Positions 1 to 64,000 of a stretch of DNA of 64,000 nucleotides are shown in pieces (position 1 is the first letter of the stretch; each line of letters starts with the position of its first letter). The stretch covers positions 1-64,000 of the forward strand of contig JACKLW010000014.1 of NCBI GenBank assembly GCA_024235715.1, read 5' to 3'. The translations under genes and the position numbers were made by a program. Under the pieces are notes generated by a model. The model searched no databases and was not told the origin of the DNA. It saw only the letters and a program-made list of their open reading frames with translations. Source of the DNA: Accumulibacter sp. Lineage in GTDB: Bacteria > Pseudomonadota > Gammaproteobacteria > Burkholderiales > Rhodocyclaceae.

Positions 1-630
1 GTCCTGCTGGTGGTGGTGATCATTGCCGCCATCGGCGCGCTGGGCGTGCAGACGACGTCGCTTCTCGCCGTTCTCGGCGCAGCCGGCCTGGCCGTTGGCC
101 TGGCCCTGCAGGGCTCCCTGTCGAACTTCGCATCCGGCGTGCTGATCGTCGCCTTCCGTCCCTACAAGGTCGGCGACTTCATCGAAGCCGCCGGTGTCGC
201 CGGCACGGTCAAGGAAGTGCAGATCTTCACGACCATCATCCATTCGCCGGACAACAAGAAGATCCTCGTGCCGAACAGCCAGATCATGTCCGGGACCATT
301 ACCAACTACTCCGCCAACGACACACGGCGTCTGGACCTGATCGTCGGCTGCAGCTATGGTGACGACCTGGACCAGGTGCGCAAGCTGCTCAACGACCTCC
401 TGGCCAGCGACGAGCGCATCCTCAAGGATCCGGCGCCGACTGTCGAAGTCGTCGCGCTCGGTGACAGCAGCGTCAATTTCGTCGTTCGCCCCTGGGTGAA
501 TTCAGCGGACTACTGGGCCGTCCATTTTCATCTGCACGACCAGGTCAAGAAGCGCTTTGACGCGGCCGGGCTGAACATCCCCTTCCCGCAGCGGGACGTG
601 CATCTCTATCAGCGTGGTGCTGCCAACTGA
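1..630 (+). CDS. MscS-family mechanosensitive channel (5' truncated)
   Basis: This is the C-terminal part of a small-conductance mechanosensitive channel, an inner-membrane pore that opens under hypo-osmotic stress. The frame is open from base 1, so the start lies outside the window. The visible part begins in a hydrophobic segment and continues into the Gly/Ala-rich pore helix (GAAGLAVGLALQGSLSNFAS), the hallmark TM3 of MscS. The beta domain follows (FRPYKVGDFIEAAG, VPNSQI) and then the alpha/beta cytoplasmic cage. About 210 residues are visible, against about 280 for E. coli MscS, so only the N-terminal membrane helices are missing. It converges with the kinase gene downstream. The family is certain; the paralogue cannot be assigned without the N-terminus. 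Confidence 0.93.
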   Translation, partial: VLLVVVIIAAIGALGVQTTSLLAVLGAAGLAVGLALQGSLSNFASGVLIVAFRPYKVGDFIEAAGVAGTVKEVQIFTTIIHSPDNKKILVPNSQIMSGTITNYSANDTRRLDLIVGCSYGDDLDQVRKLLNDLLASDERILKDPAPTVEVVALGDSSVNFVVRPWVNSADYWAVHFHLHDQVKKRFDAAGLNIPFPQRDVHLYQRGAAN

Positions 631-699
631 TCATCACGGCAGCCCTGGACGCAGGACTGGCCACGCTGTTTGTCGAAGAGGTTCGTGGTCAATCCTGAC

Positions 700-714
700 G
701 CGGTCGGTGACCGC
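700..714. terminator. Short hairpin between convergent genes
   Basis: GCGGTC and GACCGC can pair around a GGT loop. The hairpin lies between the stop of the mechanosensitive channel gene and the stop of the convergent kinase gene. There is no T-tract on either side, so intrinsic termination is only a possibility. Confidence 0.25.
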
Positions 715-718
715 GGGT

Positions 719-2461
719 TCAGGAACCGCTCCCATCAGTTGCTCGCTTGCGCGGCAGGGTGACGCGAAACGCGCTTCCCTTGCCCACCTTGCTGCGCACC
801 TCGAGCTGCCCGCGATGGCGGTGCACGATGCTGTAGGCAAGTGACAGGCCGAGGCCGGTTCCTTTGCCGGCCGGCTTGGTCGTGAAGAACGGCTCGAAAA
901 CCCTGTCCAGCTGCTCGGGATCGATACCTCTGCCGGTATCGACGACTTCCACCCAGACCGTATCGTCGTCGAAGCCGGTACGCAGGGTAATCACGCCGCG
1001 TTCGTCGATGGCCTGCACGGCATTGGCCAGAAGATTCAGGAAGACCTGGTTGAGTTGCCCGGAAAGACATTCTATTTCCGGGAGCCCGGCGTACTCCCTC
1101 TTGATGGTGGCTTTGTACTTGATTTCGTTCCAGACGATGTTGAGCGTGCTTTCCAGTCCCTTCTCGAGGTTTGCCTGGTGCCACTCGGCGCTGTCCACTC
1201 GCGAGAAATCCCTGAGGTTTTCGACGATCGTCTTGACCCGATGGACGCCATCGAGCGACTCGGTGATCAGGTTGAGAATGTCCTGGCGCACGAAATCGAG
1301 ATTGGCCGCCGATTTTGCCCGTTCGATGGCAGCCATCAGATCCGCATGCACGGCAAGCGCCGGCTCCGCCTGCCGGTAGGCATCGAGCACGCCCAGGAGA
1401 TCGGCAACGTGCCCCTTGAGCGCCGCGAGATGCGAGTTGATGAATGCAAAAGGATTGTTGATTTCCTGCAGCACGCCTGCCGCCAGCTGACCCACAGACG
1501 CCATCTTTACGGATCGCAGCATCTGGTTCTGCGCTTCGATGAGCATTGTATTCAGGGCGGTAAGCTCGGCCACGTGCACCCGGTTATCAGCCTCGATACG
1601 CCGGTATTCAGTGATGTCTTCGTAAATACCCAGCACACCGAAGGTTTCATGGTCGTCGTTGACCAGCGGAACCTTGGAAGTTCGCAGCCAGACTGTCTCA
1701 CCGCTCGCCGTCGTCTGCTGTTCTTCAAAGTTGAGTCTGGGAGTTCCCGAAGACATGACCGCCCGGTCGTCGGCACGATAGAAGTCAGCCTGCGCTGCCC
1801 AGGCCATCTGATAGTCGTCCTTGCCGATCATGTCAGCACTGCTCTGCATTCCGGCATCCCTGGCAAACGCCGTGTTGCAGCCGAGAAAGCGCAGGTCGGG
1901 ATCCTTCCAGAAGACGCGCGCGGGCACCGTATCGATTATCTTCAGAAGCAGCTTTCGCGATTCGGCGATTGCGGTTTCCGCCTGTTTTCGCTCGGTAATA
2001 TCCTCGCCTGAACTCAGCGTGCCGACGATCCTTCCGGCCTGGTCGGTCAGCATGGCCGTGTGCCAGGCCATCAGATGCGGCTGCCCACTGCCATCGACGA
2101 CTGGATACTCCGACAACTCCTCCCGGGGGTGAACGTCGCCGCCGACAAGTTGCAGGAACGCGGGGAGCAGTCGCGATCCGCCGTCCGGCTGTGGCAGGAA
2201 ACGCTCAAACCAGGCCTGCCCGAGCAAGGCGCTTTCCGGCTGGTCGAGAAGCATGCATCCGGCGCGGTTGATCATCGAGATGCAACCCCGGGTGTCCAGC
2301 GCGACCATGATGCACGGCACCGAGTCGAGGTAGCGCTGCAGCAGCTGATTGGCAAATGTCAGTTCGCTTATCTTTTCCTCGAGCGAGCGTTCGGCCTGTT
2401 TGCGCGCCGCGCGCTCGTGCTCGATCTGCCTTTGCAGGTCGGCGAGATTCTGTTCGCTCAT
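719..2461 (-). CDS. PAS-PAS sensor histidine kinase lacking the phospho-acceptor His
   Basis: A 580-residue sensor kinase with no evident membrane segment, so probably cytoplasmic. Order: N-terminal coiled coil (about 1-45), PAS (about 45-165, ending SSGEDITERK), second PAS with PAC (about 170-295, ending GIYEDITEY), dimerisation helix, and a C-terminal HATPase domain with N-box (NLLANAVQA), G1 (VDTGRGID), F-box (FEPFFTTKP) and G2 (GKGTGLGLS) motifs. The H-box reads LAAGVLQEINNP; relatives have HEINNP, so Gln332 (codon 1466-1468, CAG) replaces the phosphorylated His. The ATP-binding motifs look intact, so it may bind ATP without autophosphorylating in cis. I chose the ATG at 2461, preceded by GGGAGAG, over an upstream TTG at 2488. 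No response regulator gene is adjacent. Confidence 0.88.
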   Translation of the reverse strand: MSEQNLADLQRQIEHERAARKQAERSLEEKISELTFANQLLQRYLDSVPCIMVALDTRGCISMINRAGCMLLDQPESALLGQAWFERFLPQPDGGSRLLPAFLQLVGGDVHPREELSEYPVVDGSGQPHLMAWHTAMLTDQAGRIVGTLSSGEDITERKQAETAIAESRKLLLKIIDTVPARVFWKDPDLRFLGCNTAFARDAGMQSSADMIGKDDYQMAWAAQADFYRADDRAVMSSGTPRLNFEEQQTTASGETVWLRTSKVPLVNDDHETFGVLGIYEDITEYRRIEADNRVHVAELTALNTMLIEAQNQMLRSVKMASVGQLAAGVLQEINNPFAFINSHLAALKGHVADLLGVLDAYRQAEPALAVHADLMAAIERAKSAANLDFVRQDILNLITESLDGVHRVKTIVENLRDFSRVDSAEWHQANLEKGLESTLNIVWNEIKYKATIKREYAGLPEIECLSGQLNQVFLNLLANAVQAIDERGVITLRTGFDDDTVWVEVVDTGRGIDPEQLDRVFEPFFTTKPAGKGTGLGLSLAYSIVHRHRGQLEVRSKVGKGSAFRVTLPRKRATDGSGS

Positions 2462-2532
2462 GCTGTTCTTGCTCTCCCGGTGAAGCAAATCGCCTGTGCC
2501 GGTCCCGTCGGCGGCCAGCGTGGCGAAGCGGA

Positions 2533-2904
2533 TCAGGTTTCCACGATATCGTCTTTCAGGCTCAGCACGAAGGCGACGACCTCGTCGCTTTCCGGCGTTG
2601 GAACGTGCAGGGCGGTGATGGTCGCCGCCGCGTGATCGAGGAAGATCGACCAGTCGCTCTCGCTGATTTTCATCCCCTTGTGGGACAGTTTCATGTCTCG
2701 ACCGGTGTAATACAGCGCTCCGCCGGCGTTTGCCGACAGGTAGTCGATGAGCAACTGTTTCTCCCTGGCGATGCCATCATCGCCGCGATTTTGCCAGAAA
2801 CGCCCGAGTTGCTCGTCGGCCCTCAATCGCGGCAGCAGGTCATCGACGAAACCCGTAATGCCGTCATAGCCGCCGAGGCGCTCGTAAAGCGATATTTGAT
2901 CCAT
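2533..2904 (-). CDS. Truncated hemoglobin, group I-like
   Basis: A 123-residue 2-over-2 globin that would bind heme and handle O2 or NO in the cytoplasm. The N-terminus SLYERLGGYDGI is the usual opening of bacterial truncated hemoglobins. The segment RFWQN lies in the distal region, and LSHKGMKIS carries the probable proximal His. The length is normal for the family. The frame is open further upstream, but the ATG at 2904 sits behind AAAGGGAACGAG and begins exactly where homologous globins begin. It is codirectional with the downstream kinase gene, 71 bp away, and may be cotranscribed, which would suggest a redox- or gas-related input; that link is inference. Confidence 0.9.
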   Translation of the reverse strand: MDQISLYERLGGYDGITGFVDDLLPRLRADEQLGRFWQNRGDDGIAREKQLLIDYLSANAGGALYYTGRDMKLSHKGMKISESDWSIFLDHAAATITALHVPTPESDEVVAFVLSLKDDIVET

Positions 2905-3142
2905 TGACTCGTTCCCTTTCTGTGGGTACGGCGAGGTCCGCAAGAGCGGCCAGCGAAAGCGCGTCTCGCCGTGTCGCTCGCCAATCGATCTGCAAGCCCT
3001 GCCATTGCCGATCGCGCCAGCGGCGATCGCTGGCAAAAAACGGTCCGTGGATCATTGTATTCCGATTCGCGCCAACTTCCCCCCTGTCACCGAGGGATCG
3101 GGCTTTCGGTTGTGATGGGGCCGCCAATCCCGCAGCGACCCG

Positions 3143-3937
3143 TCAACCGCGCTGTTCCAGCGCTCGCCGCAGTGCGGCGACTTCGGCCTGCAACTGGCGG
3201 ATTTCCGTCATCACTTCGCGGTGTTCGTTATCCACCAGCTCTCGGGTCTCTTCCTGTTCGGCGTGTTCGCTGACGCTCATCGCATCCACCACTATGGCGA
3301 TGAAGAGGTTGAGCACGGCGAAGGTGGTCAGCAGGATGAATACGACGAAAAACAGCCAGGCCGGCGGATAGACCTCCATCACCGGTCGCACGATGCCCAT
3401 TGACCAGGATTCCAAAGTCATTATCTGGAACAGCGTGTAGAATGATGCCCCGACGCTGCCGAACCACTCCGGAAAAGCGCCACCGAAGAGCTTGGTGCCC
3501 ATCACCGCCGCCACATAGAAGACCAGCAGGAGCAGCGCCAGTACCGAGATCATGCCCGGGATCGCCTTGAGCAGGGCGTTGACCACCTTGCGCATCGAAG
3601 GCACCACCGACACCAGCCGCAGGGCGCGCAGGATGCGCAGGGCGCGAAATACCGAAGCGCCTTCGCCGACGGGGGCGAGCGTTATGCCGACGATCAGGAA
3701 GTCGAAGACGTTCCAGCCGTCACGGAAGAAGCGCAGGCGATAGACTGCCAGCTTGGCGACGATTTCCGCCACGAAGATTGCCAGCGCAGCACGGTCGAGA
3801 ACGAAGAGAACGCCGCCGAAGGACTCCATGGCGGCGCGCGAGGTCTCCAGGCCAATGGTGATCGCGTTGATCACGATCACCGTGATGATGAAGCGCTGGA
3901 AGGTGTCGGATTCTATGATCGATTCGAGTTTCTGCAT
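3143..3937 (-). CDS. NavBac-type bacterial voltage-gated sodium channel
   Basis: A 264-residue single-domain ion channel that would assemble as a tetramer in the inner membrane. It has six membrane segments: a voltage sensor whose S4 carries regularly spaced arginines (FRALRILRALRLVSVVPSMRK), then the pore module. The selectivity filter TLESWSM is the same as in the NavAb structure and close to NaChBac (TLESWAS), predicting Na+ selectivity. The C-terminus (about 225-264) is a charged, heptad-like helix, as in the tetramerising coiled coil of the family. The length is typical. I see no clear Shine-Dalgarno before the ATG at 3937. It is transcribed divergently from the defence operon. Confidence 0.92.
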   Translation of the reverse strand: MQKLESIIESDTFQRFIITVIVINAITIGLETSRAAMESFGGVLFVLDRAALAIFVAEIVAKLAVYRLRFFRDGWNVFDFLIVGITLAPVGEGASVFRALRILRALRLVSVVPSMRKVVNALLKAIPGMISVLALLLLVFYVAAVMGTKLFGGAFPEWFGSVGASFYTLFQIMTLESWSMGIVRPVMEVYPPAWLFFVVFILLTTFAVLNLFIAIVVDAMSVSEHAEQEETRELVDNEHREVMTEIRQLQAEVAALRRALEQRG

Positions 3938-3973
3938 GCCGGCAAAGGGAGGTCGTGAGTGGCTGAGCAGCGG

Positions 3974-3982
3974 ATTCTACCA
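3974..3982 (-). promoter_or_regulatory. Candidate extended -10 promoter of the sodium channel gene
   Basis: On the minus strand the sequence reads TGGTAGAAT, an extended -10 (TGn plus a 5/6 match to TATAAT), about 37 bp upstream of the channel start codon. No good -35 accompanies it. Confidence 0.4.
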
Positions 3983-4158
3983 GCAGGAAGGCGCTCGCAT
4001 TCAGGAGGGTGGCCGCCGGCAATGCGCGCTGCAGCGCGGGCCTGCCGCCGACGACCCATGCGCCGCCGCGGGGGGCTTGTCGTTGCTGGAAGCTTGCTGC
4101 GCGACGAGGTCCTGCGGACAATGCCGTCTCTGCCCTGACCGATGACCAGCGCCAAGAC

Positions 4159-5616
4159 ATGAGCCTCGACTACAGCACCCTCGACCTGCTGCGCCAGAAC
4201 CATCCGGCGTGGCGGCTGCTGCGCTCGGATCACGCGCCGCTGGTGGCGAGCTTTCTGCAGCGTGTGTTCATCGCCCCGAACCTGCGCGTGATGGCGCAGG
4301 CCGATCTGGCCGAAGCGCTCGAAGACGAGTTGTTTGCCTTGCGCGACCGTCTCGGCGCCGACATCTTCCCGAAATCGGCGCTCGACTACCTCAACGATTG
4401 GGCCGGCAACGACAAGGGCTGGCTGCGCAAGTTCTACGCGCAGGGCTCTGACGAGCCACATTTCGACCTGACGCCGGCCACCGAGAAGGCGATTGCCTGG
4501 CTGGGGACGCTTGCCGAGCGCAGCTTCGTCGGCACCGAGTCGCGTCTGCTGACGCTCTTCGAGCTGCTCAAGCAGATGAGCGAAGGCAGCGAGACCGACC
4601 CGCAGACGCGGATTGCCGAATTGCAGCGGCGGCGTGACGACATCGACGCCGAGATCGCACGTGTACTCTCCGGCGACATGCCGCTGCTCGACGACAGCGC
4701 CTTGCGCGATCGTTTCCAGCAGTTCATTGCCATGGCACGCGAGCTGCTGACCGATTTCCGCGAGGTCGAGCACAATTTTCGCGGCCTCGACCGGCGCGTC
4801 CGCGAGCGCATCGCGCTCTGGGAAGGCGCCAAGGGCGCGCTGCTCGAAGAGATCATGGGTGAGCGCGACGCCATTGCCGATTCCGATCAGGGGCGCAGCT
4901 TTCGCGCCTTCTGGGATTTCCTGATGTCGAGCAGCCGCCAGGAGGAGCTTTCGGCCCTGCTCGAACGCGTGCTGACCCTGCCAGCCGTCGCCGAACTGCG
5001 GCCAGACGCACGCACGCGGCGAGTACACTACGACTGGCTGGAAGCCGGCGAGCACACCCAGCGCACGGTGGCGCAGCTCTCGCAGCAGCTGCGCCGCTTT
5101 CTCGATGACCAGGCCTGGCTGGAGAACCGCCGCATCATGGACATCCTGCACGGCATCGAAGCCAAGGCACTCGCCGTGCGTGACGCGCCGCCGCCGGGCA
5201 ACGAGGTGATGAGCATCGCCGATACTGCCGCGGCCATCGAACTGCCGATGGAGCGACCGCTGTACACGCCGCCGATCAAGCCGTCGATCGCCGATCTGGT
5301 ACTCGAGGCCGGCGATGAAGACGTGGATGCCGCAGTGCTGTTCTCGCAGGTGGTGGTCGACCGCGCGCAACTTGCCCGGCACATCCGCCACGCCCTGCAG
5401 GCGCGCACGCAGGTCACCCTGCGCGAGCTGTGCGAGACGCGGCCGCTGCAGCACGGCCTGGCCGAACTCGTCGCCTACCTGCAACTCGCCGGCGACAGCT
5501 TCAAGACGGTGGTCGACGAAGATGTGACCGAACTGATCGCCTGGCGCGGCGCCGGACCCGACGGCAGGAAATACGCGAAGCAGGCGCGGCTGCCGCGGGT
5601 AATATTCGTGAGGTGA
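4159..5616 (+). CDS. jetA: Wadjet subunit JetA (DUF3375)
   Basis: A 485-residue protein of the DUF3375 family, the kleisin-like (MukF-like) subunit of the Wadjet complex, which recognises and cleaves closed circular plasmid DNA. It is largely helical and charged, with an N-terminal winged-helix-like region (DYSTLDLLRQNHPAWRLLRSDHAPLVASFL) and long central helices. Assignment rests on family resemblance plus the invariant order jetA-jetB-jetC-jetD found here. The frame is open upstream to 4009, but the ATG at 4159 (MSLDYSTL) gives the usual N-terminus; its ribosome binding site is weak. jetB follows after 5 bp, so the four genes form one operon. Confidence 0.88.
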   Translation: MSLDYSTLDLLRQNHPAWRLLRSDHAPLVASFLQRVFIAPNLRVMAQADLAEALEDELFALRDRLGADIFPKSALDYLNDWAGNDKGWLRKFYAQGSDEPHFDLTPATEKAIAWLGTLAERSFVGTESRLLTLFELLKQMSEGSETDPQTRIAELQRRRDDIDAEIARVLSGDMPLLDDSALRDRFQQFIAMARELLTDFREVEHNFRGLDRRVRERIALWEGAKGALLEEIMGERDAIADSDQGRSFRAFWDFLMSSSRQEELSALLERVLTLPAVAELRPDARTRRVHYDWLEAGEHTQRTVAQLSQQLRRFLDDQAWLENRRIMDILHGIEAKALAVRDAPPPGNEVMSIADTAAAIELPMERPLYTPPIKPSIADLVLEAGDEDVDAAVLFSQVVVDRAQLARHIRHALQARTQVTLRELCETRPLQHGLAELVAYLQLAGDSFKTVVDEDVTELIAWRGAGPDGRKYAKQARLPRVIFVR

Positions 5617-5621
5617 GGATT

Positions 5622-6341
5622 GTGGCGGCAGAAGACATGGAGACAGAGCTGCAACTGGATGCGTCGGCCGAGCCCGCCTCGGCGCCGGCCGGCCCCGACC
5701 TGTCGGCGCTGGTCATCCCACTGCTCAAGGGCGTGCTCTATCAGGAAGCAGACGCGGTGTCATGGAGTGCGCTGATCAACCTGCAGGCGCGGGTGCGTGA
5801 TTATGTGGCGGTGCTCGACCTCGAACTGGTGCTCGACGAGGCCGAGGGCTACGCCTTCCTGCGCTCGCGTCCGCAAGCCGAAGAAGGTGCTGCAGCCCGG
5901 CTGCCGCGGCTGGTCGCGCGGCGTCCGCTGTCGTTCCCGGTCAGCCTGCTGCTGGCGCTGCTGCGCAAGAAGCTCGCCGAATTCGATGCCGGCGGCGGTG
6001 ACACCCGGCTGATTCTGACGCGCGACGATGTCGTCGAGCTGCTGCGCGTTTTCCTCCACGAAGGCAGCAACGAAGCCAGGCTGATCGACCAGATCGACTT
6101 CTACCTGAGCAAGGTCGTCGAGCTGGGTTTCGTGCGCCGGCTGAAAGTTCAGACCGGCCAGACGGCGACCTTCGAGGTGCGGCGAATCCTCAAGTCATTC
6201 GTCGACGCGCAGTGGCTGGCCGCATTCGATCAGCGGCTGGCGGCCTATCGCTCGTTGCTGGCCGGGGAGAACGGCGTGCAAGCTAAAGCGGGGCAGGAGC
6301 GAAACAGGAGCGGCACGCGCGGGGCAGCGTCCGATGAATGA
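5622..6341 (+). CDS. jetB: Wadjet subunit JetB (DUF4194)
   Basis: A 239-residue DUF4194 protein, the MukE-like subunit that bridges the kleisin and the SMC-like ATPase in Wadjet. The core (about 25-215) is a tandem winged-helix fold by family knowledge; segments such as [15 protein letters not shown] and [19 protein letters not shown] are typical. The likely start is GTG at 5622, six bases after AGGTG; an in-frame ATG at 5637 is the alternative. Its last codons overlap jetC by 8 bp, consistent with translational coupling. The C-terminal 25 residues are polar and probably disordered. Confidence 0.87.
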
Positions 6342-9300
6342 CCCGCAGAGCCTCGGGCTCGACTTCGTCGCCGACGACACCCTTTCGGGTTTCCGCCTGC
6401 AGCGCCTGGAAGTCTTCAACTGGGGTACTTTCGATGGCCGCGTGTGGACGCTCAACCCCGGCGGCCAGAACTCGCTGCTGACCGGCGATATCGGTTCCGG
6501 CAAATCGACGCTGGTCGATGCGGTGACGACGCTGCTGGTGCCGGCGCAACGCATTGCCTACAACAAGGCCGCCGGCGCCGACAGCCGCGAGCGGACGCTG
6601 CGTTCCTACGTCCTCGGACACTACAAGTCGGAGCGCAACGAAGTCAGCGGCACGGCGCGGCCGGTGGCGCTGCGCGACCACAACAGCTACTCGGTGATTC
6701 TCGGCGTCTTTCACAACGCGGGCTACGACCAGACGGTGACGCTGGCGCAGGTGTTCTGGATCAAGGATGCGCAAGGTCAGCCGGCACGCTTCTTCGTCGC
6801 TGCCGAACGTGAACTGTCGATTGCCGGCGACTTTGCGCACTTCGGGTCGGACATCGCCGCGCTGCGCAAGCGCTTGCGACGGCCGCTTGCCGAAGTCTTC
6901 GACAGCTTTCCGCCCTACGGCGCCTGGTTCCGGCGGCGCTTCGGGATCGACAACGAACAGGCGCTCGACCTCTTCCATCAGACAGTGTCGATGAAATCGG
7001 TTGGCAACCTGACTGATTTCGTGCGCAGTCACATGCTCGAGCCTTTCGATGTCGCACCGCGAATCATGGCCTTGATCGGCCATTTCGACGACCTCAACCG
7101 CGCCCACGAAGCGGTCCTCAAGGCCAAGCGGCAGGTGGCGCTGCTCGCGCCCCTGGTCGCCGATGCGCAGCGGCACACGGCGCTGGTCGCGCTGGTCGAG
7201 GAGATGCGTGTCTGCCGCGAGGCGCTCAAGGCCTACTTCGCCGGTCTCAAGCTCGGGCTGCTCGACAAGCGTCTCGCCGGACTTGCCGACGATTGGCGAC
7301 GCCAGGACGCGCAGCTCAGGCGCATCCAGGAGCAGCGCCTCGTGCAACATGCCGAGGAGGGCGAGCTGAAGCGCAGCATTGCCGAGAATGGCGGTGATCG
7401 GCTCGAACGTCTGGCTGTCGAGATCCAGCGCCTGGAACTCGAGCGCCAGACGCGGGCGCGCAAGGCACAGCGTTATGGCGAGCTGCTTGGCGCGGTCGGC
7501 GAGAAGGCTGCGCCCGACGAAGCTGACTTTCTCGAGCAACGGCAGCGTTTTGCCGCGCTGGCCGAGGCCGCGCGCGAGCGTGAGGCAGGCCTGCAGAACG
7601 ACATCACCGAGCTCGCTGTCAGCCTGCGCCAGGGCAGGCAGGAGCACGACGGGCTGTCGACCGAGATCGAGAGTCTCCGGGCCCGGCGGAGCAACGTCCC
7701 GGCGGCGCAGGTGGCAATGCGCAGTGCGCTCTGCCAGGCGCTAGACCTGTCGGAAGACACGATGCCGTTCGCTGGCGAACTGCTGCAGGTGCGCGAGGAC
7801 GAACGCGACTGGGAAGGCGCCGCAGAACGCCTGCTGCACAACTTCGGCCTGTCGCTGCTGGTTCCCGACGACGACTATGCGGCAGTCGCCGAATGGGTCG
7901 ATCGCACGCAGCTGCGCGGGCGGCTGGTCTATTTCCGCGTGCGCAGGACGTCGCGCGGCGACCTGCCCGGCCTGCACCGCGACTCGCTGGCGCGCAAGCT
8001 GGCGGTAAAGCCCGACTCGCCATACTACGACTGGCTCGAACGCGAGCTGTCCAACCGCTTCGACGTCGCCTGTTGCGCCACCCACGAGCAGTTTCGCCGC
8101 GAGACGAAAGCGATCACCCGTGCCGGTCAGATCAAGGCGCCCGGCGAGCGCCACGAGAAGGACGACCGCCACCGTCTCGACGACCGCAGTCGCTACGTCC
8201 TCGGCTGGAGCAACGCCGCCAAGATCAGCGCCCTCGAAGCCAACGCCCGGCAACTCGAAGCACGGCTCGGCGAGCTGGGCAGTCGCATCGGCCAGATCAT
8301 GGGCGAACAGAACGTGCTCAAGGAGCGCCTGGCCGCGCTGTTGAAACTCGGCGAGTACGCCGACTTCAGCGAACTCGATTGGCAGTCGCTGGCCAGCGAG
8401 GTGGCCCGGCTGCAGGACGAGAAGCGACTGCTCGAATCGACTTCGGACGTCCTGCAGAGCCTGACCGCAAGACTGACGCGGCTGCAGGGCGAACTCGCCG
8501 AAACCGATGCCGCGCTCGCCGCCAGGACGCGCGAGCTGGGCGCGACGCAGGCCAAACGTGAAGCCGCCGAAGCCTTGCGCAGCGACACCCTGCTGCTGAT
8601 CGCCGACAGCGCGGCGGCGCAGCCGCAGCCAGCTACCTGCTTCGAACGACTCGACGCCCTGCGCGGCGAGGCTCTCGGCGAACACCAGCTGACGGTCGAG
8701 TCCTGCGACAACCGCGAGCGCGAAATGCGCGACTGGCTGCAGAACCGCATCGACGGCGAGGACCACAAGCTCAAGCGGCTGCGCGACAAGATCATCGACG
8801 CCATGCGCGCCTACTGCAGCGCGTTCCCGCTCGACACGCAGGAAGTCGACGTCGCCATCGAGGCTGTCGGCGAGTACCAGGCGATGCTCGACAAGCTGCA
8901 GGCCGACGACCTGCCGCGTTTCGAGCTGCGCTTCAAGGAACTGCTCAACGAAAACACCATCCGCGAGGTCGCCAACTTCAACGCTCAGCTGGCGATGTGG
9001 CGCGAGACGATCAAGGAGCGCATCGCGCGCATCAACGCCTCGCTGACGCAGATCGACTACAACACCGGCCGCTACATCGCTCTCGAAGCGCAGGCGACGC
9101 CCGACGCCGACATCCGCGACTTCCAGAGCGAGCTGCGTGCCTGTACCGAAGGCAGCATCACCGGCTCGGACGATGCGCAGTACTCGGAGGCCAAGTTCCT
9201 GCAGGTCAGGCAGATCATCGAGCGCCTGCGCGGTCGCGACGGCCTCGCCGAGCAGGACCGCCGCTGGACGGCGAAGGTCACCGACGTCCGCTACTGGTTC

Positions 9301-9714
9301 GTCTTTGCCGCCAGCGAGCGCTGGCGCGAGGACGACAGCGAGCATGAGCACTACTCCGACTCGGGCGGGAAATCCGGCGGGCAGAAAGAGAAGCTGGCCT
9401 ACACCATCCTCGCCGCCAGCCTGGCCTACCAGTTCGGGCTCGAGTGGGGCGCGGTGCGTTCGCGCTCGTTCCGCTTCGTGGTCATCGACGAAGCTTTCGG
9501 GCGCGGCTCGGACGAGTCTGCACAGTACGGCCTGCGGCTGTTCGCGCAGCTCAACCTGCAGCTGCTGATCGTCACGCCGTTGCAGAAGATCCACATCATC
9601 GAGCCCTTCGTCGCCAGCGTCGGCTTCGTGCATAACGAGGAGGGGCGTACCTCGAAACTGCGCAACCTGTCGATCGAGGAGTACCGCGCCGAGAAGGCGC
9701 GAGTGGCCGGATGA
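6334..9714 (+). CDS. jetC: Wadjet subunit JetC, SMC/MukB-like ATPase
   Basis: An 1126-residue SMC-like motor ATPase that would extrude DNA loops and hand plasmid DNA to JetD. The N-terminal half-head carries Walker [10 protein letters not shown] (51-59). The middle is long charged coiled coil (about 240-480 and 630-950) interrupted by a more globular hinge-like part. The C-terminal half-head has the ABC signature SGGQKEK (from 1014) and Walker B FVVIDEAF (Asp1052, Glu1053). All catalytic motifs are intact and the length fits the COG4913 ATPases of type I Wadjet. It overlaps jetB by 8 bp and jetD by 4 bp (ATGA). Confidence 0.93.
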
Positions 9715-10895
9715 ACTGGACGCGGCCGGGCGAGCTGCGGGCGCAGGTGCAGAAGTTCTGGGACCGCGGCGAGCTGCTCGCCAGCCTGGTCCGCGCCGAG
9801 CCACTGTTTCCGCGCCGCCTGTTCCTCAAGGGACCGACTTCCGCGGAAATGGCCAAGCGCTTCGACGCCGTGCGCGCCTGGGTCGCCGAGCTGCGCGCCA
9901 TGCCACACTGCCGTATCGAGATGCGCAACTTTCGCCACCGCGTTTTCGGCGCCAATTCCGTTCCCCACGCGGCGTGGATCGACAGTCTCGACGACGCCCT
10001 GTCGCTGATCGGCAAGCGCCGCGAGGTCGCCCGCTTCAGTGCCCTGGTCGAGCTGACGCGGCAGCGCCAGCCGCAACTGCTCGCCTGGCTGGCCAGGCGC
10101 CCGTTGCACGCACTCGAACTCGCCGACGAATGGCGCCGGTTGCTGGCCATCGTCGCCTGGGTCTCCGAGCGTCCTCGGCCCGATGTCTATCTGCGACAGG
10201 TGGACATTCCCGGCGTGCACAGCAAGTTCATCGAAGCGCATCGTGGCGTGCTCGCCGAGTGCTTCGACCTGGTCCTGCCGCCAGCGGCCGTCGATGCGTC
10301 GGCATCCGGGGTAAGCGGCTTCGCCCGGCGCTACGGTTTCCGCGACAAGCCGCTGCGCATCCGCTTTCGTGTCCTCGATCGCCAGCACGCCCGGCTGCCG
10401 GTCGACTTCGGCGACGACCTCAGTGTCGACGCCGGCAGTTTCGCCCGCCTCGACCCCGGTGCCGCGCGCGTCTTCATCACCGAGAACGAGATCAACTTCC
10501 TCGCCTTCCCGGCCGTGCGTGACAGCCTGATCGTCTTCGGCGCCGGCTACGGCTTCGAGATGCTGGCGCAGGCGCACTGGCTGTCGCGCTGCCGCATCCA
10601 CTACTGGGGCGATATCGATACGCACGGCTTCGCCATCCTCGACCAGCTGCGTGCGCATTTCGAACACGTCGATTCCTTCCTGATGGATCGCGCAACGCTG
10701 CTGGCTTGCGAAGCGCAATGGGGAGAGGAGGACCGGCAGACCTTGCGCGAACTGCCGCGTCTGAACGCCGAAGAGCGCTCTCTCTACGACGATCTGCGCG
10801 ACAACCGGCTGCGCAGGAATCTGCGTCTGGAACAGGAGAGGATAGGTTTCGGCCGGGTGGAGGCAGCGATTCGGGCGATTGTGGGCCTGCCGTGA
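9711..10895 (+). CDS. jetD: Wadjet nuclease JetD (DUF3322-DUF2220, Toprim-like)
   Basis: A 394-residue nuclease subunit that cuts DNA trapped by the JetABC motor. The N-terminal DUF3322 part covers about 1-190. The C-terminal DUF2220 part has a topoisomerase VI/Spo11-like Toprim fold with the acidic residues in place: Glu258 or Glu260 in TENEINF and Asp301/Asp303 in WGDIDTHG. The protein therefore looks catalytically competent. It overlaps jetC by ATGA and ends the operon; a toxin relic begins 23 bp after its stop. Type I assignment follows from the DUF3375/DUF4194/COG4913/DUF2220 combination. Confidence 0.92.
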
Positions 10896-10918
10896 AGGCG
10901 CAGGGGCGAGCATGGCAA

Positions 10919-11430
10919 ATGCTGAAGACAAGAGCGCGTCTTTCGGAGTTGGTCAGACTCGCCGAAAGCGAAGGGCCGCAGGACACCGAGCCGCGGCCTC
11001 GTCGAATGGTGCGTGCGTCGTCCGGCCTCGGCCCTTTTTCCTGAGCGCGTTGACGCTCGGTGAATTGCGCAAGGGCGTCGACAACCGCGCCGCGTCGGAC
11101 CGGCGAAGCGCGCTGCTCGACTGGCTGGAGATGGAATTGCCGCCATTCTTCAGCGGCCGCAACTTGCCCGTTGACAGCCTCGTTGGCGATTGTTGGGGGT
11201 GCCTGATGGCTGCAGCTGGTCGTCTGGTCCCGGCAATTGACAGGCTGTTCGGAGCGACCGCGGCACAGCACGGCCTTGGTCTCGTTACTTGCAATGTGCG
11301 CAACTTCGCGGACCGCGTGCTGGGTGTCTCGATCCCTGGAGCAGGTGAGGCTGGCGCGGCCAGTACGCTAGGCGCTGTGAATCTGGATTCCTCCGCCTTG
11401 CCGATATTCATGCCGCGGACAGCGCCATGA
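10919..11430 (+). pseudogene. Degraded VapC-like PIN-domain toxin
   Basis: The C-terminal two thirds of a VapC toxin (a PIN-fold ribonuclease) is readable from about 11035: FFLSALTLGELRKG, PVDSLVGDCWG, AIDRLFGATAAQHGLGLVTCNVRNFADR. The matching N-terminus lies in another frame from the ATG at 10919 (MLKTRARLSELVRL); relatives start with LDTNVLSEL, so the first catalytic Asp is also gone. The frames would rejoin if the T5 run at 11035-11039 had six Ts, so a one-base deletion there explains the break. The C-terminus runs about 30 residues beyond the usual end. No antitoxin gene precedes it. An uninterrupted frame from ATG 10912 exists, but its N-terminal half is out-of-frame toxin sequence. Confidence 0.72.
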
Positions 11431-11479
11431 CTTCGTCGGCGTGCTGAGCGGCCCGACTGATCCCGGAAAATCCTCGCGC

Positions 11480-13288
11480 TCAATCCTTCTGCGCAATCCC
11501 GGGCGGCAGCGCCACCTTGGCGATGCGTTTCGCCAGGGTGTAGATCCTGCGCATCTGATCGACGAATGACATCTGCAGACGCACCAGGTCGAGGTAATCC
11601 GGGTCGTCGGCGACAAGGCGTGTCGCCTTCCTTTCGAGCAGACGCTCGCTCTGGTCGCGGACCGTATCCTTCATGATCATTACCGATTCGGCGGCCCGCT
11701 GGTCATTGTCGCGAATGGCCTTTACCGCCAGTTCCACGGACTTCAGCGTGGATTCGTAGAGCTCGATCAGGATCGTCTGGGTCTCACCTTCCGTCGTGGA
11801 CCTGACATTGACCAGCTTGCGAGCCAGGGCAACCATATCGGTTTCCATTACGTCGGCCAGATTTTCGATGTTGTCCGTTGCCACCATCAGCTGCTGCATT
11901 TCGGCGCTTTCCTGTTCGGTCATATGGCCGACGCGAATCTTGCCCAGATAGCGAAAGATCTCCGCCTCGAGAATATCGACCTCGTCATCGCGACGGGCGA
12001 TATCCTCGATGCGCGCCAGATCCCGATCCCTCAAGGCCGGTCCGATGTCTCTCAGCATGCCGATCGTGATCTCGCCAACCCGCCCCAGTTCGAGGCGCAC
12101 CGCCTGCAACGCCACCGATGGTGCCTGGAGCGCACCGTCATCGAGGTATTGCACTTGCACGATCACGCCTTCCGGCAACTCACGGTCTGGTACCACCCGC
12201 TCAGCCATTTTGGCGAACCAGCCGGTGAAGCCGATGAACAGCACGGTGTTGAGCACGTTGAAAAGCGTGTTCGCGTTGGCAATCTGTCGCGGCACTTCGG
12301 CCGCCGCCCTGGCGGCGCCCTGCAACTCGGGGCTGGCCGGGGAAACCCAGACGGAAAGGTCTACCAGCAGCCAGATCACCGGCAACCAGATCAGCGTTCC
12401 GAGGACATTGAAGGCCACGTGCACCACCGACGCTCGCGTCGCCTCCGCCGACTTGCTGCTCAGGATGCCCATGAACGCGGTCGTCGCGGCAGTGCCGATA
12501 TTCGCGCCAAGTGCCAGTGCGATGCCCGCGGGCAGCGCCAGCAAGCCTTCACTGGCCATGGCGATGGCAATGCCGACTGTCGCTGCAGAGGACTGCACTA
12601 TCGCCGTGAACAGTGCGCCGGCGGCAATCCCGGCCAGCGGGTTTTCGAGGCCTTTCAGGATTTGCAGGAAGGGTTCGTAGCTGCGCAGCGGCGTCATGCC
12701 GCTGCTCATCAGGCCCATGCCGTAGAAGACCAGGCCGATGCCCATGATCATCATGCCGTAGTACTTCACTTTTTCGCGCTTGGCGCTGAACATCATGAAA
12801 AAGCCGATGGCGACCGGGCCGAGCGAATAGGCCGACAGGTTGAAGGCCAGCAGCTGGGCGGTCACCGTGCTGCCGATGTTGGCGCCCATGATGACGCCAA
12901 CCGATTGCGCCAGGGTCATGAACCCGGCGCTTATGAAGCCGACCACCAGCAGGGTCGTGACTGTCGAGGAATTGAGCACGCCGGTGACGAAAGCGCCGGT
13001 CAGGGCGCCGCTGAAGCGATTGGTCGTGAGCTTGGCGAGTACCGTCTTCAGGGCCTGTCCGGCCGCCTTCTTCATGCCCTCCGACAACAGCTGCAGGCCG
13101 CCGAGAAACAGTGCCAGTCCGCCAAAGAGACCCAGGAACAGCTGTACCCAGTCGGGGGATTGGGCCGCGACATCCGCCTCCACGGCAAACGCCGAGAAGG
13201 CAACGGCCAGCAGCACCGGCAGACCGACGCGCAGCAGGGAGGAGCGAAGACTCGTGGTGCTCTGTGGATCAATTGGCAGCGCTCTCAT
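11480..13288 (-). CDS. Na+/phosphate cotransporter family protein with PhoU-like tail
   Basis: A 602-residue inner-membrane protein of the Na/Pi-cotransporter (NptA/PNaS) family. The membrane part (about 15-400) has the two inverted repeats of the family, with the paired motifs GVLNSSTVTTLL and AIVQSSAATVGI; a third GANIGT-type loop occurs in each repeat. The cytoplasmic C-terminus (about 420-590) is a helical PhoU-like domain. Substrate is presumably phosphate; low-affinity uptake or efflux cannot be told apart from sequence. I chose the ATG at 13288, which has AAGGA seven bases upstream, over the ATG at 13303; longer frames upstream look non-coding. Confidence 0.9.
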   Translation of the reverse strand: MRALPIDPQSTTSLRSSLLRVGLPVLLAVAFSAFAVEADVAAQSPDWVQLFLGLFGGLALFLGGLQLLSEGMKKAAGQALKTVLAKLTTNRFSGALTGAFVTGVLNSSTVTTLLVVGFISAGFMTLAQSVGVIMGANIGSTVTAQLLAFNLSAYSLGPVAIGFFMMFSAKREKVKYYGMMIMGIGLVFYGMGLMSSGMTPLRSYEPFLQILKGLENPLAGIAAGALFTAIVQSSAATVGIAIAMASEGLLALPAGIALALGANIGTAATTAFMGILSSKSAEATRASVVHVAFNVLGTLIWLPVIWLLVDLSVWVSPASPELQGAARAAAEVPRQIANANTLFNVLNTVLFIGFTGWFAKMAERVVPDRELPEGVIVQVQYLDDGALQAPSVALQAVRLELGRVGEITIGMLRDIGPALRDRDLARIEDIARRDDEVDILEAEIFRYLGKIRVGHMTEQESAEMQQLMVATDNIENLADVMETDMVALARKLVNVRSTTEGETQTILIELYESTLKSVELAVKAIRDNDQRAAESVMIMKDTVRDQSERLLERKATRLVADDPDYLDLVRLQMSFVDQMRRIYTLAKRIAKVALPPGIAQKD

Positions 13289-13687
13289 CGATATCCTTTC
13301 CATGACTCGGGGACAGGAGGCAGACCGCAACAGCCTGCCGGGGCCGCAGGAATTGCCAAGCGCCGTCGGCCGGGCCGGATGGAAGGTCCGGTGGCGGCGT
13401 CGCGAGTATATGGGCCGCTTTCCGAGGCGGTCAATCGCGCATTTGCTGTCGCTGCCATACGCGCAGCGGCTGGACGATTGCGGAAAGACCGCCGTGCCGT
13501 TGGCCGCCGCCGGGCCCGCTGTGCTGCCGGTGCTGGCGACGAGGCTGTGGCGGTGCAGCATCTGCCACCGAACTGCGCAATACGAAACCGCTCCATGGTG
13601 CGACGACGCAGTCGCTTCTGCTTCAGCCGGGCCCTGGATCGACGATCCCTCGCGTGAAACGCGGCAGAACGATTGTCGTGGTGCACC
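13289..13687. other. Intergenic stretch, nothing recognised
   Basis: About 400 bases between the divergent Na/Pi transporter and the unknown Cys-motif gene. Several overlapping open frames exist here but have no ribosome binding site or recognisable product. The promoter of the transporter should lie in this stretch, but I could not pick a convincing one. Confidence 0.5.
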
Positions 13688-13709
13688 GCACCAAAAATGG
13701 TGCTATAGT
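13688..13709 (+). promoter_or_regulatory. Palindromic operator abutting an extended -10 promoter
   Basis: GCACCA-AAAA-TGGTGC (13688-13703) is a perfect 16-base palindrome that runs directly into TGCTATAGT, an extended -10 element (TATAGT at 13704-13709). The gene start is 41 bases further on. The position would suit a repressor. The half-sites resemble NtrC boxes (GCAC...GTGC), but those have a spacer one base shorter and go with sigma-54 promoters, which I do not see here. Confidence 0.5.
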
Positions 13710-13750
13710 GAGGCTTGTTGAATGCTCGCTGACGGTTTCCCCGAAGCTCC

Positions 13751-14215
13751 ATGTATATCGTCGATGATCCCACCCTTGCGCTGATTGCCCGTTTTGTCGG
13801 CAACGCATCGCCGGACGGCGGTTCCGATGCGGCGTTCTTCAGTAGTCAGGTCGCGGCAATCGAGGCCTACGTCGAGCGATTTCCGTCCGACGAGCGGGAT
13901 CAGCGCGCTCTGGAATGGATAGCGAGAAACGCCATGCACTATCGCCAGCAGTGGCAGAAGCAGGCGGCGGTCAGTACGCTGGCCAGCAGGCGCTGCGCCG
14001 ATTGCCCTCTGGCGGGTGGCGACCAGCAGACACCGTGCGCAATCCACCGCCGCTGGCTGAAGTTGCTCGAGCGCTACGCCGCCGACGAACTCTCGTCGCA
14101 CGACTACGTCGAAATGAGTCTGGCGCTGTTGAGTGCGCACAAGAACTGGCTGAAGGTAAGTCAGCTGCGCGAGCCCGTGGAATCGGGTCCGTCGCCGGCC
14201 TTGTGCGCCAGCTGA
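13751..14215 (+). CDS. Unknown protein with a Cys motif
   Basis: A 154-residue soluble protein I do not recognise. It is mostly helical, with a central cysteine cluster CADCPLAGGDQQTPC (about 82-96), a spacing that could bind zinc or an iron-sulfur cluster together with the following His. It starts at ATG 13751 behind a promoter with a palindromic operator, so expression is probably regulated. Ribosome binding is weak (CCGAAGCTCC). It stands alone: the transporter upstream is divergent and rdgC is convergent. Coding character is supported by its length, the regulated promoter and the absence of a better frame on either strand. Confidence 0.65.
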   Translation: MYIVDDPTLALIARFVGNASPDGGSDAAFFSSQVAAIEAYVERFPSDERDQRALEWIARNAMHYRQQWQKQAAVSTLASRRCADCPLAGGDQQTPCAIHRRWLKLLERYAADELSSHDYVEMSLALLSAHKNWLKVSQLREPVESGPSPALCAS

Positions 14216-14258
14216 ACGGCCCCGCAGACCCCGGCGATGACGCTGTCTGGCGGTCTGA

Positions 14259-15158
14259 CTATGCGGCCGCCAAAGGCTCGCCGCCGAGCGCCGTCAGCAG
14301 ATCGTCGAGCAGCTGCGCGACTTCGCCGCTCATCAGCGTGAAGTCGATATCGAAACGTTCCTCTTCGTTTTCGCCCTGGCCGTCGGCCTGTTCCCTGAGG
14401 ATGTCGAGGAAGGCCAGCCGCTTGATCTGCAGGTTGTCGTCGAGAATGAAGGATATGCGATCGTTCCAGGTCATCGCCAGGCGCGTAACGACTTTGCCGT
14501 CGGCGATGTGCTGGCGGATCTCTTCGCCTTCCAGGCTGTGCTTGACGTAGCGCACGGTGGCTTTCTCGGCCGAGCGCAGTTCGAGATCCTGGTCCAGGGT
14601 GAAGCCTGTCGGCGCTTCGCCGCCGGCCACCCAGCCGGTCATTGCCGCTGACGGCGACTGAATCACCTTGAGTACCTTTGCCGGCACGCCGTCGACCGAT
14701 TTGTGCAGGTGCTCGAGGAACTCTTCGGCTTTGGCTGGCGAGCTTGAGTCGATGACCAGCCAGCCATTGCCGCGGTCGATCCAGGCCAGGGTGCTGCGGC
14801 CGCGGACGAAGGCACGCGGCAGCAGTTCGAGCGTCGTCTCTTCCTGGATTTCGCGCATCTCCTTGCGACCGACACGGCGTCCCTGGGCTTCCTCGATGGC
14901 CTTCGCCTTGTCAGCGGCAAAACGCTTGACGACCGACGCCGGCAAGAGCTTCTCCTCGACGCCGAGGGCGAGCAGCCATTGCTGATTGACCGAGTGAATC
15001 AGCGCGCCGCCGTCACGCGGCGGTAGCCAACCGATGCTGCGCGGATCGCTGGCGCTGCAGCCCTGCAGGGTCAGCCTGGCAAGCTGTTCTTCCAGCGTCC
15101 TGGCGTCAGCGGACCAGTTCCTGGGGAGGCGGTAGAGGTAGAGGTTCTTGAACCACAT
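14259..15158 (-). CDS. rdgC: Recombination-associated protein RdgC
   Basis: A 299-residue RdgC, a ring-shaped dimeric double-stranded-DNA-binding protein associated with the nucleoid that modulates RecA activity. The N-terminus MWFKNLYLYRLP and the segments LPRAFVRGRSTLAWID and EGEEIRQHIADGKVVTRLAMTW are characteristic, and the length matches the family (about 300). The frame extends 11 codons upstream, but ATG 15158 gives the conserved MWFKNL start. It has its own promoter region facing the PHP gene. Its location 3 kb from the Wadjet operon is probably coincidental. Confidence 0.95.
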   Translation of the reverse strand: MWFKNLYLYRLPRNWSADARTLEEQLARLTLQGCSASDPRSIGWLPPRDGGALIHSVNQQWLLALGVEEKLLPASVVKRFAADKAKAIEEAQGRRVGRKEMREIQEETTLELLPRAFVRGRSTLAWIDRGNGWLVIDSSSPAKAEEFLEHLHKSVDGVPAKVLKVIQSPSAAMTGWVAGGEAPTGFTLDQDLELRSAEKATVRYVKHSLEGEEIRQHIADGKVVTRLAMTWNDRISFILDDNLQIKRLAFLDILREQADGQGENEEERFDIDFTLMSGEVAQLLDDLLTALGGEPLAAA

Positions 15159-15190
15159 GGGCGGACTCGGCAGTTGAGAAAAGGCCGGCA

Positions 15191-15196
15191 ATTATA
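15191..15196 (-). promoter_or_regulatory. Candidate -10 box of rdgC
   Basis: A perfect TATAAT on the minus strand lies 32 bases upstream of the rdgC start. I find no clear -35 at 16 to 18 bases. Confidence 0.45.
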
Positions 15197-15252
15197 GGCT
15201 CGAATCGACTTCCTCTCGAACGCTTCGGTGTCAGGGAGCGATCCGGTGCCTG

Positions 15253-15261
15253 TGCTATCAT
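15253..15261 (+). promoter_or_regulatory. Candidate extended -10 of the PHP gene
   Basis: TGCTATCAT is an extended -10 (TGn plus a 5/6 match to TATAAT) about 30 bases upstream of the likely PHP start codon. No good -35 accompanies it. Confidence 0.4.
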
Positions 15262-15291
15262 GCGTGGTTTACGATTTTGCGCTGGCCAACT

Positions 15292-16134
15292 GTGTCTTCT
15301 GCCGTGTTCAACTGCGATCTGCATTGCCATTCCACCTGCTCGGACGGTCTTCTGGGCGCTGCCGACGTTGCCCAACGTGCGGCGGGCAACGGCGTAGACC
15401 TGCTGGCGCTGACCGACCACGACTCGCTCGACGGCCTTGCCGCGGCACGGTTGGCAGCCGCCGCAGCCGGCATGGGTCTGGTCAACGGCGTGGAGATCTC
15501 GATCGAGTGGCAGTCGCTGCAGATCCATATTCTCGGCTACGCGTTCGACAGCAGTGACCAGGGGCTGAATGCCGGCCTGGAAAGCATTCGCTCGGGCCGT
15601 GTCGAGCGTGCGCGACGGATGTCGGCGGAACTCGAGAAGGTTGGCATCGATGGCGCTTTCGACGGCGCGATGCGTTATGCCGCGAATCCGTGCCTGATCA
15701 GCCGGGCCCATTTCGGCCGCTACCTGGTCGAGATCGGTGCGGCCAGGGACTTGCGCAGCGTTTTCGAGTCCTATCTGGTTCCAGGTCGGCCGGGCTACGT
15801 CGAACATCGCTGGGCGACGCTGGCGGATTCGCTCGGCTGGATCGACGCCGCCGGTGGCATCGCGGCGGTTGCGCACCCGGGACGCTACAAGCTGTCACGC
15901 GCCGAAATGCGGCGTTTTCTGGGCGAATTCAAGGATCTGGGTGGACGCGCCGTGGAGGTGGTGTCGGGCAGTCACACGCAGGAACACGTTGACATTTTCG
16001 CTCGTTACGCCAGGGAGTACGGCTTTCTGGCGTCGCGCGGTTCCGATTTTCACGGACCGGGCGAGAGCTATTTCGATCTTGGTCAACTGGCGCCGTTGCC
16101 GGATGGGCTGAAGCCCGTCTGGGAAGCGTTCTGA
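15292..16134 (+). CDS. PHP-domain phosphoesterase (RNase AM/TrpH type)
   Basis: A 280-residue PHP-family metal-dependent phosphoesterase, related to E. coli RNase AM (YciV/TrpH), which trims RNA 5' ends and degrades 3',5'-nucleotide bisphosphates. Metal-binding motifs are visible: DLHCHSTCSDG near the N-terminus, ALTDHDSLDG, GVEIS, AVAHPGR and SDFHGPG near the C-terminus. The start is uncertain: GTG at 15292 is chosen, with TTG 15277 and GTG 15304 in the same frame. It heads a compact run with yciO (15 bp gap) and the M50 protease, as often seen around trpS and scpA in betaproteobacteria. Confidence 0.9.
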   Translation: MSSAVFNCDLHCHSTCSDGLLGAADVAQRAAGNGVDLLALTDHDSLDGLAAARLAAAAAGMGLVNGVEISIEWQSLQIHILGYAFDSSDQGLNAGLESIRSGRVERARRMSAELEKVGIDGAFDGAMRYAANPCLISRAHFGRYLVEIGAARDLRSVFESYLVPGRPGYVEHRWATLADSLGWIDAAGGIAAVAHPGRYKLSRAEMRRFLGEFKDLGGRAVEVVSGSHTQEHVDIFARYAREYGFLASRGSDFHGPGESYFDLGQLAPLPDGLKPVWEAF

Positions 16135-16149
16135 GCCCGGGGGAGGGCG

Positions 16150-16776
16150 ATGGCACAACACGTTTCGGTACATCCGGACAATCCGCAACAGCGGCTGTTG
16201 GGCAGGGCGGCGGAGATCGTTCGTCAGGGTGGTGTCATCGCCTTGCCGACGGACTCCAGTTACGCGCTTGGCTGTCACCTCGGCGACAAGGCGGCGGTCG
16301 AGCGAATTCGCGCCATACGCGGTGTCGATGAGCGGCATCTGCTGACGCTGATGTGTCGCGACCTGTCGCAGATCGGTCAGTTCGCCCGCGTCGACAATGC
16401 CACCTATCGTCTGCTCAAGGCGACGACTCCGGGCAGCTACACCTTCATCCTCGAGGGGACCCGCGAACTGCCTCGTCGCGTCCTGCACCCGAAACGAAAG
16501 ACCATCGGCCTGCGCGTGCCGGCCAATACGGTGACCCTGGCCTTGCTCGAAGCGCTTGGCGAACCGCTGCTGACGTCGACGCTGATCGTCGCCGGTGACG
16601 ATGGGCCGCTGACCGAAGGCTGGGAAATCCAGGACAGACTCGAGAGTCAGCTCGACATGATCATCGACAGCGGCAATTGCGGCATCGAACCGACCACCGT
16701 CGTCGACCTGACCGGCGCCCTGCCGCTGCTCGTTCGCGCCGGCCTCGGGCCACTGGCACCGCTCGGGCTCGACTGA
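16150..16776 (+). CDS. yciO: YciO/YrdC/Sua5-family protein
   Basis: A 208-residue YrdC-fold protein. Family members bind ATP and threonylcarbamoyl-AMP; Sua5/TsaC make the t6A precursor, while the YciO branch has a related but less settled role. The N-terminal core GGVIALPTDSSYALGC and the later KRKTIGLRVPANTVT and EPTTVVDLTG are the family signatures. The length and the LPTDSSYALGC variant fit YciO rather than TsaC. It lies between the PHP gene and the protease with 10-15 bp gaps, a conserved neighbourhood for YciO. Confidence 0.88.
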   Translation: MAQHVSVHPDNPQQRLLGRAAEIVRQGGVIALPTDSSYALGCHLGDKAAVERIRAIRGVDERHLLTLMCRDLSQIGQFARVDNATYRLLKATTPGSYTFILEGTRELPRRVLHPKRKTIGLRVPANTVTLALLEALGEPLLTSTLIVAGDDGPLTEGWEIQDRLESQLDMIIDSGNCGIEPTTVVDLTGALPLLVRAGLGPLAPLGLD

Positions 16777-16786
16777 GAAAGCACGC

Positions 16787-17440
16787 ATGGAAGAAACGAT
16801 CCAGACCATCGCCATCGCCGCTCTGCCGGTGATCCTGGCGATCACCCTGCACGAGGCGGCGCATGGCTATGCCGCGCGTCATTTCGGCGATCCCACCGCC
16901 TGGGAAGAGGGCCGGATTACGGCCAACCCGCTCAAGCATATCGACCCGGTGGGCACGATCCTGGTGCCGATCGTCATCCTGCTGCTGTCGACCGGCGGTC
17001 TGCTCTTCGGCTGGGCCAAGCCGGTACCGGTCAATTTCGGCCGCCTGCGGCACCCGAAGCAGGACATGCTGTGGGTCGCCGCCGCCGGACCGGCGGCGAA
17101 TCTGGCGATGCTGCTCTTCTGGGCGACGCTGATGAAGCTGGCCGTGACCTTGCCGATCAACTTCTTCAGCGTGCCGATGGCGCGCATGGCCGAGATTGGC
17201 ATGCTGGTCAACCTGGCCTTGATGGTGCTCAATCTCTTTCCGCTGCCGCCGCTCGATGGCGGTCGTATCGCCGTCAGCCTGCTGCCGCCGAAAGCCGCCT
17301 GGCGCTTTGCGCAACTCGAGCGCTTCGGTTTCCCGATCCTGCTGTTGCTGTTGTTTACCGGCATTCTCGGCAAGTTGTTGATGCCGGTGATGGGTCTGGT
17401 GATGGGCATGATTTATTTCATTTTCAATTTTTCTGCCTGA
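16787..17440 (+). CDS. Site-2-protease-like M50 membrane metalloprotease
   Basis: A 217-residue inner-membrane zinc protease of the M50 family, short form without PDZ domains. HEAAH (22-26) is the HExxH zinc site within the first membrane helix. NLFPLPPLDGGR near 160 provides the third metal ligand in the LDG motif. Five to six hydrophobic helices are visible and the length is typical of this subgroup. The substrate is unknown. It is in the same run as yciO (10 bp) and trpS (17 bp). Confidence 0.92.
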   Translation: MEETIQTIAIAALPVILAITLHEAAHGYAARHFGDPTAWEEGRITANPLKHIDPVGTILVPIVILLLSTGGLLFGWAKPVPVNFGRLRHPKQDMLWVAAAGPAANLAMLLFWATLMKLAVTLPINFFSVPMARMAEIGMLVNLALMVLNLFPLPPLDGGRIAVSLLPPKAAWRFAQLERFGFPILLLLLFTGILGKLLMPVMGLVMGMIYFIFNFSA

Positions 17441-17457
17441 ACGGTCGGAGAGCGAAC

Positions 17458-18660
17458 ATGTACGCAGAACGAGTCCTCTCCGGCATGCGCCCCACCGGCA
17501 GCCTGCACCTTGGCCACTACCACGGCGTGCTGAAGAACTGGGTCAAGCTCCAGGATCAGTACCCCTGCCTGTTCTTCGTTGCCGACTGGCACGCGCTGAC
17601 CACGCAGTACGACGACCCGCAAGGCATTGTCGCTGCCTCCTGGGACATGGTCATCGACTGGCTGGCGGCCGGCGTCGATCCGCAGCGGGCGACACTGTTC
17701 ATCCAGTCGCAGGTTCCCGAGCACGCCGAGCTGCACCTGTTGCTGTCGATGATGACCCCGCTCGGCTGGCTGGAACGTGTGCCGACCTACAAGGACCAGC
17801 AGGAAAAGCTGGAGAGCAAGGACCTGTCGACCTACGGTTTTCTCGGCTATCCGCTGCTGCAGTCGGCCGACATCCTGATCTATCGTGCCGACAAGGTGCC
17901 GGTTGGCGAGGATCAGGTGCCGCACATCGAGTTCTCGCGCGAGCTTGCCCGGCGTTTCAATCACCTCTATGGACGCCAGGCCGGCTTCGAGGAAAAGGCC
18001 AGGGAAGCGGTCAGGAAGCTGGGCTCGAAACGCGCCCGCGCCTATGCGCAGCTGCGCACCTATTTTCAGCAGAACGGCGACAGGACGGCCATCGAGCGCG
18101 CACATGCGCTGCTCGACGAAGTTCCCGGCCTGGCGCACGCCGACCGTGAGCGGCTCCGTGGCTATCTCGAAGGCACCGGCAAGATGATTCTCGTCGAACC
18201 GGGCGCCTTGCTGACCGAAGCGTCGCGGATGCCGGGGCTCGACGGCCAGAAGATGTCGAAGTCCTATGGCAATACGATCACCCTGCGCGAGGATGCGGCC
18301 TCGGTGACGCACAAGGTGCGGCGCATGCCGACCGACCCGGCGCGCGTGCGCCGCGACGACCCGGGCGATCCGGACAAGTGCCCGGTCTGGCAACTGCATA
18401 CGGTGTATTCGGACGAGGCCTGCCAGGCCTGGGTGCAGCAGGGTTGTCGCAGCGCCGGCATTGGCTGCCTGGAGTGCAAGCAGCCGGTGATCGACGGAAT
18501 ACTCCAGGAGCAGGCGCCGATGCGCGAGCGTGCGCAGCCCTACCTGGACGATCCGCGCCTGGTACGCGAGATCATCGCCGAAGGCAACCGCAAGGCGCGC
18601 CATCTGGCCCGTGAGACGATGCGCGACGTGCGCGACGCGATGGGGCTGAACTACGCCTGA
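17458..18660 (+). CDS. trpS: Tryptophanyl-tRNA synthetase
   Basis: A 400-residue class I tryptophan--tRNA ligase. HLGHYHG near residue 16 is the HIGH motif and GQKMSKSYGN is the KMSKS loop; GEDQVPHIEFSRELA is the conserved tRNA-synthetase core. The protein is longer than E. coli TrpRS (334), as in many betaproteobacterial enzymes, with an insertion of about 70 residues before KMSKS. Start ATG 17458 has GGAG nine bases before it. A longer frame upstream overlaps the protease gene and is not used. Confidence 0.96.
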   Translation: MYAERVLSGMRPTGSLHLGHYHGVLKNWVKLQDQYPCLFFVADWHALTTQYDDPQGIVAASWDMVIDWLAAGVDPQRATLFIQSQVPEHAELHLLLSMMTPLGWLERVPTYKDQQEKLESKDLSTYGFLGYPLLQSADILIYRADKVPVGEDQVPHIEFSRELARRFNHLYGRQAGFEEKAREAVRKLGSKRARAYAQLRTYFQQNGDRTAIERAHALLDEVPGLAHADRERLRGYLEGTGKMILVEPGALLTEASRMPGLDGQKMSKSYGNTITLREDAASVTHKVRRMPTDPARVRRDDPGDPDKCPVWQLHTVYSDEACQAWVQQGCRSAGIGCLECKQPVIDGILQEQAPMRERAQPYLDDPRLVREIIAEGNRKARHLARETMRDVRDAMGLNYA

Positions 18661-18683
18661 TCGCTGCGTCCGGTCGGAACGAA

Positions 18684-19526
18684 ATGAGCGATAGCGAGAG
18701 CATGGCCGCAGCAGCGCAGCCGCCGGCCGAAGCGGTGGCCAGTCCCCTGGCCCGGATCTACGGCCAGCCCCTGACGCAGCTGCCACTCGACCTGTACATT
18801 CCGCCCGATGCGATGGCGGTGATGCTCGACGCCTTCGAGGGGCCGCTCGATCTGCTGCTGTACCTGATACGCCGGGCCAACGTCAATGTGCTTGACATCC
18901 CGATGGCCCCTCTGACCGAACAGTATCTGGTCTACGTCGATGCGATGCGCTCGCAGAACCTCGAACTGGCTGCCGATTATCTGGTGATGGCGGCCATGCT
19001 GATCGAGATCAAGTCGCGGATGCTGCTGCCGCGACCGAAGGTCGTCGAAGGCGACGACGCGGAGGATCCGCGTGCCGAACTCGTGCGGCGTCTGATCGAG
19101 TATGAGCAGATGAAGCTGGCGGCGCAGGAACTCAATGAACTGCCGCAGGCCGAACGCGATTTCGACTGGGTCGAGGTGTGGGTCGAGAAGACGCTGCTGC
19201 GGCGATTGCCGGAGGTGAGCGCGCACGACCTGCAGAAGGCCTGGCGCGGTATCCTGCAGCAGGCCAGGCTGCACACCCATCACCTGGTGCAGCGCGAGGA
19301 GTTGTCGGTGCGCGAGCACATGACGCTGATTCTGCGCCACCTGCGCGACGCCGGCGGTTTCGTCGAATTCGTCGACCTGTTCGATGCGACGCGGGGTGCG
19401 CCGGTGCTGGTGGTGCACTTCCTGGCACTGCTCGAACTGGCGCGCGAGCATCTGCTCGAAATGACGCAGGTGGAAGTTTTCGAGCCCATTTACCTGAGGT
19501 TGTGCGATGACCGACGCGAATTCTGA
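18684..19526 (+). CDS. scpA: Segregation and condensation protein A
   Basis: A 280-residue ScpA, the kleisin subunit of the SMC-ScpAB condensin. The conserved kleisin N-terminus [24 protein letters not shown] (from about 53) is followed by [23 protein letters not shown]; the C-terminal winged-helix part includes [12 protein letters not shown]. An N-terminal extension of about 45 residues precedes the conserved core. It overlaps scpB by 20 bp, indicating one transcript. The SMC partner gene is not in this window. Confidence 0.95.
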
Positions 19527-20094
19527 CGACGTTCTGCTGCGCGACTCGCCGGCCAGTCCCGGCGAAGCGAAGCGGGTGCTGGAGGCCGTCCTGTTGAGCA
19601 CTCGCGAACCCCTGTCGATGCTCGAGCTGCGCAAGGTCTTCGACGATCGTATCGACGCCGCCGTCCTGCGTGTCCTGCTCGACGAACTGCGCGGCGAATG
19701 GCGCCAGCGCCCCCTGGAGTTGCTGCAGGTGGCGAGCGGCTGGCGCTTCCGTACGCGTCCCGAGTTCATGCCCTACCTCGAGCGCTTGAACCCGGAAAAG
19801 CCGCCGCGCTATTCGCGTGCGGTACTCGAAACCCTGGCCATCATCGCCTATCGTCAGCCGGTGACACGTGGAGACATCGAGGATATCCGCGGCGTCACGG
19901 TCGCGACGCAGGTCATCCGGCTGCTCGAGGAGCGCGGCTGGGTCGACGTCGTCGGACATCGTGATACCCCTGGGCGGCCGGGCCTGCTGGCGACGACGCG
20001 GAAATTCCTCGACGACCTCGGCTTGCGCGGTCTTGACGAACTGCCTCCCCTCGAACAAATCAATTCAACCCTGGACCTAAGCGATGGCCAATAG
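19507..20094 (+). CDS. scpB: Segregation and condensation protein B
   Basis: A 195-residue ScpB, the winged-helix (KITE) partner that binds ScpA. Segments [48 protein letters not shown] and [24 protein letters not shown] are diagnostic. It overlaps scpA at its start and rluB by 11 bp at its end. Normal length. Confidence 0.96.
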
Positions 20095-21058
20095 CAAGCG
20101 CAGGTTGCCTGCCGCCCCTTCCCGTTCTCCTCGTCCGGCTGCGTCAGGCAGCGCGCGGCGCCTAGCGCCCGATGCGCCGGCAGCGGCTTCTTCTGCCGAA
20201 GCCGGCGGTGCGCGCAAGCGGGCAGCGCCGAGCCGGGCGGTCGACCCGTCAAAGCGCGGGCGTCACCAGGAGGTTCCGGGCAAGCCCGAACGCCTGCACA
20301 AGGCGCTGGCACAGAGCGGCATCGGTTCGCGCCGCGAGATGGAAGCGCTGATCGCCGCCGGGCGGATCAATGTCAATGGCGAAACGGCGCACGTCGGTCA
20401 GACCGTCAGCGCCGGCGATCGCGTCAAGGTCAACGGCAAGCTGGTCAATCTGCGCTTTTCCAACCGTCTGCCGCGGGTGCTCATCTATCACAAGCCCGAA
20501 GGCGAGATCGTTTCGCGCAACGACCCCGAGCATCGCCCGAACGTCTTCACCTCGCTGCCCCGGATGTCGGCCGGACGTTGGGTGGCGGTCGGCCGCCTCG
20601 ACTTCAACACCAGCGGTCTGCTGTTGCTGACCACCTCGGGCGAACTCGCCAACCGGCTGATGCATCCCCGCTACCAGCTGGTCCGTGAGTATGCGGTACG
20701 CATCCTCGGCGAGGTGTCGGACGAAGCGCGCCAGCGCCTGCTCGGGGGCGTCGAGCTCGACGATGGGCCGGCGCAGTTCGCGAGTTTCCAGGATGCCGGC
20801 GGTGAGGGTGCCAACCGCTGGTACCGCGTCTCGCTTTTCGAAGGCAGGAACCGCGAGGTGCGGCGCATGTTCGAAGCCGTCGGCCTCGTCGTCAGCCGTC
20901 TGATGCGCGTTCGCTATGGTCCCGTCGCCCTGCCGCCCAACTTGAAGCGGGGCCAGGTTCTCGAGCTTGCGGAGGCTGAGGTGAAGCGGCTGCTGGCCGG
21001 CTTCGACATGGAAAACCCTGAAGGTGACCGCCCGCCGCGGCGCGCCCGGGAGCGCTGA
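20084..21058 (+). CDS. rluB: 23S rRNA pseudouridine synthase RluB
   Basis: A 324-residue RsuA/RluB-family pseudouridine synthase that would modify U2605 of 23S rRNA. After a basic, Ala/Arg/Ser-rich N-terminal extension of about 65 residues comes an S4 domain ([30 protein letters not shown]) and the catalytic domain with the active Asp in [14 protein letters not shown], then [16 protein letters not shown]. The C-terminal tail is charged. It follows scpB with an 11 bp overlap, the usual scpA-scpB-rluB order. Confidence 0.95.
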
Positions 21059-21084
21059 GTGATCTCTCCCGGCGCGCATGGCGA

Positions 21085-21113
21085 TTTACGCCGGCTGCGA
21101 TTTTCGTTATAAT
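21085..21113 (+). promoter_or_regulatory. Sigma-70 promoter of the rimP-nusA-infB operon
   Basis: TTTACG (4/6 to the -35 consensus), a 17-base spacer and a perfect TATAAT at 21108-21113. Transcription would start near 21120, leaving a leader of about 70 bases before rimP. Confidence 0.7.
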
Positions 21114-21157
21114 CCAACGGTTTTCCGGTCGCCCCTTGTGGGGCAAACTTTTCGGGG

Positions 21158-21179
21158 ATGGGCGTTTCGCCCATTTTTT
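21158..21179 (+). terminator. Attenuator-like intrinsic terminator in the rimP leader
   Basis: ATGGGCG and CGCCCAT form a seven-base-pair stem with a TTT loop, followed directly by six Ts (21174-21179). It lies inside the operon leader, ten bases before the rimP start codon. A second hairpin (GCCCC-TTGT-GGGGC, 21131-21144) precedes it. Together they look like a premature-termination control of the transcription/translation-factor operon. Confidence 0.65.
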
Positions 21180-21189
21180 ATTTGCAGCC

Positions 21190-21657
21190 ATGGATGTGCA
21201 CGAAGTTCTTGAAAAAACGGTGTCCGGCCTCGGCTACGAGCTGGTCGATGTCGAGCGCAGTCCGCGTGGGCGCGTGCTGCGCGTCTTCATCGACAAGCCG
21301 GAAAAGCCGCGCGGCGTCGATGTCGAGGACTGCGCGCTGGTCAGCAATCAGCTGTCGCGCGTGTTGATGGTCGAGAATTTCGATTACGACCGTCTCGAGG
21401 TGTCCTCGCCGGGGATCGACCGGCCGTTGAAGAAAGAGGCTGATTTCGAGCGTTTCGCGGGTTCGGAGATCACTCTCAAGCTGCGCTTGCCGTTTAACGG
21501 TCGCCGGAATTTCAGCGGTGTCCTGCAGGGTGTGCACGAAGGCAAGCTGCGCTTGCAGGTCGATTCGGGTGAGGTGGCGTTGGACCTGGCAAATGTTGAC
21601 AAGGCGCGCCTGGTCCCCAACTTCGAGCTGAAGAAATCAAGTGACAGGCTGGTTTAG
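21190..21657 (+). CDS. rimP: Ribosome maturation factor RimP
   Basis: A 155-residue RimP needed for 30S subunit maturation. Typical segments: [44 protein letters not shown] and [23 protein letters not shown]. Start ATG 21190 is chosen because it gives the standard N-terminus; the preceding bases are the T-run and TTTGCAGCC, with no Shine-Dalgarno, so initiation may depend on the leader structure. First gene of rimP-nusA-infB-rbfA-truB. Confidence 0.95.
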
Positions 21658-21671
21658 GAGGTAATGAGCAA

Positions 21672-23144
21672 ATGAGCCGCGAAATCCTGCTGCTGGTAGA
21701 TGTCCTGGCACGTGAAAAGAACGTCACCAGGGACATCGTCTTCGGCGCGCTCGAGATGGCGCTGGCGTCGGCTACCAAGAAGCGCATCCATGACGACGCG
21801 AATGTTCGCGTGGTGGTCGATCGCGACACCGGCGATTTCGAGACTTTCCGCCGGTGGGAGGTCGTTGCCGATCATGATTTCCTGGACGAGGAGCAACAGA
21901 TACCCTTGTCGGAAGCGCAGGAACAGGACCCCGAGGTCGAGATCGGCGATTTCCTGGAAGAGGCGCTGGAGCCCATCGATTTTGGTCGTATTGGCGCGCA
22001 GGCTGCCAAGCAGGTGATCCTGCAGAAGATCCGTGACGCGGAGCGCGAGCAGATCCTCAATGATTTTCTCGGCCGCAAGGAACATCTGGTCATTGGTGCC
22101 ATCAAGCGCATGGAGCGTGGCAACGCGATCATCGAAACCGGCAAGATCGAAGCCCTGCTGCCGCGCGACCAGATGATTCCGCGTGAAAATCTGCGCGTTG
22201 GTGACCGCATCAAGGCCTTTCTGCTGCGTATCGACCGTGCTGCACGCGGGCCGCAACTGATTCTCTCGCGCACTGCACCGGAGTTCATCGTCAAGCTGTT
22301 TGCGCTGGAAGTGCCGGAAGTCGATGATGGCTTGCTGGAGATCAAGGCCGCTGCCCGCGACCCCGGAATGCGTGCCAAGATAGCGGTAAAGTCCAACGAC
22401 CAGCGCATCGACCCGATCGGTACCTGCGTCGGCATGCGCGGCATGCGGGTCACCGCGGTGACCAACGAACTGGCTGGCGAACGTGTCGATATCGTGCTCT
22501 GGTCGGCCGATCCGGCGCAGTTTGTCGTCGGTGCACTGGCGCCGGCCGAAGTGAGTTCGATCATCGTCGATGAAGACAAGCATTGCATGGACGTGGTGGT
22601 CGACGAGCAGAACCTGGCAATTGCCATTGGTCGCGGCGGCCAGAATGTTCGTCTCGCGTCGGAACTGACCGGCTGGACGATCAACCTGATGACCGAGGAA
22701 GAGTCGCAGACGCTGGTCGAGGCCGAGGCTGCGGCGATTCGCGTGCTGTTCATGGAAAAGCTCGATGTCGACGAGGAAGTGGCCAACATCCTGATCGAGG
22801 AAGGTTTCTCGACGCTCGAGGAGGTCGCCTATGTGCCGGTCCACGAGATGCTCGAAATCGAGTCGTTCGACGAAGCGACGGTGCAGGAACTGCGTGAACG
22901 TGCGCGTAATATTCTGCTCACCGAGGCAATCGCCACCGAAGAGAAGATCGAGGACGTTGCCGAGGATATGCTGAGCCTTGACGGGATGGACAAGTCGCTG
23001 GCCGGGAAACTGGCCGGGAGTGGTATCAAGACGCGCGACGATCTCGCCGATCTGGCCGTCGACGAATTGACCGAGTTGACCGGCATGGATGTTCAGCGGG
23101 CCAAACAATTGATTACCACGGCGCGTGCGCACTGGTTCGAGTAA
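21672..23144 (+). CDS. nusA: Transcription termination/antitermination factor NusA
   Basis: A 490-residue NusA that binds RNA polymerase and modulates pausing and termination. N-terminal domain (1-130), S1 domain (about 135-200), two KH domains (about 200-345, with GACVGMRG-like RNA-binding loop [11 protein letters not shown] and [12 protein letters not shown]), and two C-terminal acidic helix-hairpin repeats (about 360-490), as in proteobacterial NusA. AGGAGG at 21656-21661 overlaps the rimP stop. A three-codon frame (ATG 21664, stop 21673-21675) sits between this site and the nusA ATG and overlaps the ATG. Confidence 0.97.
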
Positions 23145-23163
23145 GCGGGAAAAAGGAATTCAT

Positions 23164-26076
23164 ATGGCGCAAACAAGTGTTGCCCAATTTGCCACCCAAC
23201 TGAAGATGCCCGCCGGTGCCCTGCTTGAGCAGTTGCACCGGGCCGGCGTTGCCAAGAGTGAGGCAGGCGATCTGCTTTCGGAGCAGGACAAGTCACGGCT
23301 CCTGGAATATCTGCGGCGTGCACATGGTGGCGATGCCAAGACCAAGATCACCCTGACGCGTCGGGAAACCACCGAGATTCGCTCGCAGGATTCGCACGGC
23401 AAGTCGCATACGGTACAGGTCGAGGTACGCAAGAAGCGTGTTCTCGTCAAGCGCGACTCGGCCGAGGTGCGTGCGGCGGCTGCGCAAGCGGCGGCGGCCA
23501 GTGCGGCGGCAAGCGGGGAAGCGGCGACAAGGCCCGATGAGCCAGCGGACCGGCCGCTCGAGGCGCTTGTCGAGTTGACCACCGAGGCGGTCGCCGAAGC
23601 GCCGGCCGAGCTGCTCGTGGAGGCTGCAGCCGAGAGCGCGGCCGAGAGCGTGTCCGAGCCCGACGCCGCGACGCCAGCCGAGACCCGCGCAGAAGCGCTT
23701 CCCGAGCCGAAGGCCGAAGCAGTCGCCGAGGAGCGGACGGCAGCCGTCGACGATGATCAGCCCGCTGCCGTCGTCGAGCAGGAAGCCGAAGCTGCGGCCA
23801 AGCCCAAAGGCCGGCCACATGCCGAGCCAAGAACTGGCGGCAAGAAGGTCGTGACCCGTGCGTCGATCATCGGTGAGGAACAGCAGAGGCTGCGCGCCGA
23901 GGAAGAGCGGCGCAACGCCGAGTTGCGTGCCCTCCAGGAAGCCGAGTTCAAGAACAAGCAGCAGCGCGTCATCGACCTGGCGCGCCTGAAGCAGGATGCC
24001 GAAGAAAAGGCTCTCGCGGCCAAAGCCGCCGGCGTCGCCAAGCAGGTTGCCGCGCAGACGGCGAGCGAGCGACCGGCCGAGGACAAGACCCTGCACAAGC
24101 CGGCGGCCAAGCCTGGCACCGCCGACAAGAAAGCGCCTGAAAAGAAGGCCGCCGACAAGAAGGGGCAATGGAAGAACGAGGGCGCCAACAAACGGGCCGG
24201 GCTGCGCACGCGTGGCGCAACCGGTGGCGGCGGCTGGCGGGACAACAAGCATGGCAAGCGCCCGGGCCGTGGCTCCAGCGACGAAGAGCATTCCTTCCAG
24301 GCGCCCATCGATCCGGTCATTCACGATGTCTACGTGCCGGAGACCATCTCCGTGGCCGATCTTGCCCACAAGATGGCTGTCAAGGCCACCGAGGTGATCA
24401 AGGCGCTGATGAAGATGGGTTCGATGGTGACCATCAACCAGGTCCTGGATCAGGAAACGGCGATGATCATCGTTGAAGAAATGGGTCACAAGGCGTTTGC
24501 CGCCAAGCTCGACGATCCCGACGCCTTCCTCGATGACGCGCCAGCGGACCACAAGGACGCGCCACTTGAGCCGCGCGCGCCGGTGGTGACCGTCATGGGG
24601 CACGTCGACCACGGCAAGACGTCGCTGCTCGACCACATTCGCCGCACCCGCGTTGCCAGTGGCGAAGCGGGCGGGATCACGCAGCATATCGGCGCCTATC
24701 ACGTCGAAACCGAGCGGGGCATGGTGACCTTCCTCGATACGCCGGGTCACGAAGCCTTTACGGCGATGCGCGCACGCGGTGCCAAGGCCACCGACCTGGT
24801 CATTCTGGTCGTCGCTGCCGACGATGGCGTGATGCCGCAGACGCGCGAGGCGATTCACCACGCCAAGGCCGCCGGCGTACCGCTGGTCGTTGCCGTGAAC
24901 AAGATCGACAAGGCCGGTGCACAACCCGAGCGGGTGAAGCAGGAACTGGTTGCCGAAGAAGTCGTACCGGAGGAATACGGCGGCGATGTGCCTTTCATCT
25001 CTGTTTCGGCGAAGACCGGCGCGGGTATCGACGAACTGCTCGAAAACGTCCTGCTGCAGGCCGACATGCTCGAACTGAAGGCGCCGAGGGAGGCTGCCGC
25101 CAAGGGCCTGATCATCGAGGCTCGCCTCGACAAGGGGCGCGGGCCGGTGGCGACGATGCTGGTGCTGTCGGGGACGCTTCGCCAGGGCGATGTCGTGCTG
25201 GCTGGGCAGGTCTTCGGACGGGTACGTGCCATGCTCGACGAAGATGGCAAGGTGATCAAGGAGGCCGGGCCGTCGATTCCCGTCGAGATCCTCGGTCTTT
25301 CGGATGTCCCGGCTGCCGGGCAGGAGGCGGTGGTGCTGGCCGACGAGCGCAAGGTGCGCGAGATCGCGCTCTTCCGTCAGGGCAAATATCGCGACGTCAA
25401 GCTGGCGACCAAACAGGCGGCCAACCTGGAAAGCATCCTGGACACGATGACCACGGCGGAAGCCAAGGTCCTGCCGCTGATCATCAAGGCCGACGTACAG
25501 GGCTCTCAGGAAGCGCTGGTGCAATCGCTGGTGAAACTGTCGACTGCCGAGGTCAAGGTCAACGTCATCCATGCCGCGGTCGGTGCGATCAGCGAGTCGG
25601 ATGTGCATCTGGCGCAGGCGTCGAATGCGGTGATCATCGGCTTCAATGCCCGGGCCGACGCTGGCGCGCGCAAGGCCGCCGAGAGCGCCGGTGTCGATAT
25701 TCGTTACTACAACATCATATATGATGCGGTAGACGAGGTGAAGAACGCGTTGTCCGGGATGCTGGCGCCGGAGAAGCGCGAAGACATCACCGGCCTGGTC
25801 GAGATCCGGCAGGTCTTCCGGGCGACTCGCATCGGTACCATCGCCGGCTGCTACGTCCTCGAAGGGGTCATCAAGCGCAGCTCGCGCATCCGTCTCCTGC
25901 GCAATCACATCGTCATGTGGGAAGGCGAGCTGGACGGCCTGAAGCGCTTCAAGGATGACGCCAAGGAAGTGCGCGCCGGTTTCGAATGTGGTCTGTCGCT
26001 GAAGAATTACAATGCCTACGAGGAGGGCGACCAGCTCGAAGCCTACGACGTCACGGAAGTTGCCCGGACGCTGTAA
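23164..26076 (+). CDS. infB: Translation initiation factor IF-2
   Basis: A 970-residue IF-2 GTPase that places initiator tRNA on the ribosome. The N-terminal IF2N domain (about 1-55) is followed by a long Ala/Glu/Lys-rich low-complexity linker (about 100-370), a second IF2N-like domain and the G domain from about 475 ([24 protein letters not shown]), then the beta-barrel and C1/C2 domains. The linker makes it about 80 residues longer than E. coli IF-2. ATG 23164 follows AAAAAGGAATTCAT. No internal initiation site was evaluated. Confidence 0.97.
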
Positions 26077-26463
26077 GTGCCTGCCAACAGGGGATTTTTG
26101 CGCCGGGACCGGATCTGCGAGCAGATCCGTCGTGAGCTGGCTGAGGTGATCCGGACCGAGCTCCGCGATCCGCGGGTCGGCATGATCAGCCTGACCGAAG
26201 TCCAGATCAGCGCCGATTACGCGCATGCCAAGGTCTACTTCAGCAGCCTGGCGGGCAGCGAACATCTCGATTCGGTTCAGCTCGGCCTGCACAATGCGTC
26301 GGGTTTCCTGCGCAGCGAACTTGGTAAACGCATCAGTATCCACAGCACGCCGCAGCTGCACTTCATTTTCGACGAGTCACTCGAACGTGGCGAGAAGATG
26401 TCGAAGCTGATCAGCGAGGCCGCGGCAATCTCGGATCAGACTGATCCGGCGCAACGCGACTGA
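26077..26463 (+). CDS. rbfA: Ribosome-binding factor A
   Basis: A 128-residue RbfA, a cold-shock 30S maturation factor with a KH-like fold. Visible signatures: RRDRICEQIRRELAEVIRTELRDPRVGMISLTEVQISADYAHAKVYFS and LRSELGKRISIHSTPQLHFIFDESLERG. The GTG start immediately follows the infB stop, implying translational coupling. Normal length. Confidence 0.96.
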   Translation: MPANRGFLRRDRICEQIRRELAEVIRTELRDPRVGMISLTEVQISADYAHAKVYFSSLAGSEHLDSVQLGLHNASGFLRSELGKRISIHSTPQLHFIFDESLERGEKMSKLISEAAAISDQTDPAQRD

Positions 26464-26525
26464 GTGGCTGTCGGGCCGCAGTTGAACGCTGATTTCCGCA
26501 GGCCGATCCTGCAGCGCTGGCCGAC

Positions 26526-27419
26526 TTGAATACCAGGAAGGGCTGGCGACGGGTCGATGGCGTCTTGCTGCTCGACAAGCCGACCGGGATGACGTCCAAC
26601 GCGGCGCTGCAGGCGGCCCGCCGCCTTTTCTCCGCGGCCAAGGCCGGTCACACGGGCACGCTCGATCCGCTGGCCAGCGGCCTGCTGCCCCTTTGCTTCG
26701 GGGAGGCCACCAAGTTCGCGGTCGACCTGCTGACTGCCGACAAGACTTACGAAGCGGATCTCCTGTTTGGCGCCACGACCGATACCGGTGACGCCGACGG
26801 TAACGTCGTTGCCCGTCATCCGGTGGACTTCGGGCCCGACGACCTCGAAGCGGCGCTGGCGCGTTTCCGCGGGCCGATTCGGCAGGTTCCACCAATGTAC
26901 TCGGCGCTGAAGCGGGACGGAAAACCGCTCTACCAGTTGGCGCGGCAGGGTATCGAGGTCGAACGTGAGGCGCGCGAGGTGACGGTCCACCAACTGCAGC
27001 TCCTCGATTTCTCCGTTGATAGCTGCCGCCTGCGCGTCGCCTGCAGCAAAGGTACCTATATTCGCAGCCTGGCCGAGGACCTGGGTAGTGCTCTCGGTTG
27101 CGGTGCACATCTGACGGCGCTTCGCCGCGTTGCGGTCGGTGCTCTCGCGGTCGGCGATGCGGTGACCCTCGACCAGCTGGCAGGGCACGGCGAAGCAGAA
27201 CGTGAACGCTGGCTCCTCGCCCCGGACACGCTGCTGCAGAGTCTGCCAGCCGTTGATCTGGACGACGAAGCTGCCGCGCGCTTCGTGCGCGGCAATCCTG
27301 TCGACTGCCTGGCCAGCCCCGGAAAATGCCGGGTTTATGGACTCGGTCGCCTGCTCGGGCTGGGCCAGGCCGATGGCCAGGGGAGTCTGCAGCCGCGTCG
27401 GGTGGTCGCTTCCGCGTAG
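26526..27419 (+). CDS. truB: tRNA pseudouridine-55 synthase
   Basis: A 297-residue TruB that makes pseudouridine 55 in the T-loop of tRNAs. The start VDGVLLLDKPTGMTSN and the catalytic segment GHTGTLDPLASGLLPLCFGEATK (active Asp in LDP) are diagnostic; a C-terminal PUA-like part ends the protein. TTG at 26526 is the only reasonable start: no ATG or GTG precedes the conserved core in this frame. Last gene of the operon, converging with the tungstate transporter genes 18 bp away. Confidence 0.95.
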   Translation: MNTRKGWRRVDGVLLLDKPTGMTSNAALQAARRLFSAAKAGHTGTLDPLASGLLPLCFGEATKFAVDLLTADKTYEADLLFGATTDTGDADGNVVARHPVDFGPDDLEAALARFRGPIRQVPPMYSALKRDGKPLYQLARQGIEVEREAREVTVHQLQLLDFSVDSCRLRVACSKGTYIRSLAEDLGSALGCGAHLTALRRVAVGALAVGDAVTLDQLAGHGEAERERWLLAPDTLLQSLPAVDLDDEAAARFVRGNPVDCLASPGKCRVYGLGRLLGLGQADGQGSLQPRRVVASA

Positions 27420-27437
27420 CCCGGTCTGCCAGCTGGT

Positions 27438-28103
27438 TCAGGGTGCCGGCCCGCCAGTGACTCGAATCCCGCCGTCGAGCAGGTGCAGGCGGCGCATGTT
27501 TGGCAGGGCGATCACGTCGCGGTCATGGCAGGCGATGACCGCGGTTGTCCGTGCGCCGCAGAAACCGTGCAGCAGATCGATGGTCTGGCGGCGTGATTCG
27601 CTGTCGAGATTGGCCGTTGGTTCGTCGAGCAGCAGCACCTTCGGTGCCAGCACCCAGGCACGGGCCAGGGCCACCCGCTGGCGCTCGCCTCCCGACAGCT
27701 TCTGCGGAGGCGTCAGCAGCAGATGCTGCAGGCGGGCCCAGGCGATGGCGGCGGCAACCAGGCGCTCGCGCTCGCCGGTGTCGACACCCCGCGCGCGCAG
27801 CCCGTAGGCAATATTCTCGCTGACGCTGGTATGGAACAGGTAGGGCTGCTGATGGACGTAGATGACCTCGCGCCGTAGCCAGTCGGGATACGGTCGCCAG
27901 TCGAAGCGGCGACCGGCGTAGCACCCGTCACCGCGGTTCGGCGCCTCGATACCGGCCAGAATACGCAGCAAGGTTGACTTGCCGCTGCCGTTTTCGCCGG
28001 TCAGCACATAGCGCTCGCCAGCGCTCAGGCTCAGGCTTTCGATGGCCAGCAGGCGTCTCTCGCCGAATGACTTGGCCAGCATGGCGACCGCCAGCAGGCT
28101 CAT
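27438..28103 (-). CDS. tupC: Tungstate ABC transporter ATPase TupC
   Basis: A 221-residue ABC ATPase: Walker A GENGSGKST (about 36-44), Q-loop in YVHQQPYLF, signature LSGGERQR, Walker B VLLLDEPTANLD and switch His in CHDRD. Assignment to tungstate uptake comes from the adjacent TupA-type binding protein. It overlaps tupB by 4 bp and is the last gene of tupA-tupB-tupC. All nucleotide-binding motifs are intact. Confidence 0.88.
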   Translation of the reverse strand: MSLLAVAMLAKSFGERRLLAIESLSLSAGERYVLTGENGSGKSTLLRILAGIEAPNRGDGCYAGRRFDWRPYPDWLRREVIYVHQQPYLFHTSVSENIAYGLRARGVDTGERERLVAAAIAWARLQHLLLTPPQKLSGGERQRVALARAWVLAPKVLLLDEPTANLDSESRRQTIDLLHGFCGARTTAVIACHDRDVIALPNMRRLHLLDGGIRVTGGPAP

Positions 28104-28792
28104 TGACGCGATTCTCCCTGAAAGAAGGCGAACGCCGAATTGATTCCGAGAGCGACGACCAGCAGAACGATGCCGAGGGCGATTCCCTGCGCGAAGTCGC
28201 CCTTGCTGGTTTCGAGGGCGATCGCCGTCGGAATGTTGCGCGTGACGCCGGCGATGTTGCCGCCGACCATCAGTGAGCAGCCGATTTCGGAGACGATGCG
28301 GCCGAAGGCGTTGCAGACGGCCGCCATCAGCGCGAAGCGCACTTCGACGAGCATCGTCCAGCCAATGCGTGGCGCCGATGCGCCGAGTGCCACGGCGGTT
28401 TCGCGTGCGCGCGGGTCGGCGCCCTGCAGCGCCGAGAGGGAGAAGGCGGTCAGTACCGGCAGGGCAATCAGCGCCTGGCCAGCGACCATCGCTGTCTGGG
28501 TGAAGAGCAGGTGCAGCTGGCCGAAGATGCCCTGGCGCGAGAGCAGCAGGTAGAGGAGCAGACCGACGACCACCGTCGGCGACGCCAGCAGCCCCTGGAT
28601 GACGACGATCAGCGCGCGTCGCCCCGGAAAGCGCAGCGTGGCCAGCAGGTAACCGCTGCCAATCCCCAATGGCATGGCGATCAGCATGGCGCGCAGGGTG
28701 ACCGAGAGCGAGACGCCAACGATGCCCCAGAGCTCCGGGTCGGCGGAGAAGAGCAGCCGCAGTGCCGCGTAGGTGGCGTCGAGCAGGCCCAC
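28100..28792 (-). CDS. tupB: Tungstate ABC transporter permease TupB
   Basis: A 230-residue inner-membrane permease with about five or six membrane helices and the cytoplasmic EAA loop (RETAVALGASAPRIGWTMLVEVRFALMAAVCNAFGRIVSEIG). The size and loop match TupB/molybdate-type permeases. It starts with GTG at 28792, 12 bp after tupA, and overlaps tupC by 4 bp. Confidence 0.88.
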   Translation of the reverse strand: MGLLDATYAALRLLFSADPELWGIVGVSLSVTLRAMLIAMPLGIGSGYLLATLRFPGRRALIVVIQGLLASPTVVVGLLLYLLLSRQGIFGQLHLLFTQTAMVAGQALIALPVLTAFSLSALQGADPRARETAVALGASAPRIGWTMLVEVRFALMAAVCNAFGRIVSEIGCSLMVGGNIAGVTRNIPTAIALETSKGDFAQGIALGIVLLVVALGINSAFAFFQGESRQ

Positions 28793-28804
28793 GGACGGGC
28801 GCCG

Positions 28805-29635
28805 CTACCTGGCGCTTGCCGGCGTCACGAAGAACAACTGCTCGCCCTTTGGCCTGAAGGCGCTGATCGCTGCGCGTCCGTCATCGCCGGTCAGCCAGTC
28901 GATCAGCGTCATTGCGTCCCTGCTATTGATGTCCGGATACTTCGCCGGGCTGACGGCCATGATTCCGTAGGGATTGAACATGCGGGCATCGCCCTGGACC
29001 AGGATTTCCAGGCCCGTCTTGGCCTGATAGCTGGCGAAGGTCGCGCGATCCGACAGGGTGTAGGCCTGCATCTCGCCGGCCATGGTCAGCACTTCACCCA
29101 TGCCGCGACCGGCCGAAACATGCCATGGCGCACCCGTGACCATGATGCCGAGTTGTTGCCAGTAGCTCTTCTCCTTGCGCTCGGTTCCCGAATCGTCGCC
29201 GCGCGAGACAAAGGGCGCCTTTGCCGCCGCGATCCGGCGCAGCGCCGCGAGTATGTCCTGACCGCCGCGCAGTCCGGCCGGATCACTCTTCGGGCCGACC
29301 AGAACGAAGTCGTTGTACATCACATCGCGCCGCTCGCCGCTGTGTCCGGCGGCGACGAAGGCTTCCTCGGCCTGGCGATCATGAACGAGTACGACATCGA
29401 CATCGCCATTTTCAGCCAGTTTGAGCGCCTTGCCGGTGCCGACCGAGATGACCTGCACACGAACGCCCTGCTGCTGCTCGAACTGCGGCAGGATGGCGCG
29501 CAACAGGCCCGAGTTGTCGGTGCTGGTGGTCGTCGCCAGGCGCAGGTCGCGCGCTTCAAGTGATGCCGAATGCAAGATGAGGAGCAGCGCAAATGCTGTT
29601 GCCAGCCGGAAAAAGCTAAAGAAAGCGCGGGTCAT
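28805..29635 (-). CDS. tupA: Tungstate-binding periplasmic protein TupA
   Basis: A 276-residue periplasmic binding protein. A signal peptide (about 1-28, hydrophobic FFRLATAFALLLILHSASLEA) precedes the mature start RDLRLATTTSTDNSGLL; TTTSTDNSGL is the oxyanion-binding signature of TupA/WtpA-like tungstate binders and distinguishes them from ModA. The motif GTERKEKSYW further on also fits. Start ATG 29635 follows GGAAAGGTAACGGC. Tungstate would feed molybdo/tungstoenzymes; molybdate binding cannot be excluded from sequence. Confidence 0.88.
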   Translation of the reverse strand: MTRAFFSFFRLATAFALLLILHSASLEARDLRLATTTSTDNSGLLRAILPQFEQQQGVRVQVISVGTGKALKLAENGDVDVVLVHDRQAEEAFVAAGHSGERRDVMYNDFVLVGPKSDPAGLRGGQDILAALRRIAAAKAPFVSRGDDSGTERKEKSYWQQLGIMVTGAPWHVSAGRGMGEVLTMAGEMQAYTLSDRATFASYQAKTGLEILVQGDARMFNPYGIMAVSPAKYPDINSRDAMTLIDWLTGDDGRAAISAFRPKGEQLFFVTPASAR

Positions 29636-29769
29636 GCCGTTACCTTTCCTTGCAGGTGATGACAAAAAGGTTCGAGTTCCATGCTTGTCGTATTAACATG
29701 GTTTCTTGGCTGCGAGCGGCTCACGCCAGCGCGGAAAACAGGATCCTGACCAGAAGAACCACCACGACG

Positions 29770-30975
29770 ATGCCGGAAACCCATTCTTTCTTTCACCCGC
29801 TACTTGCTGCTGACAAACGCTGGGCGGCACTTGAGTGGAATGTCTCCGCAGCGCATGCGGTCGATCCCGGGGAACTGGCCGCCTGCTTCGCCGACGCCGA
29901 CGCTGCGCCGCTGGCGAGGACGCTGCCGCTGGTGTTGTCCACCGATCCGAACTGGTTGCTGGACTGCGAGTTTATCGACAAATTCGAGGCCGACCAAGCT
30001 ATCTTCGTTCTTCCGGCCAGCCTGCTCGATGACGGGCAGACTCTTGCGCGCTGCCAGGAGTTGCGCAAGAAGGGCCGCCATCTCGCCCTGCGGCTGGACA
30101 GCAGCGAAGTCGTCAAACGCTTGCCGCCAGCCACCTTCGATCACGTGCACCTCGACGCGGCGGTGGCTCGCTACGAGTTCTCGGCGCCGGATCTGAGCGC
30201 CATCGAGAAGGCTCGCTTACGCAAGATCGCCGTCGGCGTTGCTTCAGCGGACGCATTCGAGTGGCTTGCCGGCAAGCACTTCGACCTCGCTGACGGAAGC
30301 TTCGTGACCGTTGTCGACCCGACCGCCAGCGCCGAGCCGGATCTGGCACGCCTGAAAGTGCTCCGGTTGCTTAGTCTGGTGATCCAGGATGCGGATACCT
30401 CGGATCTCGAGGAGGTCTTCCGTCAGGAGGCGCGGCTGTCGTACAACCTGCTGCGCCTGGTGAACTCGGTTGCCGTCGGCGCCAAGACGCGGATCAGCAG
30501 TTTCAATCAGGCAATCGCACTGCTTGGTCGACGCCAGTTGCAGCGCTGGTTGCAGTTGCTGATCTATGCCGATCAGCTGGCGCACGCCAGCAAGCCGAAT
30601 CCCCTGTTGCAACTGGCCGCTCAGCGGGGTCGCCAGATGGAGTTGCTGTGCGCCAGCCTGGGTTCGACAGACGAGGCTGCAGACCTGGCTGACGCCGCCT
30701 TCATGACCGGTATCTTTTCCCTGCTCGACGTTCTGCTCAAGATGCCAATGAGCGAAATCCTTGGCGAACTTCCGTTGCCCCCGGATGTGGCCAGTGCGCT
30801 CTCTACGCGGCAGGGTGCGCTGGGTTCCCTGCTGGCGGCGGTTGTGGCCGGCGAGTCGAGGGATTTCGGCAGCGCGCGGGCACTCCTGTCAAGCCTCGGC
30901 ATCGCACCGTCGTGTCACGCAAGCGCGCAGGTGGGTGCTTTCCACTGGGCCAGCAGAATCAACTCCGAGAGGTAG
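29770..30975 (+). CDS. HDOD-domain signalling protein with degenerate EAL-like region
   Basis: A protein of about 401 residues of the YuxH/EAL-HDOD type. The N-terminal half (about 1-190) is laid out like an EAL barrel but has no EAL or catalytic acidic motifs, so phosphodiesterase activity is not expected. The C-terminal half (about 195-400) is an HDOD domain (KVLRLLSLVIQDADTSDLEEVFRQEARLSYNLLRLVNS), a non-catalytic HD relative used in signalling scaffolds. The start is uncertain; ATG 29770 gives the conserved beginning, ATG 29698 is an alternative, and neither has a strong ribosome binding site. The stop is 3 bp before the next gene, so the two are likely coexpressed. Confidence 0.78.
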   Translation: MPETHSFFHPLLAADKRWAALEWNVSAAHAVDPGELAACFADADAAPLARTLPLVLSTDPNWLLDCEFIDKFEADQAIFVLPASLLDDGQTLARCQELRKKGRHLALRLDSSEVVKRLPPATFDHVHLDAAVARYEFSAPDLSAIEKARLRKIAVGVASADAFEWLAGKHFDLADGSFVTVVDPTASAEPDLARLKVLRLLSLVIQDADTSDLEEVFRQEARLSYNLLRLVNSVAVGAKTRISSFNQAIALLGRRQLQRWLQLLIYADQLAHASKPNPLLQLAAQRGRQMELLCASLGSTDEAADLADAAFMTGIFSLLDVLLKMPMSEILGELPLPPDVASALSTRQGALGSLLAAVVAGESRDFGSARALLSSLGIAPSCHASAQVGAFHWASRINSER

Positions 30976-30978
30976 CGC

Positions 30979-33150
30979 TTGTCGACCATGGCCACCAGGC
31001 AAGGGAATCGCGATGATCCTGGCCAAGGCCTGGCCCTGGCGCTTTGCGATTTCGAACTCGCCGCCCGCTTGCATGAGGCCCTCGTGGGCGACGAGCGGCA
31101 GCCGCCCGGCGATGCGATCGCCGCCTTGCTGCGCGAGGCACTGTGCAGCGCTGAAGCGTGTTTTGTCTGGGCAGAGCAGCTGGCCGAGGTCGGCGGCGTG
31201 TGGGCCGAGCTGTTCTCCGCGGCGCGCACGCGTGGCAGGCTGGCGCACTGCCGGGCGACGCCCGGAAATCGGCATCCGGACCATCTTGCCCTGCCTGTCC
31301 TGTGCGGCGAGCAGTTGCTCGCCCTTGTCGGTGTCGGCGGCGCGGCGGGGGGGTACGATCGTGTCGCCGTGCGACGGTTTGCCGGCCTGGCTGTCCTGCT
31401 TGCCGGCCTGTTGCAGACACGTGCGCGTCAGAAGCAGGGTCTTGCTGCACTGGCCGTGAGTGCCGACAAGCTGCGCCTGAACGCCAGAATCCTCGAACGC
31501 AGCAACGACGCGGTTCTGGTTACCGACGCCGACGAGCAGATCCTGGCGTGCAATCATGCCTTTTCGCGCATTACCGGGTATGCCGAGCAGGACCTTGTCG
31601 GGAAGTCGCCGGCGATATTGTTCAAGGAAGATGGTGAGGCGCAACTCCGACTGCTGATTTGCGAGCAGATCGCCTGTGGCGGCGAGTGGCATGGGGAACT
31701 GCAGTTCACGCGGAAGAACGGTGAGCAGTTCCCTGCCTGGACGGCGATCGGAGCGGTCGCGGGCACCAGTGACCGCCGTGACCAGCGCTTCTTCGTGTTT
31801 TCCGACATCAGCGAACGCAAGCAGGCCGAGAGGCAGATTCATCGTCTGGCGCACTACGACGCGCTGACGGCGCTTCCCAATCGCGGCCTGTTCAACTCCC
31901 TGCTCGAGCAGGCGCTGAGCGCGGCGCTGCGCAAGCGCACTCATGGCGCGCTGCTGTACGTCGATCTGAACCGCTTCAAGCACATCAACGAGTCCTTCGG
32001 GCATGCCCAGGCCGATTCGGTTCTCACGGAAGTGGCCAGGCGGCTGGCTGCCGTCTTGCGCGACGAGGATGTCGTCGCCCGACTCGGCGGCGACGAGTTC
32101 GTCATCGCCCTGCCCGATATCAGTCGTCGCGAACACGCCGGCCACGTGGCCAAGAAAGTGCTGGCCTCGCTGGCACAACCCTTCTTTCTCGAAGAGCACG
32201 AGATTCTGCTGTCGGCGAGCATCGGCATCAGTATCTTTCCCGATGACGGTCGCGACGCCGGGACCCTGCTGCAGAACGCCGACGTGGCGATGGCTCGTGC
32301 CAAGAAACGCGGCAGCAGCGCGCACCTGTTCTATTCGCAGGAAATGAATCAGCGTTCCTTCGAGCACCTCAAGCTTGAAGGCGGGCTGCGCCGCGCCATC
32401 GAGCGCGACGAGTTGTACCTCGTCTACCAGCCGCAACTCGACCTCAACAGCGGACGGATCACCGGTGCCGAAGCCCTGCTGCGCTGGCAACACCCCGAAC
32501 GTGGCCTGATCTCGCCGGCACAGTTCATCCCGGTGGCCGAAGAAACCGGCCTGATCATTCCGATCGGCGAATGGGTGATCAATGCGGCCTGCGGCCAGAT
32601 CAGGGAATGGATCGACAAGAGACTGCCAGGCGTGCGTGTGGCGGTGAACCTGTCGGCCCGCCAATTCAGCGCTTCGCTGCCGAGAAAGGTCGTCGGATTG
32701 ATCGCGCGGCATGCGATTCCCAGCAGTTTCCTGGAACTGGAGATCACCGAGAGCATGCTCGTGCACAGCGCCGACTCGGTGGTGTCGATGATGCGTGATT
32801 TCGGCGAGGCAGGGATCCTGATGACGCTCGACGATTTCGGTACCGGCTACTCCAGTCTTTCCTATCTCAAGCGCTTCCCGATCGATACGCTCAAGATCGA
32901 CCAGTCTTTCGTCCGCGGCATCCCCGGAGACAAGGACGATTCGTCGATCGCCCGCACGATCATCAGCATGGCCAAGAACCTTGGCCTGTCGGTGATCGCC
33001 GAAGGCGTCGAGAACGCGGCGCAGATGCAATTCCTGCGCGGCGCTGGCTGCGAGGAAATCCAGGGCTACTATTTCAGCCGGCCGCTGGCCGCCGAAAGTT
33101 TTGCCGAGTTGCTGCTGCAGACCAACGGCTGCGCTCCTGCCTCCGCTTGA
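30979..33150 (+). CDS. PAS-GGDEF-EAL cyclic-di-GMP enzyme
   Basis: A 723-residue bifunctional c-di-GMP protein. The N-terminal part (about 20-150) is GAF-like by layout but not clearly assignable. A PAS domain follows (about 165-290, ending FSDISERKQAERQ), then GGDEF (about 292-455) with intact active site GGDEF (370-374) and inhibitory RxxD site (361-364), then EAL (about 470-715) with EALLRW (498-503), NLSARQF, EITES, DDFGTGYSSLSYL and KIDQSF. Both cyclase and phosphodiesterase sites look functional. No membrane segment is evident. TTG 30979 has GAGAGG at a good distance; ATG 30988 is the alternative. Confidence 0.92.
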   Translation: MSTMATRQGNRDDPGQGLALALCDFELAARLHEALVGDERQPPGDAIAALLREALCSAEACFVWAEQLAEVGGVWAELFSAARTRGRLAHCRATPGNRHPDHLALPVLCGEQLLALVGVGGAAGGYDRVAVRRFAGLAVLLAGLLQTRARQKQGLAALAVSADKLRLNARILERSNDAVLVTDADEQILACNHAFSRITGYAEQDLVGKSPAILFKEDGEAQLRLLICEQIACGGEWHGELQFTRKNGEQFPAWTAIGAVAGTSDRRDQRFFVFSDISERKQAERQIHRLAHYDALTALPNRGLFNSLLEQALSAALRKRTHGALLYVDLNRFKHINESFGHAQADSVLTEVARRLAAVLRDEDVVARLGGDEFVIALPDISRREHAGHVAKKVLASLAQPFFLEEHEILLSASIGISIFPDDGRDAGTLLQNADVAMARAKKRGSSAHLFYSQEMNQRSFEHLKLEGGLRRAIERDELYLVYQPQLDLNSGRITGAEALLRWQHPERGLISPAQFIPVAEETGLIIPIGEWVINAACGQIREWIDKRLPGVRVAVNLSARQFSASLPRKVVGLIARHAIPSSFLELEITESMLVHSADSVVSMMRDFGEAGILMTLDDFGTGYSSLSYLKRFPIDTLKIDQSFVRGIPGDKDDSSIARTIISMAKNLGLSVIAEGVENAAQMQFLRGAGCEEIQGYYFSRPLAAESFAELLLQTNGCAPASA

Positions 33151-33208
33151 AGGCGTGCAACGGCTGCCGCCGCACGCGCCTTATGCTGCGATGCGGTAAA
33201 ATGCGCAG

Positions 33209-34255
33209 ATGATCTATTCGCTGCTCCGAAAATTCTTTTTCGCTCTCGACGCCGAGACGGCACATGGCATCGGCATGGCTGGCATCGACTTCGTCAATGC
33301 CGCGGGCGTCTCGTGTCTGCTGGCGCGCCCGGTGCCACCCGACCCGGTGAGGGTGATGGGGCTGGACTTCCCCAACCCGGTCGGTCTTGCGGCTGGCCTG
33401 GACAAGAATGGCGAGCATGTCGATGCACTGGCTGCACAGGGATTCGGCTTCATCGAGGTTGGTACGGTCACGCCGCGTGCCCAGCCCGGCAACCCCAGAC
33501 CGCGCCTGTTCCGCATTCCGGAACGACAGGCGATCATCAACCGCATGGGTTTCAACAACGATGGCGTCGAGAAACTGCTGGACAATATCGCAGGCGCCAG
33601 GTTTGTCCGCTCCGGCGGCGTTCTCGGTATCAATATCGGCAAGAATTTCGACACGCCAATCGAGCGAGCGGCCGACGACTATCTGCTGTGCCTCGATCGC
33701 GTCTATTCGGCGGCGAGTTATGTGGCGGTCAACATTTCCAGTCCGAATACCAGCAATCTGCGCGAACTGCAGCGGGACGACGCGCTCGACGCCCTGCTTG
33801 GTCGACTGAAGGAGGCCCAGGCCAGGCTTGCCGACCGCCACGGCAAGTACGTGCCCCTCGCGCTGAAGGTCGCACCGGACCTCGAGGACCAGCAGATTCG
33901 GGCGATCGCAGCACTGCTCAGGCAGCACCGCATGGACGGGGTCATCGCCACCAACACGACGATCTCCCGGGCCGGCGTCGAGGACCTGCCGAATGCCAAG
34001 CAGGGCGGCGGCCTCTCCGGGGCGCCGGTATTTGCCCAATCGACCGCGGTGCTCGGCAAGCTGGCGGCGGCTCTCGGCGGCGAAGTGCCGATCATCGGTG
34101 TTGGCGGCATCATGAGCGGCGCCGACGCCGTGGCCAAGGTCCTTGCCGGCGCCAGCCTGGTGCAGTTCTACTCGGGTTTCATTTACCGTGGCCCGGAACT
34201 GGTGGCCGAGGTCGCCGCAGCGATCGCCAGGCAGCGTGCGCTGCCCACGCCCTGA
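33209..34255 (+). CDS. pyrD: Dihydroorotate dehydrogenase (quinone), class 2
   Basis: A 348-residue FMN enzyme that oxidises dihydroorotate to orotate in pyrimidine synthesis and passes electrons to quinone at the inner membrane. Class 2 features: N-terminal amphipathic extension [45 protein letters not shown], the catalytic Ser region [14 protein letters not shown] and [12 protein letters not shown] near the end. Length is standard. It is followed by the Rnf operon promoter. Confidence 0.96.
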
Positions 34256-34282
34256 GCCCGCAAGGTGCTATTGATAACGTGG

Positions 34283-34311
34283 TTGAATGCACTCACCCGA
34301 CACGGGATAAT
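34283..34311 (+). promoter_or_regulatory. Sigma-70 promoter ahead of the rnf operon
   Basis: TTGAAT (4/6), a 17-base spacer and GATAAT (5/6) lie just after pyrD. Transcription from about 34318 would give a leader of roughly 235 bases before rnfA. Confidence 0.6.
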
Positions 34312-34413
34312 CGCAGCGCACCGGACTTCACTGCAAGCAGCCTGAAGGTCATGACCGGTCTAGACACCCCAGATCATGAGAGTCATGAGCCCTCCCGTCC
34401 ACTTGCAGTGCGC

Positions 34414-34435
34414 ATTCCGGCTTGCACGCCGGAAT
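34414..34435. repeat. Perfect inverted repeat in the rnf leader
   Basis: ATTCCGGC and GCCGGAAT are perfect eight-base arms around a TTGCAC loop. No T-run follows. A palindrome GGTCATGACC (about 34347-34356) and a repeated CATGAG lie upstream in the same leader. The hairpin could be an RNA structure or a small dispersed repeat. Confidence 0.5.
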
Positions 34436-34553
34436 CATTCGACGGGCACGGCGCATGTGCCCGGAGGCCTCCGTCTCGTCCCCGAGCCTGCTCCCGCCCG
34501 GGAGCCACGCGAGCTTCGCGCGTCGCGGACGCGACTGCCGCGGTAAACAAGCC

Positions 34554-35138
34554 ATGACCCATTACCTGTTCATCATCGTCGGCGCGGTCCTCGTCAATAA
34601 CGTCGTGCTGGTGAAGATTCTCGGACTCTGCCCGTTCATGGGGGTGTCCAAGAAGCTCGAGACGGCTTTCGGCATGGGGGCGGCAACGACCTTCGTGCTG
34701 ACCGTCGCCACCGGCGCCAGCTACATCATCGACCACTATCTGTTGATGCCCTTCGGCCTTGAATACCTGCGTACGCTGTCGTTCATCGTTACCATTGCCG
34801 CGGTTGTCCAGCTCACGGAGATGGTGATCCAGAAAAGCAGCCCGCTGCTGCATCAGGTGCTCGGCATCTACCTGCCGCTGATTACCACCAATTGCGCCGT
34901 CCTCGGCGTGCCGCTGCTGAATATCGCCAACAAGCACGATTTCGTCGAGTCGCTGCTCTTCGGTGCCGGCAGTGCCATCGGCTTTTCACTGGTCCTGGTG
35001 CTCTTCGCGGGCATTCGCGAACGCATCGAGGGCGCAGACGTCCCGGCCTACTTTCAGGGAACGGCGATTGCGATGGTCACCGCCGGGCTGATGAGCCTGG
35101 CCTTCATGGGCTTTGCCGGGCTGGACCGCTATCAATGA
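34554..35138 (+). CDS. rnfA: Rnf complex subunit RnfA
   Basis: A 194-residue integral membrane subunit of the ion-translocating ferredoxin:NAD+ oxidoreductase. It has six membrane helices, and the segments [20 protein letters not shown] and [12 protein letters not shown] carry the conserved Cys residues that hold the membrane 2Fe-2S cluster shared with RnfE. The frame is open upstream, but ATG 34554 ([16 protein letters not shown]) is the family start. Its stop overlaps rnfB by ATGA. Confidence 0.96.
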
Positions 35139-35677
35139 TCATTACCCTGGCGATCATGGCACTCGGTGCCGTCGTCCTTGGCGCGGCCCTCGGCTATGCG
35201 TCGATCAAGTTCAAGGTCGAGGGCGACCCGGTGGTCGAGAAGATCGAGGCGATCCTGCCGCAGACGCAGTGCGGTCAGTGCGGCTACCCCGGTTGCAAAC
35301 CCTACGCGGAGGCGATTTCCGCGGGCGAGGCGGACATCAACCAGTGTCCGCCGGGGGGCATGGATGGCGTACGCAAGCTGGCCGACCTGCTTGGCCGCGA
35401 AGTGAAACCGCTGGATGCCGAGGAGAAACCGAAACAGGTGGCGATCATAATCGAAGACACCTGCATCGGCTGTACCCTGTGCATCCAGGCCTGTCCGGTC
35501 GACGCCATCGTCGGCGCGGCCAAACAGATGCACACCGTCATCGAACCCCTGTGCACCGGCTGCGAACTTTGCGTCAAGCCGTGTCCGGTCGAGTGCATCG
35601 TGATGCAGCCGATCACCGAGAACCTCGACAACTGGAAGTGGAAATACCCGGTGATCGAAATCAAGCGTGCCGCCTGA
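35135..35677 (+). CDS. rnfB: Rnf complex iron-sulfur subunit RnfB
   Basis: A 180-residue subunit: one N-terminal membrane helix (about 2-24), a 4Fe-4S cluster domain (CGQCGYPGC, Cys46/49/54 plus a Cys in QCPPGG near 71), then two ferredoxin-type clusters ([12 protein letters not shown] and [12 protein letters not shown]). It accepts electrons from ferredoxin. Length matches gammaproteobacterial RsxB. Overlaps rnfA by 4 bp. Confidence 0.96.
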
Positions 35678-35687
35678 GGCGATGGCG

Positions 35688-37517
35688 ATGCTGCCGCGAT
35701 TGTTCAGCTTCAAGGGGGGCGTCAAACCGCAAACCCACAAGACGCCTTCGGTGCAGGAACCGATTGGCCTGGCGCCGCTGCCGGCGCGCCTGTACGTGCC
35801 GCTGCATCAGAGCATCGGTGGCGTCCCGAATCCGCGGGTCGAAGTCGGGGAACGGGTTCTCAAGGGGCAGGTGATCGGCGGTGCCGACGGCTGGCTTTCG
35901 GCGGCCGCGCACGCGTCGACGTCCGGTACGGTGATCGCCATCGAGGACCACCTTGCCGCGCATCCCTCGGGTCTGCCGACGCTGACCGTGGTCATCGAGG
36001 CAGACGGCAGCGACGAATGGATCGCGCGTACGGCGGTCGATCACCGCAGCCTGCCGCCCGAGCGAGTCCGCGAGATGCTGCGTGATGCCGGTGTCGTCGG
36101 TCTTGGCGGCGCCGTTTTTCCGAGTCACGCCAAGCTTGCCGCCGCCGCCGGCGTGCCGGTGGAAGAGCTGGTCATCAACGGTGCCGAGTGCGAGCCGTAC
36201 ATGAGCTGCGACGACGTTCTGATGCGCGAACGCAGTGACGAGATCGTCCGGGGCATTGCCATCTTCCGCGATCTTCTGGATGCCCGGCGCGTGTTGATCG
36301 GCATCGAAGACAACAAGCCGGCGGCAGTGGCGGCGATGCAGGCGGCAGTGCAGGCGCAGGGCGAGGACTACCAGGTCGTCGCCGTGCCGACGCGCTACCC
36401 GGCTGGCGGCGCAAAGCAGCTGATTCGCGTGTTGACCGGCAAGGAAGTCCCGGCCAGCAAGCGCTCGACCGAACTCGGCGTGCAGTGCTTCAACGTCGGC
36501 ACCGTGCACTCCGCCTATCGTGCGCTGGCTTTTGGCGAGCCGGTGATTTCGCGCATCGTCACCCTGACCGGCAATCTCGAGCGGCCGCGCAACTGGGAAG
36601 TGCGGCTCGGTACGCCGCTGCACGAGCTGCTTGCTCTCGGCAAGCCGAAAGACGACACCGATCGCTACCTGATGGGCGGGCCGATGATGGGTTTCGCGTT
36701 GCCGGGCCTCGACGCGCCGGTGGTCAAGGCGACCAACTGCGTCATCGCTGCTTCGCCGGCGATGTTTCCGCCGAGTCCTCCCGAGATGCCGTGCATCCGT
36801 TGTGGTGCCTGCGCCGAGGCCTGTCCGCACGAGCTACAGCCTTTCGAGCTGTACTGGTTCGCGCGCGCGCGAAACTTTGGCAAGACGCAGGAGTACCACA
36901 TCTTCGACTGCATCGAATGCGGTTGCTGCAGCTATGTCTGCCCTTCGCACATCCCCCTGGTGCAGTATTTTCGTTTCGCCAAGAGCGAGATCTGGTCACG
37001 CGAGCGCGACAAGAAGGCCGCCGAGGCCGCCAAGGCGCGTTTCGAACTGCGCAACGCGCGTGAGGAGCGCGAACAGGCCGAGAAAGCCGCGCGGCTGGCC
37101 AAGGCCGCTGCCGCGCGAGCGGCGGAGAAGAAGTCGCGGCCGTCGGCGGCTGAACCCGCACCTGTTGAAGCCCTGGCCGCCGCCGCTTCGCCGGCGCTTG
37201 CCGCTGATTCCGTAGACGCGGCCCTGGTCACTCCGCCAGCGAAGTCCGCCGACCAGCCGTCGTCCGCGCAACCCGCGCTCGACGCCGAGGCGGTCAAGAA
37301 GGCGACCATCGTCGCGGCGATGGAACGTGCGCGTTCGCAACGCGCGGCAGCGCCGCCGCGGAACACCGAGCAGTTGAGTCCGGAGCAGAAGCGACAGCTT
37401 GCTGCCGTCGACGCGAGGCGTGCGGCGCTGCAGGCAGAGGAGGTGGCGCCGGTCGCGGCGTCGGGTGCGTCCGGCGAAACTGCGAAGAGCGGTGAGCAGC
37501 AGGGGACGGCCGAATGA
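35688..37517 (+). CDS. rnfC: Rnf complex subunit RnfC with long Ala/Lys-rich tail
   Basis: A 609-residue peripheral subunit that contacts NAD(H) through a flavin- and iron-sulfur-containing domain. The core (about 1-445) has FSFKGGVKPQTHK, VINGAECEPYMSCDD, the NADH/FMN region and two 4Fe-4S motifs starting at Cys369 (CIRCGACAEACP) and Cys408 (CIECGCCSYVCP). After about 445 comes a charged coiled coil and an Ala/Pro-rich low-complexity tail of about 160 residues, as in many proteobacterial RnfC/RsxC proteins. ATG 35688 is chosen because GAGG precedes it by eight bases; ATG 35682 and GTG 35667 are possible. Confidence 0.95.
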   Translation: MLPRLFSFKGGVKPQTHKTPSVQEPIGLAPLPARLYVPLHQSIGGVPNPRVEVGERVLKGQVIGGADGWLSAAAHASTSGTVIAIEDHLAAHPSGLPTLTVVIEADGSDEWIARTAVDHRSLPPERVREMLRDAGVVGLGGAVFPSHAKLAAAAGVPVEELVINGAECEPYMSCDDVLMRERSDEIVRGIAIFRDLLDARRVLIGIEDNKPAAVAAMQAAVQAQGEDYQVVAVPTRYPAGGAKQLIRVLTGKEVPASKRSTELGVQCFNVGTVHSAYRALAFGEPVISRIVTLTGNLERPRNWEVRLGTPLHELLALGKPKDDTDRYLMGGPMMGFALPGLDAPVVKATNCVIAASPAMFPPSPPEMPCIRCGACAEACPHELQPFELYWFARARNFGKTQEYHIFDCIECGCCSYVCPSHIPLVQYFRFAKSEIWSRERDKKAAEAAKARFELRNAREEREQAEKAARLAKAAAARAAEKKSRPSAAEPAPVEALAAAASPALAADSVDAALVTPPAKSADQPSSAQPALDAEAVKKATIVAAMERARSQRAAAPPRNTEQLSPEQKRQLAAVDARRAALQAEEVAPVAASGASGETAKSGEQQGTAE

Positions 37518-38539
37518 GCGACTTCACCACGCCTCCCTATCTGCTGCAGGAACGCAGCAGTGTGCGCCGGGTCATGATGCAGGTACTGCTGGCGCTGTTG
37601 CCCGGTGTCGCCGCCTACGTCTGGCTGATCGGCCCGATCATCGTCGTGCAGCTGGCGATCGCGACGCTGGCCGCGCTGGCTGGCGAAGCGCTGATGCTCC
37701 GGCTGCGGCAAAAGCCGCTTGGCCTGTTCCTGAGCGATGGCAGCGCCATCCTCACCGCCTGGCTGATCGCCCTGAGTTTCCCGCCGCTGGCGCCATGGTG
37801 GCTGATCGCCGTCGGCACCCTGTTTGCCATTGTCGTTGCCAAGCACCTCTATGGCGGCCTCGGTCAGAATCCTTTCAACCCGGCGATGGTCGCCTTTGCC
37901 GCCTGCATCGTTTCCTTCCCGGCGCTGATGTCGCAATGGCCGGCTCTCGGCCTCGAGGCAAGCTTCCTCGAACAGCTCAGGATCGTCGCCGGCATTGCAC
38001 CGCGCATCGACGTGATGAGCGGCGCGACGCCGCTCGATGCGCTCAAGACGGCGCTGAAACTCGGCAACGGGACTGTAGACGTGCCGACCTTGCTGGCGAC
38101 GCAGGAGGTCTTCGGCCACTTCGCCGGGCGTGGCTGGGAGTGGGTGGCCGGCGGCTACCTGCTTGGCGGCCTGTGGATGTGGCAGCGCAGGCTGATCAGC
38201 TGGCACGCGCCGCTCGGCTTCATCGCCGGGTTGAGCGTCCTGGCGGCGGCGCTGTGGGCGTTGGATCCGCAGCAGTTTGCCGATCCGCTCTTTCATCTGT
38301 TCTCCGGCGGATCGCTACTCGGCGCCTTTTTTATCGTCACCGATCCGGTTTCCGGGTGCACGACGCCGAAGGGCAAGCTGATCTTCGGTCTTCTGGCTGG
38401 CCTGCTGGCCTACATCATCCGCGTTTTCGGCGGTTTTCCGGACGGGATTGCCTTTGCCGTGCTGCTGATGAATCTCTGCGTGCCGCTGATCGACATGTAT
38501 TCGCAACCGCCGATCTTCGGCCTGAAGAACGAGAAATGA
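37514..38539 (+). CDS. rnfD: Rnf complex subunit RnfD
   Basis: A 341-residue membrane subunit related to NqrB, with about nine helices. The segment MSGATPLDALKTAL carries the Thr that bears covalent FMN, and FGGLGQNPFNPAMV-like sequence (YGGLGQNPFNPAMVAFA) is conserved. Overlaps rnfC and rnfG by ATGA at both ends. Confidence 0.96.
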   Translation: MSDFTTPPYLLQERSSVRRVMMQVLLALLPGVAAYVWLIGPIIVVQLAIATLAALAGEALMLRLRQKPLGLFLSDGSAILTAWLIALSFPPLAPWWLIAVGTLFAIVVAKHLYGGLGQNPFNPAMVAFAACIVSFPALMSQWPALGLEASFLEQLRIVAGIAPRIDVMSGATPLDALKTALKLGNGTVDVPTLLATQEVFGHFAGRGWEWVAGGYLLGGLWMWQRRLISWHAPLGFIAGLSVLAAALWALDPQQFADPLFHLFSGGSLLGAFFIVTDPVSGCTTPKGKLIFGLLAGLLAYIIRVFGGFPDGIAFAVLLMNLCVPLIDMYSQPPIFGLKNEK

Positions 38540-39216
38540 CGCCGCCGGCCAAAACGCTCAGCGCCGCATCGATGGCCGTGCGTACGGCCATCGTGCTGTT
38601 CGTCTTCGTGGTCGCGTTCACCGGGCTGCTGGCGGCAGTCCACATGGCTACCGAGCCGGCAATCGAGGCGGCGGCGACGGCCGAAAAGATGAAACTGATC
38701 GGCGAGGTGCTGCCTCGTGATGTGTACGACAATGACCTGCTCAACGATCAGCGGCAGCTGGCGCCAAGCGCCGAACTCGGCCTCGACGAGCCCTCCGTGG
38801 CCTATCTCGCACGCCAGGGCGGAAACGCCAGCGCGCTGGTCTTCGAGGCGGTCGCGCCCGATGGCTATTCCGGCCCGATCCGCCTGCTGATTGCCGTCGC
38901 TGCCGACGGCAGGCTGCTCGGCGTTCGCGTCACCCGGCACAGGGAAACGCCCGGACTCGGCGACTACATCGACCCGCGCAAGGACAAGAACAAGCAACGA
39001 CCCTGGATCAGTCAGTTCGATGGCTTGTCGCTGGCAGGAGTGCCCGACCACGAATGGGGGGTCCGCAAGGACCGTGGCCGTTTCGATTCGCTCGCCGGTG
39101 CGACGGTCACGCCGCGCGCGGTGATCAAGGCGGTGCACAAGGCCCTGCAGTACGTCGCCGAGAATCGCCGGCAACTCTTCGAACTTCCCGCAGCCAGCCA
39201 AGGAGAAAGCTCGTGA
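38536..39216 (+). CDS. rnfG: Rnf complex subunit RnfG
   Basis: A 226-residue subunit with one N-terminal membrane helix (about 13-36) and a periplasmic FMN-binding domain. DSLAGATVTPRAV is the flavinylation motif (Thr of GATVT). HRETPGLGD and the WISQFDG segment are typical. Because flavinylation requires ApbE, that gene should be elsewhere in the genome. Overlaps rnfD and rnfE by 4 bp. Confidence 0.95.
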   Translation: MTPPAKTLSAASMAVRTAIVLFVFVVAFTGLLAAVHMATEPAIEAAATAEKMKLIGEVLPRDVYDNDLLNDQRQLAPSAELGLDEPSVAYLARQGGNASALVFEAVAPDGYSGPIRLLIAVAADGRLLGVRVTRHRETPGLGDYIDPRKDKNKQRPWISQFDGLSLAGVPDHEWGVRKDRGRFDSLAGATVTPRAVIKAVHKALQYVAENRRQLFELPAASQGESS

Positions 39217-39911
39217 TCGATCGCGAACAATTCCGCCAGCTCATGGACAACGGCATCTGGCACCAGAACGCCAGCCTGATACAGCTCCTCGGCCTGTGTC
39301 CGTTGCTGGCCGTGACAACGACGCTGGTCAATGGCGTGATGCTCTCGCTGGCGACGATCATCGTCATGGCGGTAGCCAACGTCGCCGTCGCCCTGCTGCG
39401 CAATCTGATTCCCCACGAGGTCCGCATCCCGGTCTTCATCCTCGTCGTTGCCGCGCTGGTGACCGTTGTCGACCTGGTGTTCAATGCCTACTTCCACGAG
39501 TTGTATCTGGTCCTCGGGATCTTCATCCCGCTGATCGTGACCAACTGCATCGTCCTGGCGCGTGTCGAGGCCTTCGCCAACAAGAATCCTCCCCTGCAGT
39601 CGCTGTTCGACGGCATTTTCATGGGTGTCGGCCTGCTATGGACCCTGGGCCTGCTCGGTGGTCTGCGCGAACTGATCGGCGGCGGCACGCTGTTGTCGGG
39701 AATCGACATGGTCTTTCCGACACTGCAGGGATTGCAATTGCTACCCGCCGACTACCCCGGTTTCCTGCTCGCCGTGCTGCCGCCCGGCGCCTTCATCCTG
39801 CTGGGCTTCCTGATCGCCTGGAAGAACTGGATGGAAGCCCGTGCGGCAGCGCGCAAGACCGACGCAGGGCATGACCAGGCTTCGCCGGCGCCGCTTGCCG
39901 ACGGCGCCTGA
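39213..39911 (+). CDS. rnfE: Rnf complex subunit RnfE
   Basis: A 232-residue membrane subunit homologous to RnfA, with six helices; LIQLLGLCPLLAVTTTLVNG and LIVTNCIVLARVEAFA carry the paired cluster cysteines. The GTG start at 39213 overlaps the rnfG stop and follows AAGGAGAAAGCTC, a strong ribosome binding site. The C-terminal 25 residues are polar. Completes rnfABCDGE. Confidence 0.95.
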   Translation: MIDREQFRQLMDNGIWHQNASLIQLLGLCPLLAVTTTLVNGVMLSLATIIVMAVANVAVALLRNLIPHEVRIPVFILVVAALVTVVDLVFNAYFHELYLVLGIFIPLIVTNCIVLARVEAFANKNPPLQSLFDGIFMGVGLLWTLGLLGGLRELIGGGTLLSGIDMVFPTLQGLQLLPADYPGFLLAVLPPGAFILLGFLIAWKNWMEARAAARKTDAGHDQASPAPLADGA

Positions 39912-39936
39912 GCGCGCTCCGCGTGCCGGGCCATTG

Positions 39937-40590
39937 ATGACCAGCGAGAACGTTCAGCAGCTCTTCGCGCGGCTGCGCGCGGCGAGTCCACAGCCAACCA
40001 CCGAGTTGCAGTACGCGAGCAACTTCCAGTTGCTGATTGCGGTGATCCTGTCGGCGCAGGCCACCGACAAGAGTGTCAACCTGGCGACCCGGAAGCTCTT
40101 CGCCGATGCGCCGACAGTGCAGGCCATGCTGGCCCTGGGAGAAGGCGCTCTGGCCGGCTACATCAACCGCATCGGCCTGTACCAGAGCAAGTCGAGGAAC
40201 GTCATCGCGACCTGTCGCCAGCTTCTCGAACTGCACTCCGGCGAAGTGCCGAACTCGCGCTCGGCGCTCGAAGCCTTGCCGGGGGTCGGCCGCAAGACCG
40301 CCAACGTGGTCCTCAACACCGCCTTTGGCGAAGCGACGATCGCCGTCGACACGCATATCTTCCGGGTCGCCAATCGCACCGGGCTGGCGCCCGGCAAGAC
40401 GCCACTGGCCGTCGAGCGTGAACTGCTGAAGGTCGTTCCCGAGGAATTCCGGCATTCGGCGCACCACTGGCTGATCCTGCACGGCCGCTACGTCTGCAAG
40501 GCACGCAAGCCGGAATGCTGGCGCTGCGACATCGCCGATCTCTGCAGCTGGCCGGAGAAGCGTGATTCCTTCGGCGAAAAGCTGCGATGA
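39937..40590 (+). CDS. nth: Endonuclease III
   Basis: A 217-residue DNA glycosylase/AP lyase for oxidised pyrimidines. The helix-hairpin-helix LPGVGRKTANVVLNTAFG includes the catalytic Lys, the catalytic Asp lies in AVDTHIFRV, and the C-terminal 4Fe-4S loop is C-x6-C-x2-C-x5-C (CKARKPECWRCDIADLC). nth directly after rnfE is a conserved arrangement in proteobacteria. Overlaps the FIST gene by ATGA. Confidence 0.97.
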   Translation: MTSENVQQLFARLRAASPQPTTELQYASNFQLLIAVILSAQATDKSVNLATRKLFADAPTVQAMLALGEGALAGYINRIGLYQSKSRNVIATCRQLLELHSGEVPNSRSALEALPGVGRKTANVVLNTAFGEATIAVDTHIFRVANRTGLAPGKTPLAVERELLKVVPEEFRHSAHHWLILHGRYVCKARKPECWRCDIADLCSWPEKRDSFGEKLR

Positions 40591-41729
40591 ACGTCGCCAG
40601 TGCGCTTGTTTCGGGCAATGAGCCCCTGCCGGCTCTGGCCGAGGCGGCCTTGGCAGAGGCGCTGGCAAGGACCGGCGCTAGCCACGTCAAGGGCGTGCTC
40701 CTGTTCCTGACGCCGGACTTTTCCCGGCAGGCACAGCAGACGGTTACGGCCGTGGCGCGCGCGGCACAGTGTACCGAGGTCGCCGGCGGCATCGCCGCTG
40801 GCGTATTCAGCGACCGCGGCTGGGTGATCGATCGCCCGGCCGCTGCGGTCATGGTCTTTGTCGGCGACTTTTCGCTCGACTCTCTGGATCATCGTGCGGG
40901 CGAGGCGGCTCGGCACGCGCTCCTCAGCTATAGCGGCGGCAGTTTCCCGTATCAGTGGGGCGACGCGACGAAGCGCCGCTTCGGCGGCAGCTTCTCGGGC
41001 AGCGTGGGCCGCAACGAAGGCGCTGCATGGCAGCGCAGCCGCCTGACGACGCAGTGCGGCGTGCGTCTTCCCGGAGCATGCGTTGCCGTCGACGTCTCCA
41101 GCGGATGGCGACTGCTCGACGAACCACGGCCGATCGATGGCAGCCGCGCTTACGATTTGCTCAGCCTGGGGGGCGAGACGGCGCTCGACAGCCTGATCGC
41201 CGCTCTGCCGCCCGATCTGCGCGCTCAGGAACCCCTGCCGCTGACCGCGCTGTGTGCGCTGCTGGTCGACGAGGCAGGTGGCGCCGGCGGCGCTGTCGGC
41301 AGCGGACAAAGCCTTGCCGCCGGCAGCTGGCATTCCGTCGCCATTCTGTCGGCCAACGCCGCTGATCGGTCACTGACGCTGGCCGAAGGTACGATGCCGG
41401 GGCAAAGGCTGGCGTGGGCGATTCGCCGGCCGCAGTCGGCCGAAGAGGACATGCGTGCAAGCGTCGGTCGGCTGGCTGCCGTTGCCGCTTCGCCGGTGGC
41501 CGGCGTCGTTTTCTCGTGCATCGGCCGTGGTCCGTATTTCCATGGCGGTGAAGATCGCGAACTCGACTGCCTGCGACAACGCTTTCCCGGTCTGCCGCTG
41601 CTGGGTGTCTACGGCACCGGGCAGATTGCACCATGTCCGGCCGGCGGCAACCTGTCGCTGCACAACGCCGTCGTCACTGCCTTGATCAGCAACACCGTCC
41701 GGAGGGCCGATGTTCAATCCCAGTCGTGA
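40587..41729 (+). CDS. FIST-domain sensory protein
   Basis: A 380-residue protein with FIST N (about 30-225) and FIST C (about 230-365) domains, a presumed small-ligand sensor module found in signal transduction. Here the domains stand alone, with no kinase or cyclase attached. Segments VKGVLLFLTPDFSRQAQQ, AQCTEVAGGIAAGVFSD and VVFSCIGRGPYFHGGEDRELDCLRQ match the family. It overlaps nth by 4 bp and the next gene by 20 bp. Ligand unknown. Confidence 0.87.
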   Translation: MNVASALVSGNEPLPALAEAALAEALARTGASHVKGVLLFLTPDFSRQAQQTVTAVARAAQCTEVAGGIAAGVFSDRGWVIDRPAAAVMVFVGDFSLDSLDHRAGEAARHALLSYSGGSFPYQWGDATKRRFGGSFSGSVGRNEGAAWQRSRLTTQCGVRLPGACVAVDVSSGWRLLDEPRPIDGSRAYDLLSLGGETALDSLIAALPPDLRAQEPLPLTALCALLVDEAGGAGGAVGSGQSLAAGSWHSVAILSANAADRSLTLAEGTMPGQRLAWAIRRPQSAEEDMRASVGRLAAVAASPVAGVVFSCIGRGPYFHGGEDRELDCLRQRFPGLPLLGVYGTGQIAPCPAGGNLSLHNAVVTALISNTVRRADVQSQS

Positions 41730-42138
41730 GCAGGTACGGCAGTTCTTCTGCGCCGCCTGGCGCAAGCACCGCGAGCGAGCCATACTCGAAGGCGCCGAGG
41801 TCACCGCCGCCGATCTGATCGTCGAACACCCCGAATACCACGCGCTGCTCGAAAACCCGGCCGTCGCGCTCGAACAGGAGTTCACCCCCGAAAGCGGGCA
41901 GATGAACCCCTTCCTGCATCTCTCGCTGCATCTGGCCGTCGCCGAGCAGATCAGCATCGACCAGCCGCACGGGATTCGTGCCGCTTACCAGGCGCTGCGT
42001 GCGCGCCTCGAGGTTCACGACGCCGAACACGCGATCCTCGAGTGTCTCGGCGAGGCGCTCTGGCGTGCGCAGCGCGATGGCAGCGCCATCGATGGCGTGG
42101 CCTATCTCGACTGCGTGCGGCGCGTGGCCGGTATCTGA
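41710..42138 (+). CDS. DUF1841 family protein
   Basis: A 142-residue cytoplasmic protein of unknown function found mainly in beta- and gammaproteobacteria. The opening MFNPSREQVRQFFCAAWRKHR and the central EFTPESGQMNPFLHLSLHLAVAEQISIDQPHGI are hallmarks of the family. It overlaps the FIST gene and probably shares its transcript. No catalytic motif is recognisable. Confidence 0.88.
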   Translation: MFNPSREQVRQFFCAAWRKHRERAILEGAEVTAADLIVEHPEYHALLENPAVALEQEFTPESGQMNPFLHLSLHLAVAEQISIDQPHGIRAAYQALRARLEVHDAEHAILECLGEALWRAQRDGSAIDGVAYLDCVRRVAGI

Positions 42139-42210
42139 GCCGTTTCCGCCGGAGCCCTTGCAGCGCGTTTGCGGGTAGAATCGACGAGGTCGCTTCGAGA
42201 GGAACAATCC

Positions 42211-43053
42211 ATGCGCTTTTCCGGCTCCGAAACCTACGTTACCACCGGCGACCTGACTCTGGCCGTCAATGCCGCCGTTACCCTGCAGCGGCCGCTGCTG
42301 ATCAAGGGCGAGCCGGGTACCGGCAAGACCATGCTGGCCGAGGAAGTGGCCGCCTCGCTTGGCCTGCCGCTCTTCCAGTGGCACATCAAATCGACCACCA
42401 AGGCGCAGCAGGGGCTCTACGAGTACGACGCCGTTTCGCGGCTGCGCGACTCGCAGCTCGGCGAAGCGAAGGTTGCCGACATCGGCAGCTATATCCTCAA
42501 GGGCGTGCTGTGGCAGGCCTTCGAATGCGAGACGCCGTCGGTGGTCCTGATCGACGAAATCGACAAGGCCGACATCGAGTTTCCCAACGACCTGCTGCGC
42601 GAACTCGACCGCATGGAGTTCTTCGTCTATGAGACGCGGCAGAATGTCCGCGCCCGCCACCGCCCGGCGGTGTTCATCACCTCGAACAACGAGAAGGAAC
42701 TGCCCGATGCTTTCCTGCGGCGCTGCTTCTTCCACTACATCAAGTTCCCCGACCGGGAAACGATGAGCCGCATCGTCGACGTGCATTTTCCGGGCCTGAA
42801 GCCGGCCCTGCTGCGCGAGGCGCTGGAGGTGTTCTTCGAGCTGCGTGAAATCCCGGGGCTGAAGAAGAAGCCGTCGACCTCGGAACTGCTCGACTGGCTG
42901 AAGCTGCTGCTCGCCGAGGACATTCCGCCCGAAGCGTTGCGCAGCAAGGACCAGAAGAGCGCCATTCCACCGCTGCACGGCGCGCTGCTGAAGAACGAGC
43001 AGGACGTGCATCTCTTCGAGCGGCTGATCTTCATGGCGCGCCAGAATCGCTGA
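42211..43053 (+). CDS. MoxR-type AAA+ ATPase
   Basis: A 280-residue AAA+ ATPase of the MoxR/CbbQ/NorQ group, which usually remodels or activates a partner with a VWA protein. Walker A GEPGTGKTM (33-41), Walker B VVLIDEIDKAD, sensor 1 ITSNNEKELPDAFLRRC. ATG 42211 follows GAGAGGAACAATCC. The VWA partner is encoded 35 bp downstream, forming the common MoxR-VWA pair. The target is not identifiable. Confidence 0.93.
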   Translation: MRFSGSETYVTTGDLTLAVNAAVTLQRPLLIKGEPGTGKTMLAEEVAASLGLPLFQWHIKSTTKAQQGLYEYDAVSRLRDSQLGEAKVADIGSYILKGVLWQAFECETPSVVLIDEIDKADIEFPNDLLRELDRMEFFVYETRQNVRARHRPAVFITSNNEKELPDAFLRRCFFHYIKFPDRETMSRIVDVHFPGLKPALLREALEVFFELREIPGLKKKPSTSELLDWLKLLLAEDIPPEALRSKDQKSAIPPLHGALLKNEQDVHLFERLIFMARQNR

Positions 43054-43088
43054 GCGGCGACCGCCGCCTCGAACGAGCCAGCGCTACG

Positions 43089-44258
43089 ATGCTGATCGAT
43101 TTCTTTCTCCACCTCAAGGCGAACCGGCTGCCGGTGTCGATCAAGGAGTTCCTGGCCTTGCTCGAAGCCCTGCAGAAACACGTCATCGAGCACAGTCTCG
43201 ACGATTTCTACGTGCTTGCACGGGCCGTCCTGGTCAAGGACGAGACGCACTTCGACAAGTTCGACCGCGCGTTCGGCGAGTACTTCAAGGGCGTCGAGGC
43301 CTTGCCCGGAATGGACGCACTGATTCCCGAAGAATGGCTGCGGCAGGCGGTGAAGAAGCACCTCAGCGACGCCGAGCGGGCCAAGCTCGAAAAACTCGGC
43401 TGGGACAAGCTGATGGAGACCTTCAAGAAGCGTCTGGCCGAGCAGAAGGAACGTCATTCGGGCGGCAGCAAGTGGATCGGCACGGGCGGCACTTCGCCCT
43501 TCGGGCATGGCGGAACCCATCCCGAGGGTATCCGCGTTGGCGGCAGGAGCGAGAACCGCTCTGCGGTCAAGGTCTGGGAAAAGCGCGAATATCGCAACCT
43601 TGACGACAGCGTCGAACTGGGCACCCGCAACATCAAGATCGCCTTGCGTCGACTGCGCCGCTTTGCCCGCCAGGGGGCGCCCGAGGAACTCGACCTCGAA
43701 GGAACCATCGCCGGCACTGCGCGCAACGCCGGCTGGCTCGACCTGCAGCTTCGGCCCGAGCGCCACAACGCTGTCAAGGTGCTGCTCTTTCTCGATATCG
43801 GCGGTTCGATGGACGATCACGTCCGCGTCTGTGAGGAACTGTTCTCGGCGTGTCACAGCGAGTTCAAGCACCTCGAGTACTACTATTTTCACAACTGCGT
43901 CTACGAATTCCTGTGGAAGGACAACCGTCGGCGCCACAGCGAGCGCATCGACACGCACGACGTGCTGCACAAGTACGGGAACGACTACAAGCTGATCTTT
44001 GTCGGCGATGCGGCCATGAGCCCCTACGAGATCCTGCAGCCCTGGGGCAGCGTCGAGTACAACAACGCCGAGCCCGGTGCCACCTGGCTGCGCCGGCTGA
44101 CCGATACCTGGCCGCACGCGATCTGGCTCAATCCCGAGTCGGAACACGCCTGGCAGTATCGGCAATCGACCTCGCTGATCCATAACCTGATGGGTGGACG
44201 CATGTTCCCGCTGACGCTCGACGGCCTCGAACGAGGGATGAGGCTGCTCAGCAAGTAG
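43089..44258 (+). CDS. VWA domain protein (CoxE-like), partner of the MoxR ATPase
   Basis: A 389-residue soluble protein. An N-terminal helical part (about 1-110) precedes a Gly-rich linker (SGGSKWIGTGGTSPFGHGGTHP) and a CoxE-like VWA domain (about 200-385). The metal-ion-dependent adhesion site is present as DIGGSMDD (Asp236, Ser240), so divalent-metal binding is expected. No signal peptide. Together with the upstream ATPase it likely forms a chaperone complex that inserts a cofactor or activates an enzyme; which enzyme is unknown. Confidence 0.9.
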   Translation: MLIDFFLHLKANRLPVSIKEFLALLEALQKHVIEHSLDDFYVLARAVLVKDETHFDKFDRAFGEYFKGVEALPGMDALIPEEWLRQAVKKHLSDAERAKLEKLGWDKLMETFKKRLAEQKERHSGGSKWIGTGGTSPFGHGGTHPEGIRVGGRSENRSAVKVWEKREYRNLDDSVELGTRNIKIALRRLRRFARQGAPEELDLEGTIAGTARNAGWLDLQLRPERHNAVKVLLFLDIGGSMDDHVRVCEELFSACHSEFKHLEYYYFHNCVYEFLWKDNRRRHSERIDTHDVLHKYGNDYKLIFVGDAAMSPYEILQPWGSVEYNNAEPGATWLRRLTDTWPHAIWLNPESEHAWQYRQSTSLIHNLMGGRMFPLTLDGLERGMRLLSK

Positions 44259-44552
44259 GCGGGGTGGCGCCGCCGCCGCCGTGTTCTCAGAAGTCCGGAC
44301 AGGAAGTGGCAGGCGGAACCGGCCTGACGGGCCCGGCAGGCCTCGCACGATCTTCCCGCAACGATCGCAGCGCGCCTCACTGCGTCCTTCCTCGGTACCC
44401 TGTGGCGGCCGATCCGGTCGCCCGGCACTCATACCAATACCTGTTTTGCGAACGTCGGTGAAGCGCTGTCGGCGTGATGCGAGGCGCATGAATTGCAGTT
44501 CTGGAAGAGTCGAAACGTGGGCCCGAGATACGCGCCTTCCGTCAGCCGCTTT

Positions 44553-44570
44553 CTGACGTTCCATTGTCAT
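44553..44570 (+). promoter_or_regulatory. Candidate Pho box (PhoB site)
   Basis: CTGACGT-TCCA-TTGTCAT places two PhoB half-sites 11 bases apart. The second matches the consensus fully, the first with one mismatch. It lies about 550 bases before pstS, unusually far, and no strong -10 follows at the expected distance. Confidence 0.35.
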
Positions 44571-44835
44571 GAGCCATGAACAAGGAACGACGAATAGAAC
44601 GCGCTGGGCAATTTTCCGAAAATGTCCTGCACTCTTATGATCTATAAGGATTACTTGTCTGTAGTGACGATTAAATCGGGCGGAATCTGCGGCAATGGTA
44701 GTTGTTTTCTGCCTGAAAGTGCGTTGGTCGGTTTTCTCTGTTGATGGAATTTTAGCGGTCGATATTGTTAATCGATATGAAATTGCATTCAATTCAAGAA
44801 ATAGTTCAGAGGCAATGACAAAAGCAATTTTTACA

Positions 44836-44864
44836 TTGTTAAAACAAACGCAAAAACATATAGA
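44836..44864 (+). promoter_or_regulatory. Candidate sigma-70-like promoter in the pstS upstream region
   Basis: TTGTTA, a 17-base spacer and TATAGA. Transcription would start near 44871, giving pstS a leader of about 250 bases. The start would fall after the AGGAG at 44866-44870, so this promoter and translation of the tiny frame at 44877 are mutually exclusive. Confidence 0.35.
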
Positions 44865-44876
44865 TAGGAGTTTTGC

Positions 44877-44909
44877 ATGACGAATCGTAAGTTTGCAAGC
44901 GGAAGTTAA
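44877..44909 (+). CDS. Ten-codon frame with strong ribosome binding site
   Basis: ATG 44877 follows AGGAG at the ideal distance and encodes only MTNRKFASGS before TAA. It lies 212 bases before pstS in AT-rich DNA. It may be a leader peptide or the 5' remnant of a lost gene. I cannot assign a function. Confidence 0.25.
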   Translation: MTNRKFASGS

Positions 44910-45062
44910 TAGCTACTTGGCATTATTTTTCCGGTGTTGGCAGCGAACCCCGGTCTGGTTATTGGTCAGGCCAATTTTTATTATTCTTTGGTGCATCGAT
45001 GTGCTTGCCAGAGAAAAATTTTCTGCTAATCTCTTTCCCCGAACTACTTTGCGTCACCCCCT

Positions 45063-45091
45063 GAAGTCTTTGATCCAAATCCAGAGACTTC
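45063..45091 (+). other. Inverted repeat just before the pstS ribosome binding site
   Basis: GAAGTCT and AGACTTC form seven-base arms around a 15-base loop, followed by six As. The structure ends about 20 bases before GGAGAG, the pstS ribosome binding site, so it may affect pstS mRNA stability or translation. Confidence 0.4.
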
Positions 45092-45121
45092 AAAAAATTT
45101 CCCACCTTTGGAGAGTCCCGA

Positions 45122-45997
45122 ATGACTTCGAAATCGATGTTGTTGAGCATCAGCCTTGCCGCCGCCGCCGCGCTGGCGTCCGGCGCCGTTTCCGCACGTA
45201 CCGAGATTCAGAACAAGGGCTCGGACACCCTGGTGAACGTCGCTCAGTCGTGGGCCGAACAGTACGGCAAGATCAACCCCGACGTCGCCGTCGCCGTCTC
45301 CGGCGGTGGCTCGGGTACCGGTATCGCGGCCCTGATCAACGGCACGGTCGATATCGCCAACGCCAGCCGCAAGATGAAGGACAAGGAGATCGCCGAGGCC
45401 AAGGCCAAGGGTCACGACCCGGTCGAGCACGTCGTTGGCTACGATGCGCTGGCAATCTTCGTGAACAAGAGTTTCCCCCTGGATTCACTGAGCATCCCCG
45501 AGTTGGCGAAGATCTACGGGCGCGGCGGTGGCGCGACCAAGTGGAGCGATCTCGGGATCACAATTCCGGGTTGCAAGGACGAGATCGTCGTCGTCAGCCG
45601 GCAGAACAACTCGGGAACCTACGCCTACTTCCAGGAAGCCGTTCTCGGTGACAAGGGCAAGTTCCGCCAGGGCACGCTGGACATGCATGGCTCGAAGGAT
45701 GTCGCCGATCTGGTCGAGAAGACACCCTGCGCGATCGGTTACAGCGGCCTTGCCTATGCGACGGACCATCTCAAGACGCTGTGTATCTCGACCGAGAAAG
45801 GCAAGCCCTGCGTCAAGCCGACCGAGGAAACCGCTTTCGACGGCACCTATCCGATCGCCCGTCCGCTCATGATGTACACCGATGGCAAGCCGAAGGCTGA
45901 CGTCAAGAAGTACATGGAATGGATCATGAGCGACGTCGGTCAGTGCATCGTCGCCAAGGAAGGTTATGCGCCGGTGAAGAAAGTCACCTGCAAGTAA
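45122..45997 (+). CDS. pstS: Phosphate-binding periplasmic protein PstS
   Basis: A 291-residue phosphate-binding component of the high-affinity Pst importer. A signal peptide (about 1-25, ending AVSA) precedes the mature chain. Phosphate-contact segments are visible: NKGSDTLVN near the mature N-terminus, SGGGSGTGIAAL, IANASRKMKDKE and SRQNNSGTYAYF. The protein resembles the short PstS branch rather than E. coli PstS (346). Start ATG 45122 has GGAG eight bases before it. It leads pstS-phoU-pstC-pstA-pstB1-pstB2, with a strong hairpin after its stop. Confidence 0.95.
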   Translation: MTSKSMLLSISLAAAAALASGAVSARTEIQNKGSDTLVNVAQSWAEQYGKINPDVAVAVSGGGSGTGIAALINGTVDIANASRKMKDKEIAEAKAKGHDPVEHVVGYDALAIFVNKSFPLDSLSIPELAKIYGRGGGATKWSDLGITIPGCKDEIVVVSRQNNSGTYAYFQEAVLGDKGKFRQGTLDMHGSKDVADLVEKTPCAIGYSGLAYATDHLKTLCISTEKGKPCVKPTEETAFDGTYPIARPLMMYTDGKPKADVKKYMEWIMSDVGQCIVAKEGYAPVKKVTCK

Positions 45998-46010
45998 GTC
46001 GTCCACCATC

Positions 46011-46043
46011 GCGGGCGCGGGGACTTGGAGTCCTCGCGCCCGC
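46011..46043 (+). other. Long hairpin between pstS and phoU
   Basis: Fifteen-base arms (GCGGGCGCGGGGACT and AGTCCTCGCGCCCGC) pair with a single G-T wobble around a TGG loop. No T-run follows, so it is more likely a 3'-end stabiliser or partial terminator that keeps pstS mRNA above the downstream genes, like the REP in malE-malF. Confidence 0.7.
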
Positions 46044-46086
46044 TCTGCAATCCGTTGTCCGTTAGCGCTGTGGGGAGCCGCAACCG

Positions 46087-47172
46087 ATGAGTCACTACGA
46101 AGAACGTCTCGAAAGAGACCTGTCCCTGATCAAACAACAAGCGACCCTGCTCGCCAAGCGTGTCGACGATGCTCTCAGTGCCGCGGTACGTGCCCTGCTG
46201 AGCGGTGACGACAAACTCGCCTACGCCACAGTCCTCGGCGACCAGCGCATCAACGCCGAAAACCGCAAGCTCGATCGCATGTGTCACGCCTTCATCGGCG
46301 TACACCTGCCGAGCGCCGGCCATCTGCGCCTGATCACGGCCATGATTCACGCCAACATCGCCCTGGAACGTGTCGGTGACTACGCGGTGACCATCGCCCG
46401 CGAATCGGTGCACCTCGCCAAACGTCCGGACGCGCTGATCAAGCGCGAGGTTGAACTGCTCGCCGGCGAATCGCGGCAAATGTTCAAGCAGGCGGTATGC
46501 GGCTTCATCGACGGCAATGCCGAGAAGGCACGGGCGACGATGATCATGGCCGATCAGGTCGAGCGGACCTTCGATGTGGTCTTTGCCGATCTGGTCAGTG
46601 AGGGAGAGAACTTCAGCGTCGAGGATCTCTTCGCCTATCTGGGCGTGTTCAACGCGCTCGAACGGGTCTCGGACCAGGCCAAGAACATCTGCGAGGAAAC
46701 CGTGTTTGCGGTCACCGGGCAGACCAAGGCGACAAAGGTCTTCCGGATCCTCTTCCTCGACGAGGACAACACCCTGCTCGGGCCGATCGCCGAGATGGTG
46801 GCGCGCAAGAATTTTTCCGGAGGTGGCGAGTTCAGCAGCCTGGGCCGGACGGCTGGCGCGATGGCGCCGGAGGTGGTCAGCCGGTTGCAGGAGTTGGGCA
46901 TCGATCTGGCGCGCCACCAGCCGCGAGCGATGAACCTGAGCCTGCAGGATCTCGCTGATTTCCACGTCATCGTCAGTCTGCAGGGGCCGGTCAAGTCCTA
47001 CGTCGACAACGTGCCGTTTCACACCGCAGCACTCGAATGGGATGTTGGTGGTGCCGTCACGGCGGAAGTTCCCGACGAGCAGCGGCGCGAACGCCACGAG
47101 GCCCTGATTCGCGAGATTGCCGTGCAGGTGAGCAATCTGATGAGCACCCTTCGGGGCGAGGAGGCCGACTGA
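46087..47172 (+). CDS. phoU: PhoU fused to a degenerate phosphatase-like domain
   Basis: A 361-residue protein. Residues about 1-215 are PhoU, the regulator linking the Pst importer to PhoR/PhoB, with its two three-helix repeats and metal-binding ERVGDYA and ERVSDQAKNI motifs. From about 218 to 345 it aligns with low-molecular-weight phosphatase/arsenate reductase: ILFLDEDNTLLGPIAE matches the VLFVCTGNSCRSPMAE loop position by position, but the nucleophile Cys is Asp225 and the loop Arg is Leu231, so catalysis is not expected. Standard PhoU is about 240 residues. It may be a ligand-sensing domain, for example for phosphate. pstC starts 2 bp after its stop. Confidence 0.88.
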   Translation: MSHYEERLERDLSLIKQQATLLAKRVDDALSAAVRALLSGDDKLAYATVLGDQRINAENRKLDRMCHAFIGVHLPSAGHLRLITAMIHANIALERVGDYAVTIARESVHLAKRPDALIKREVELLAGESRQMFKQAVCGFIDGNAEKARATMIMADQVERTFDVVFADLVSEGENFSVEDLFAYLGVFNALERVSDQAKNICEETVFAVTGQTKATKVFRILFLDEDNTLLGPIAEMVARKNFSGGGEFSSLGRTAGAMAPEVVSRLQELGIDLARHQPRAMNLSLQDLADFHVIVSLQGPVKSYVDNVPFHTAALEWDVGGAVTAEVPDEQRRERHEALIREIAVQVSNLMSTLRGEEAD

Positions 47173-47173
47173 C

Positions 47174-48121
47174 ATGGCCAACAGCAACACTGCGCCTGGC
47201 GTGTCCGTGACCGCCGGCGGGGCGGCTGCCTTCGACCGTCGCAATTTCGACTGGTATGTCGACAAGGCCGTTCAGGCGATTGTCTTCCTGTGCGGCATCT
47301 CGGCGATCATCTTCGTCCTTGGGATCTTCGTGTTCGTCACCAAGGAAGGTGTGGGCTTCATCTTCGAGCACATGAACGTCCGGGAGTTCTTTCTCACCCC
47401 GTACTGGTTTCCGAGCGATGCCGACGACCCCGAATTTGGCATTCTGGCACTGATGGCGGGTACGGCCAGCGTCACCGGACTGGCAATGCTGGTGGCGATT
47501 CCGTTTTCACTCGGGGCGGCGATCTACATCGCCGAGTTCGCCAGCGGCAAGACCCGCGAAACGCTGAAAGTGCTGGTCGAACTGCTGGCAGCGATCCCTT
47601 CGGTGGTCTGGGGATTCATCGGCCTGGTGATCATGAACCCCCTGATCATCAAGTGGTTCGACGTGCCGGTCGGTCTCTGTGTGCTCAATGCCGGCATCAT
47701 TCTTGGTTTGATGGCAGCGCCGATCATGACCTCGATCGCCGAGGATGCGCTCAAGGCAGTTCCCGATCGCTACCGCGAAGCGGCGGAGGCGATGGGCGCG
47801 ACACGCTGGCAGGTGACCTACAAGGTGGTGCTGCCGGCCGCCAAGAATGGTCTGCTCGGTGGCGTGCTGCTCGGCGTGGGCCGCGGCTTCGGCGAGACCA
47901 TGGCGGTGTTGATGGCTACCGGTCACGCAGTCAACATCCCGGACAGCATTTTCGACTCGGTGCGGGCACTGACCGCGACCATCGCCGCCGAGTTGGGTGA
48001 AACCGTCGTCGGCGGCGAGCATTATCAGGCCCTGTTCACCATCGGCATCCTGCTCTTCCTGGTGACCTTTATCGTCAATCTCAGCGCCGACCTGATCGTG
48101 CGCGGCATTCGCAAGGGCTAG
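47174..48121 (+). CDS. pstC: Phosphate ABC permease PstC
   Basis: A 315-residue inner-membrane permease with six helices. The EAA loop that couples to the ATPases reads YREAAEAMGATRWQVTYKVVLPAAKNGLLGG. FIFEHMNVREFFLTPYWFPSDADDPEFGIL is the periplasmic part typical of PstC. It lies 2 bp after phoU and 3 bp before pstA. Confidence 0.95.
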   Translation: MANSNTAPGVSVTAGGAAAFDRRNFDWYVDKAVQAIVFLCGISAIIFVLGIFVFVTKEGVGFIFEHMNVREFFLTPYWFPSDADDPEFGILALMAGTASVTGLAMLVAIPFSLGAAIYIAEFASGKTRETLKVLVELLAAIPSVVWGFIGLVIMNPLIIKWFDVPVGLCVLNAGIILGLMAAPIMTSIAEDALKAVPDRYREAAEAMGATRWQVTYKVVLPAAKNGLLGGVLLGVGRGFGETMAVLMATGHAVNIPDSIFDSVRALTATIAAELGETVVGGEHYQALFTIGILLFLVTFIVNLSADLIVRGIRKG

Positions 48122-48124
48122 AAA

Positions 48125-49015
48125 ATGACATCGGCTAATGCAGAAATGTTCCAGGCCAGTGGCCTGAACAAACGCAACGAGCGCGTCCAGAATTCTTACC
48201 GGATACTCTTCGGTTTGATGACCCTGATGTTGATCACGCCCGTGCTCTTGATTCTCGGGACCCTGGTGGCCAAGGGCGGTGGCGTGATTTCGTGGGAGTT
48301 CCTGTTCACAGCGCCGACCGACGGCATGCGCACCGGCGGCGTCCTGCCGGCCCTGCTGGGCACCATCTGGCTGGTCATGGTGGCGCTGCTGCTGTCGGTA
48401 CCGATCGGCGTCTGCGCGGCGATCTACCTCAGCGAGTATGCGGGCGACAACTGGTTCACGCGCACCATCAACCTGGCGATCATCAACCTGGCCGGCGTGC
48501 CATCGATCGTGCATGCGCTGTTCGGCCTCGGTGCTTTCGTCATCTTCTTTGGCTTCGGGACCAGCATCCTGGCGGCGAGTCTGACGCTGGCGGTGATGAC
48601 CATGCCGGTGGTCATCGTTGCCACCCGTGAGTCGCTGCAGGCGGTGCCACAGGCGTTTCGCGAGGCCTGCTGGAACATGGGTGCGACGCGCTGGCAGACG
48701 ATCCGTCGGGTGGTGCTGCCGAACGCGATCACCGGCATTCTCACCGGTGTGATCCTCGAGGTTTCGCGCACTGCCGGCGAGACGGCGCCAATCATGTTCA
48801 CCGGTGCGGTGTTCTTCACGCCATTCCTGCCGGAAAGCGTTCTTGATCAGACCATGGCCTTGTCCCTGCACCTGTTCGTCGCCGCGACGCAGGTGCCCGG
48901 GATTGCCGAGGAAGTTCCGTTCGGTGTCGCCCTGGTGCTGATCGCGCTGGTGCTGACCATGAACAGCGCTTCGATCGCGTTTCGCATGTGGCTCAGGGGG
49001 AAGAAGAAATGGTAA
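48125..49015 (+). CDS. pstA: Phosphate ABC permease PstA
   Basis: A 296-residue permease with six helices and a coupling loop FREACWNMGATRWQTIRRVVLPNAITGILTG. It would pair with PstC to form the membrane channel. Two different coupling loops are normal in Pst; what is unusual is that two different ATPases are encoded downstream. Overlaps pstB1 by 7 bp. Confidence 0.95.
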   Translation: MTSANAEMFQASGLNKRNERVQNSYRILFGLMTLMLITPVLLILGTLVAKGGGVISWEFLFTAPTDGMRTGGVLPALLGTIWLVMVALLLSVPIGVCAAIYLSEYAGDNWFTRTINLAIINLAGVPSIVHALFGLGAFVIFFGFGTSILAASLTLAVMTMPVVIVATRESLQAVPQAFREACWNMGATRWQTIRRVVLPNAITGILTGVILEVSRTAGETAPIMFTGAVFFTPFLPESVLDQTMALSLHLFVAATQVPGIAEEVPFGVALVLIALVLTMNSASIAFRMWLRGKKKW

Positions 49016-49830
49016 GCCAGAGCGCTCTCGAGCGACCCCCGCCCGGCAGTCAGGCCAATGGCGAATCGGGCGGGTCGCCGATCAAGCTGGCGGTCAAGGA
49101 TCTGACCATCAGTTACGGCAAGACGGTGGCCCTGAAGGGGGTCAGCCTGGAGATTCGCGAGCATGAGATTTTCGGTATCATCGGCCCGGCCAATGCCGGC
49201 AAGACCTCGTTCCTCAAGGCTGTCAACCGCATGGATCTGTTCAGTAGCGGAATGCGCGTGGATGGCGAGATGCGTTTCAACGGTCTCGATACCCGCCAGC
49301 TGAACAACCTCTATGCACTGCGCAGCCGTATCGGCGTCGTCTTCCCGCTGCCGGTCGGGCTGCCGATGACGGTTTATGACAATGTCGCGCTCTCGCCGCG
49401 ATGGCGGGGGATCACCAACAAGGCCGAACTGGACGTCATCGTGCAACGCTGCCTGACCCGCGCCGCCCTCTGGGACGAAGTCAAGGATCGTCTGAACGCC
49501 CTTGGCAGCCTGCTCTCCGGCGGCCAGCAGCAGCGCCTGACGATTGCCAGGGCGCTGTCACAGGAACCGGACCTGCTGATGCTGGACGAGTTTTCGATTG
49601 CCGTCGACCCGGTCACCACCATGCGCATCGAGGATGTGCTCAAGGAACTGCGCAAGGAAGTGACCATCATCCTGGTCACCAACCTGGTGCAGCAGGCGCG
49701 GCGACTCGCCGACCGTACCGCCTTCTTCCTGAACAGCGAATGCGTCGAAATCGGGATCACGGAGGAACTGTTCACCGGTGAGGTGAAGGATCAGCGTACG
49801 CGCGACTACGTCGAGGGACGATTCGGCTGA
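49009..49830 (+). CDS. PstB1: PstB-like ATPase with degenerate Q-loop and switch His
   Basis: A 273-residue PstB-like ATPase. Walker A is GPANAGKTS (59-67; usual GPSGCGKST). The Q-loop Gln is Pro113 (VVFPLP; usual MVFQKP). The signature LSGGQQQR (from 169) is canonical. Walker B LLMLDEF keeps Asp193 and Glu194, but the D-loop reads IAVD and the switch His is Asn225 (VTNLVQQA; usual VTHNMQQA). It should bind nucleotide but is unlikely to hydrolyse efficiently at its own site, while it could supply LSGGQ to a partner. ATG 49009 overlaps the end of pstA. A canonical-core PstB follows 115 bp downstream. Confidence 0.9.
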   Translation: MVSQSALERPPPGSQANGESGGSPIKLAVKDLTISYGKTVALKGVSLEIREHEIFGIIGPANAGKTSFLKAVNRMDLFSSGMRVDGEMRFNGLDTRQLNNLYALRSRIGVVFPLPVGLPMTVYDNVALSPRWRGITNKAELDVIVQRCLTRAALWDEVKDRLNALGSLLSGGQQQRLTIARALSQEPDLLMLDEFSIAVDPVTTMRIEDVLKELRKEVTIILVTNLVQQARRLADRTAFFLNSECVEIGITEELFTGEVKDQRTRDYVEGRFG

Positions 49831-49945
49831 GTCTCTGGATGCCGGACCGGGGCTCTGCTGCCGTCTAAAGCGGCGCGGCCGGTTTTGCGCCAGGCTGCCC
49901 CGCTTGCCACTGTATTGACTGAATGCCAACGAAGGACACCATCAG

Positions 49946-50752
49946 ATGACCGCCGCCCAAGCCGCAGCTCTGCTGCAGCCCGCTCCCCAATACGCGATCG
50001 ACACCAAGAAACTCAACCTCTGGTACGGGACCTTTCAGGCCCTGTACGACGTGGACCTGCGCATCCGCCAAGGCATGATCACCTCGATGATCGGTCCTTC
50101 GGGATGTGGCAAGAGTACTTACCTGCGCAGCGTCAACCGCATCAACGAGCGTCTCGGCTACGTGCGCATCGAGGGCCGCATTGACGTCATGGGCGAGAAC
50201 ATCTACGACCCGCGCGTCGAGTTGATCCAGGTGCGCAAGCAGGTCGGAATGGTATTCCAGCGCCCCAATCCCTTGCCCATTTCGATACGCGACAATATCC
50301 TCTTCAGTCATCGCCTGCACGCCAAGGGCGGTGGTGACGTACACCAGGGCACGCCGGACGAGATCGTCGAGGAGTCCCTGCGCACGGTGCTGTTGTGGGA
50401 CAAGGTCAAGGACCGGCTGAAACGCAAGGCGACCGAACTGTCGCTGGAAGAGCAGCAGAAGCTTTGCATCGCCCGTCTGCTGCCGGTGAAGCCGAAGCTG
50501 CTGCTGATGGACGAGCCCTGTTCCGCGCTCGACCCGAAGGGCACCGAGGCAGTTGAGGAACTGCTGTGGGAACTGCGTGGGCAATACACGATCCTCATCG
50601 TTACGCACAACATGGCGCAGGCCCGACGCGCCAGCGAGGAATGCATCTTCATGCTGATGGGCAAGGTCGTCGAACACGCGCCAACCGAGGAAATGTTCGT
50701 GACGCCGACCCATAGGGAGACTGCCGACTACATCGAGGGCCGTTACGGCTGA
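49946..50752 (+). CDS. pstB: PstB2: PstB ATPase with degenerate ABC signature
   Basis: A 268-residue phosphate-import ATPase. Walker A GPSGCGKST (50-58), Q-loop Gln105 in VFQRPNPLP, Walker B LLLMDEPCSALD and switch His221 (VTHNMAQA) are all canonical. The ABC signature, normally LSGGQQQR, is LSLEEQQK (165-172), losing both glycines. Alone, a homodimer would have two broken signatures; paired with PstB1 it would have one complete site. ATG 49946 follows AAGGACACCATCAG. It ends the pst operon. Confidence 0.93.
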   Translation: MTAAQAAALLQPAPQYAIDTKKLNLWYGTFQALYDVDLRIRQGMITSMIGPSGCGKSTYLRSVNRINERLGYVRIEGRIDVMGENIYDPRVELIQVRKQVGMVFQRPNPLPISIRDNILFSHRLHAKGGGDVHQGTPDEIVEESLRTVLLWDKVKDRLKRKATELSLEEQQKLCIARLLPVKPKLLLMDEPCSALDPKGTEAVEELLWELRGQYTILIVTHNMAQARRASEECIFMLMGKVVEHAPTEEMFVTPTHRETADYIEGRYG

Positions 50753-50987
50753 CCCTGGTGCGCACTGCGACGGCAAACACCCGGTCTACCAGCGTTTATC
50801 ATCTTCAAGGGTCGGCGGTTTGCGGCGGGGTTGCCTCCGCCGCGGTCATTCGTCGGCTTCCGCTGTCACAGTGACTTGCCAAGGCTGCTGAAGCTGCTAG
50901 ACTCGCTGCGGCTGGTTGGACCCTGCTCGCGGCACGGTCGCCAGACCTACCGGCGCAGAACCGCGCCACTTCACCCGAGGAGGCAGC

Positions 50988-51500
50988 ATGGGCTTGTTCG
51001 ATTTTGTCAAGGAAGCTGGCGAGAAGCTTTTTCGCTCCCAGGACGCGCAAGCGGCGTCGGATGCAGCGAGCAGTACGCCCGGCGACGATGCGGCCAGGGC
51101 AAGGCTGGACGAGATGAACCGCAGTGCCGGCGATGCCATCGAGACCTACATCAGGACTCAGAACCTGCCGGTGACCGGGCTGACCGTGACCTTCGATGGC
51201 GCGAAAGGCGAGGCGACCGTTTTCGGTGTCGCGGGTGATCAGGCGAGCAAGGAGAAGATCCTGCTGTGCTGTGGCAACGTCAGTGGCGTTGCGCAGGTCA
51301 AGGACATGCTCTCGGTTGACCAGAGTGCGCCGGAAGCGCTCTTCTACACGGTCGTTGCCGGCGACAACCTGTCGAGGATTGCCAAGCTGCACTACGACAA
51401 CCCCAACAAGTACATGCTCATCTACGAGGCCAACAGGCCGATGCTCAGTCACCCGGACAAGATCTACCCGGGGCAGACGCTGCGTATTCCACCCCTGTGA
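50988..51500 (+). CDS. kbp: Kbp-like BON-LysM protein
   Basis: A 170-residue cytoplasmic protein similar to E. coli Kbp (YgaU), a K+-binding protein induced by osmotic stress. The start MGLFDFVKEAGEKLF, a BON domain (about 45-108, ending KEKILLCCGNVSGVAQVKDML) and a C-terminal LysM domain (about 118-168, FYTVVAGDNLSRIAKLHYDN... KIYPGQTLRIP) are in Kbp order. No signal peptide. GAGGAGG precedes ATG 50988. Here the BON-LysM linker is slightly shorter than in E. coli. Confidence 0.9.
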   Translation: MGLFDFVKEAGEKLFRSQDAQAASDAASSTPGDDAARARLDEMNRSAGDAIETYIRTQNLPVTGLTVTFDGAKGEATVFGVAGDQASKEKILLCCGNVSGVAQVKDMLSVDQSAPEALFYTVVAGDNLSRIAKLHYDNPNKYMLIYEANRPMLSHPDKIYPGQTLRIPPL

Positions 51501-51621
51501 CCGAGGTCGGAGCGCCGCCATACCTCGACCGCGCGAGGAGAGCGCACGGGCGAGGAGGACGCTGCATGGCGGAAGGGCGCGGTCAGCCGCTGCATGGGAA
51601 TGCAATGACGGGAAGTTGCCG

Positions 51622-51870
51622 ATGGGAATAATCTGGACGATCGTCCTGGGCTTTGTCATCGGCGTGATTGCCAAGCTCATTCACCCCGGCAAGGAAAACA
51701 TGGGTTTCCTGATCACCGTCGCGCTCGGCATCGCCGGTTCCTTCGGTGCCGGCCTGGTCGGTCAGTTTCTCGGTTGGTACCGGGCCGGCGAAGGCGCTGG
51801 ATTCATCGCCTCGGTGATCATGGCGGTGATCATTCTGGTGATTTACGGGAAACTGCGCACGCGCAGGTAA
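51622..51870 (+). CDS. GlsB/YeaQ/YmgE-family membrane protein
   Basis: An 82-residue inner-membrane protein with three hydrophobic helices, MGIIWTIVLGFVIGVIAKLI, LITVALGIAGSFGAGLVGQFLGW and FIASVIMAVIILVIYG, the layout of transglycosylase-associated (GlsB/YeaQ/YmgE) stress proteins. Function is poorly known. Its 3' end overlaps the convergent PHB depolymerase gene by 28 bp. Confidence 0.85.
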   Translation: MGIIWTIVLGFVIGVIAKLIHPGKENMGFLITVALGIAGSFGAGLVGQFLGWYRAGEGAGFIASVIMAVIILVIYGKLRTRR

Positions 51871-52970
51871 GCGCTCTTCCTGCCGCCGCGGTCTTCCTCC
51901 CGGGGCTCGGGCTGAAGCGGCGCCGCCAGCCGATCGAGCATGGCGCGTACCGCCTTGATCTGCAAGCCGTCCTGCGTCAGGTAGTTGCTTCCCGAATAAC
52001 CCCACCAGTCCCAACAGCCAAAGGGATTGTTCAACCATTGCCAGGATCCGGCCGCCGGGCCATGGCGCGGTTCCACCTGCGGGTAGAGGACGACGATGCG
52101 ATTGTTGTCCGCCCAGCGATTGTACCCGGCGCCATCGACAAAGCGGCGCCCGATCTGTGCGGCGCTCTGGCGGCAGCCGTGAAAAGCGACATGCACCCGG
52201 CAGCCGCCGCTGTGGCACGCTTGCGGTACGTAGACGTAAGCGTCATCCGCCAGTCCGGCGTCGATCGCCTTGCCTTCGACAAAGGAACCCTGGTCGAAAC
52301 TCAGCATCTCGCCGTTGGCGGTCATCGCCGGCGCCTGCAGCGGGCCAAGCATGTGCGCCAGCATCTCGCCGGCGGCATCGAGGTCGCCGCAACGATTGAT
52401 GAACGGGGACTCCTCGCTGCTGCAGGCATTGGCCTGTGGATCGGCGACCGAAATCATGGCGTGTGCGGCATCCGGGAGTTTGACGAAGCGGATCGCTGGC
52501 GGCGCCAGCCACTGGCTGTAGAACTCCGCCAGCCGCTCCACCACTGCGGTGGCGACGATGTTGTCCCGGCCGCCTGAAAACAGCCACACCCGATCGTCGC
52601 GGAGGTTGTCGAGGGGGTCGATGAGGCCCGAGCCGGAAAGCTTTTCAGCACGCGCACGCAATTCGCCCACCGACGGCAGCGGCATCCACGACGACGGCGA
52701 CATGCAATGCGTGAGCGCCCGCCAGGTCGACCCCTCGGCGCAGTCGTAGGGACCGCCGGCGAGCACGCCGGCGCCGCGGACCAGTTTCGAGTGTGCTACC
52801 TGGAACTGTACTGCCATGTAGCCGCCCGACGAGATGCCGGAAACCGTCCACCCGCTGGCTTCGGTAGCCAGCGCTGGCAGTGGTGGCGCGGCGTGGACGC
52901 TTGCCGTGCTCAGCGTGGCGGCAAGCGCAGCGGCCGCAAGGCGGAACTGGAGTGAGGAGACTGTGCTCAT
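51843..52970 (-). CDS. Secreted polyhydroxybutyrate depolymerase-type esterase
   Basis: A 375-residue alpha/beta hydrolase of the extracellular PHB-depolymerase family. Signal peptide about 1-28 (LAAAALAATLSTASVHA). The nucleophile elbow is GISSG (Ser47), unusually close to the N-terminus, as in this branch; HVAFHGCRQS and WADNNRIVVLYPQ follow. Paired cysteines suggest disulfides in the periplasm or outside. It could break down PHB or short polyesters. The frame extends upstream, but ATG 52970 starts the signal peptide. Its 3' end overlaps the GlsB-like gene. Confidence 0.85.
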   Translation of the reverse strand: MSTVSSLQFRLAAAALAATLSTASVHAAPPLPALATEASGWTVSGISSGGYMAVQFQVAHSKLVRGAGVLAGGPYDCAEGSTWRALTHCMSPSSWMPLPSVGELRARAEKLSGSGLIDPLDNLRDDRVWLFSGGRDNIVATAVVERLAEFYSQWLAPPAIRFVKLPDAAHAMISVADPQANACSSEESPFINRCGDLDAAGEMLAHMLGPLQAPAMTANGEMLSFDQGSFVEGKAIDAGLADDAYVYVPQACHSGGCRVHVAFHGCRQSAAQIGRRFVDGAGYNRWADNNRIVVLYPQVEPRHGPAAGSWQWLNNPFGCWDWWGYSGSNYLTQDGLQIKAVRAMLDRLAAPLQPEPREEDRGGRKSAYLRVRSFP

Positions 52971-53170
52971 GAAGTGGGCGCGAAGGCTCGCGAGAACCGG
53001 ATCAGCCGTGCGAGCAGCCAATATTACCAGATCATCGCACCGCAGACGCGAGTGGCTGCCGGGCGAGGGCGGTCGAGGCGGCTGTCGCTGACCATGTGCC
53101 TTGTCTGTTCGTTGCGGCGCCCATAAACTGGGCGCCTGCCCACTCTCCACCGCGGCCGTCGCGGCCTGCC

Positions 53171-54328
53171 ATGCACCAGTCGTCGCTGACCATCGACTCG
53201 AAGCTCCCCAGCGTGGGGACCACCATCTTCACGGTGATGTCCAAACTTGCTGCCGACTGTGGCGCGATCAATCTTTCGCAGGGTTTTCCCGATTTTCAGG
53301 CCGAGCCCGCCTTGTTCGAGGCAACCCTGCGGGCCATGCGCGAGGGGCGCAACCAGTATCCGCCGATGGCGGGCGTCGCCGAACTGCGCTCGGCGATCGC
53401 CGACAAGGTTGCTGCGCTCTACGGCGCCGCCTACGACGCAGACCATGAGATCACCGTCACGGCCGGCGCCACGCAGGCGATCTTCACGGCCATTGCCGCA
53501 TTCGTACGCAGTGGCGACGAAGTGATCGTTTTCGAGCCGGTCTATGACAGCTATGTGCCGGCGATCGAAACGGTCGGCGGCAAGGCGGTGTACGCCGCGC
53601 TGCGCTTTCCCGACTACCGCCCCGACTGGCAGCAGGTCCGTTCCTTGCTCAGCCCGCGGACGCGGATGATCATCATCAACTCGCCGCACAATCCGACCGG
53701 CAGCCTGTTCGACGCCGAGGATCTGGCGATGCTGGCCGAAATCACGCGCGACACCGACATCGTCCTGCTGTCCGACGAGGTCTATGAACATATCGTCTTC
53801 GACGGTGCGGCCCACCAGAGCGTCGCTGCGCATCCGCAACTCGCTGCGCGCAGCATGGTCATTTCATCCTTTGGCAAGACCTATCACATTACCGGCTGGA
53901 AGATCGGTTATGTGCTGGCTGCCGGCGAGCTGATGAGCGAGTTTCGCAAGGTCCACCAATTCAACGTGTTCACGGTCAATACGCCCTGCCAGTTGGGGAT
54001 CGCCGAGTACATGCGCGACGCCTCCCGACATCTCGGCCTGGCGGCGTTCTACGAGCGCAAACGCGACTTCTTTCGCAGCCAGCTCGGCACTTCACGCTTC
54101 GAGTTGCTGCCCTGTCGGGGCAGTTACTTTCAATTGGCACGCTACAGCGCCATTTCCGACCTGCCCGACCAGGAGTTCGCGCGCTGGCTGACCCGAGAAA
54201 TCGGCGTGGCGGTGATTCCCGTATCGGCGTTCAATCACGACGGCCACGACGACCGCGTCGTCCGCTTCTGTTTCGCCAAACAGGAGGCGACGCTTGCCGC
54301 CGCGGGTGAAAGGCTGCGCCGCGTCTGA
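53171..54328 (+). CDS. YbdL-like class I aminotransferase (methionine aminotransferase)
   Basis: A 385-residue PLP aminotransferase. INLSQGFPDFQAEP, the PLP-contact NSPHNPTGSLF, LSDEVYEHIVFDG and the Schiff-base Lys in SSFGKTYHITGWKIGYV are present. The sequence pattern is closest to YbdL/MtnE-type methionine or kynurenine aminotransferases, which act in methionine salvage; the exact substrate is not certain. Start ATG 53171 gives the usual N-terminus. Convergent with the M16 peptidase gene. Confidence 0.88.
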   Translation: MHQSSLTIDSKLPSVGTTIFTVMSKLAADCGAINLSQGFPDFQAEPALFEATLRAMREGRNQYPPMAGVAELRSAIADKVAALYGAAYDADHEITVTAGATQAIFTAIAAFVRSGDEVIVFEPVYDSYVPAIETVGGKAVYAALRFPDYRPDWQQVRSLLSPRTRMIIINSPHNPTGSLFDAEDLAMLAEITRDTDIVLLSDEVYEHIVFDGAAHQSVAAHPQLAARSMVISSFGKTYHITGWKIGYVLAAGELMSEFRKVHQFNVFTVNTPCQLGIAEYMRDASRHLGLAAFYERKRDFFRSQLGTSRFELLPCRGSYFQLARYSAISDLPDQEFARWLTREIGVAVIPVSAFNHDGHDDRVVRFCFAKQEATLAAAGERLRRV

Positions 54329-54412
54329 CCAGCCGCGCCCACTGCCGCGGCAAGAGAGGCTGTGGGACGCGTCATTTCCGCCGGGCGCCGCTATGAGCGG
54401 TCGTCGTGAGCG

Positions 54413-57166
54413 TCAGTTTTTTCGTGCTTTTCCGGCGTCGCCGGCAACGACCAGCGTCAGTTGCTCCGGGTCGATGTACTTGCGGAAGGCAGCGTTTACC
54501 TGCTCCGGAGTCAGCGCCATTATGCGTTCCTCGAATTCCTTCGAGTACCGCCAGTCGTGGCCAAGGTCGAGCAGGGACGTCCAGCGGGCGGCAACCGCGC
54601 CGTCCTGCGAGCGGGCGACCGCGCGCGCCTGGAGAATGCCCTTCTTGGCCTCGGCGACTTCCTCGGCGGTAAAGCCGTCGCGTCGGGCGCGCGTCAGTTC
54701 TTCGCGGAAAGCCTGCTCGGCGCGAATTACGTTCTGCGGCGCTGCCATCGCCGCAAAGCTCCACGACGACAAATTCTCGCGCATGCCGATCGACAGCGAG
54801 GAAGCGGCACTATAGCTGAGGCCGTCCTTCTGTCGCAGGCGATCCATCAGCCGGCTCGACAGCCCGCTGCTGCCACCGAAGATGTTGTTGGCCACGTAGA
54901 GGGCCGGCGCGTCGGCGTCGTCGAACTGCAGCATCAGGTCGAGACGCGCGCGCACGAAGGCGTTCTCCTTGTCGGGTGTGTCGATGACGATGCGCTCTGC
55001 CGCCACCGGGCGGAACTCGCGATCGACGCGGCTGTAGGGCGATCGCGAAACGTACTTGGGAAACAGTTGCCTGAGTTCTTCGGCAATCGCCTGTTCGTCG
55101 AAGTCGCCGACGATGGCGATCTCGCCGCGCGCAGTGCCGATCAGGTCGCGGTGATAGCTGACCACGTCCTCCAGCGTCGTCGAGCGTAGCTGTTCGATGC
55201 GTTCGGCGAGCCGCGCGTGGTAACGCGGGTCGCCCGGCGGGTAGGTGTTGAAATGCGCCGCCAGGGCGTCGCTGGAAAGCGTCTGCGGATCGTCGAGCTG
55301 GGCTTGCACGCCGGTCAGCGTCTGGCGCTTGAGCTCTTCGAATTCGGCGCTCGGGAAGCTGGGTTCCCGGAGCAGCTGCGCAAGCAGCTTGAGCGCCTCG
55401 GGCAGGTGCTCGCGAGTCGTTTCGAAGTGCGTCAGGCCGCCACGGATCTTCAGGCGTGTGAATTCGTCGTCGATCTGCTGGCGGTTCATTTGGCCGCTGC
55501 CGCGGGTGAGCATGGCCATCGCCAGCGCGCCGGCCATGTCGCGATTGCGCAGCGAGTCGAGGTCGCCCCAGCGGAAGCTGGTGGCCACGTTGACCGTCTG
55601 GCCACGGTTCTTCTTCGGCAGCAGCGCGACCTTCAGTTCACCGACGCTCGGGAGACTGGAGCGCTGGTTGATGTTCTCGTGAGAAGCGTCGAAGACCTCG
55701 CCGCTGTCGCCCTTCTCCTTGGGCTGGAAGTCGGCCAGCACCTGCGCCGCGTTGGGTGCCGGCGCGATCGCGGCGCGCAGTGGCGCGTCCTCGGGAACGA
55801 AGCTGCCGAGGACGCGGTTGTCGCGCACGAAGTACTTGCCGGCAGCCGCGTCGACCTGCGCCGGCTTGATCTGCTCGAGTTGATCGCGGGCGTGGAAGAA
55901 CAGCCGCCAGTCGCCGAGTGCGATGTACTCCGAAAGCATCACCGCGAAGGCTTCCGGGTTGGCCAGTGCCCGTTCGTAGGCAGTTCGCGCCTGCGCCACC
56001 GGACGCTCGAGTTCGGCAGCGGTCGCCGCCTGGCGCGCGAAACCGCCCTCGATGACTTCGATCATCTTGTCGCGCGCGAGGTCCAGTGATTCCCCCTTGT
56101 TGACCATCGCGCCGAAGACCACGAAGCCGGGGTCGCGGGCGTCGATGCTGTATGAGAAAACCTGTGCCGCCAGGCCTGTCTTGACGAGTGCCTGGTAGAG
56201 GCGACCGTTCGGCGTGTCGCCGAGTATTTCAGTGGCCATCCCGATGGCGTCGGCGTCGGCGTGCAGGCTCGAGGGTGTGCGGTAGGCCATGGTCAGTAGC
56301 TGTACCTCCCCTTTACGTCGAACGACGAACTGTCGCTCGCCGTCGGCCGTCGGTTCGACGGTCCACTGCGCGGCCAGCTTGCGTGTCGGTTTGGGCAGGC
56401 TGCCAAAGCTGGTGGCAATCCACTTCAGCGCCTGCTGCTGGTCGAACTTCCCGGCGACCGTCAGGACGGCATTGTCCGGCTGATAGAAGTTTCGATAGAA
56501 AGCCTGCAGATTCTCGATCCTGACGTTCTCGATGTCGCTGCGTGCGCCGATGGTGCTGTTGCCGTAGTTGTGCCAGTCAAAGAGCATCGACTGCAGGCGC
56601 TTGAGCATCACGCTTGCCGGCTGGTTTTCTCCCATCTCGAATTCGTTGCGTACCACGCTCATCTCGCTGTCCAGGTCTTTCCTGGCAATGAACGAGTTGA
56701 CCATTGCGTCGGCGCTCCACGCCAGGGCCCACTTGAGGTTGTCGGCGGTGGCAGGAAAGGTGACGTAGTAATTGGTTCGGTCGAGCCAGGTCGTACCGTT
56801 GATCCTGAAGCCGCGTGACTTGAATTCCCTGGTCGGGTCAGGAAAGTTCTTCGATCCCTTGAACATCAGATGTTCCAGCAGGTGTGCCATGCCCGTCTCG
56901 CCATAGTTTTCGTTGCGCGAGCCCACCAGGTAGGTGACGTTCACGGTGGCCGTTGGCTTGGCGGCATCGGGAAAGAGGATGAAATGCAGGCCGTTGGCCA
57001 GGCGGTACTCGCTGATGCCTTCCACCGTGCTCAGTTTTTCGACGCCGGCCGGCAACTGGCTGCCTGCCGCCGTTGCCTGTGCTTGTTGCGCGCCGACGCC
57101 TGCCGGCGCGAAGCTCACTAGCAGCGACGACAGGATGCATGCGGCAGCCATTTTCAGTCTGTTCAT
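54413..57166 (-). CDS. Periplasmic M16 zinc metallopeptidase
   Basis: A 917-residue M16 (pitrilysin/PqqL-type) peptidase with a signal peptide (about 1-28, ending GVGA). The N-terminal catalytic half has the inverted zinc motif HLLEH (95-99) and the distal Glu in SVVRNEFEMGEN. The C-terminal half repeats the fold without the zinc motif, giving a clamshell of two halves as in the family. It likely degrades peptides in the periplasm. ATG 57166 has GGAG eight bases before it; an in-frame GTG at 57175 is less likely. Confidence 0.92.
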   Translation of the reverse strand: MNRLKMAAACILSSLLVSFAPAGVGAQQAQATAAGSQLPAGVEKLSTVEGISEYRLANGLHFILFPDAAKPTATVNVTYLVGSRNENYGETGMAHLLEHLMFKGSKNFPDPTREFKSRGFRINGTTWLDRTNYYVTFPATADNLKWALAWSADAMVNSFIARKDLDSEMSVVRNEFEMGENQPASVMLKRLQSMLFDWHNYGNSTIGARSDIENVRIENLQAFYRNFYQPDNAVLTVAGKFDQQQALKWIATSFGSLPKPTRKLAAQWTVEPTADGERQFVVRRKGEVQLLTMAYRTPSSLHADADAIGMATEILGDTPNGRLYQALVKTGLAAQVFSYSIDARDPGFVVFGAMVNKGESLDLARDKMIEVIEGGFARQAATAAELERPVAQARTAYERALANPEAFAVMLSEYIALGDWRLFFHARDQLEQIKPAQVDAAAGKYFVRDNRVLGSFVPEDAPLRAAIAPAPNAAQVLADFQPKEKGDSGEVFDASHENINQRSSLPSVGELKVALLPKKNRGQTVNVATSFRWGDLDSLRNRDMAGALAMAMLTRGSGQMNRQQIDDEFTRLKIRGGLTHFETTREHLPEALKLLAQLLREPSFPSAEFEELKRQTLTGVQAQLDDPQTLSSDALAAHFNTYPPGDPRYHARLAERIEQLRSTTLEDVVSYHRDLIGTARGEIAIVGDFDEQAIAEELRQLFPKYVSRSPYSRVDREFRPVAAERIVIDTPDKENAFVRARLDLMLQFDDADAPALYVANNIFGGSSGLSSRLMDRLRQKDGLSYSAASSLSIGMRENLSSWSFAAMAAPQNVIRAEQAFREELTRARRDGFTAEEVAEAKKGILQARAVARSQDGAVAARWTSLLDLGHDWRYSKEFEERIMALTPEQVNAAFRKYIDPEQLTLVVAGDAGKARKN

Positions 57167-57593
57167 GATTACCACTCCACACGGGTTGCGGCCAGCGTTC
57201 GATGAACTGCGTCCTGTCCGGCGACCCGGCCCGGGTTGACAAGGCAGTCGAGCACGGTTTGCCAGAAAGAGGACGGCCCGGCCAGAGGGAGGGTCTGGGC
57301 GGGCCGGGTGCTACCGTCGTTGCCGCACAGGGGAGGGGGAGGGGGCACAGCAGCGACAGGGAGAAGCGTACCGAATTGGCTGATCCTGATCTGTTGGTTC
57401 TCTGTCCCTGTTGTGTAACGGCCTGTGATCTGTCCGCACCGGCCAGGATCCTCGTCAGCGTTGGCGCCGGCCCGGTGTTTTCCGCAGTGCTTGCCGACCG
57501 CCGCTGCCATCGCTTGCCTTCTGTTCGACCGCGCTGGCATTATTCGGGACTCTGGCCGCCACAATGGCGCCACAAACTGAAAGGAAACCATTG
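57167..57593. other. Divergent intergenic region
   Basis: This stretch must hold the promoter of the M16 peptidase (minus) and of the small unknown gene (plus). A weak sigma-70-like element TTGCCT-18-CATTAT (57514-57543) faces the latter. CCCGGCC and GGCCGGG (57277-57283, 57302-57308) form an inverted repeat. No gene is recognisable. Confidence 0.45.
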
Positions 57594-57872
57594 ATGACTC
57601 AAGATGCGGATGATCGCGGGTTGGCGGCCGTCGTGCTGGAGCGCCTGGAGAAGGAGCGGCTCCCCCGCGCCCTCGACCTGAAAGAGAAGGTCGATTCCGG
57701 CGCGCGACTGGACGACATGGACATTGCTTTTCTCGAGCGGGTCTTCGCCGACAGCGAAGATCTCAGGCCCATGGTGGCGCGGCATCCGGAATACCAGGAG
57801 CTGGCGGCACGGCTGGTCGAGCTCTACGAACACATCACCTCCAAGGCTCTGGAAAACGAGAAGGCCGGCTGA
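57594..57872 (+). CDS. Small unknown helical protein
   Basis: A 92-residue acidic, helical protein I do not recognise, without signal peptide or membrane segment. ATG 57594 follows AAAGGAAACCATTG, a good ribosome binding site, and the residue composition is typical of a real protein (LEKERLPRALDLKEKVDSG, FLERVFADSEDLRP). It is monocistronic between divergent and convergent neighbours. No function can be proposed. Confidence 0.65.
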   Translation: MTQDADDRGLAAVVLERLEKERLPRALDLKEKVDSGARLDDMDIAFLERVFADSEDLRPMVARHPEYQELAARLVELYEHITSKALENEKAG

Positions 57873-58218
57873 CTCGCCGTGCCGCCGTTGGCCCCGTTGA
57901 TGTGAGAGTAGCGCACGCGCCTCGCGAAGTTTCCGTCTCGCGGCGCGCGAGAGGCGTCGCTAAAGAGGGGGCGGTCATGACTTCCATGGTCCGGGATGTT
58001 ATCTCGACAGGTCATGACCGCTGGCCCATTTCCCGCTCAAGGGCGAGGTCGTCGTTCAGTTGGCCAGTGGTGTGCGCGCCTTGCCCGCGCAGCCCTGGAA
58101 TCGCCGCCTTCTCGGGCGGCCATCAACCCGGCGTCGGTCCGTCACGCAGCAAGCGCTTCGGCACCCGTCGTCGCAGCAGCAGTCTGTCCGGGCAGTGCGG
58201 CTTGTGATTGACGCACGC
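57873..58218. other. Intergenic stretch between convergent genes
   Basis: This stretch separates the small unknown gene from the convergent SulP gene. TCTCGCG-GCG-CGCGAGA (57936-57952) is a perfect seven-base-pair hairpin and may end transcription, although no T-run follows. Nothing else is recognisable. Confidence 0.4.
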
Positions 58219-60063
58219 TTATCGTGCGCCAGGCTCGCCCCTTGGCGCTTCCACCTCTGCCGCTACCGCCTCGGCTTCCACCTCTGCCGCCGGCCCGTCC
58301 GCTTCCGTTGCGGGCAGGTGCTCCTGGTGGCCTGCCAATCCCCGTGCGTCCTCGGCCTCGTCGACTTTGCTGCGCGTGCCGTGGCTGCGCCAATGACGAA
58401 CCGCCTGGCGCATGGTCGGGAAAGCACGTTGGCGAAGTGCCTCATCGGGATGTTTGGTGGTCTTCAGCCATTGCTCGAACTCGACTTGTCTTCCTGCGAG
58501 AACGAGGGTGATGTTCTTTGCTGCCAGCTCGCTGTCCAGCCGGCCCAGGGTGTCGATGCCGGTGATGTCGACGTCGGTCATGGCAATCATGTCCAGCACC
58601 ACGCGTTCGACGGGGACCTTTTGGCGGGCGATCGCCCGATGCACTTCGGCGCGGAAATGGTTGGCATTGAAGAAGACCAGCGGACCGCAGAAGCGCAGGA
58701 GCAGCAGTCCGTCGATCGTTGCCGCGTCGGGAAACAGCCTGTGGTTGTAGAGCCCGGCGCGGCCACGAACATTGACCAGTTCTTCGCAGTCCGGGCGCGC
58801 GACCTTGCGGATGAACATCAGCAGGGCCAGTGTCACGGCCAGCATGATCGCCTTGATGGCCCCGAAGGCGAGCACCCCGAGCATGGTGATCACGCCGAGT
58901 ACCACTGCCGAGCGCTCGATCAGCTGGTAGCGCTTGAAGACCTGGAAGTCGAGCAAGTGCCACGAGGCGAAGAGCAGCACCACTCCCAGGGCCGGTATCG
59001 GCAACCAGGCCAGCGAGCCGGTGCCGACCAGCAGCAGCAGGGAAATCGCCGCTGCCGCAACAATGCTGACCATCTGTGTGCGGCCGCCGTTGGCATCGCT
59101 CACCGCGGTGCGCGAGTCCGCGCCGGTGACGGCAAAGCCCTGCGACAGCGCCGAGACGATGTTGGCCAGACCAAAGGCGGCGAATTCGCGGTCGACGTCG
59201 ATGTCGTAGCCGTTGCGTTCGGCAAAGCTGCGCGCGGTGAGCATGCCGCTGGTAAACAGTACCAGCGCCAGACCGGCCGCCGAAGCGGCCAGTTCGCCAA
59301 CGACGTCAAGATGTAGTTCGGGTATCACCAGATCAGGCAATCCGGCGGCCACCGGGCCGATCAGGGCGACACCGAAATCGTCGAGCCCGAAGAGAAATGC
59401 GGCCAGACCAGCAAGGGCCATGGTCACCAGCGACGCCGGAACGACTTTCGTGTAGCGTGGCAGGAAATACATCACGGCCGCGCAGCAGAGCGACAGGATG
59501 ACGGTTGGCCAGTGGGCCCTGAGGACCAACTCGGGAATCTCCATCAGCTGTTTGAAGAAGCGGGTGGCCTCGGGTTTGCTGCCGAGAACCTTGCCCACCT
59601 GACCGATCATGATCGACAGCGAGACGCCGTTGAGCAGACCGATGATGATCGGCCGGGCAAGGAAGTCTGCCAGGCCACCGAGGCGCAGAAAGCTCGCCGA
59701 CAGGCAGAAAAGGCCGGTCAGCATGGTCAGCGCGATGCTGTACGAGAGGTAGAGGCCGCTGTTGGCCGCCGCCAATGGTGCGATCACGGCGGCCAGCATC
59801 GCGCAGGTCGCCGCGTCGGGCCCAATGATCAACTGCCGCGAAGTGCCGGTGAAGGCGTACACCACCATCGGCAGGATCGATGCATACAGGCCGGTCGACG
59901 GACTGAACCCGGCCAGCTGTGCGTAGGCGATGGCGATCGGGATGGCCACCGCGGCCACCGACAGGCCGGCCCTGATGTCGTGCGGCCAGTCGGCGGCACG
60001 GTACTTGAGCAGCGGCATCAGCCCGGGCAACACGCGATTGAGATGGCTAACGATGGCAGACAT
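58219..60063 (-). CDS. SulP-family anion transporter with STAS domain
   Basis: A 614-residue SulP (SLC26-type) permease. Membrane part about 25-430 with the signature GLYASILPMVVYAFTGTSRQLIIGPDAATCAML, then a STAS domain (about 445-560: LLLLRFCGPLVFFNANHF, VVLDMIAMTDVDITGIDTL). The tail after about 575 is Ala/Glu-rich low complexity. Family members carry sulfate, bicarbonate or dicarboxylates; the substrate here is unknown. ATG 60063 follows GAGGTAACAGA. The next gene upstream, the FadR-family regulator, is divergent. Confidence 0.92.
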   Translation of the reverse strand: MSAIVSHLNRVLPGLMPLLKYRAADWPHDIRAGLSVAAVAIPIAIAYAQLAGFSPSTGLYASILPMVVYAFTGTSRQLIIGPDAATCAMLAAVIAPLAAANSGLYLSYSIALTMLTGLFCLSASFLRLGGLADFLARPIIIGLLNGVSLSIMIGQVGKVLGSKPEATRFFKQLMEIPELVLRAHWPTVILSLCCAAVMYFLPRYTKVVPASLVTMALAGLAAFLFGLDDFGVALIGPVAAGLPDLVIPELHLDVVGELAASAAGLALVLFTSGMLTARSFAERNGYDIDVDREFAAFGLANIVSALSQGFAVTGADSRTAVSDANGGRTQMVSIVAAAAISLLLLVGTGSLAWLPIPALGVVLLFASWHLLDFQVFKRYQLIERSAVVLGVITMLGVLAFGAIKAIMLAVTLALLMFIRKVARPDCEELVNVRGRAGLYNHRLFPDAATIDGLLLLRFCGPLVFFNANHFRAEVHRAIARQKVPVERVVLDMIAMTDVDITGIDTLGRLDSELAAKNITLVLAGRQVEFEQWLKTTKHPDEALRQRAFPTMRQAVRHWRSHGTRSKVDEAEDARGLAGHQEHLPATEADGPAAEVEAEAVAAEVEAPRGEPGAR

Positions 60064-60289
60064 TCTGTTACCTCGACGGTTCGTTCGGCCACTGGCGGGG
60101 CTTTTGGAGGACGTCGGCATGAGCGCGACGCGCGGCTGATTGTAACAGCAAAGAGAAGGCCGTCGACCGGCCTCCGGCGAGGCGGGCGGCAGTGCGTCGC
60201 TCGCCCTGGGCTGTAGCTTCCTCTGCCGACGTGCTTCCGGCGAGGGCAGGTATTGCATCGCTCGCCGCTTGTAGTATCCTGCCAGGAAG

Positions 60290-60300
60290 TTGTCAGACAA
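60290..60300. promoter_or_regulatory. FadR/GlcC-type operator TTGTCAGACAA
   Basis: A perfect palindrome fitting the FadR-subfamily operator pattern TNGTNNNACNA. It lies at the expected transcription start (candidate elements TTGCAT 60253-60258 and TATCCT 60275-60280) and just before the regulator's start codon, so the regulator probably represses itself and the glc genes. Binding is not shown. Confidence 0.65.
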
Positions 60301-60310
60301 CCGGGCTCCT

Positions 60311-61063
60311 ATGCTTGCCAATGAGTTGAAAAGAAGTTCGCGCCGGCCGCGCCTGAGCGAGGAAGTGTCAATTGCTCTGGAAGGGCAGATCGCGCGTGGC
60401 GAGGTCAAGCCGGGCGAGCAGTTGCCGGTCGAAAAAGTGCTGGCCGGGACATTCGGCGTCAGCCGCGCGGTGATCCGCGAAGCGATTGCGCGGCTGAAGG
60501 CCGACGGACGCGTCGAGACACGGCAGGGGGCGGGTGCCTTCGTTGCCCTGGTGCCAAAGAGCCTGAACTTCAGGTTCTGGCAGGGCGATGGCCCGGCGCT
60601 GGCGGAACTGCGCGAGATCTTCGAGTTGCGGGCGATGGTCGAAAGCGCGATTGCCGAGCTGGCGGCGCGCCGTCGCCTGCCGGCCGACATCACGACCATA
60701 CGTTGTTTTCTGCACGCCATGGACGACGCACTGGCAAACGGCAGCGACGGATCCGAAGCCGATGACGATTTCCACCTGGCGATTGCCGCTGCAACCCACA
60801 ACAGCTACACGCGTCGCCTCGTGGAGTTCCTTGGGCGGCATTTCTCCGAGTCACGTCGTCTGGCATGGACCATGCCGGATGGCAACAGCGCGCTGCCGCA
60901 GCAGGCGCAGGCAGAGCACCGGCGGCTCTTCGAGGCCGTCGTCGCCGGCAAACCGCGCCGCGCGCGCCGGTACGCGCATGAGCATGTGCGTTGCGCCGCC
61001 CGGCGTGTGGGCATCGAGCTGGCCGGCGATCTGGTCAGCGAGAGATCGGCGGAGCTCGGGTGA
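60311..61063 (+). CDS. FadR-subfamily GntR regulator, probable glcDEF regulator
   Basis: A 250-residue regulator: N-terminal winged helix (about 15-85, GEQLPVEKVLAGTFGVSRAVIREAIARLKADGRVETRQGAGAFV) and C-terminal FCD ligand-binding domain (about 100-225; metal/ligand residues within DDDFHLAIAAATHN and AEHRRLFEAVVAG). GlcC, LldR and PdhR are relatives. glcD follows 70 bp downstream on the same strand, so glycolate or a similar hydroxyacid is the likely effector. ATG 60311 is chosen; a TTG at 60290 would place the start inside the operator. Confidence 0.87.
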   Translation: MLANELKRSSRRPRLSEEVSIALEGQIARGEVKPGEQLPVEKVLAGTFGVSRAVIREAIARLKADGRVETRQGAGAFVALVPKSLNFRFWQGDGPALAELREIFELRAMVESAIAELAARRRLPADITTIRCFLHAMDDALANGSDGSEADDDFHLAIAAATHNSYTRRLVEFLGRHFSESRRLAWTMPDGNSALPQQAQAEHRRLFEAVVAGKPRRARRYAHEHVRCAARRVGIELAGDLVSERSAELG

Positions 61064-61133
61064 GCATCGACGCTCGCGTCGTCGCGCCCGTTTCCTCGGC
61101 GCGGTCATCAACTTCTCGATCGGAGGATCCCCA

Positions 61134-62615
61134 ATGAGCATCGAAAGCAGCGTTGCCGACCGGCGTTTCCCCGTGGACCGGCAGGCCCTGGTCAACCGTC
61201 TGCGGGAGGTGCTGCCCGCGCAGGCGCTGCTCGTCGAGGAAGAAGCGATGCGGCCCTACGATTGCGACGGACTCACTGCCTATCGGCAATTGCCGTTGAT
61301 CGTTGCGCTGCCGGCAGACGAAGGGCAGGCACAGGCGATCCTCAAGGTCTGCCATGAGCTGAAGGCGCCGGTAGTGCCGCGCGGTGCGGCCACCGGCCTC
61401 TCGGGTGGCGCGATGCCGCATCGTGACGGCGTTCTGGTTTCGCTGGCCAAGCTCAAGAAGATCATTCGCGTGGACCCCGTGTCGCGCACGGCGGTGGTCC
61501 AGCCCGGGGTGCGCAACCTGTCGGTTTCCGAAGCGGCGGCGCCGTACGGCCTGTACTACGCGCCCGATCCTTCGTCGCAGATTGCCTGCACGATCGGCGG
61601 CAATGTCGCCGAGAACGCCGGCGGCGTGCATTGCCTGAAGTATGGCCTGACGGTGCACAACGTTCTGCGCGTGCGCGGCCTGACCATCGAGGGCGAGATC
61701 GTCGAGTTCGGCAACGCGGCGCTGGACGCGCCCGGCTACGACCTGCTGGCACTGCTCAACGGCTCCGAAGGCCTGCTGGCGATGATCACCGAGGTGACGG
61801 TCAAGCTGACGCCCAAACCCGAACTGGCGCAGGTGGTGATCGCGTCTTTCGCCGACGTGCGGCTGGCCGGAGATGCGGTCGCCAGCATCATCGCTGCCGG
61901 CATCATCCCGGCCGGACTGGAAATGATGGACAAGAAGGCGATCCATGCCGTCGAGCCCTACGTCAATGCCGGCTACGACATGGACGCCGAAGCCATCCTG
62001 CTCTGCGAGTCGGACGGTACCCCCGAAGAGGTCGCCGAGGAGATCGGTCGGATGACGGCGGTTCTCGAGAAGAGCGGCGCCTCGGGAATCCGCGTCTCGC
62101 AGGACGAAGGCGAGCGGCTGAAGTTCTGGGCCGGGCGCAAGGCGGCGTTCCCGGCGGTCGGCCGGATGACCCCGGACTATCTGTGCATGGACGGGACGAT
62201 TCCGAGGAAGCGTCTGGCCGAGATGCTGCTGGCGATCAACGGCCTGTCGGAAAAGTACGCCTTGCGTTGTGCGAACGTCTTCCACGCCGGCGACGGCAAT
62301 CTGCATCCCCTGATCATGTACGACGCGAACCAGCCCGGAGAACTCGAGCGCGCCGCGGCCTTCGGCGCCGAGATACTGCAACTGTCGGTCAGGTTCGGTG
62401 GCACCATCACTGGCGAGCACGGTGTTGGCATCGAAAAGATCGCCGTCATGGCCGAACAGTTCTCGCTTGCCGAGATCGCCACTTTCCACGGTCTCAAGGC
62501 TGCCTTTGACGAGCATGGGCTACTCAACCCCGGCAAGGGCGTGCCGACGCTTGCCCGTTGCCGCGAGTACACTCAGGCCCGAGCCGGCAGCGCAGCAACA
62601 CCGACGAGGTCGTGA
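61134..62615 (+). CDS. glcD: Glycolate oxidase subunit GlcD
   Basis: A 493-residue FAD-binding subunit of membrane-associated glycolate dehydrogenase (glycolate to glyoxylate). The PCMH-type FAD domain (about 55-230) includes PVVPRGAATGLSGGAMP and CTIGGNVAENAGGVHCLKYG; the C-terminal FAD-oxidase domain ends with NVFHAGDGNLHPLI and GTITGEHGVGIEK. CGGAGG precedes ATG 61134. It overlaps glcE by 1-4 bp. D-lactate oxidation is possible for the family; the glcDEF arrangement favours glycolate. Confidence 0.94.
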   Translation: MSIESSVADRRFPVDRQALVNRLREVLPAQALLVEEEAMRPYDCDGLTAYRQLPLIVALPADEGQAQAILKVCHELKAPVVPRGAATGLSGGAMPHRDGVLVSLAKLKKIIRVDPVSRTAVVQPGVRNLSVSEAAAPYGLYYAPDPSSQIACTIGGNVAENAGGVHCLKYGLTVHNVLRVRGLTIEGEIVEFGNAALDAPGYDLLALLNGSEGLLAMITEVTVKLTPKPELAQVVIASFADVRLAGDAVASIIAAGIIPAGLEMMDKKAIHAVEPYVNAGYDMDAEAILLCESDGTPEEVAEEIGRMTAVLEKSGASGIRVSQDEGERLKFWAGRKAAFPAVGRMTPDYLCMDGTIPRKRLAEMLLAINGLSEKYALRCANVFHAGDGNLHPLIMYDANQPGELERAAAFGAEILQLSVRFGGTITGEHGVGIEKIAVMAEQFSLAEIATFHGLKAAFDEHGLLNPGKGVPTLARCREYTQARAGSAATPTRS

Positions 62616-63685
62616 TGGAAGCATTGATCGAAAACTGGGTCGGTCGCGTTGCCGAAGCGGCAAGTGCCGGCCGTAGTCTTGCCATTCGTGGTGGTGGCAG
62701 CAAAGCCTTCTACGGTCACCCGGAAAACGGCGACGTCCTCGAAGTCGGTGCCTACCGCGGCATCGTCGCCTACGAACCGACCGAGCTGGTGGTCACTGCG
62801 CGCGCCGGGACGCCGTTGAGCGAACTGGCAGCGGCGCTCGCCGAGCAAGGACAGTGGCTGCCCTTCGAGCCGCCGCACTTCGGTGCCGCGGCGACCCTAG
62901 GCGGGATGCTGGCCGCCGGCCTGTCGGGACCGCGCCGGCAGGCAGTTGGTGCGGTGCGTGATTTCGTCCTCGGCGTGAAAGTCCTGAGTGGTGCCGGCGA
63001 AGTGCTCTCCTTCGGCGGGCAGGTGATGAAGAATGTCGCCGGGTATGACGTGCCACGGCTGATGGCCGGCAGCCTCGGTACGCTTGGCGTGCTGCTCGAG
63101 GTTTCGCTCAAGGTGCTGCCGTTGCCGGTTGCCGAGAAGAGCCTGCGTTTCACGATCGACGAGGCTTCGGCGCTGGCAAGACTCAACCAGTGGGGCGGCC
63201 AGCCCCTGCCGATTTCGGCGTCGGCCTGGCACGACGGGGTGCTCACGCTGCGCCTCTCGGGCGCTGCAGCGGCGGTGGCGGCCGCGCAGCGGGCCCTGGC
63301 TGGCGAGGAGTTGCCGGAGGCAGATGCAGTCGCTTTCTGGCAGTCGTTGCGCGAGCAGACGCACGCTTTCTTCGCCGGTGACGGGCCCCTGTGGCGTCTG
63401 TCGCTGCCTTCTGTGGCACCGCGGCAGGCGCTTCCCGGATCGACGCTGATCGAATGGGGCGGCGCACAACGATGGCTGCGGGGGGGTGATTCCCGGGCGA
63501 TACGCGAGGCCGCCGCAAAGGCCGGTGGGCACGCAACGCTGTTTCGCGCCGACGACGCGCTGAAAGCGTCGGCTGGCGTCTTCCAGCCGCTGCCGGCTCC
63601 CCTGCTGCGCATTCATCGCAATCTGAAGCACGCCTTCGATCCGCAGGGGGTATTCAACCGCGGCCGGATGTATCCGGGACTATGA
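62615..63685 (+). CDS. glcE: Glycolate oxidase FAD-binding subunit GlcE
   Basis: A 356-residue second FAD-binding subunit. LAIRGGGSKAFYG, GTPLSELAAALAEQGQWLPFEPPHFG, AATLGGMLAAGLSGPRR and VMKNVAGYDVPRLMAGSLGTLGVL are the typical FAD motifs. ATG 62615 overlaps the glcD stop; GTG 62612 is the alternative. glcF starts 13 bp after its stop. Confidence 0.94.
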   Translation: MEALIENWVGRVAEAASAGRSLAIRGGGSKAFYGHPENGDVLEVGAYRGIVAYEPTELVVTARAGTPLSELAAALAEQGQWLPFEPPHFGAAATLGGMLAAGLSGPRRQAVGAVRDFVLGVKVLSGAGEVLSFGGQVMKNVAGYDVPRLMAGSLGTLGVLLEVSLKVLPLPVAEKSLRFTIDEASALARLNQWGGQPLPISASAWHDGVLTLRLSGAAAAVAAAQRALAGEELPEADAVAFWQSLREQTHAFFAGDGPLWRLSLPSVAPRQALPGSTLIEWGGAQRWLRGGDSRAIREAAAKAGGHATLFRADDALKASAGVFQPLPAPLLRIHRNLKHAFDPQGVFNRGRMYPGL

Positions 63686-63698
63686 GAGTTCGCTGACC

Positions 63699-64000
63699 AT
63701 GCAAACCAATCTTGCCGATTTCATCAAGGACACGCCAGCCGGGCGCGAGGCCGACGCGATTCTGCGTACCTGTGTGCATTGCGGTTTCTGCACCGCCACC
63801 TGCCCGACTTTCCAGCTGCTGGGTGACGAACTCGACGGGCCGCGCGGGCGCATCTATCTGATCAAGGAGATGCTCGAAGGGCACACGGTCACTGCCACGA
63901 CGCAGTTGCATCTCGATCGCTGCCTGAGTTGCCGCGCCTGCGAAACGACCTGCCCGTCAGGGGTGCGCTACCACCGGCTGCTCGAAATCGGCCGCGAAGT
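63699..64000 (+). CDS. glcF: Glycolate oxidase iron-sulfur subunit GlcF (3' truncated)
   Basis: About the first 100 residues of GlcF are present; the gene runs off the window. Two ferredoxin-type 4Fe-4S motifs are visible, CVHCGFCTATCPTFQLLGDE and CLSCRACETTCPSGVRY. The remainder (about 300 residues with CCG repeats that deliver electrons to quinone) is expected beyond base 64000. Confidence 0.93.
   Translation, partial: MQTNLADFIKDTPAGREADAILRTCVHCGFCTATCPTFQLLGDELDGPRGRIYLIKEMLEGHTVTATTQLHLDRCLSCRACETTCPSGVRYHRLLEIGRE

Follow-up and report, generated by a model that had tools for sequence, protein, structure and literature searches.

The locus analysed here raises the question of how a phosphate importer would work with two different PstB ATPases, each altered at places where the other is intact. 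Pst, one of the best-studied import systems of bacteria, is treated as having a PstB homodimer. We examined the two ATPases, their operon and their relatives, starting from a stretch of 64,000 nucleotides of Accumulibacter sp. DNA (contig JACKLW010000014.1), hereafter the window.

The pst locus and its two ATPases

The genes of the window lie in the order pstS–phoU–pstC–pstA–pstB1–pstB2 (Table 1), with the stop of pstA overlapping the start of pstB1. The nearest named relative of the window is Ca. Accumulibacter appositus. PstS, PstC and PstA each exceed their own NCBIfam cut-off, and with the ATPase genes they complete the gene set of a Pst importer in one predicted operon. The loci of relatives hold the same gene set as far as they extend, including pstS wherever the compared stretch reaches far enough. 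Judged by this gene content, the locus is predicted to encode a phosphate importer.

Table 1. Features of the pst locus, in positions of the window
Feature	Positions	Strand	Evidence
pstS, periplasmic phosphate-binding protein, 291 aa	45122..45997	+	TIGR02136, 241.2 bits vs cut-off 206.6
phoU with C-terminal LMW-phosphatase/ArsC-like domain, 361 aa	46087..47172	+	Pfam PhoU, 7.7e-24
LMW-phosphatase-like part of phoU, without catalytic Cys and Arg	46738..47172	+	LMWPc match; CX5R lost
pstC, permease	47174..48121	+	TIGR02138, 274.9 bits vs cut-off 196.45
pstA, permease; Trp183, specific to the pair, in coupling helix REACWNMGATRW	48125..49015	+	TIGR00974, 257.2 bits vs cut-off 193.45
pstB1, ATPase, 273 aa; signature intact, Q-loop and switch altered	49009..49830	+	motif reading, alignment
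PstB1 Pro113, replacing Q-loop Gln (VFPLP)	49345..49347	+	motif reading, alignment
PstB1 signature LSGGQQQR (residues 169–176), predicted to supply the consensus site in trans	49513..49536	+	motif reading, alignment
PstB1 Asn225, replacing switch His (VTNLVQQA)	49681..49683	+	motif reading, alignment
pstB2, ATPase, 268 aa; Walker motifs, Q-loop and switch intact, signature altered	49946..50752	+	motif reading, alignment
PstB2 Q-loop Gln105, kept (VFQRPNPLP)	50258..50260	+	motif reading, alignment
PstB2 LSLEEQQK (residues 165–172), replacing LSGGQQQR	50438..50461	+	motif reading, alignment
PstB2 switch His221, kept (VTHNMAQA)	50606..50608	+	motif reading, alignment

The original prediction had read PstB1 as a protein with the consensus signature, Pro113 in the Q-loop and Asn225 at the switch, and PstB2 as its counterpart, with Q-loop and switch histidine kept and LSLEEQQK as signature; the intact genes bear out both readings. 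The remaining motifs are GPANAGKTS (Walker A), LLMLDEF (Walker B) and SIAVDP (D-loop) in PstB1, and GPSGCGKST (Walker A) and LLLMDEP-CSALDP (Walker B and D-loop) in PstB2. The two reading frames are unbroken and relatives align from end to end, which rules out a frame or start error. Chance or misread motifs are ruled out as well, as the pattern is shared by every distinct full-length protein of either type, one PstB2 having an extra change.

Both ATPases fall short of the NCBIfam PstB equivalog TIGR00972 (270.1 bits for PstB1 and 317.2 bits for PstB2, against a cut-off of 343.2), which is nonetheless the best NCBIfam match of each. They belong to the PstB family in the wide sense, falling with canonical PstB in a tree that is unrooted and without other ABC families, and that fits an origin either inside the canonical PstB group or next to it. 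In fold, the PstB1 model comes closest to E. coli PstB from the cryo-EM structures of PstSCAB (E 2.5e-28), with 40–41% identity and a TM-score of 0.92–0.94 by target length to chain C of 9k3s and 9k3x.

Complementary substitutions among relatives

We sorted 348 distinct full-length PstB-like proteins into classes with the diagnostic motif columns masked, using profiles trained on rows that are also among those classed (deeper-branch training rows being named by motif); a few rows were classed by a margin of just 5–10 bits. The Q-loop glutamine and the switch histidine are lost, and LSGGQ is kept, in 124/124 distinct PstB1-type proteins; the GG of the signature is lost in 121/121 distinct PstB2-type proteins; and the canonical class has the consensus at all three places in 100 of its 103 distinct proteins. 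Looser counting of distinct proteins (126 PstB1, 126 PstB2 and 104 canonical) gives the same pattern. By that looser count, the catalytic glutamate and the Walker A lysine are kept in all 126 PstB1 proteins, and an altered D-loop, SIA[VI]DP, and a phenylalanine directly after the Walker B glutamate are each found in 110 of them. The substitution sets are shared by loci of nine named phyla or candidate phyla, many of the source genomes being MAGs.

When partners are taken together, the complementary pattern is present in 120 of 121 distinct full-length pairs. One PstB2 (L269) additionally has tyrosine in place of the switch histidine, by which the consensus site would be weakened too. The gene pstB2 stands directly after pstB1 for 123 of the 124 distinct PstB1 proteins, the remaining one lying at a contig end. 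Conversely, 116 of the 121 distinct PstB2 proteins follow a full-length PstB1 and three follow a PstB1 cut by a contig end, while one stands too near a contig end for a gene before it, and the last is unlinked. A PstB2-only genome is ruled out for the unlinked protein (L297, G1314; genome 96% complete, 6% contamination), as PstB1 is found on a different contig of the same genome, with no PstB2 within 1,500 bases behind it. The original prediction had asked whether the two substitution sets co-occur in relatives, and they do: neither type was found alone with these substitutions among the 124 PstB1 and 121 PstB2 proteins, with the proviso that the search for loci relied on similarity to these proteins and may have passed over unpaired or more diverged forms. 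Broken, partial or second pstB2 copies occur in a few members of the genus (G310, G319 and G323).

With the motif columns removed from the alignment, each type still forms one group (support 99/94 and 100/95), in a tree that leaves out four long rows together with those of 10 loci, and whose bootstrap was just short of settling. The groups include a deeper branch of 16 pairs, in which the same asymmetry is made up of different residues, i.e., Gln to Ala and His to Asn, and PstB2 signatures LPLDQ, LPMDQ, LSLEQ or LSPEQ. Separate origins of the two branches are unsupported, as each type is one group without the motif columns. The tandem pstB genes of three loci (L065, L066 and L083) have consensus motifs and lie outside both groups. 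The distances of PstB1 and PstB2 partners correlate (r 0.93), which is to be expected of any pair of genes that are linked and inherited together.

The permease carries a matching change. Trp183 of the PstA coupling helix is present in 28/28 pair rows versus 0/45 canonical rows, and four deeper-branch loci have a different change at the same place (EVS). The C-terminal part of PhoU matches LMWPc at 0.012 in the window, below the curated cut-off, and at 1.9e-16 in a relative (L027). Most close relatives likewise encode PhoU with an LMW-phosphatase-like domain, whose catalytic cysteine is mostly lost, as CX5R is in the window. No published description of a PhoU–LMW-phosphatase fusion was found among the matches listed. 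The gene neighbourhood hints that PhoU with this mostly dead domain is probably a regulator of this transporter type.

A predicted heterodimer and its alternatives

In an ABC dimer, both subunits contribute to each ATP site, one with its Walker A and B motifs and its A-, Q- and H-loops, the other with its signature (PMC7756269). With such composite sites, either PstB homodimer would have two broken sites, and a consensus site would exist only in the heterodimer. At the level of sequence, the heterodimer of the original prediction, with one consensus site and one site broken from both sides, is matched in the 120 complementary pairs, where the defects are spread over both nucleotide-binding domains as in degenerate-site ABC proteins. 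We infer, with considerable confidence, that the two ATPases pair as an obligate heterodimer beneath the PstC–PstA permease, with one catalytic and one weak ATP site. The catalytic site would combine Walker A/B, Q-loop and switch histidine of PstB2 with LSGGQ of PstB1. The other would combine Walker A/B of PstB1, lacking the Q-loop glutamine and switch histidine, with the LxLE signature of PstB2; it would bind ATP, with hydrolysis slow or absent. Given a weak altered site, the import cycle would probably be powered by one productive hydrolysis.

The kept glutamate and lysine, invariant in the 126 PstB1 proteins, mean that the PstB1 site may still turn over. A heterodimer in which both sites hydrolyse, the PstB1 site slowly, and in which the asymmetry tunes order or rate, is rather unlikely, and part of its probability is already contained in that of the main model. 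E. coli DppD/DppF, for which either single glutamate mutant has similar ATPase activity (PMC12136057), fits such a scheme, but here the glutamine, the histidine and the GG of the trans-signature are all missing from the same site in 120/121 pairs. The altered site of the remaining pair lacks them as well, its oddity being in the other site.

It is less probable again that the complex is a phosphate sensor and not a pump, with PstB1 or the pair keeping the transporter in a state that signals to PhoU/PhoR, and with uptake proceeding via canonical Pst or Pit. Transport-dead E. coli PstB mutants still signal (Q160K with low AP, E179Q with high AP; PMC5775613), the operon includes the unusual PhoU, and the genome of the window has a canonical pstCAB. 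However, at the cut-offs used, the pair is the only PstB found in 12 of 27 genomes of relatives, their completeness unstated, and likewise in four of the 20 genomes of the window's genus that bear the pair, one of the four being listed as 100% complete, and the consensus ATP site, superfluous for a pure sensor, is kept in all pairs but one. The original prediction had also considered that a canonical PstB elsewhere in the genome might serve this permease. Such a PstB does exist (C9:193769-194521), but it adjoins its own pstC–pstA; on this ground, and because no other PstB was found in 12 of the 27 relatives, it is rejected as the real partner. The canonical pstCAB could share subunits with the pair.

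Two separate homodimers exchanged on one permease by condition, as may be supposed for the tandem pstB genes of Firmicutes, are very improbable. The tandem PstB proteins of E. faecalis do differ in role (PMC12096839), but both carry Walker A, Walker B, LSGGQ and H-loop, all of the consensus motifs sought, and are 60% identical, whereas the motifs of the window pair are altered, which would leave both sites of either homodimer broken. Functionless decay of a redundant duplicate pair, for which the irregular pstB2 copies of a few genus members might speak, is scarcely credible against identical substitutions kept across nine named phyla or candidate phyla with invariant Walker A lysine and catalytic glutamate.

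Comparison with known transporters

The E. coli PstSCAB (PDB 9k3s, 9k3x and 9k3y) is like the window system in operon parts, fold and PstCA permease, but has a single PstB sequence with consensus motifs, two chains of which are present per entry, whereas the window has two different PstBs. The tandem pstB of Firmicutes (E. faecalis pstB1/pstB2 and B. subtilis PstBA/PstBB) are likewise two adjacent genes in a pst operon, and B. subtilis PstBA–PstBB have been modelled in one complex (PMC11466899).

In TAP, BmrCD, CFTR and Pdr5, too, one composite site has the consensus and the other is degenerate, with the defects split over two nucleotide-binding domains, which in CFTR and Pdr5 lie in a single chain. 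The likeness to TAP, BmrCD and CFTR drawn in the original prediction stands for these complementary defects, but is incomplete, as PstB1 retains the catalytic glutamate, the lack of which is called a hallmark of degenerate ABC sites (PMC7544095). The PstB2 signature is closer to yeast Pdr5, which has LNVEQ with a changed H-loop, much like LSLEQ with asparagine in PstB pairs. Moreover, these four are exporters or a channel, whereas the Pst pair is a predicted importer that has also lost the Q-loop glutamine.

Among importers, DppD/DppF, OppD/OppF, fused RbsA and NupO also use different ATPase halves for one transporter. DppD and DppF are both able to hydrolyse, whereas the PstB1 site is predicted to be weak. 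One site is degenerate in RbsA and NupO (PMC11466899), but these are described there as type II importers with fused nucleotide-binding domains and a second Walker A without lysine, whereas the window has separate subunits and PstB1 keeps its lysine.

The distribution of the lopsided PstB pair suggests a widespread, apparently undescribed type of phosphate pump; no description of a degenerate or asymmetric PstB pair was found among the literature matches listed, preprints and most subscription papers lying outside their scope. A bolder reading, possible but doubtful, is a separate ancient class of phosphate importer-sensor, in which the degenerate site would act as a nucleotide clamp at one ATP per phosphate, a dedicated PhoU would read its state, the dead LMW-phosphatase/ArsC-like domain having turned into a sensor of phosphate or nucleotide, and the operon would have spread between phyla and displaced ordinary Pst in many lineages. 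The question of what degenerate sites do has mostly been studied in exporters. A conserved lopsided Pst would bring to this question a simple importer built of separate subunits, in which one could measure directly how much ATP each phosphate costs and what the silent site does.

The two ATPases and their motifs

The genes pstS, phoU, pstC, pstA, pstB1 and pstB2 form one operon-like run on the plus strand, and among named organisms Candidatus Accumulibacter appositus has the most similar locus (PstB1 87%). PstB1 and PstB2 score 270.1 and 317.2 bits, respectively, below the PstB cut-off of 343.2 bits. The motifs read in the original prediction were confirmed in the window sequence: PstB1 keeps the LSGGQ signature and has replaced both the Q-loop Gln and the switch His, and PstB2 keeps Gln and His and has an altered signature.

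Genes of the pst run in the window
Gene	Position	Strand	Remark
pstS	45122-45997	+	NCBIfam cut-off exceeded
phoU	46087-47172	+	same operon-like run
pstC	47174-48121	+	NCBIfam cut-off exceeded
pstA	48125-49015	+	NCBIfam cut-off exceeded; stop overlaps pstB1 start
pstB1	49009-49830	+	best NCBIfam match PstB
pstB2	49946-50752	+	best NCBIfam match PstB

All PstB-like proteins of 283 loci (482 records, 458 full-length) were classed with motif-masked profiles of PstB1, PstB2 and canonical PstB, a design that lessens circular sorting. The training rows are also among the classed rows, and those of the deeper branch (Ala at the PstB1 Q-loop position, Pro in the close branch) were originally named by motif; a tree built after removal of the motif columns serves as an independent control. 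By a stricter criterion, the distinct full-length proteins comprise 124 PstB1-type, 121 PstB2-type and 103 canonical members. Every PstB1-type protein has LSGGQ and a switch-position Asn (124/124 each), with Pro (108) or Ala (16) at the Q-loop position. The PstB2-type proteins have the Q-loop Gln (121/121) and the switch His (120, with one Tyr), and the signature GG is absent from all 121, giving LSLEE (61), LSLEQ (21), LQLEQ (19), LPLDQ (8) or others (12). The canonical class is consensus at all three positions in 100 of 103 members, the other three being diverged extra ATPases (loci L030, L031/L110 and L117). All three classes retain the Walker A Lys and the Walker B Asp-Glu. Complementarity is full in 120 of 121 distinct full-length pairs, the sole exception being locus L269, with Tyr at the PstB2 switch position. 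This protein (L269/L306, genome G981) is the only PstB2 seen with Tyr replacing His.

Linkage, descent and spread of the pair

Co-occurrence of both substitution sets in relatives, proposed as a check of the original prediction, is borne out: PstB2 comes directly after 123 of the 124 distinct PstB1, and the remaining one (L032) is at a contig end. Conversely, 116 of the 121 distinct PstB2 lie directly behind a full-length PstB1, three (L096, L159, L214) behind a PstB1 truncated by a contig end, and L109, at a contig end, leaves no room for one. The PstB2 of L297 is unlinked; a separate contig of its genome has a pst locus with PstB1, so both genes are kept together in the genome though not as neighbours. 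In this genome (L297/L305, G1314) pstB2 stands apart from the pst genes, and the open frame upstream of it reads, judged by eye, like a Ser/Thr protein kinase. Extra or broken pstB2 copies occur in genus relatives at G310:C1:4280128-4280923 (internal TAG) and G319:C69:38132-38545 (partial), and in two pieces at L144/L162 (G323). Two loci encode, behind the pair, a third PstB-like ATPase that is more degenerate (L030:7480-8277, L031:6402-7286), with signatures LSIGQ and LTTSM and a switch Asn; in L030 a weak PhoU-like match comes after it.

PstB1 and PstB2 types form two separate groups in a 124-row tree, in which L031_x, a diverged extra ATPase on a very long branch, is placed within the PstB1 side. 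A motif-free tree, unrooted and with a bootstrap that had nearly converged, was computed from 100 rows after four long ones and all those from ten loci had been omitted. In it a single branch separates PstB1, with its deeper branch, from everything else (99/94), and the same holds for PstB2 (100/95). The 16 deeper-branch pairs divide the defects in the same way: their PstB1 has Ala for the Q-loop Gln and Asn for the switch His, and their PstB2 carries LPLDQ, LPMDQ, LSLEQ or LSPEQ. This same split with different residues indicates that the asymmetry is old and was maintained while the residues changed. Partner distances correlate (r 0.93 over 120 pairs, with 0 of 500 permutations as high; r 0.89 in the close branch only), as co-inherited genes would show anyway. 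An origin by tandem duplication of the Firmicutes type was rejected, the Firmicutes tandem proteins being consensus in the cases seen.

The best 80 loci of a genome-contig scan with PstB1 comprise 27 of the pair type (L012-L037, L071) and 53 with consensus PstB. By title and NCBI rank, the 27 fall in Pseudomonadota, Nitrospirales, Planctomycetota, Rhodothermota, Acidobacteriota, Verrucomicrobiota, Myxococcota, Candidatus Poribacteria and Bdellovibrionota; all are titled as MAGs (one just 'bacterium'), and any single placement may be wrong. Whole-genome search of the genus, own genome counted, gave PstB1 in 19 and PstB2 in 20 of 28 genomes; G303, with PstB2 and no counted PstB1, has a PstB1 tail at a contig end (L159). 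PstB1 was not found in 33 sampled family and order genomes outside the genus at E<=1e-85, which the deeper branch would escape, and was present in 5 of 274 genomes of the class sample, own included (E<=1e-80). In the phylum samples, with at most 30 loci each inspected and counts thus lower bounds, the pair occurs in at least 16 of 288 genomes for the phylum to which a Verrucomicrobia MAG belongs (close branch 6, deeper branch 10), at least 24 of 294 for that of a Planctomycetota MAG (21 and 3), at least 30 of 247 for that of an Acidobacteriota MAG (27 and 3), and at least 23 of 299 for the phylum of the window's genome, that genome counted, where the next seven loci inspected have consensus PstB. 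The patchy spread suggests inter-phylum transfer of the pair.

Permease and PhoU

The PstA coupling helix carries a Trp (W183 in the window) in 28/28 pair rows and 0/45 canonical rows, two of the latter being one and the same protein. The PstC coupling helix of pair rows is canonical-looking, and this combination fits a partner changed on one side. Deeper-branch PstA has EVS at the coupling-helix position in four of six cases, the search pattern being unmatched in the other two.

The phoU of the operon carries an extra C-terminal stretch in the window (46738-47172) and in 19 of 27 close-branch loci (L012-L022, L026, L027, L029, L033, L034, L036, L037 and L071; >=125 bits to the window PhoU). 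Among seven stretches tested, the Pfam LMWPc profile gave 1.9e-16 in L027 and 2.7e-06 to 1.2e-05 in L034, L018, L026 and L029, against 0.012 for the window fragment and 0.16 for L012; where tested, the stretch appears LMW-phosphatase/ArsC-like. The catalytic Cys is found in one of 20 aligned rows (L027) and missing in 19, and the CX5R Arg is found in three (L019, L026, L027). No PhoU was found in the available sequence around L023-L025, L028, L032 and L035, and L030 and L031 gave a weak match only. Because deeper-branch loci carry a plain PhoU (about 224-251 residues, behind pstB2 in 8/8 long loci), the fusion may postdate the ATPase split.

Composite ATP sites and their partners

Passages of PMC7756269 describe an ABC ATP site as shared between two subunits: one contributes Walker A/B, Q-loop and H-loop, and its partner contributes the signature. 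Given this trans architecture, PstB1-PstB1 would have both sites without Gln and His, PstB2-PstB2 would have both with a broken signature, and only PstB1-PstB2 would contain one consensus site. Such a heterodimer is very probable. For the AlphaFold2 monomer of PstB1 (30 rows, mean pLDDT 85.8) the best structural match is E. coli PstB (9k3s, 9k3x), so the modelled fold is like that of a working NBD.

A canonical PstB encoded elsewhere, which the original prediction held would count against the pair if it served this permease and the two proteins did not interact, is present in the own genome (listed completeness 90.54%), but beside its own pstC and pstA (L234). As a rule such a hidden partner is unlikely, because in 12 of 27 relatives' genomes (completeness unlisted; the pair itself cut by contig ends in two of the 27) the pair gives the only PstB-like matches at E<=1e-38. 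Other matches, in the genomes having them, reach 1.8e-62 or better, the exceptions being a single diverged ATPase at 2.1e-53 and additional degenerate ATPases. Within the genus, four of 20 pair-bearing genomes (listed completeness 100, 97, 90 and 83%) gave no further PstB match at E<=1e-50; the remainder, own included, have another match.

In the proposed PstB1-PstB2 heterodimer, hydrolysis at a single site is probable: the PstB2-side site would most likely hydrolyse ATP and the PstB1-side site hold it. Unlike typical degenerate ABC sites, which lack the catalytic Glu according to the abstract of PMC7544095, PstB1 keeps this residue; the kept Glu and Lys could permit slow turnover at the PstB1-side site. 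The nearest signature to that of PstB2 in the literature passages is LNVEQ of Pdr5. Our literature search found no description of such a PstB pair; among the closest known cases are the E. faecalis tandem PstB, with consensus motifs in the passages of PMC12096839, and B. subtilis PstBA modelled with PstBB in a structure-prediction study (passages of PMC11466899). Passages of an Accumulibacter genome paper give pst as PstSCAB and do not mention a second PstB. In E. coli, the PstB single mutants Q160K and E179Q are transport-negative and retain signalling (passages of PMC5775613); because non-transporting mutants still signal, the asymmetric site could, by analogy, matter for signalling as well.
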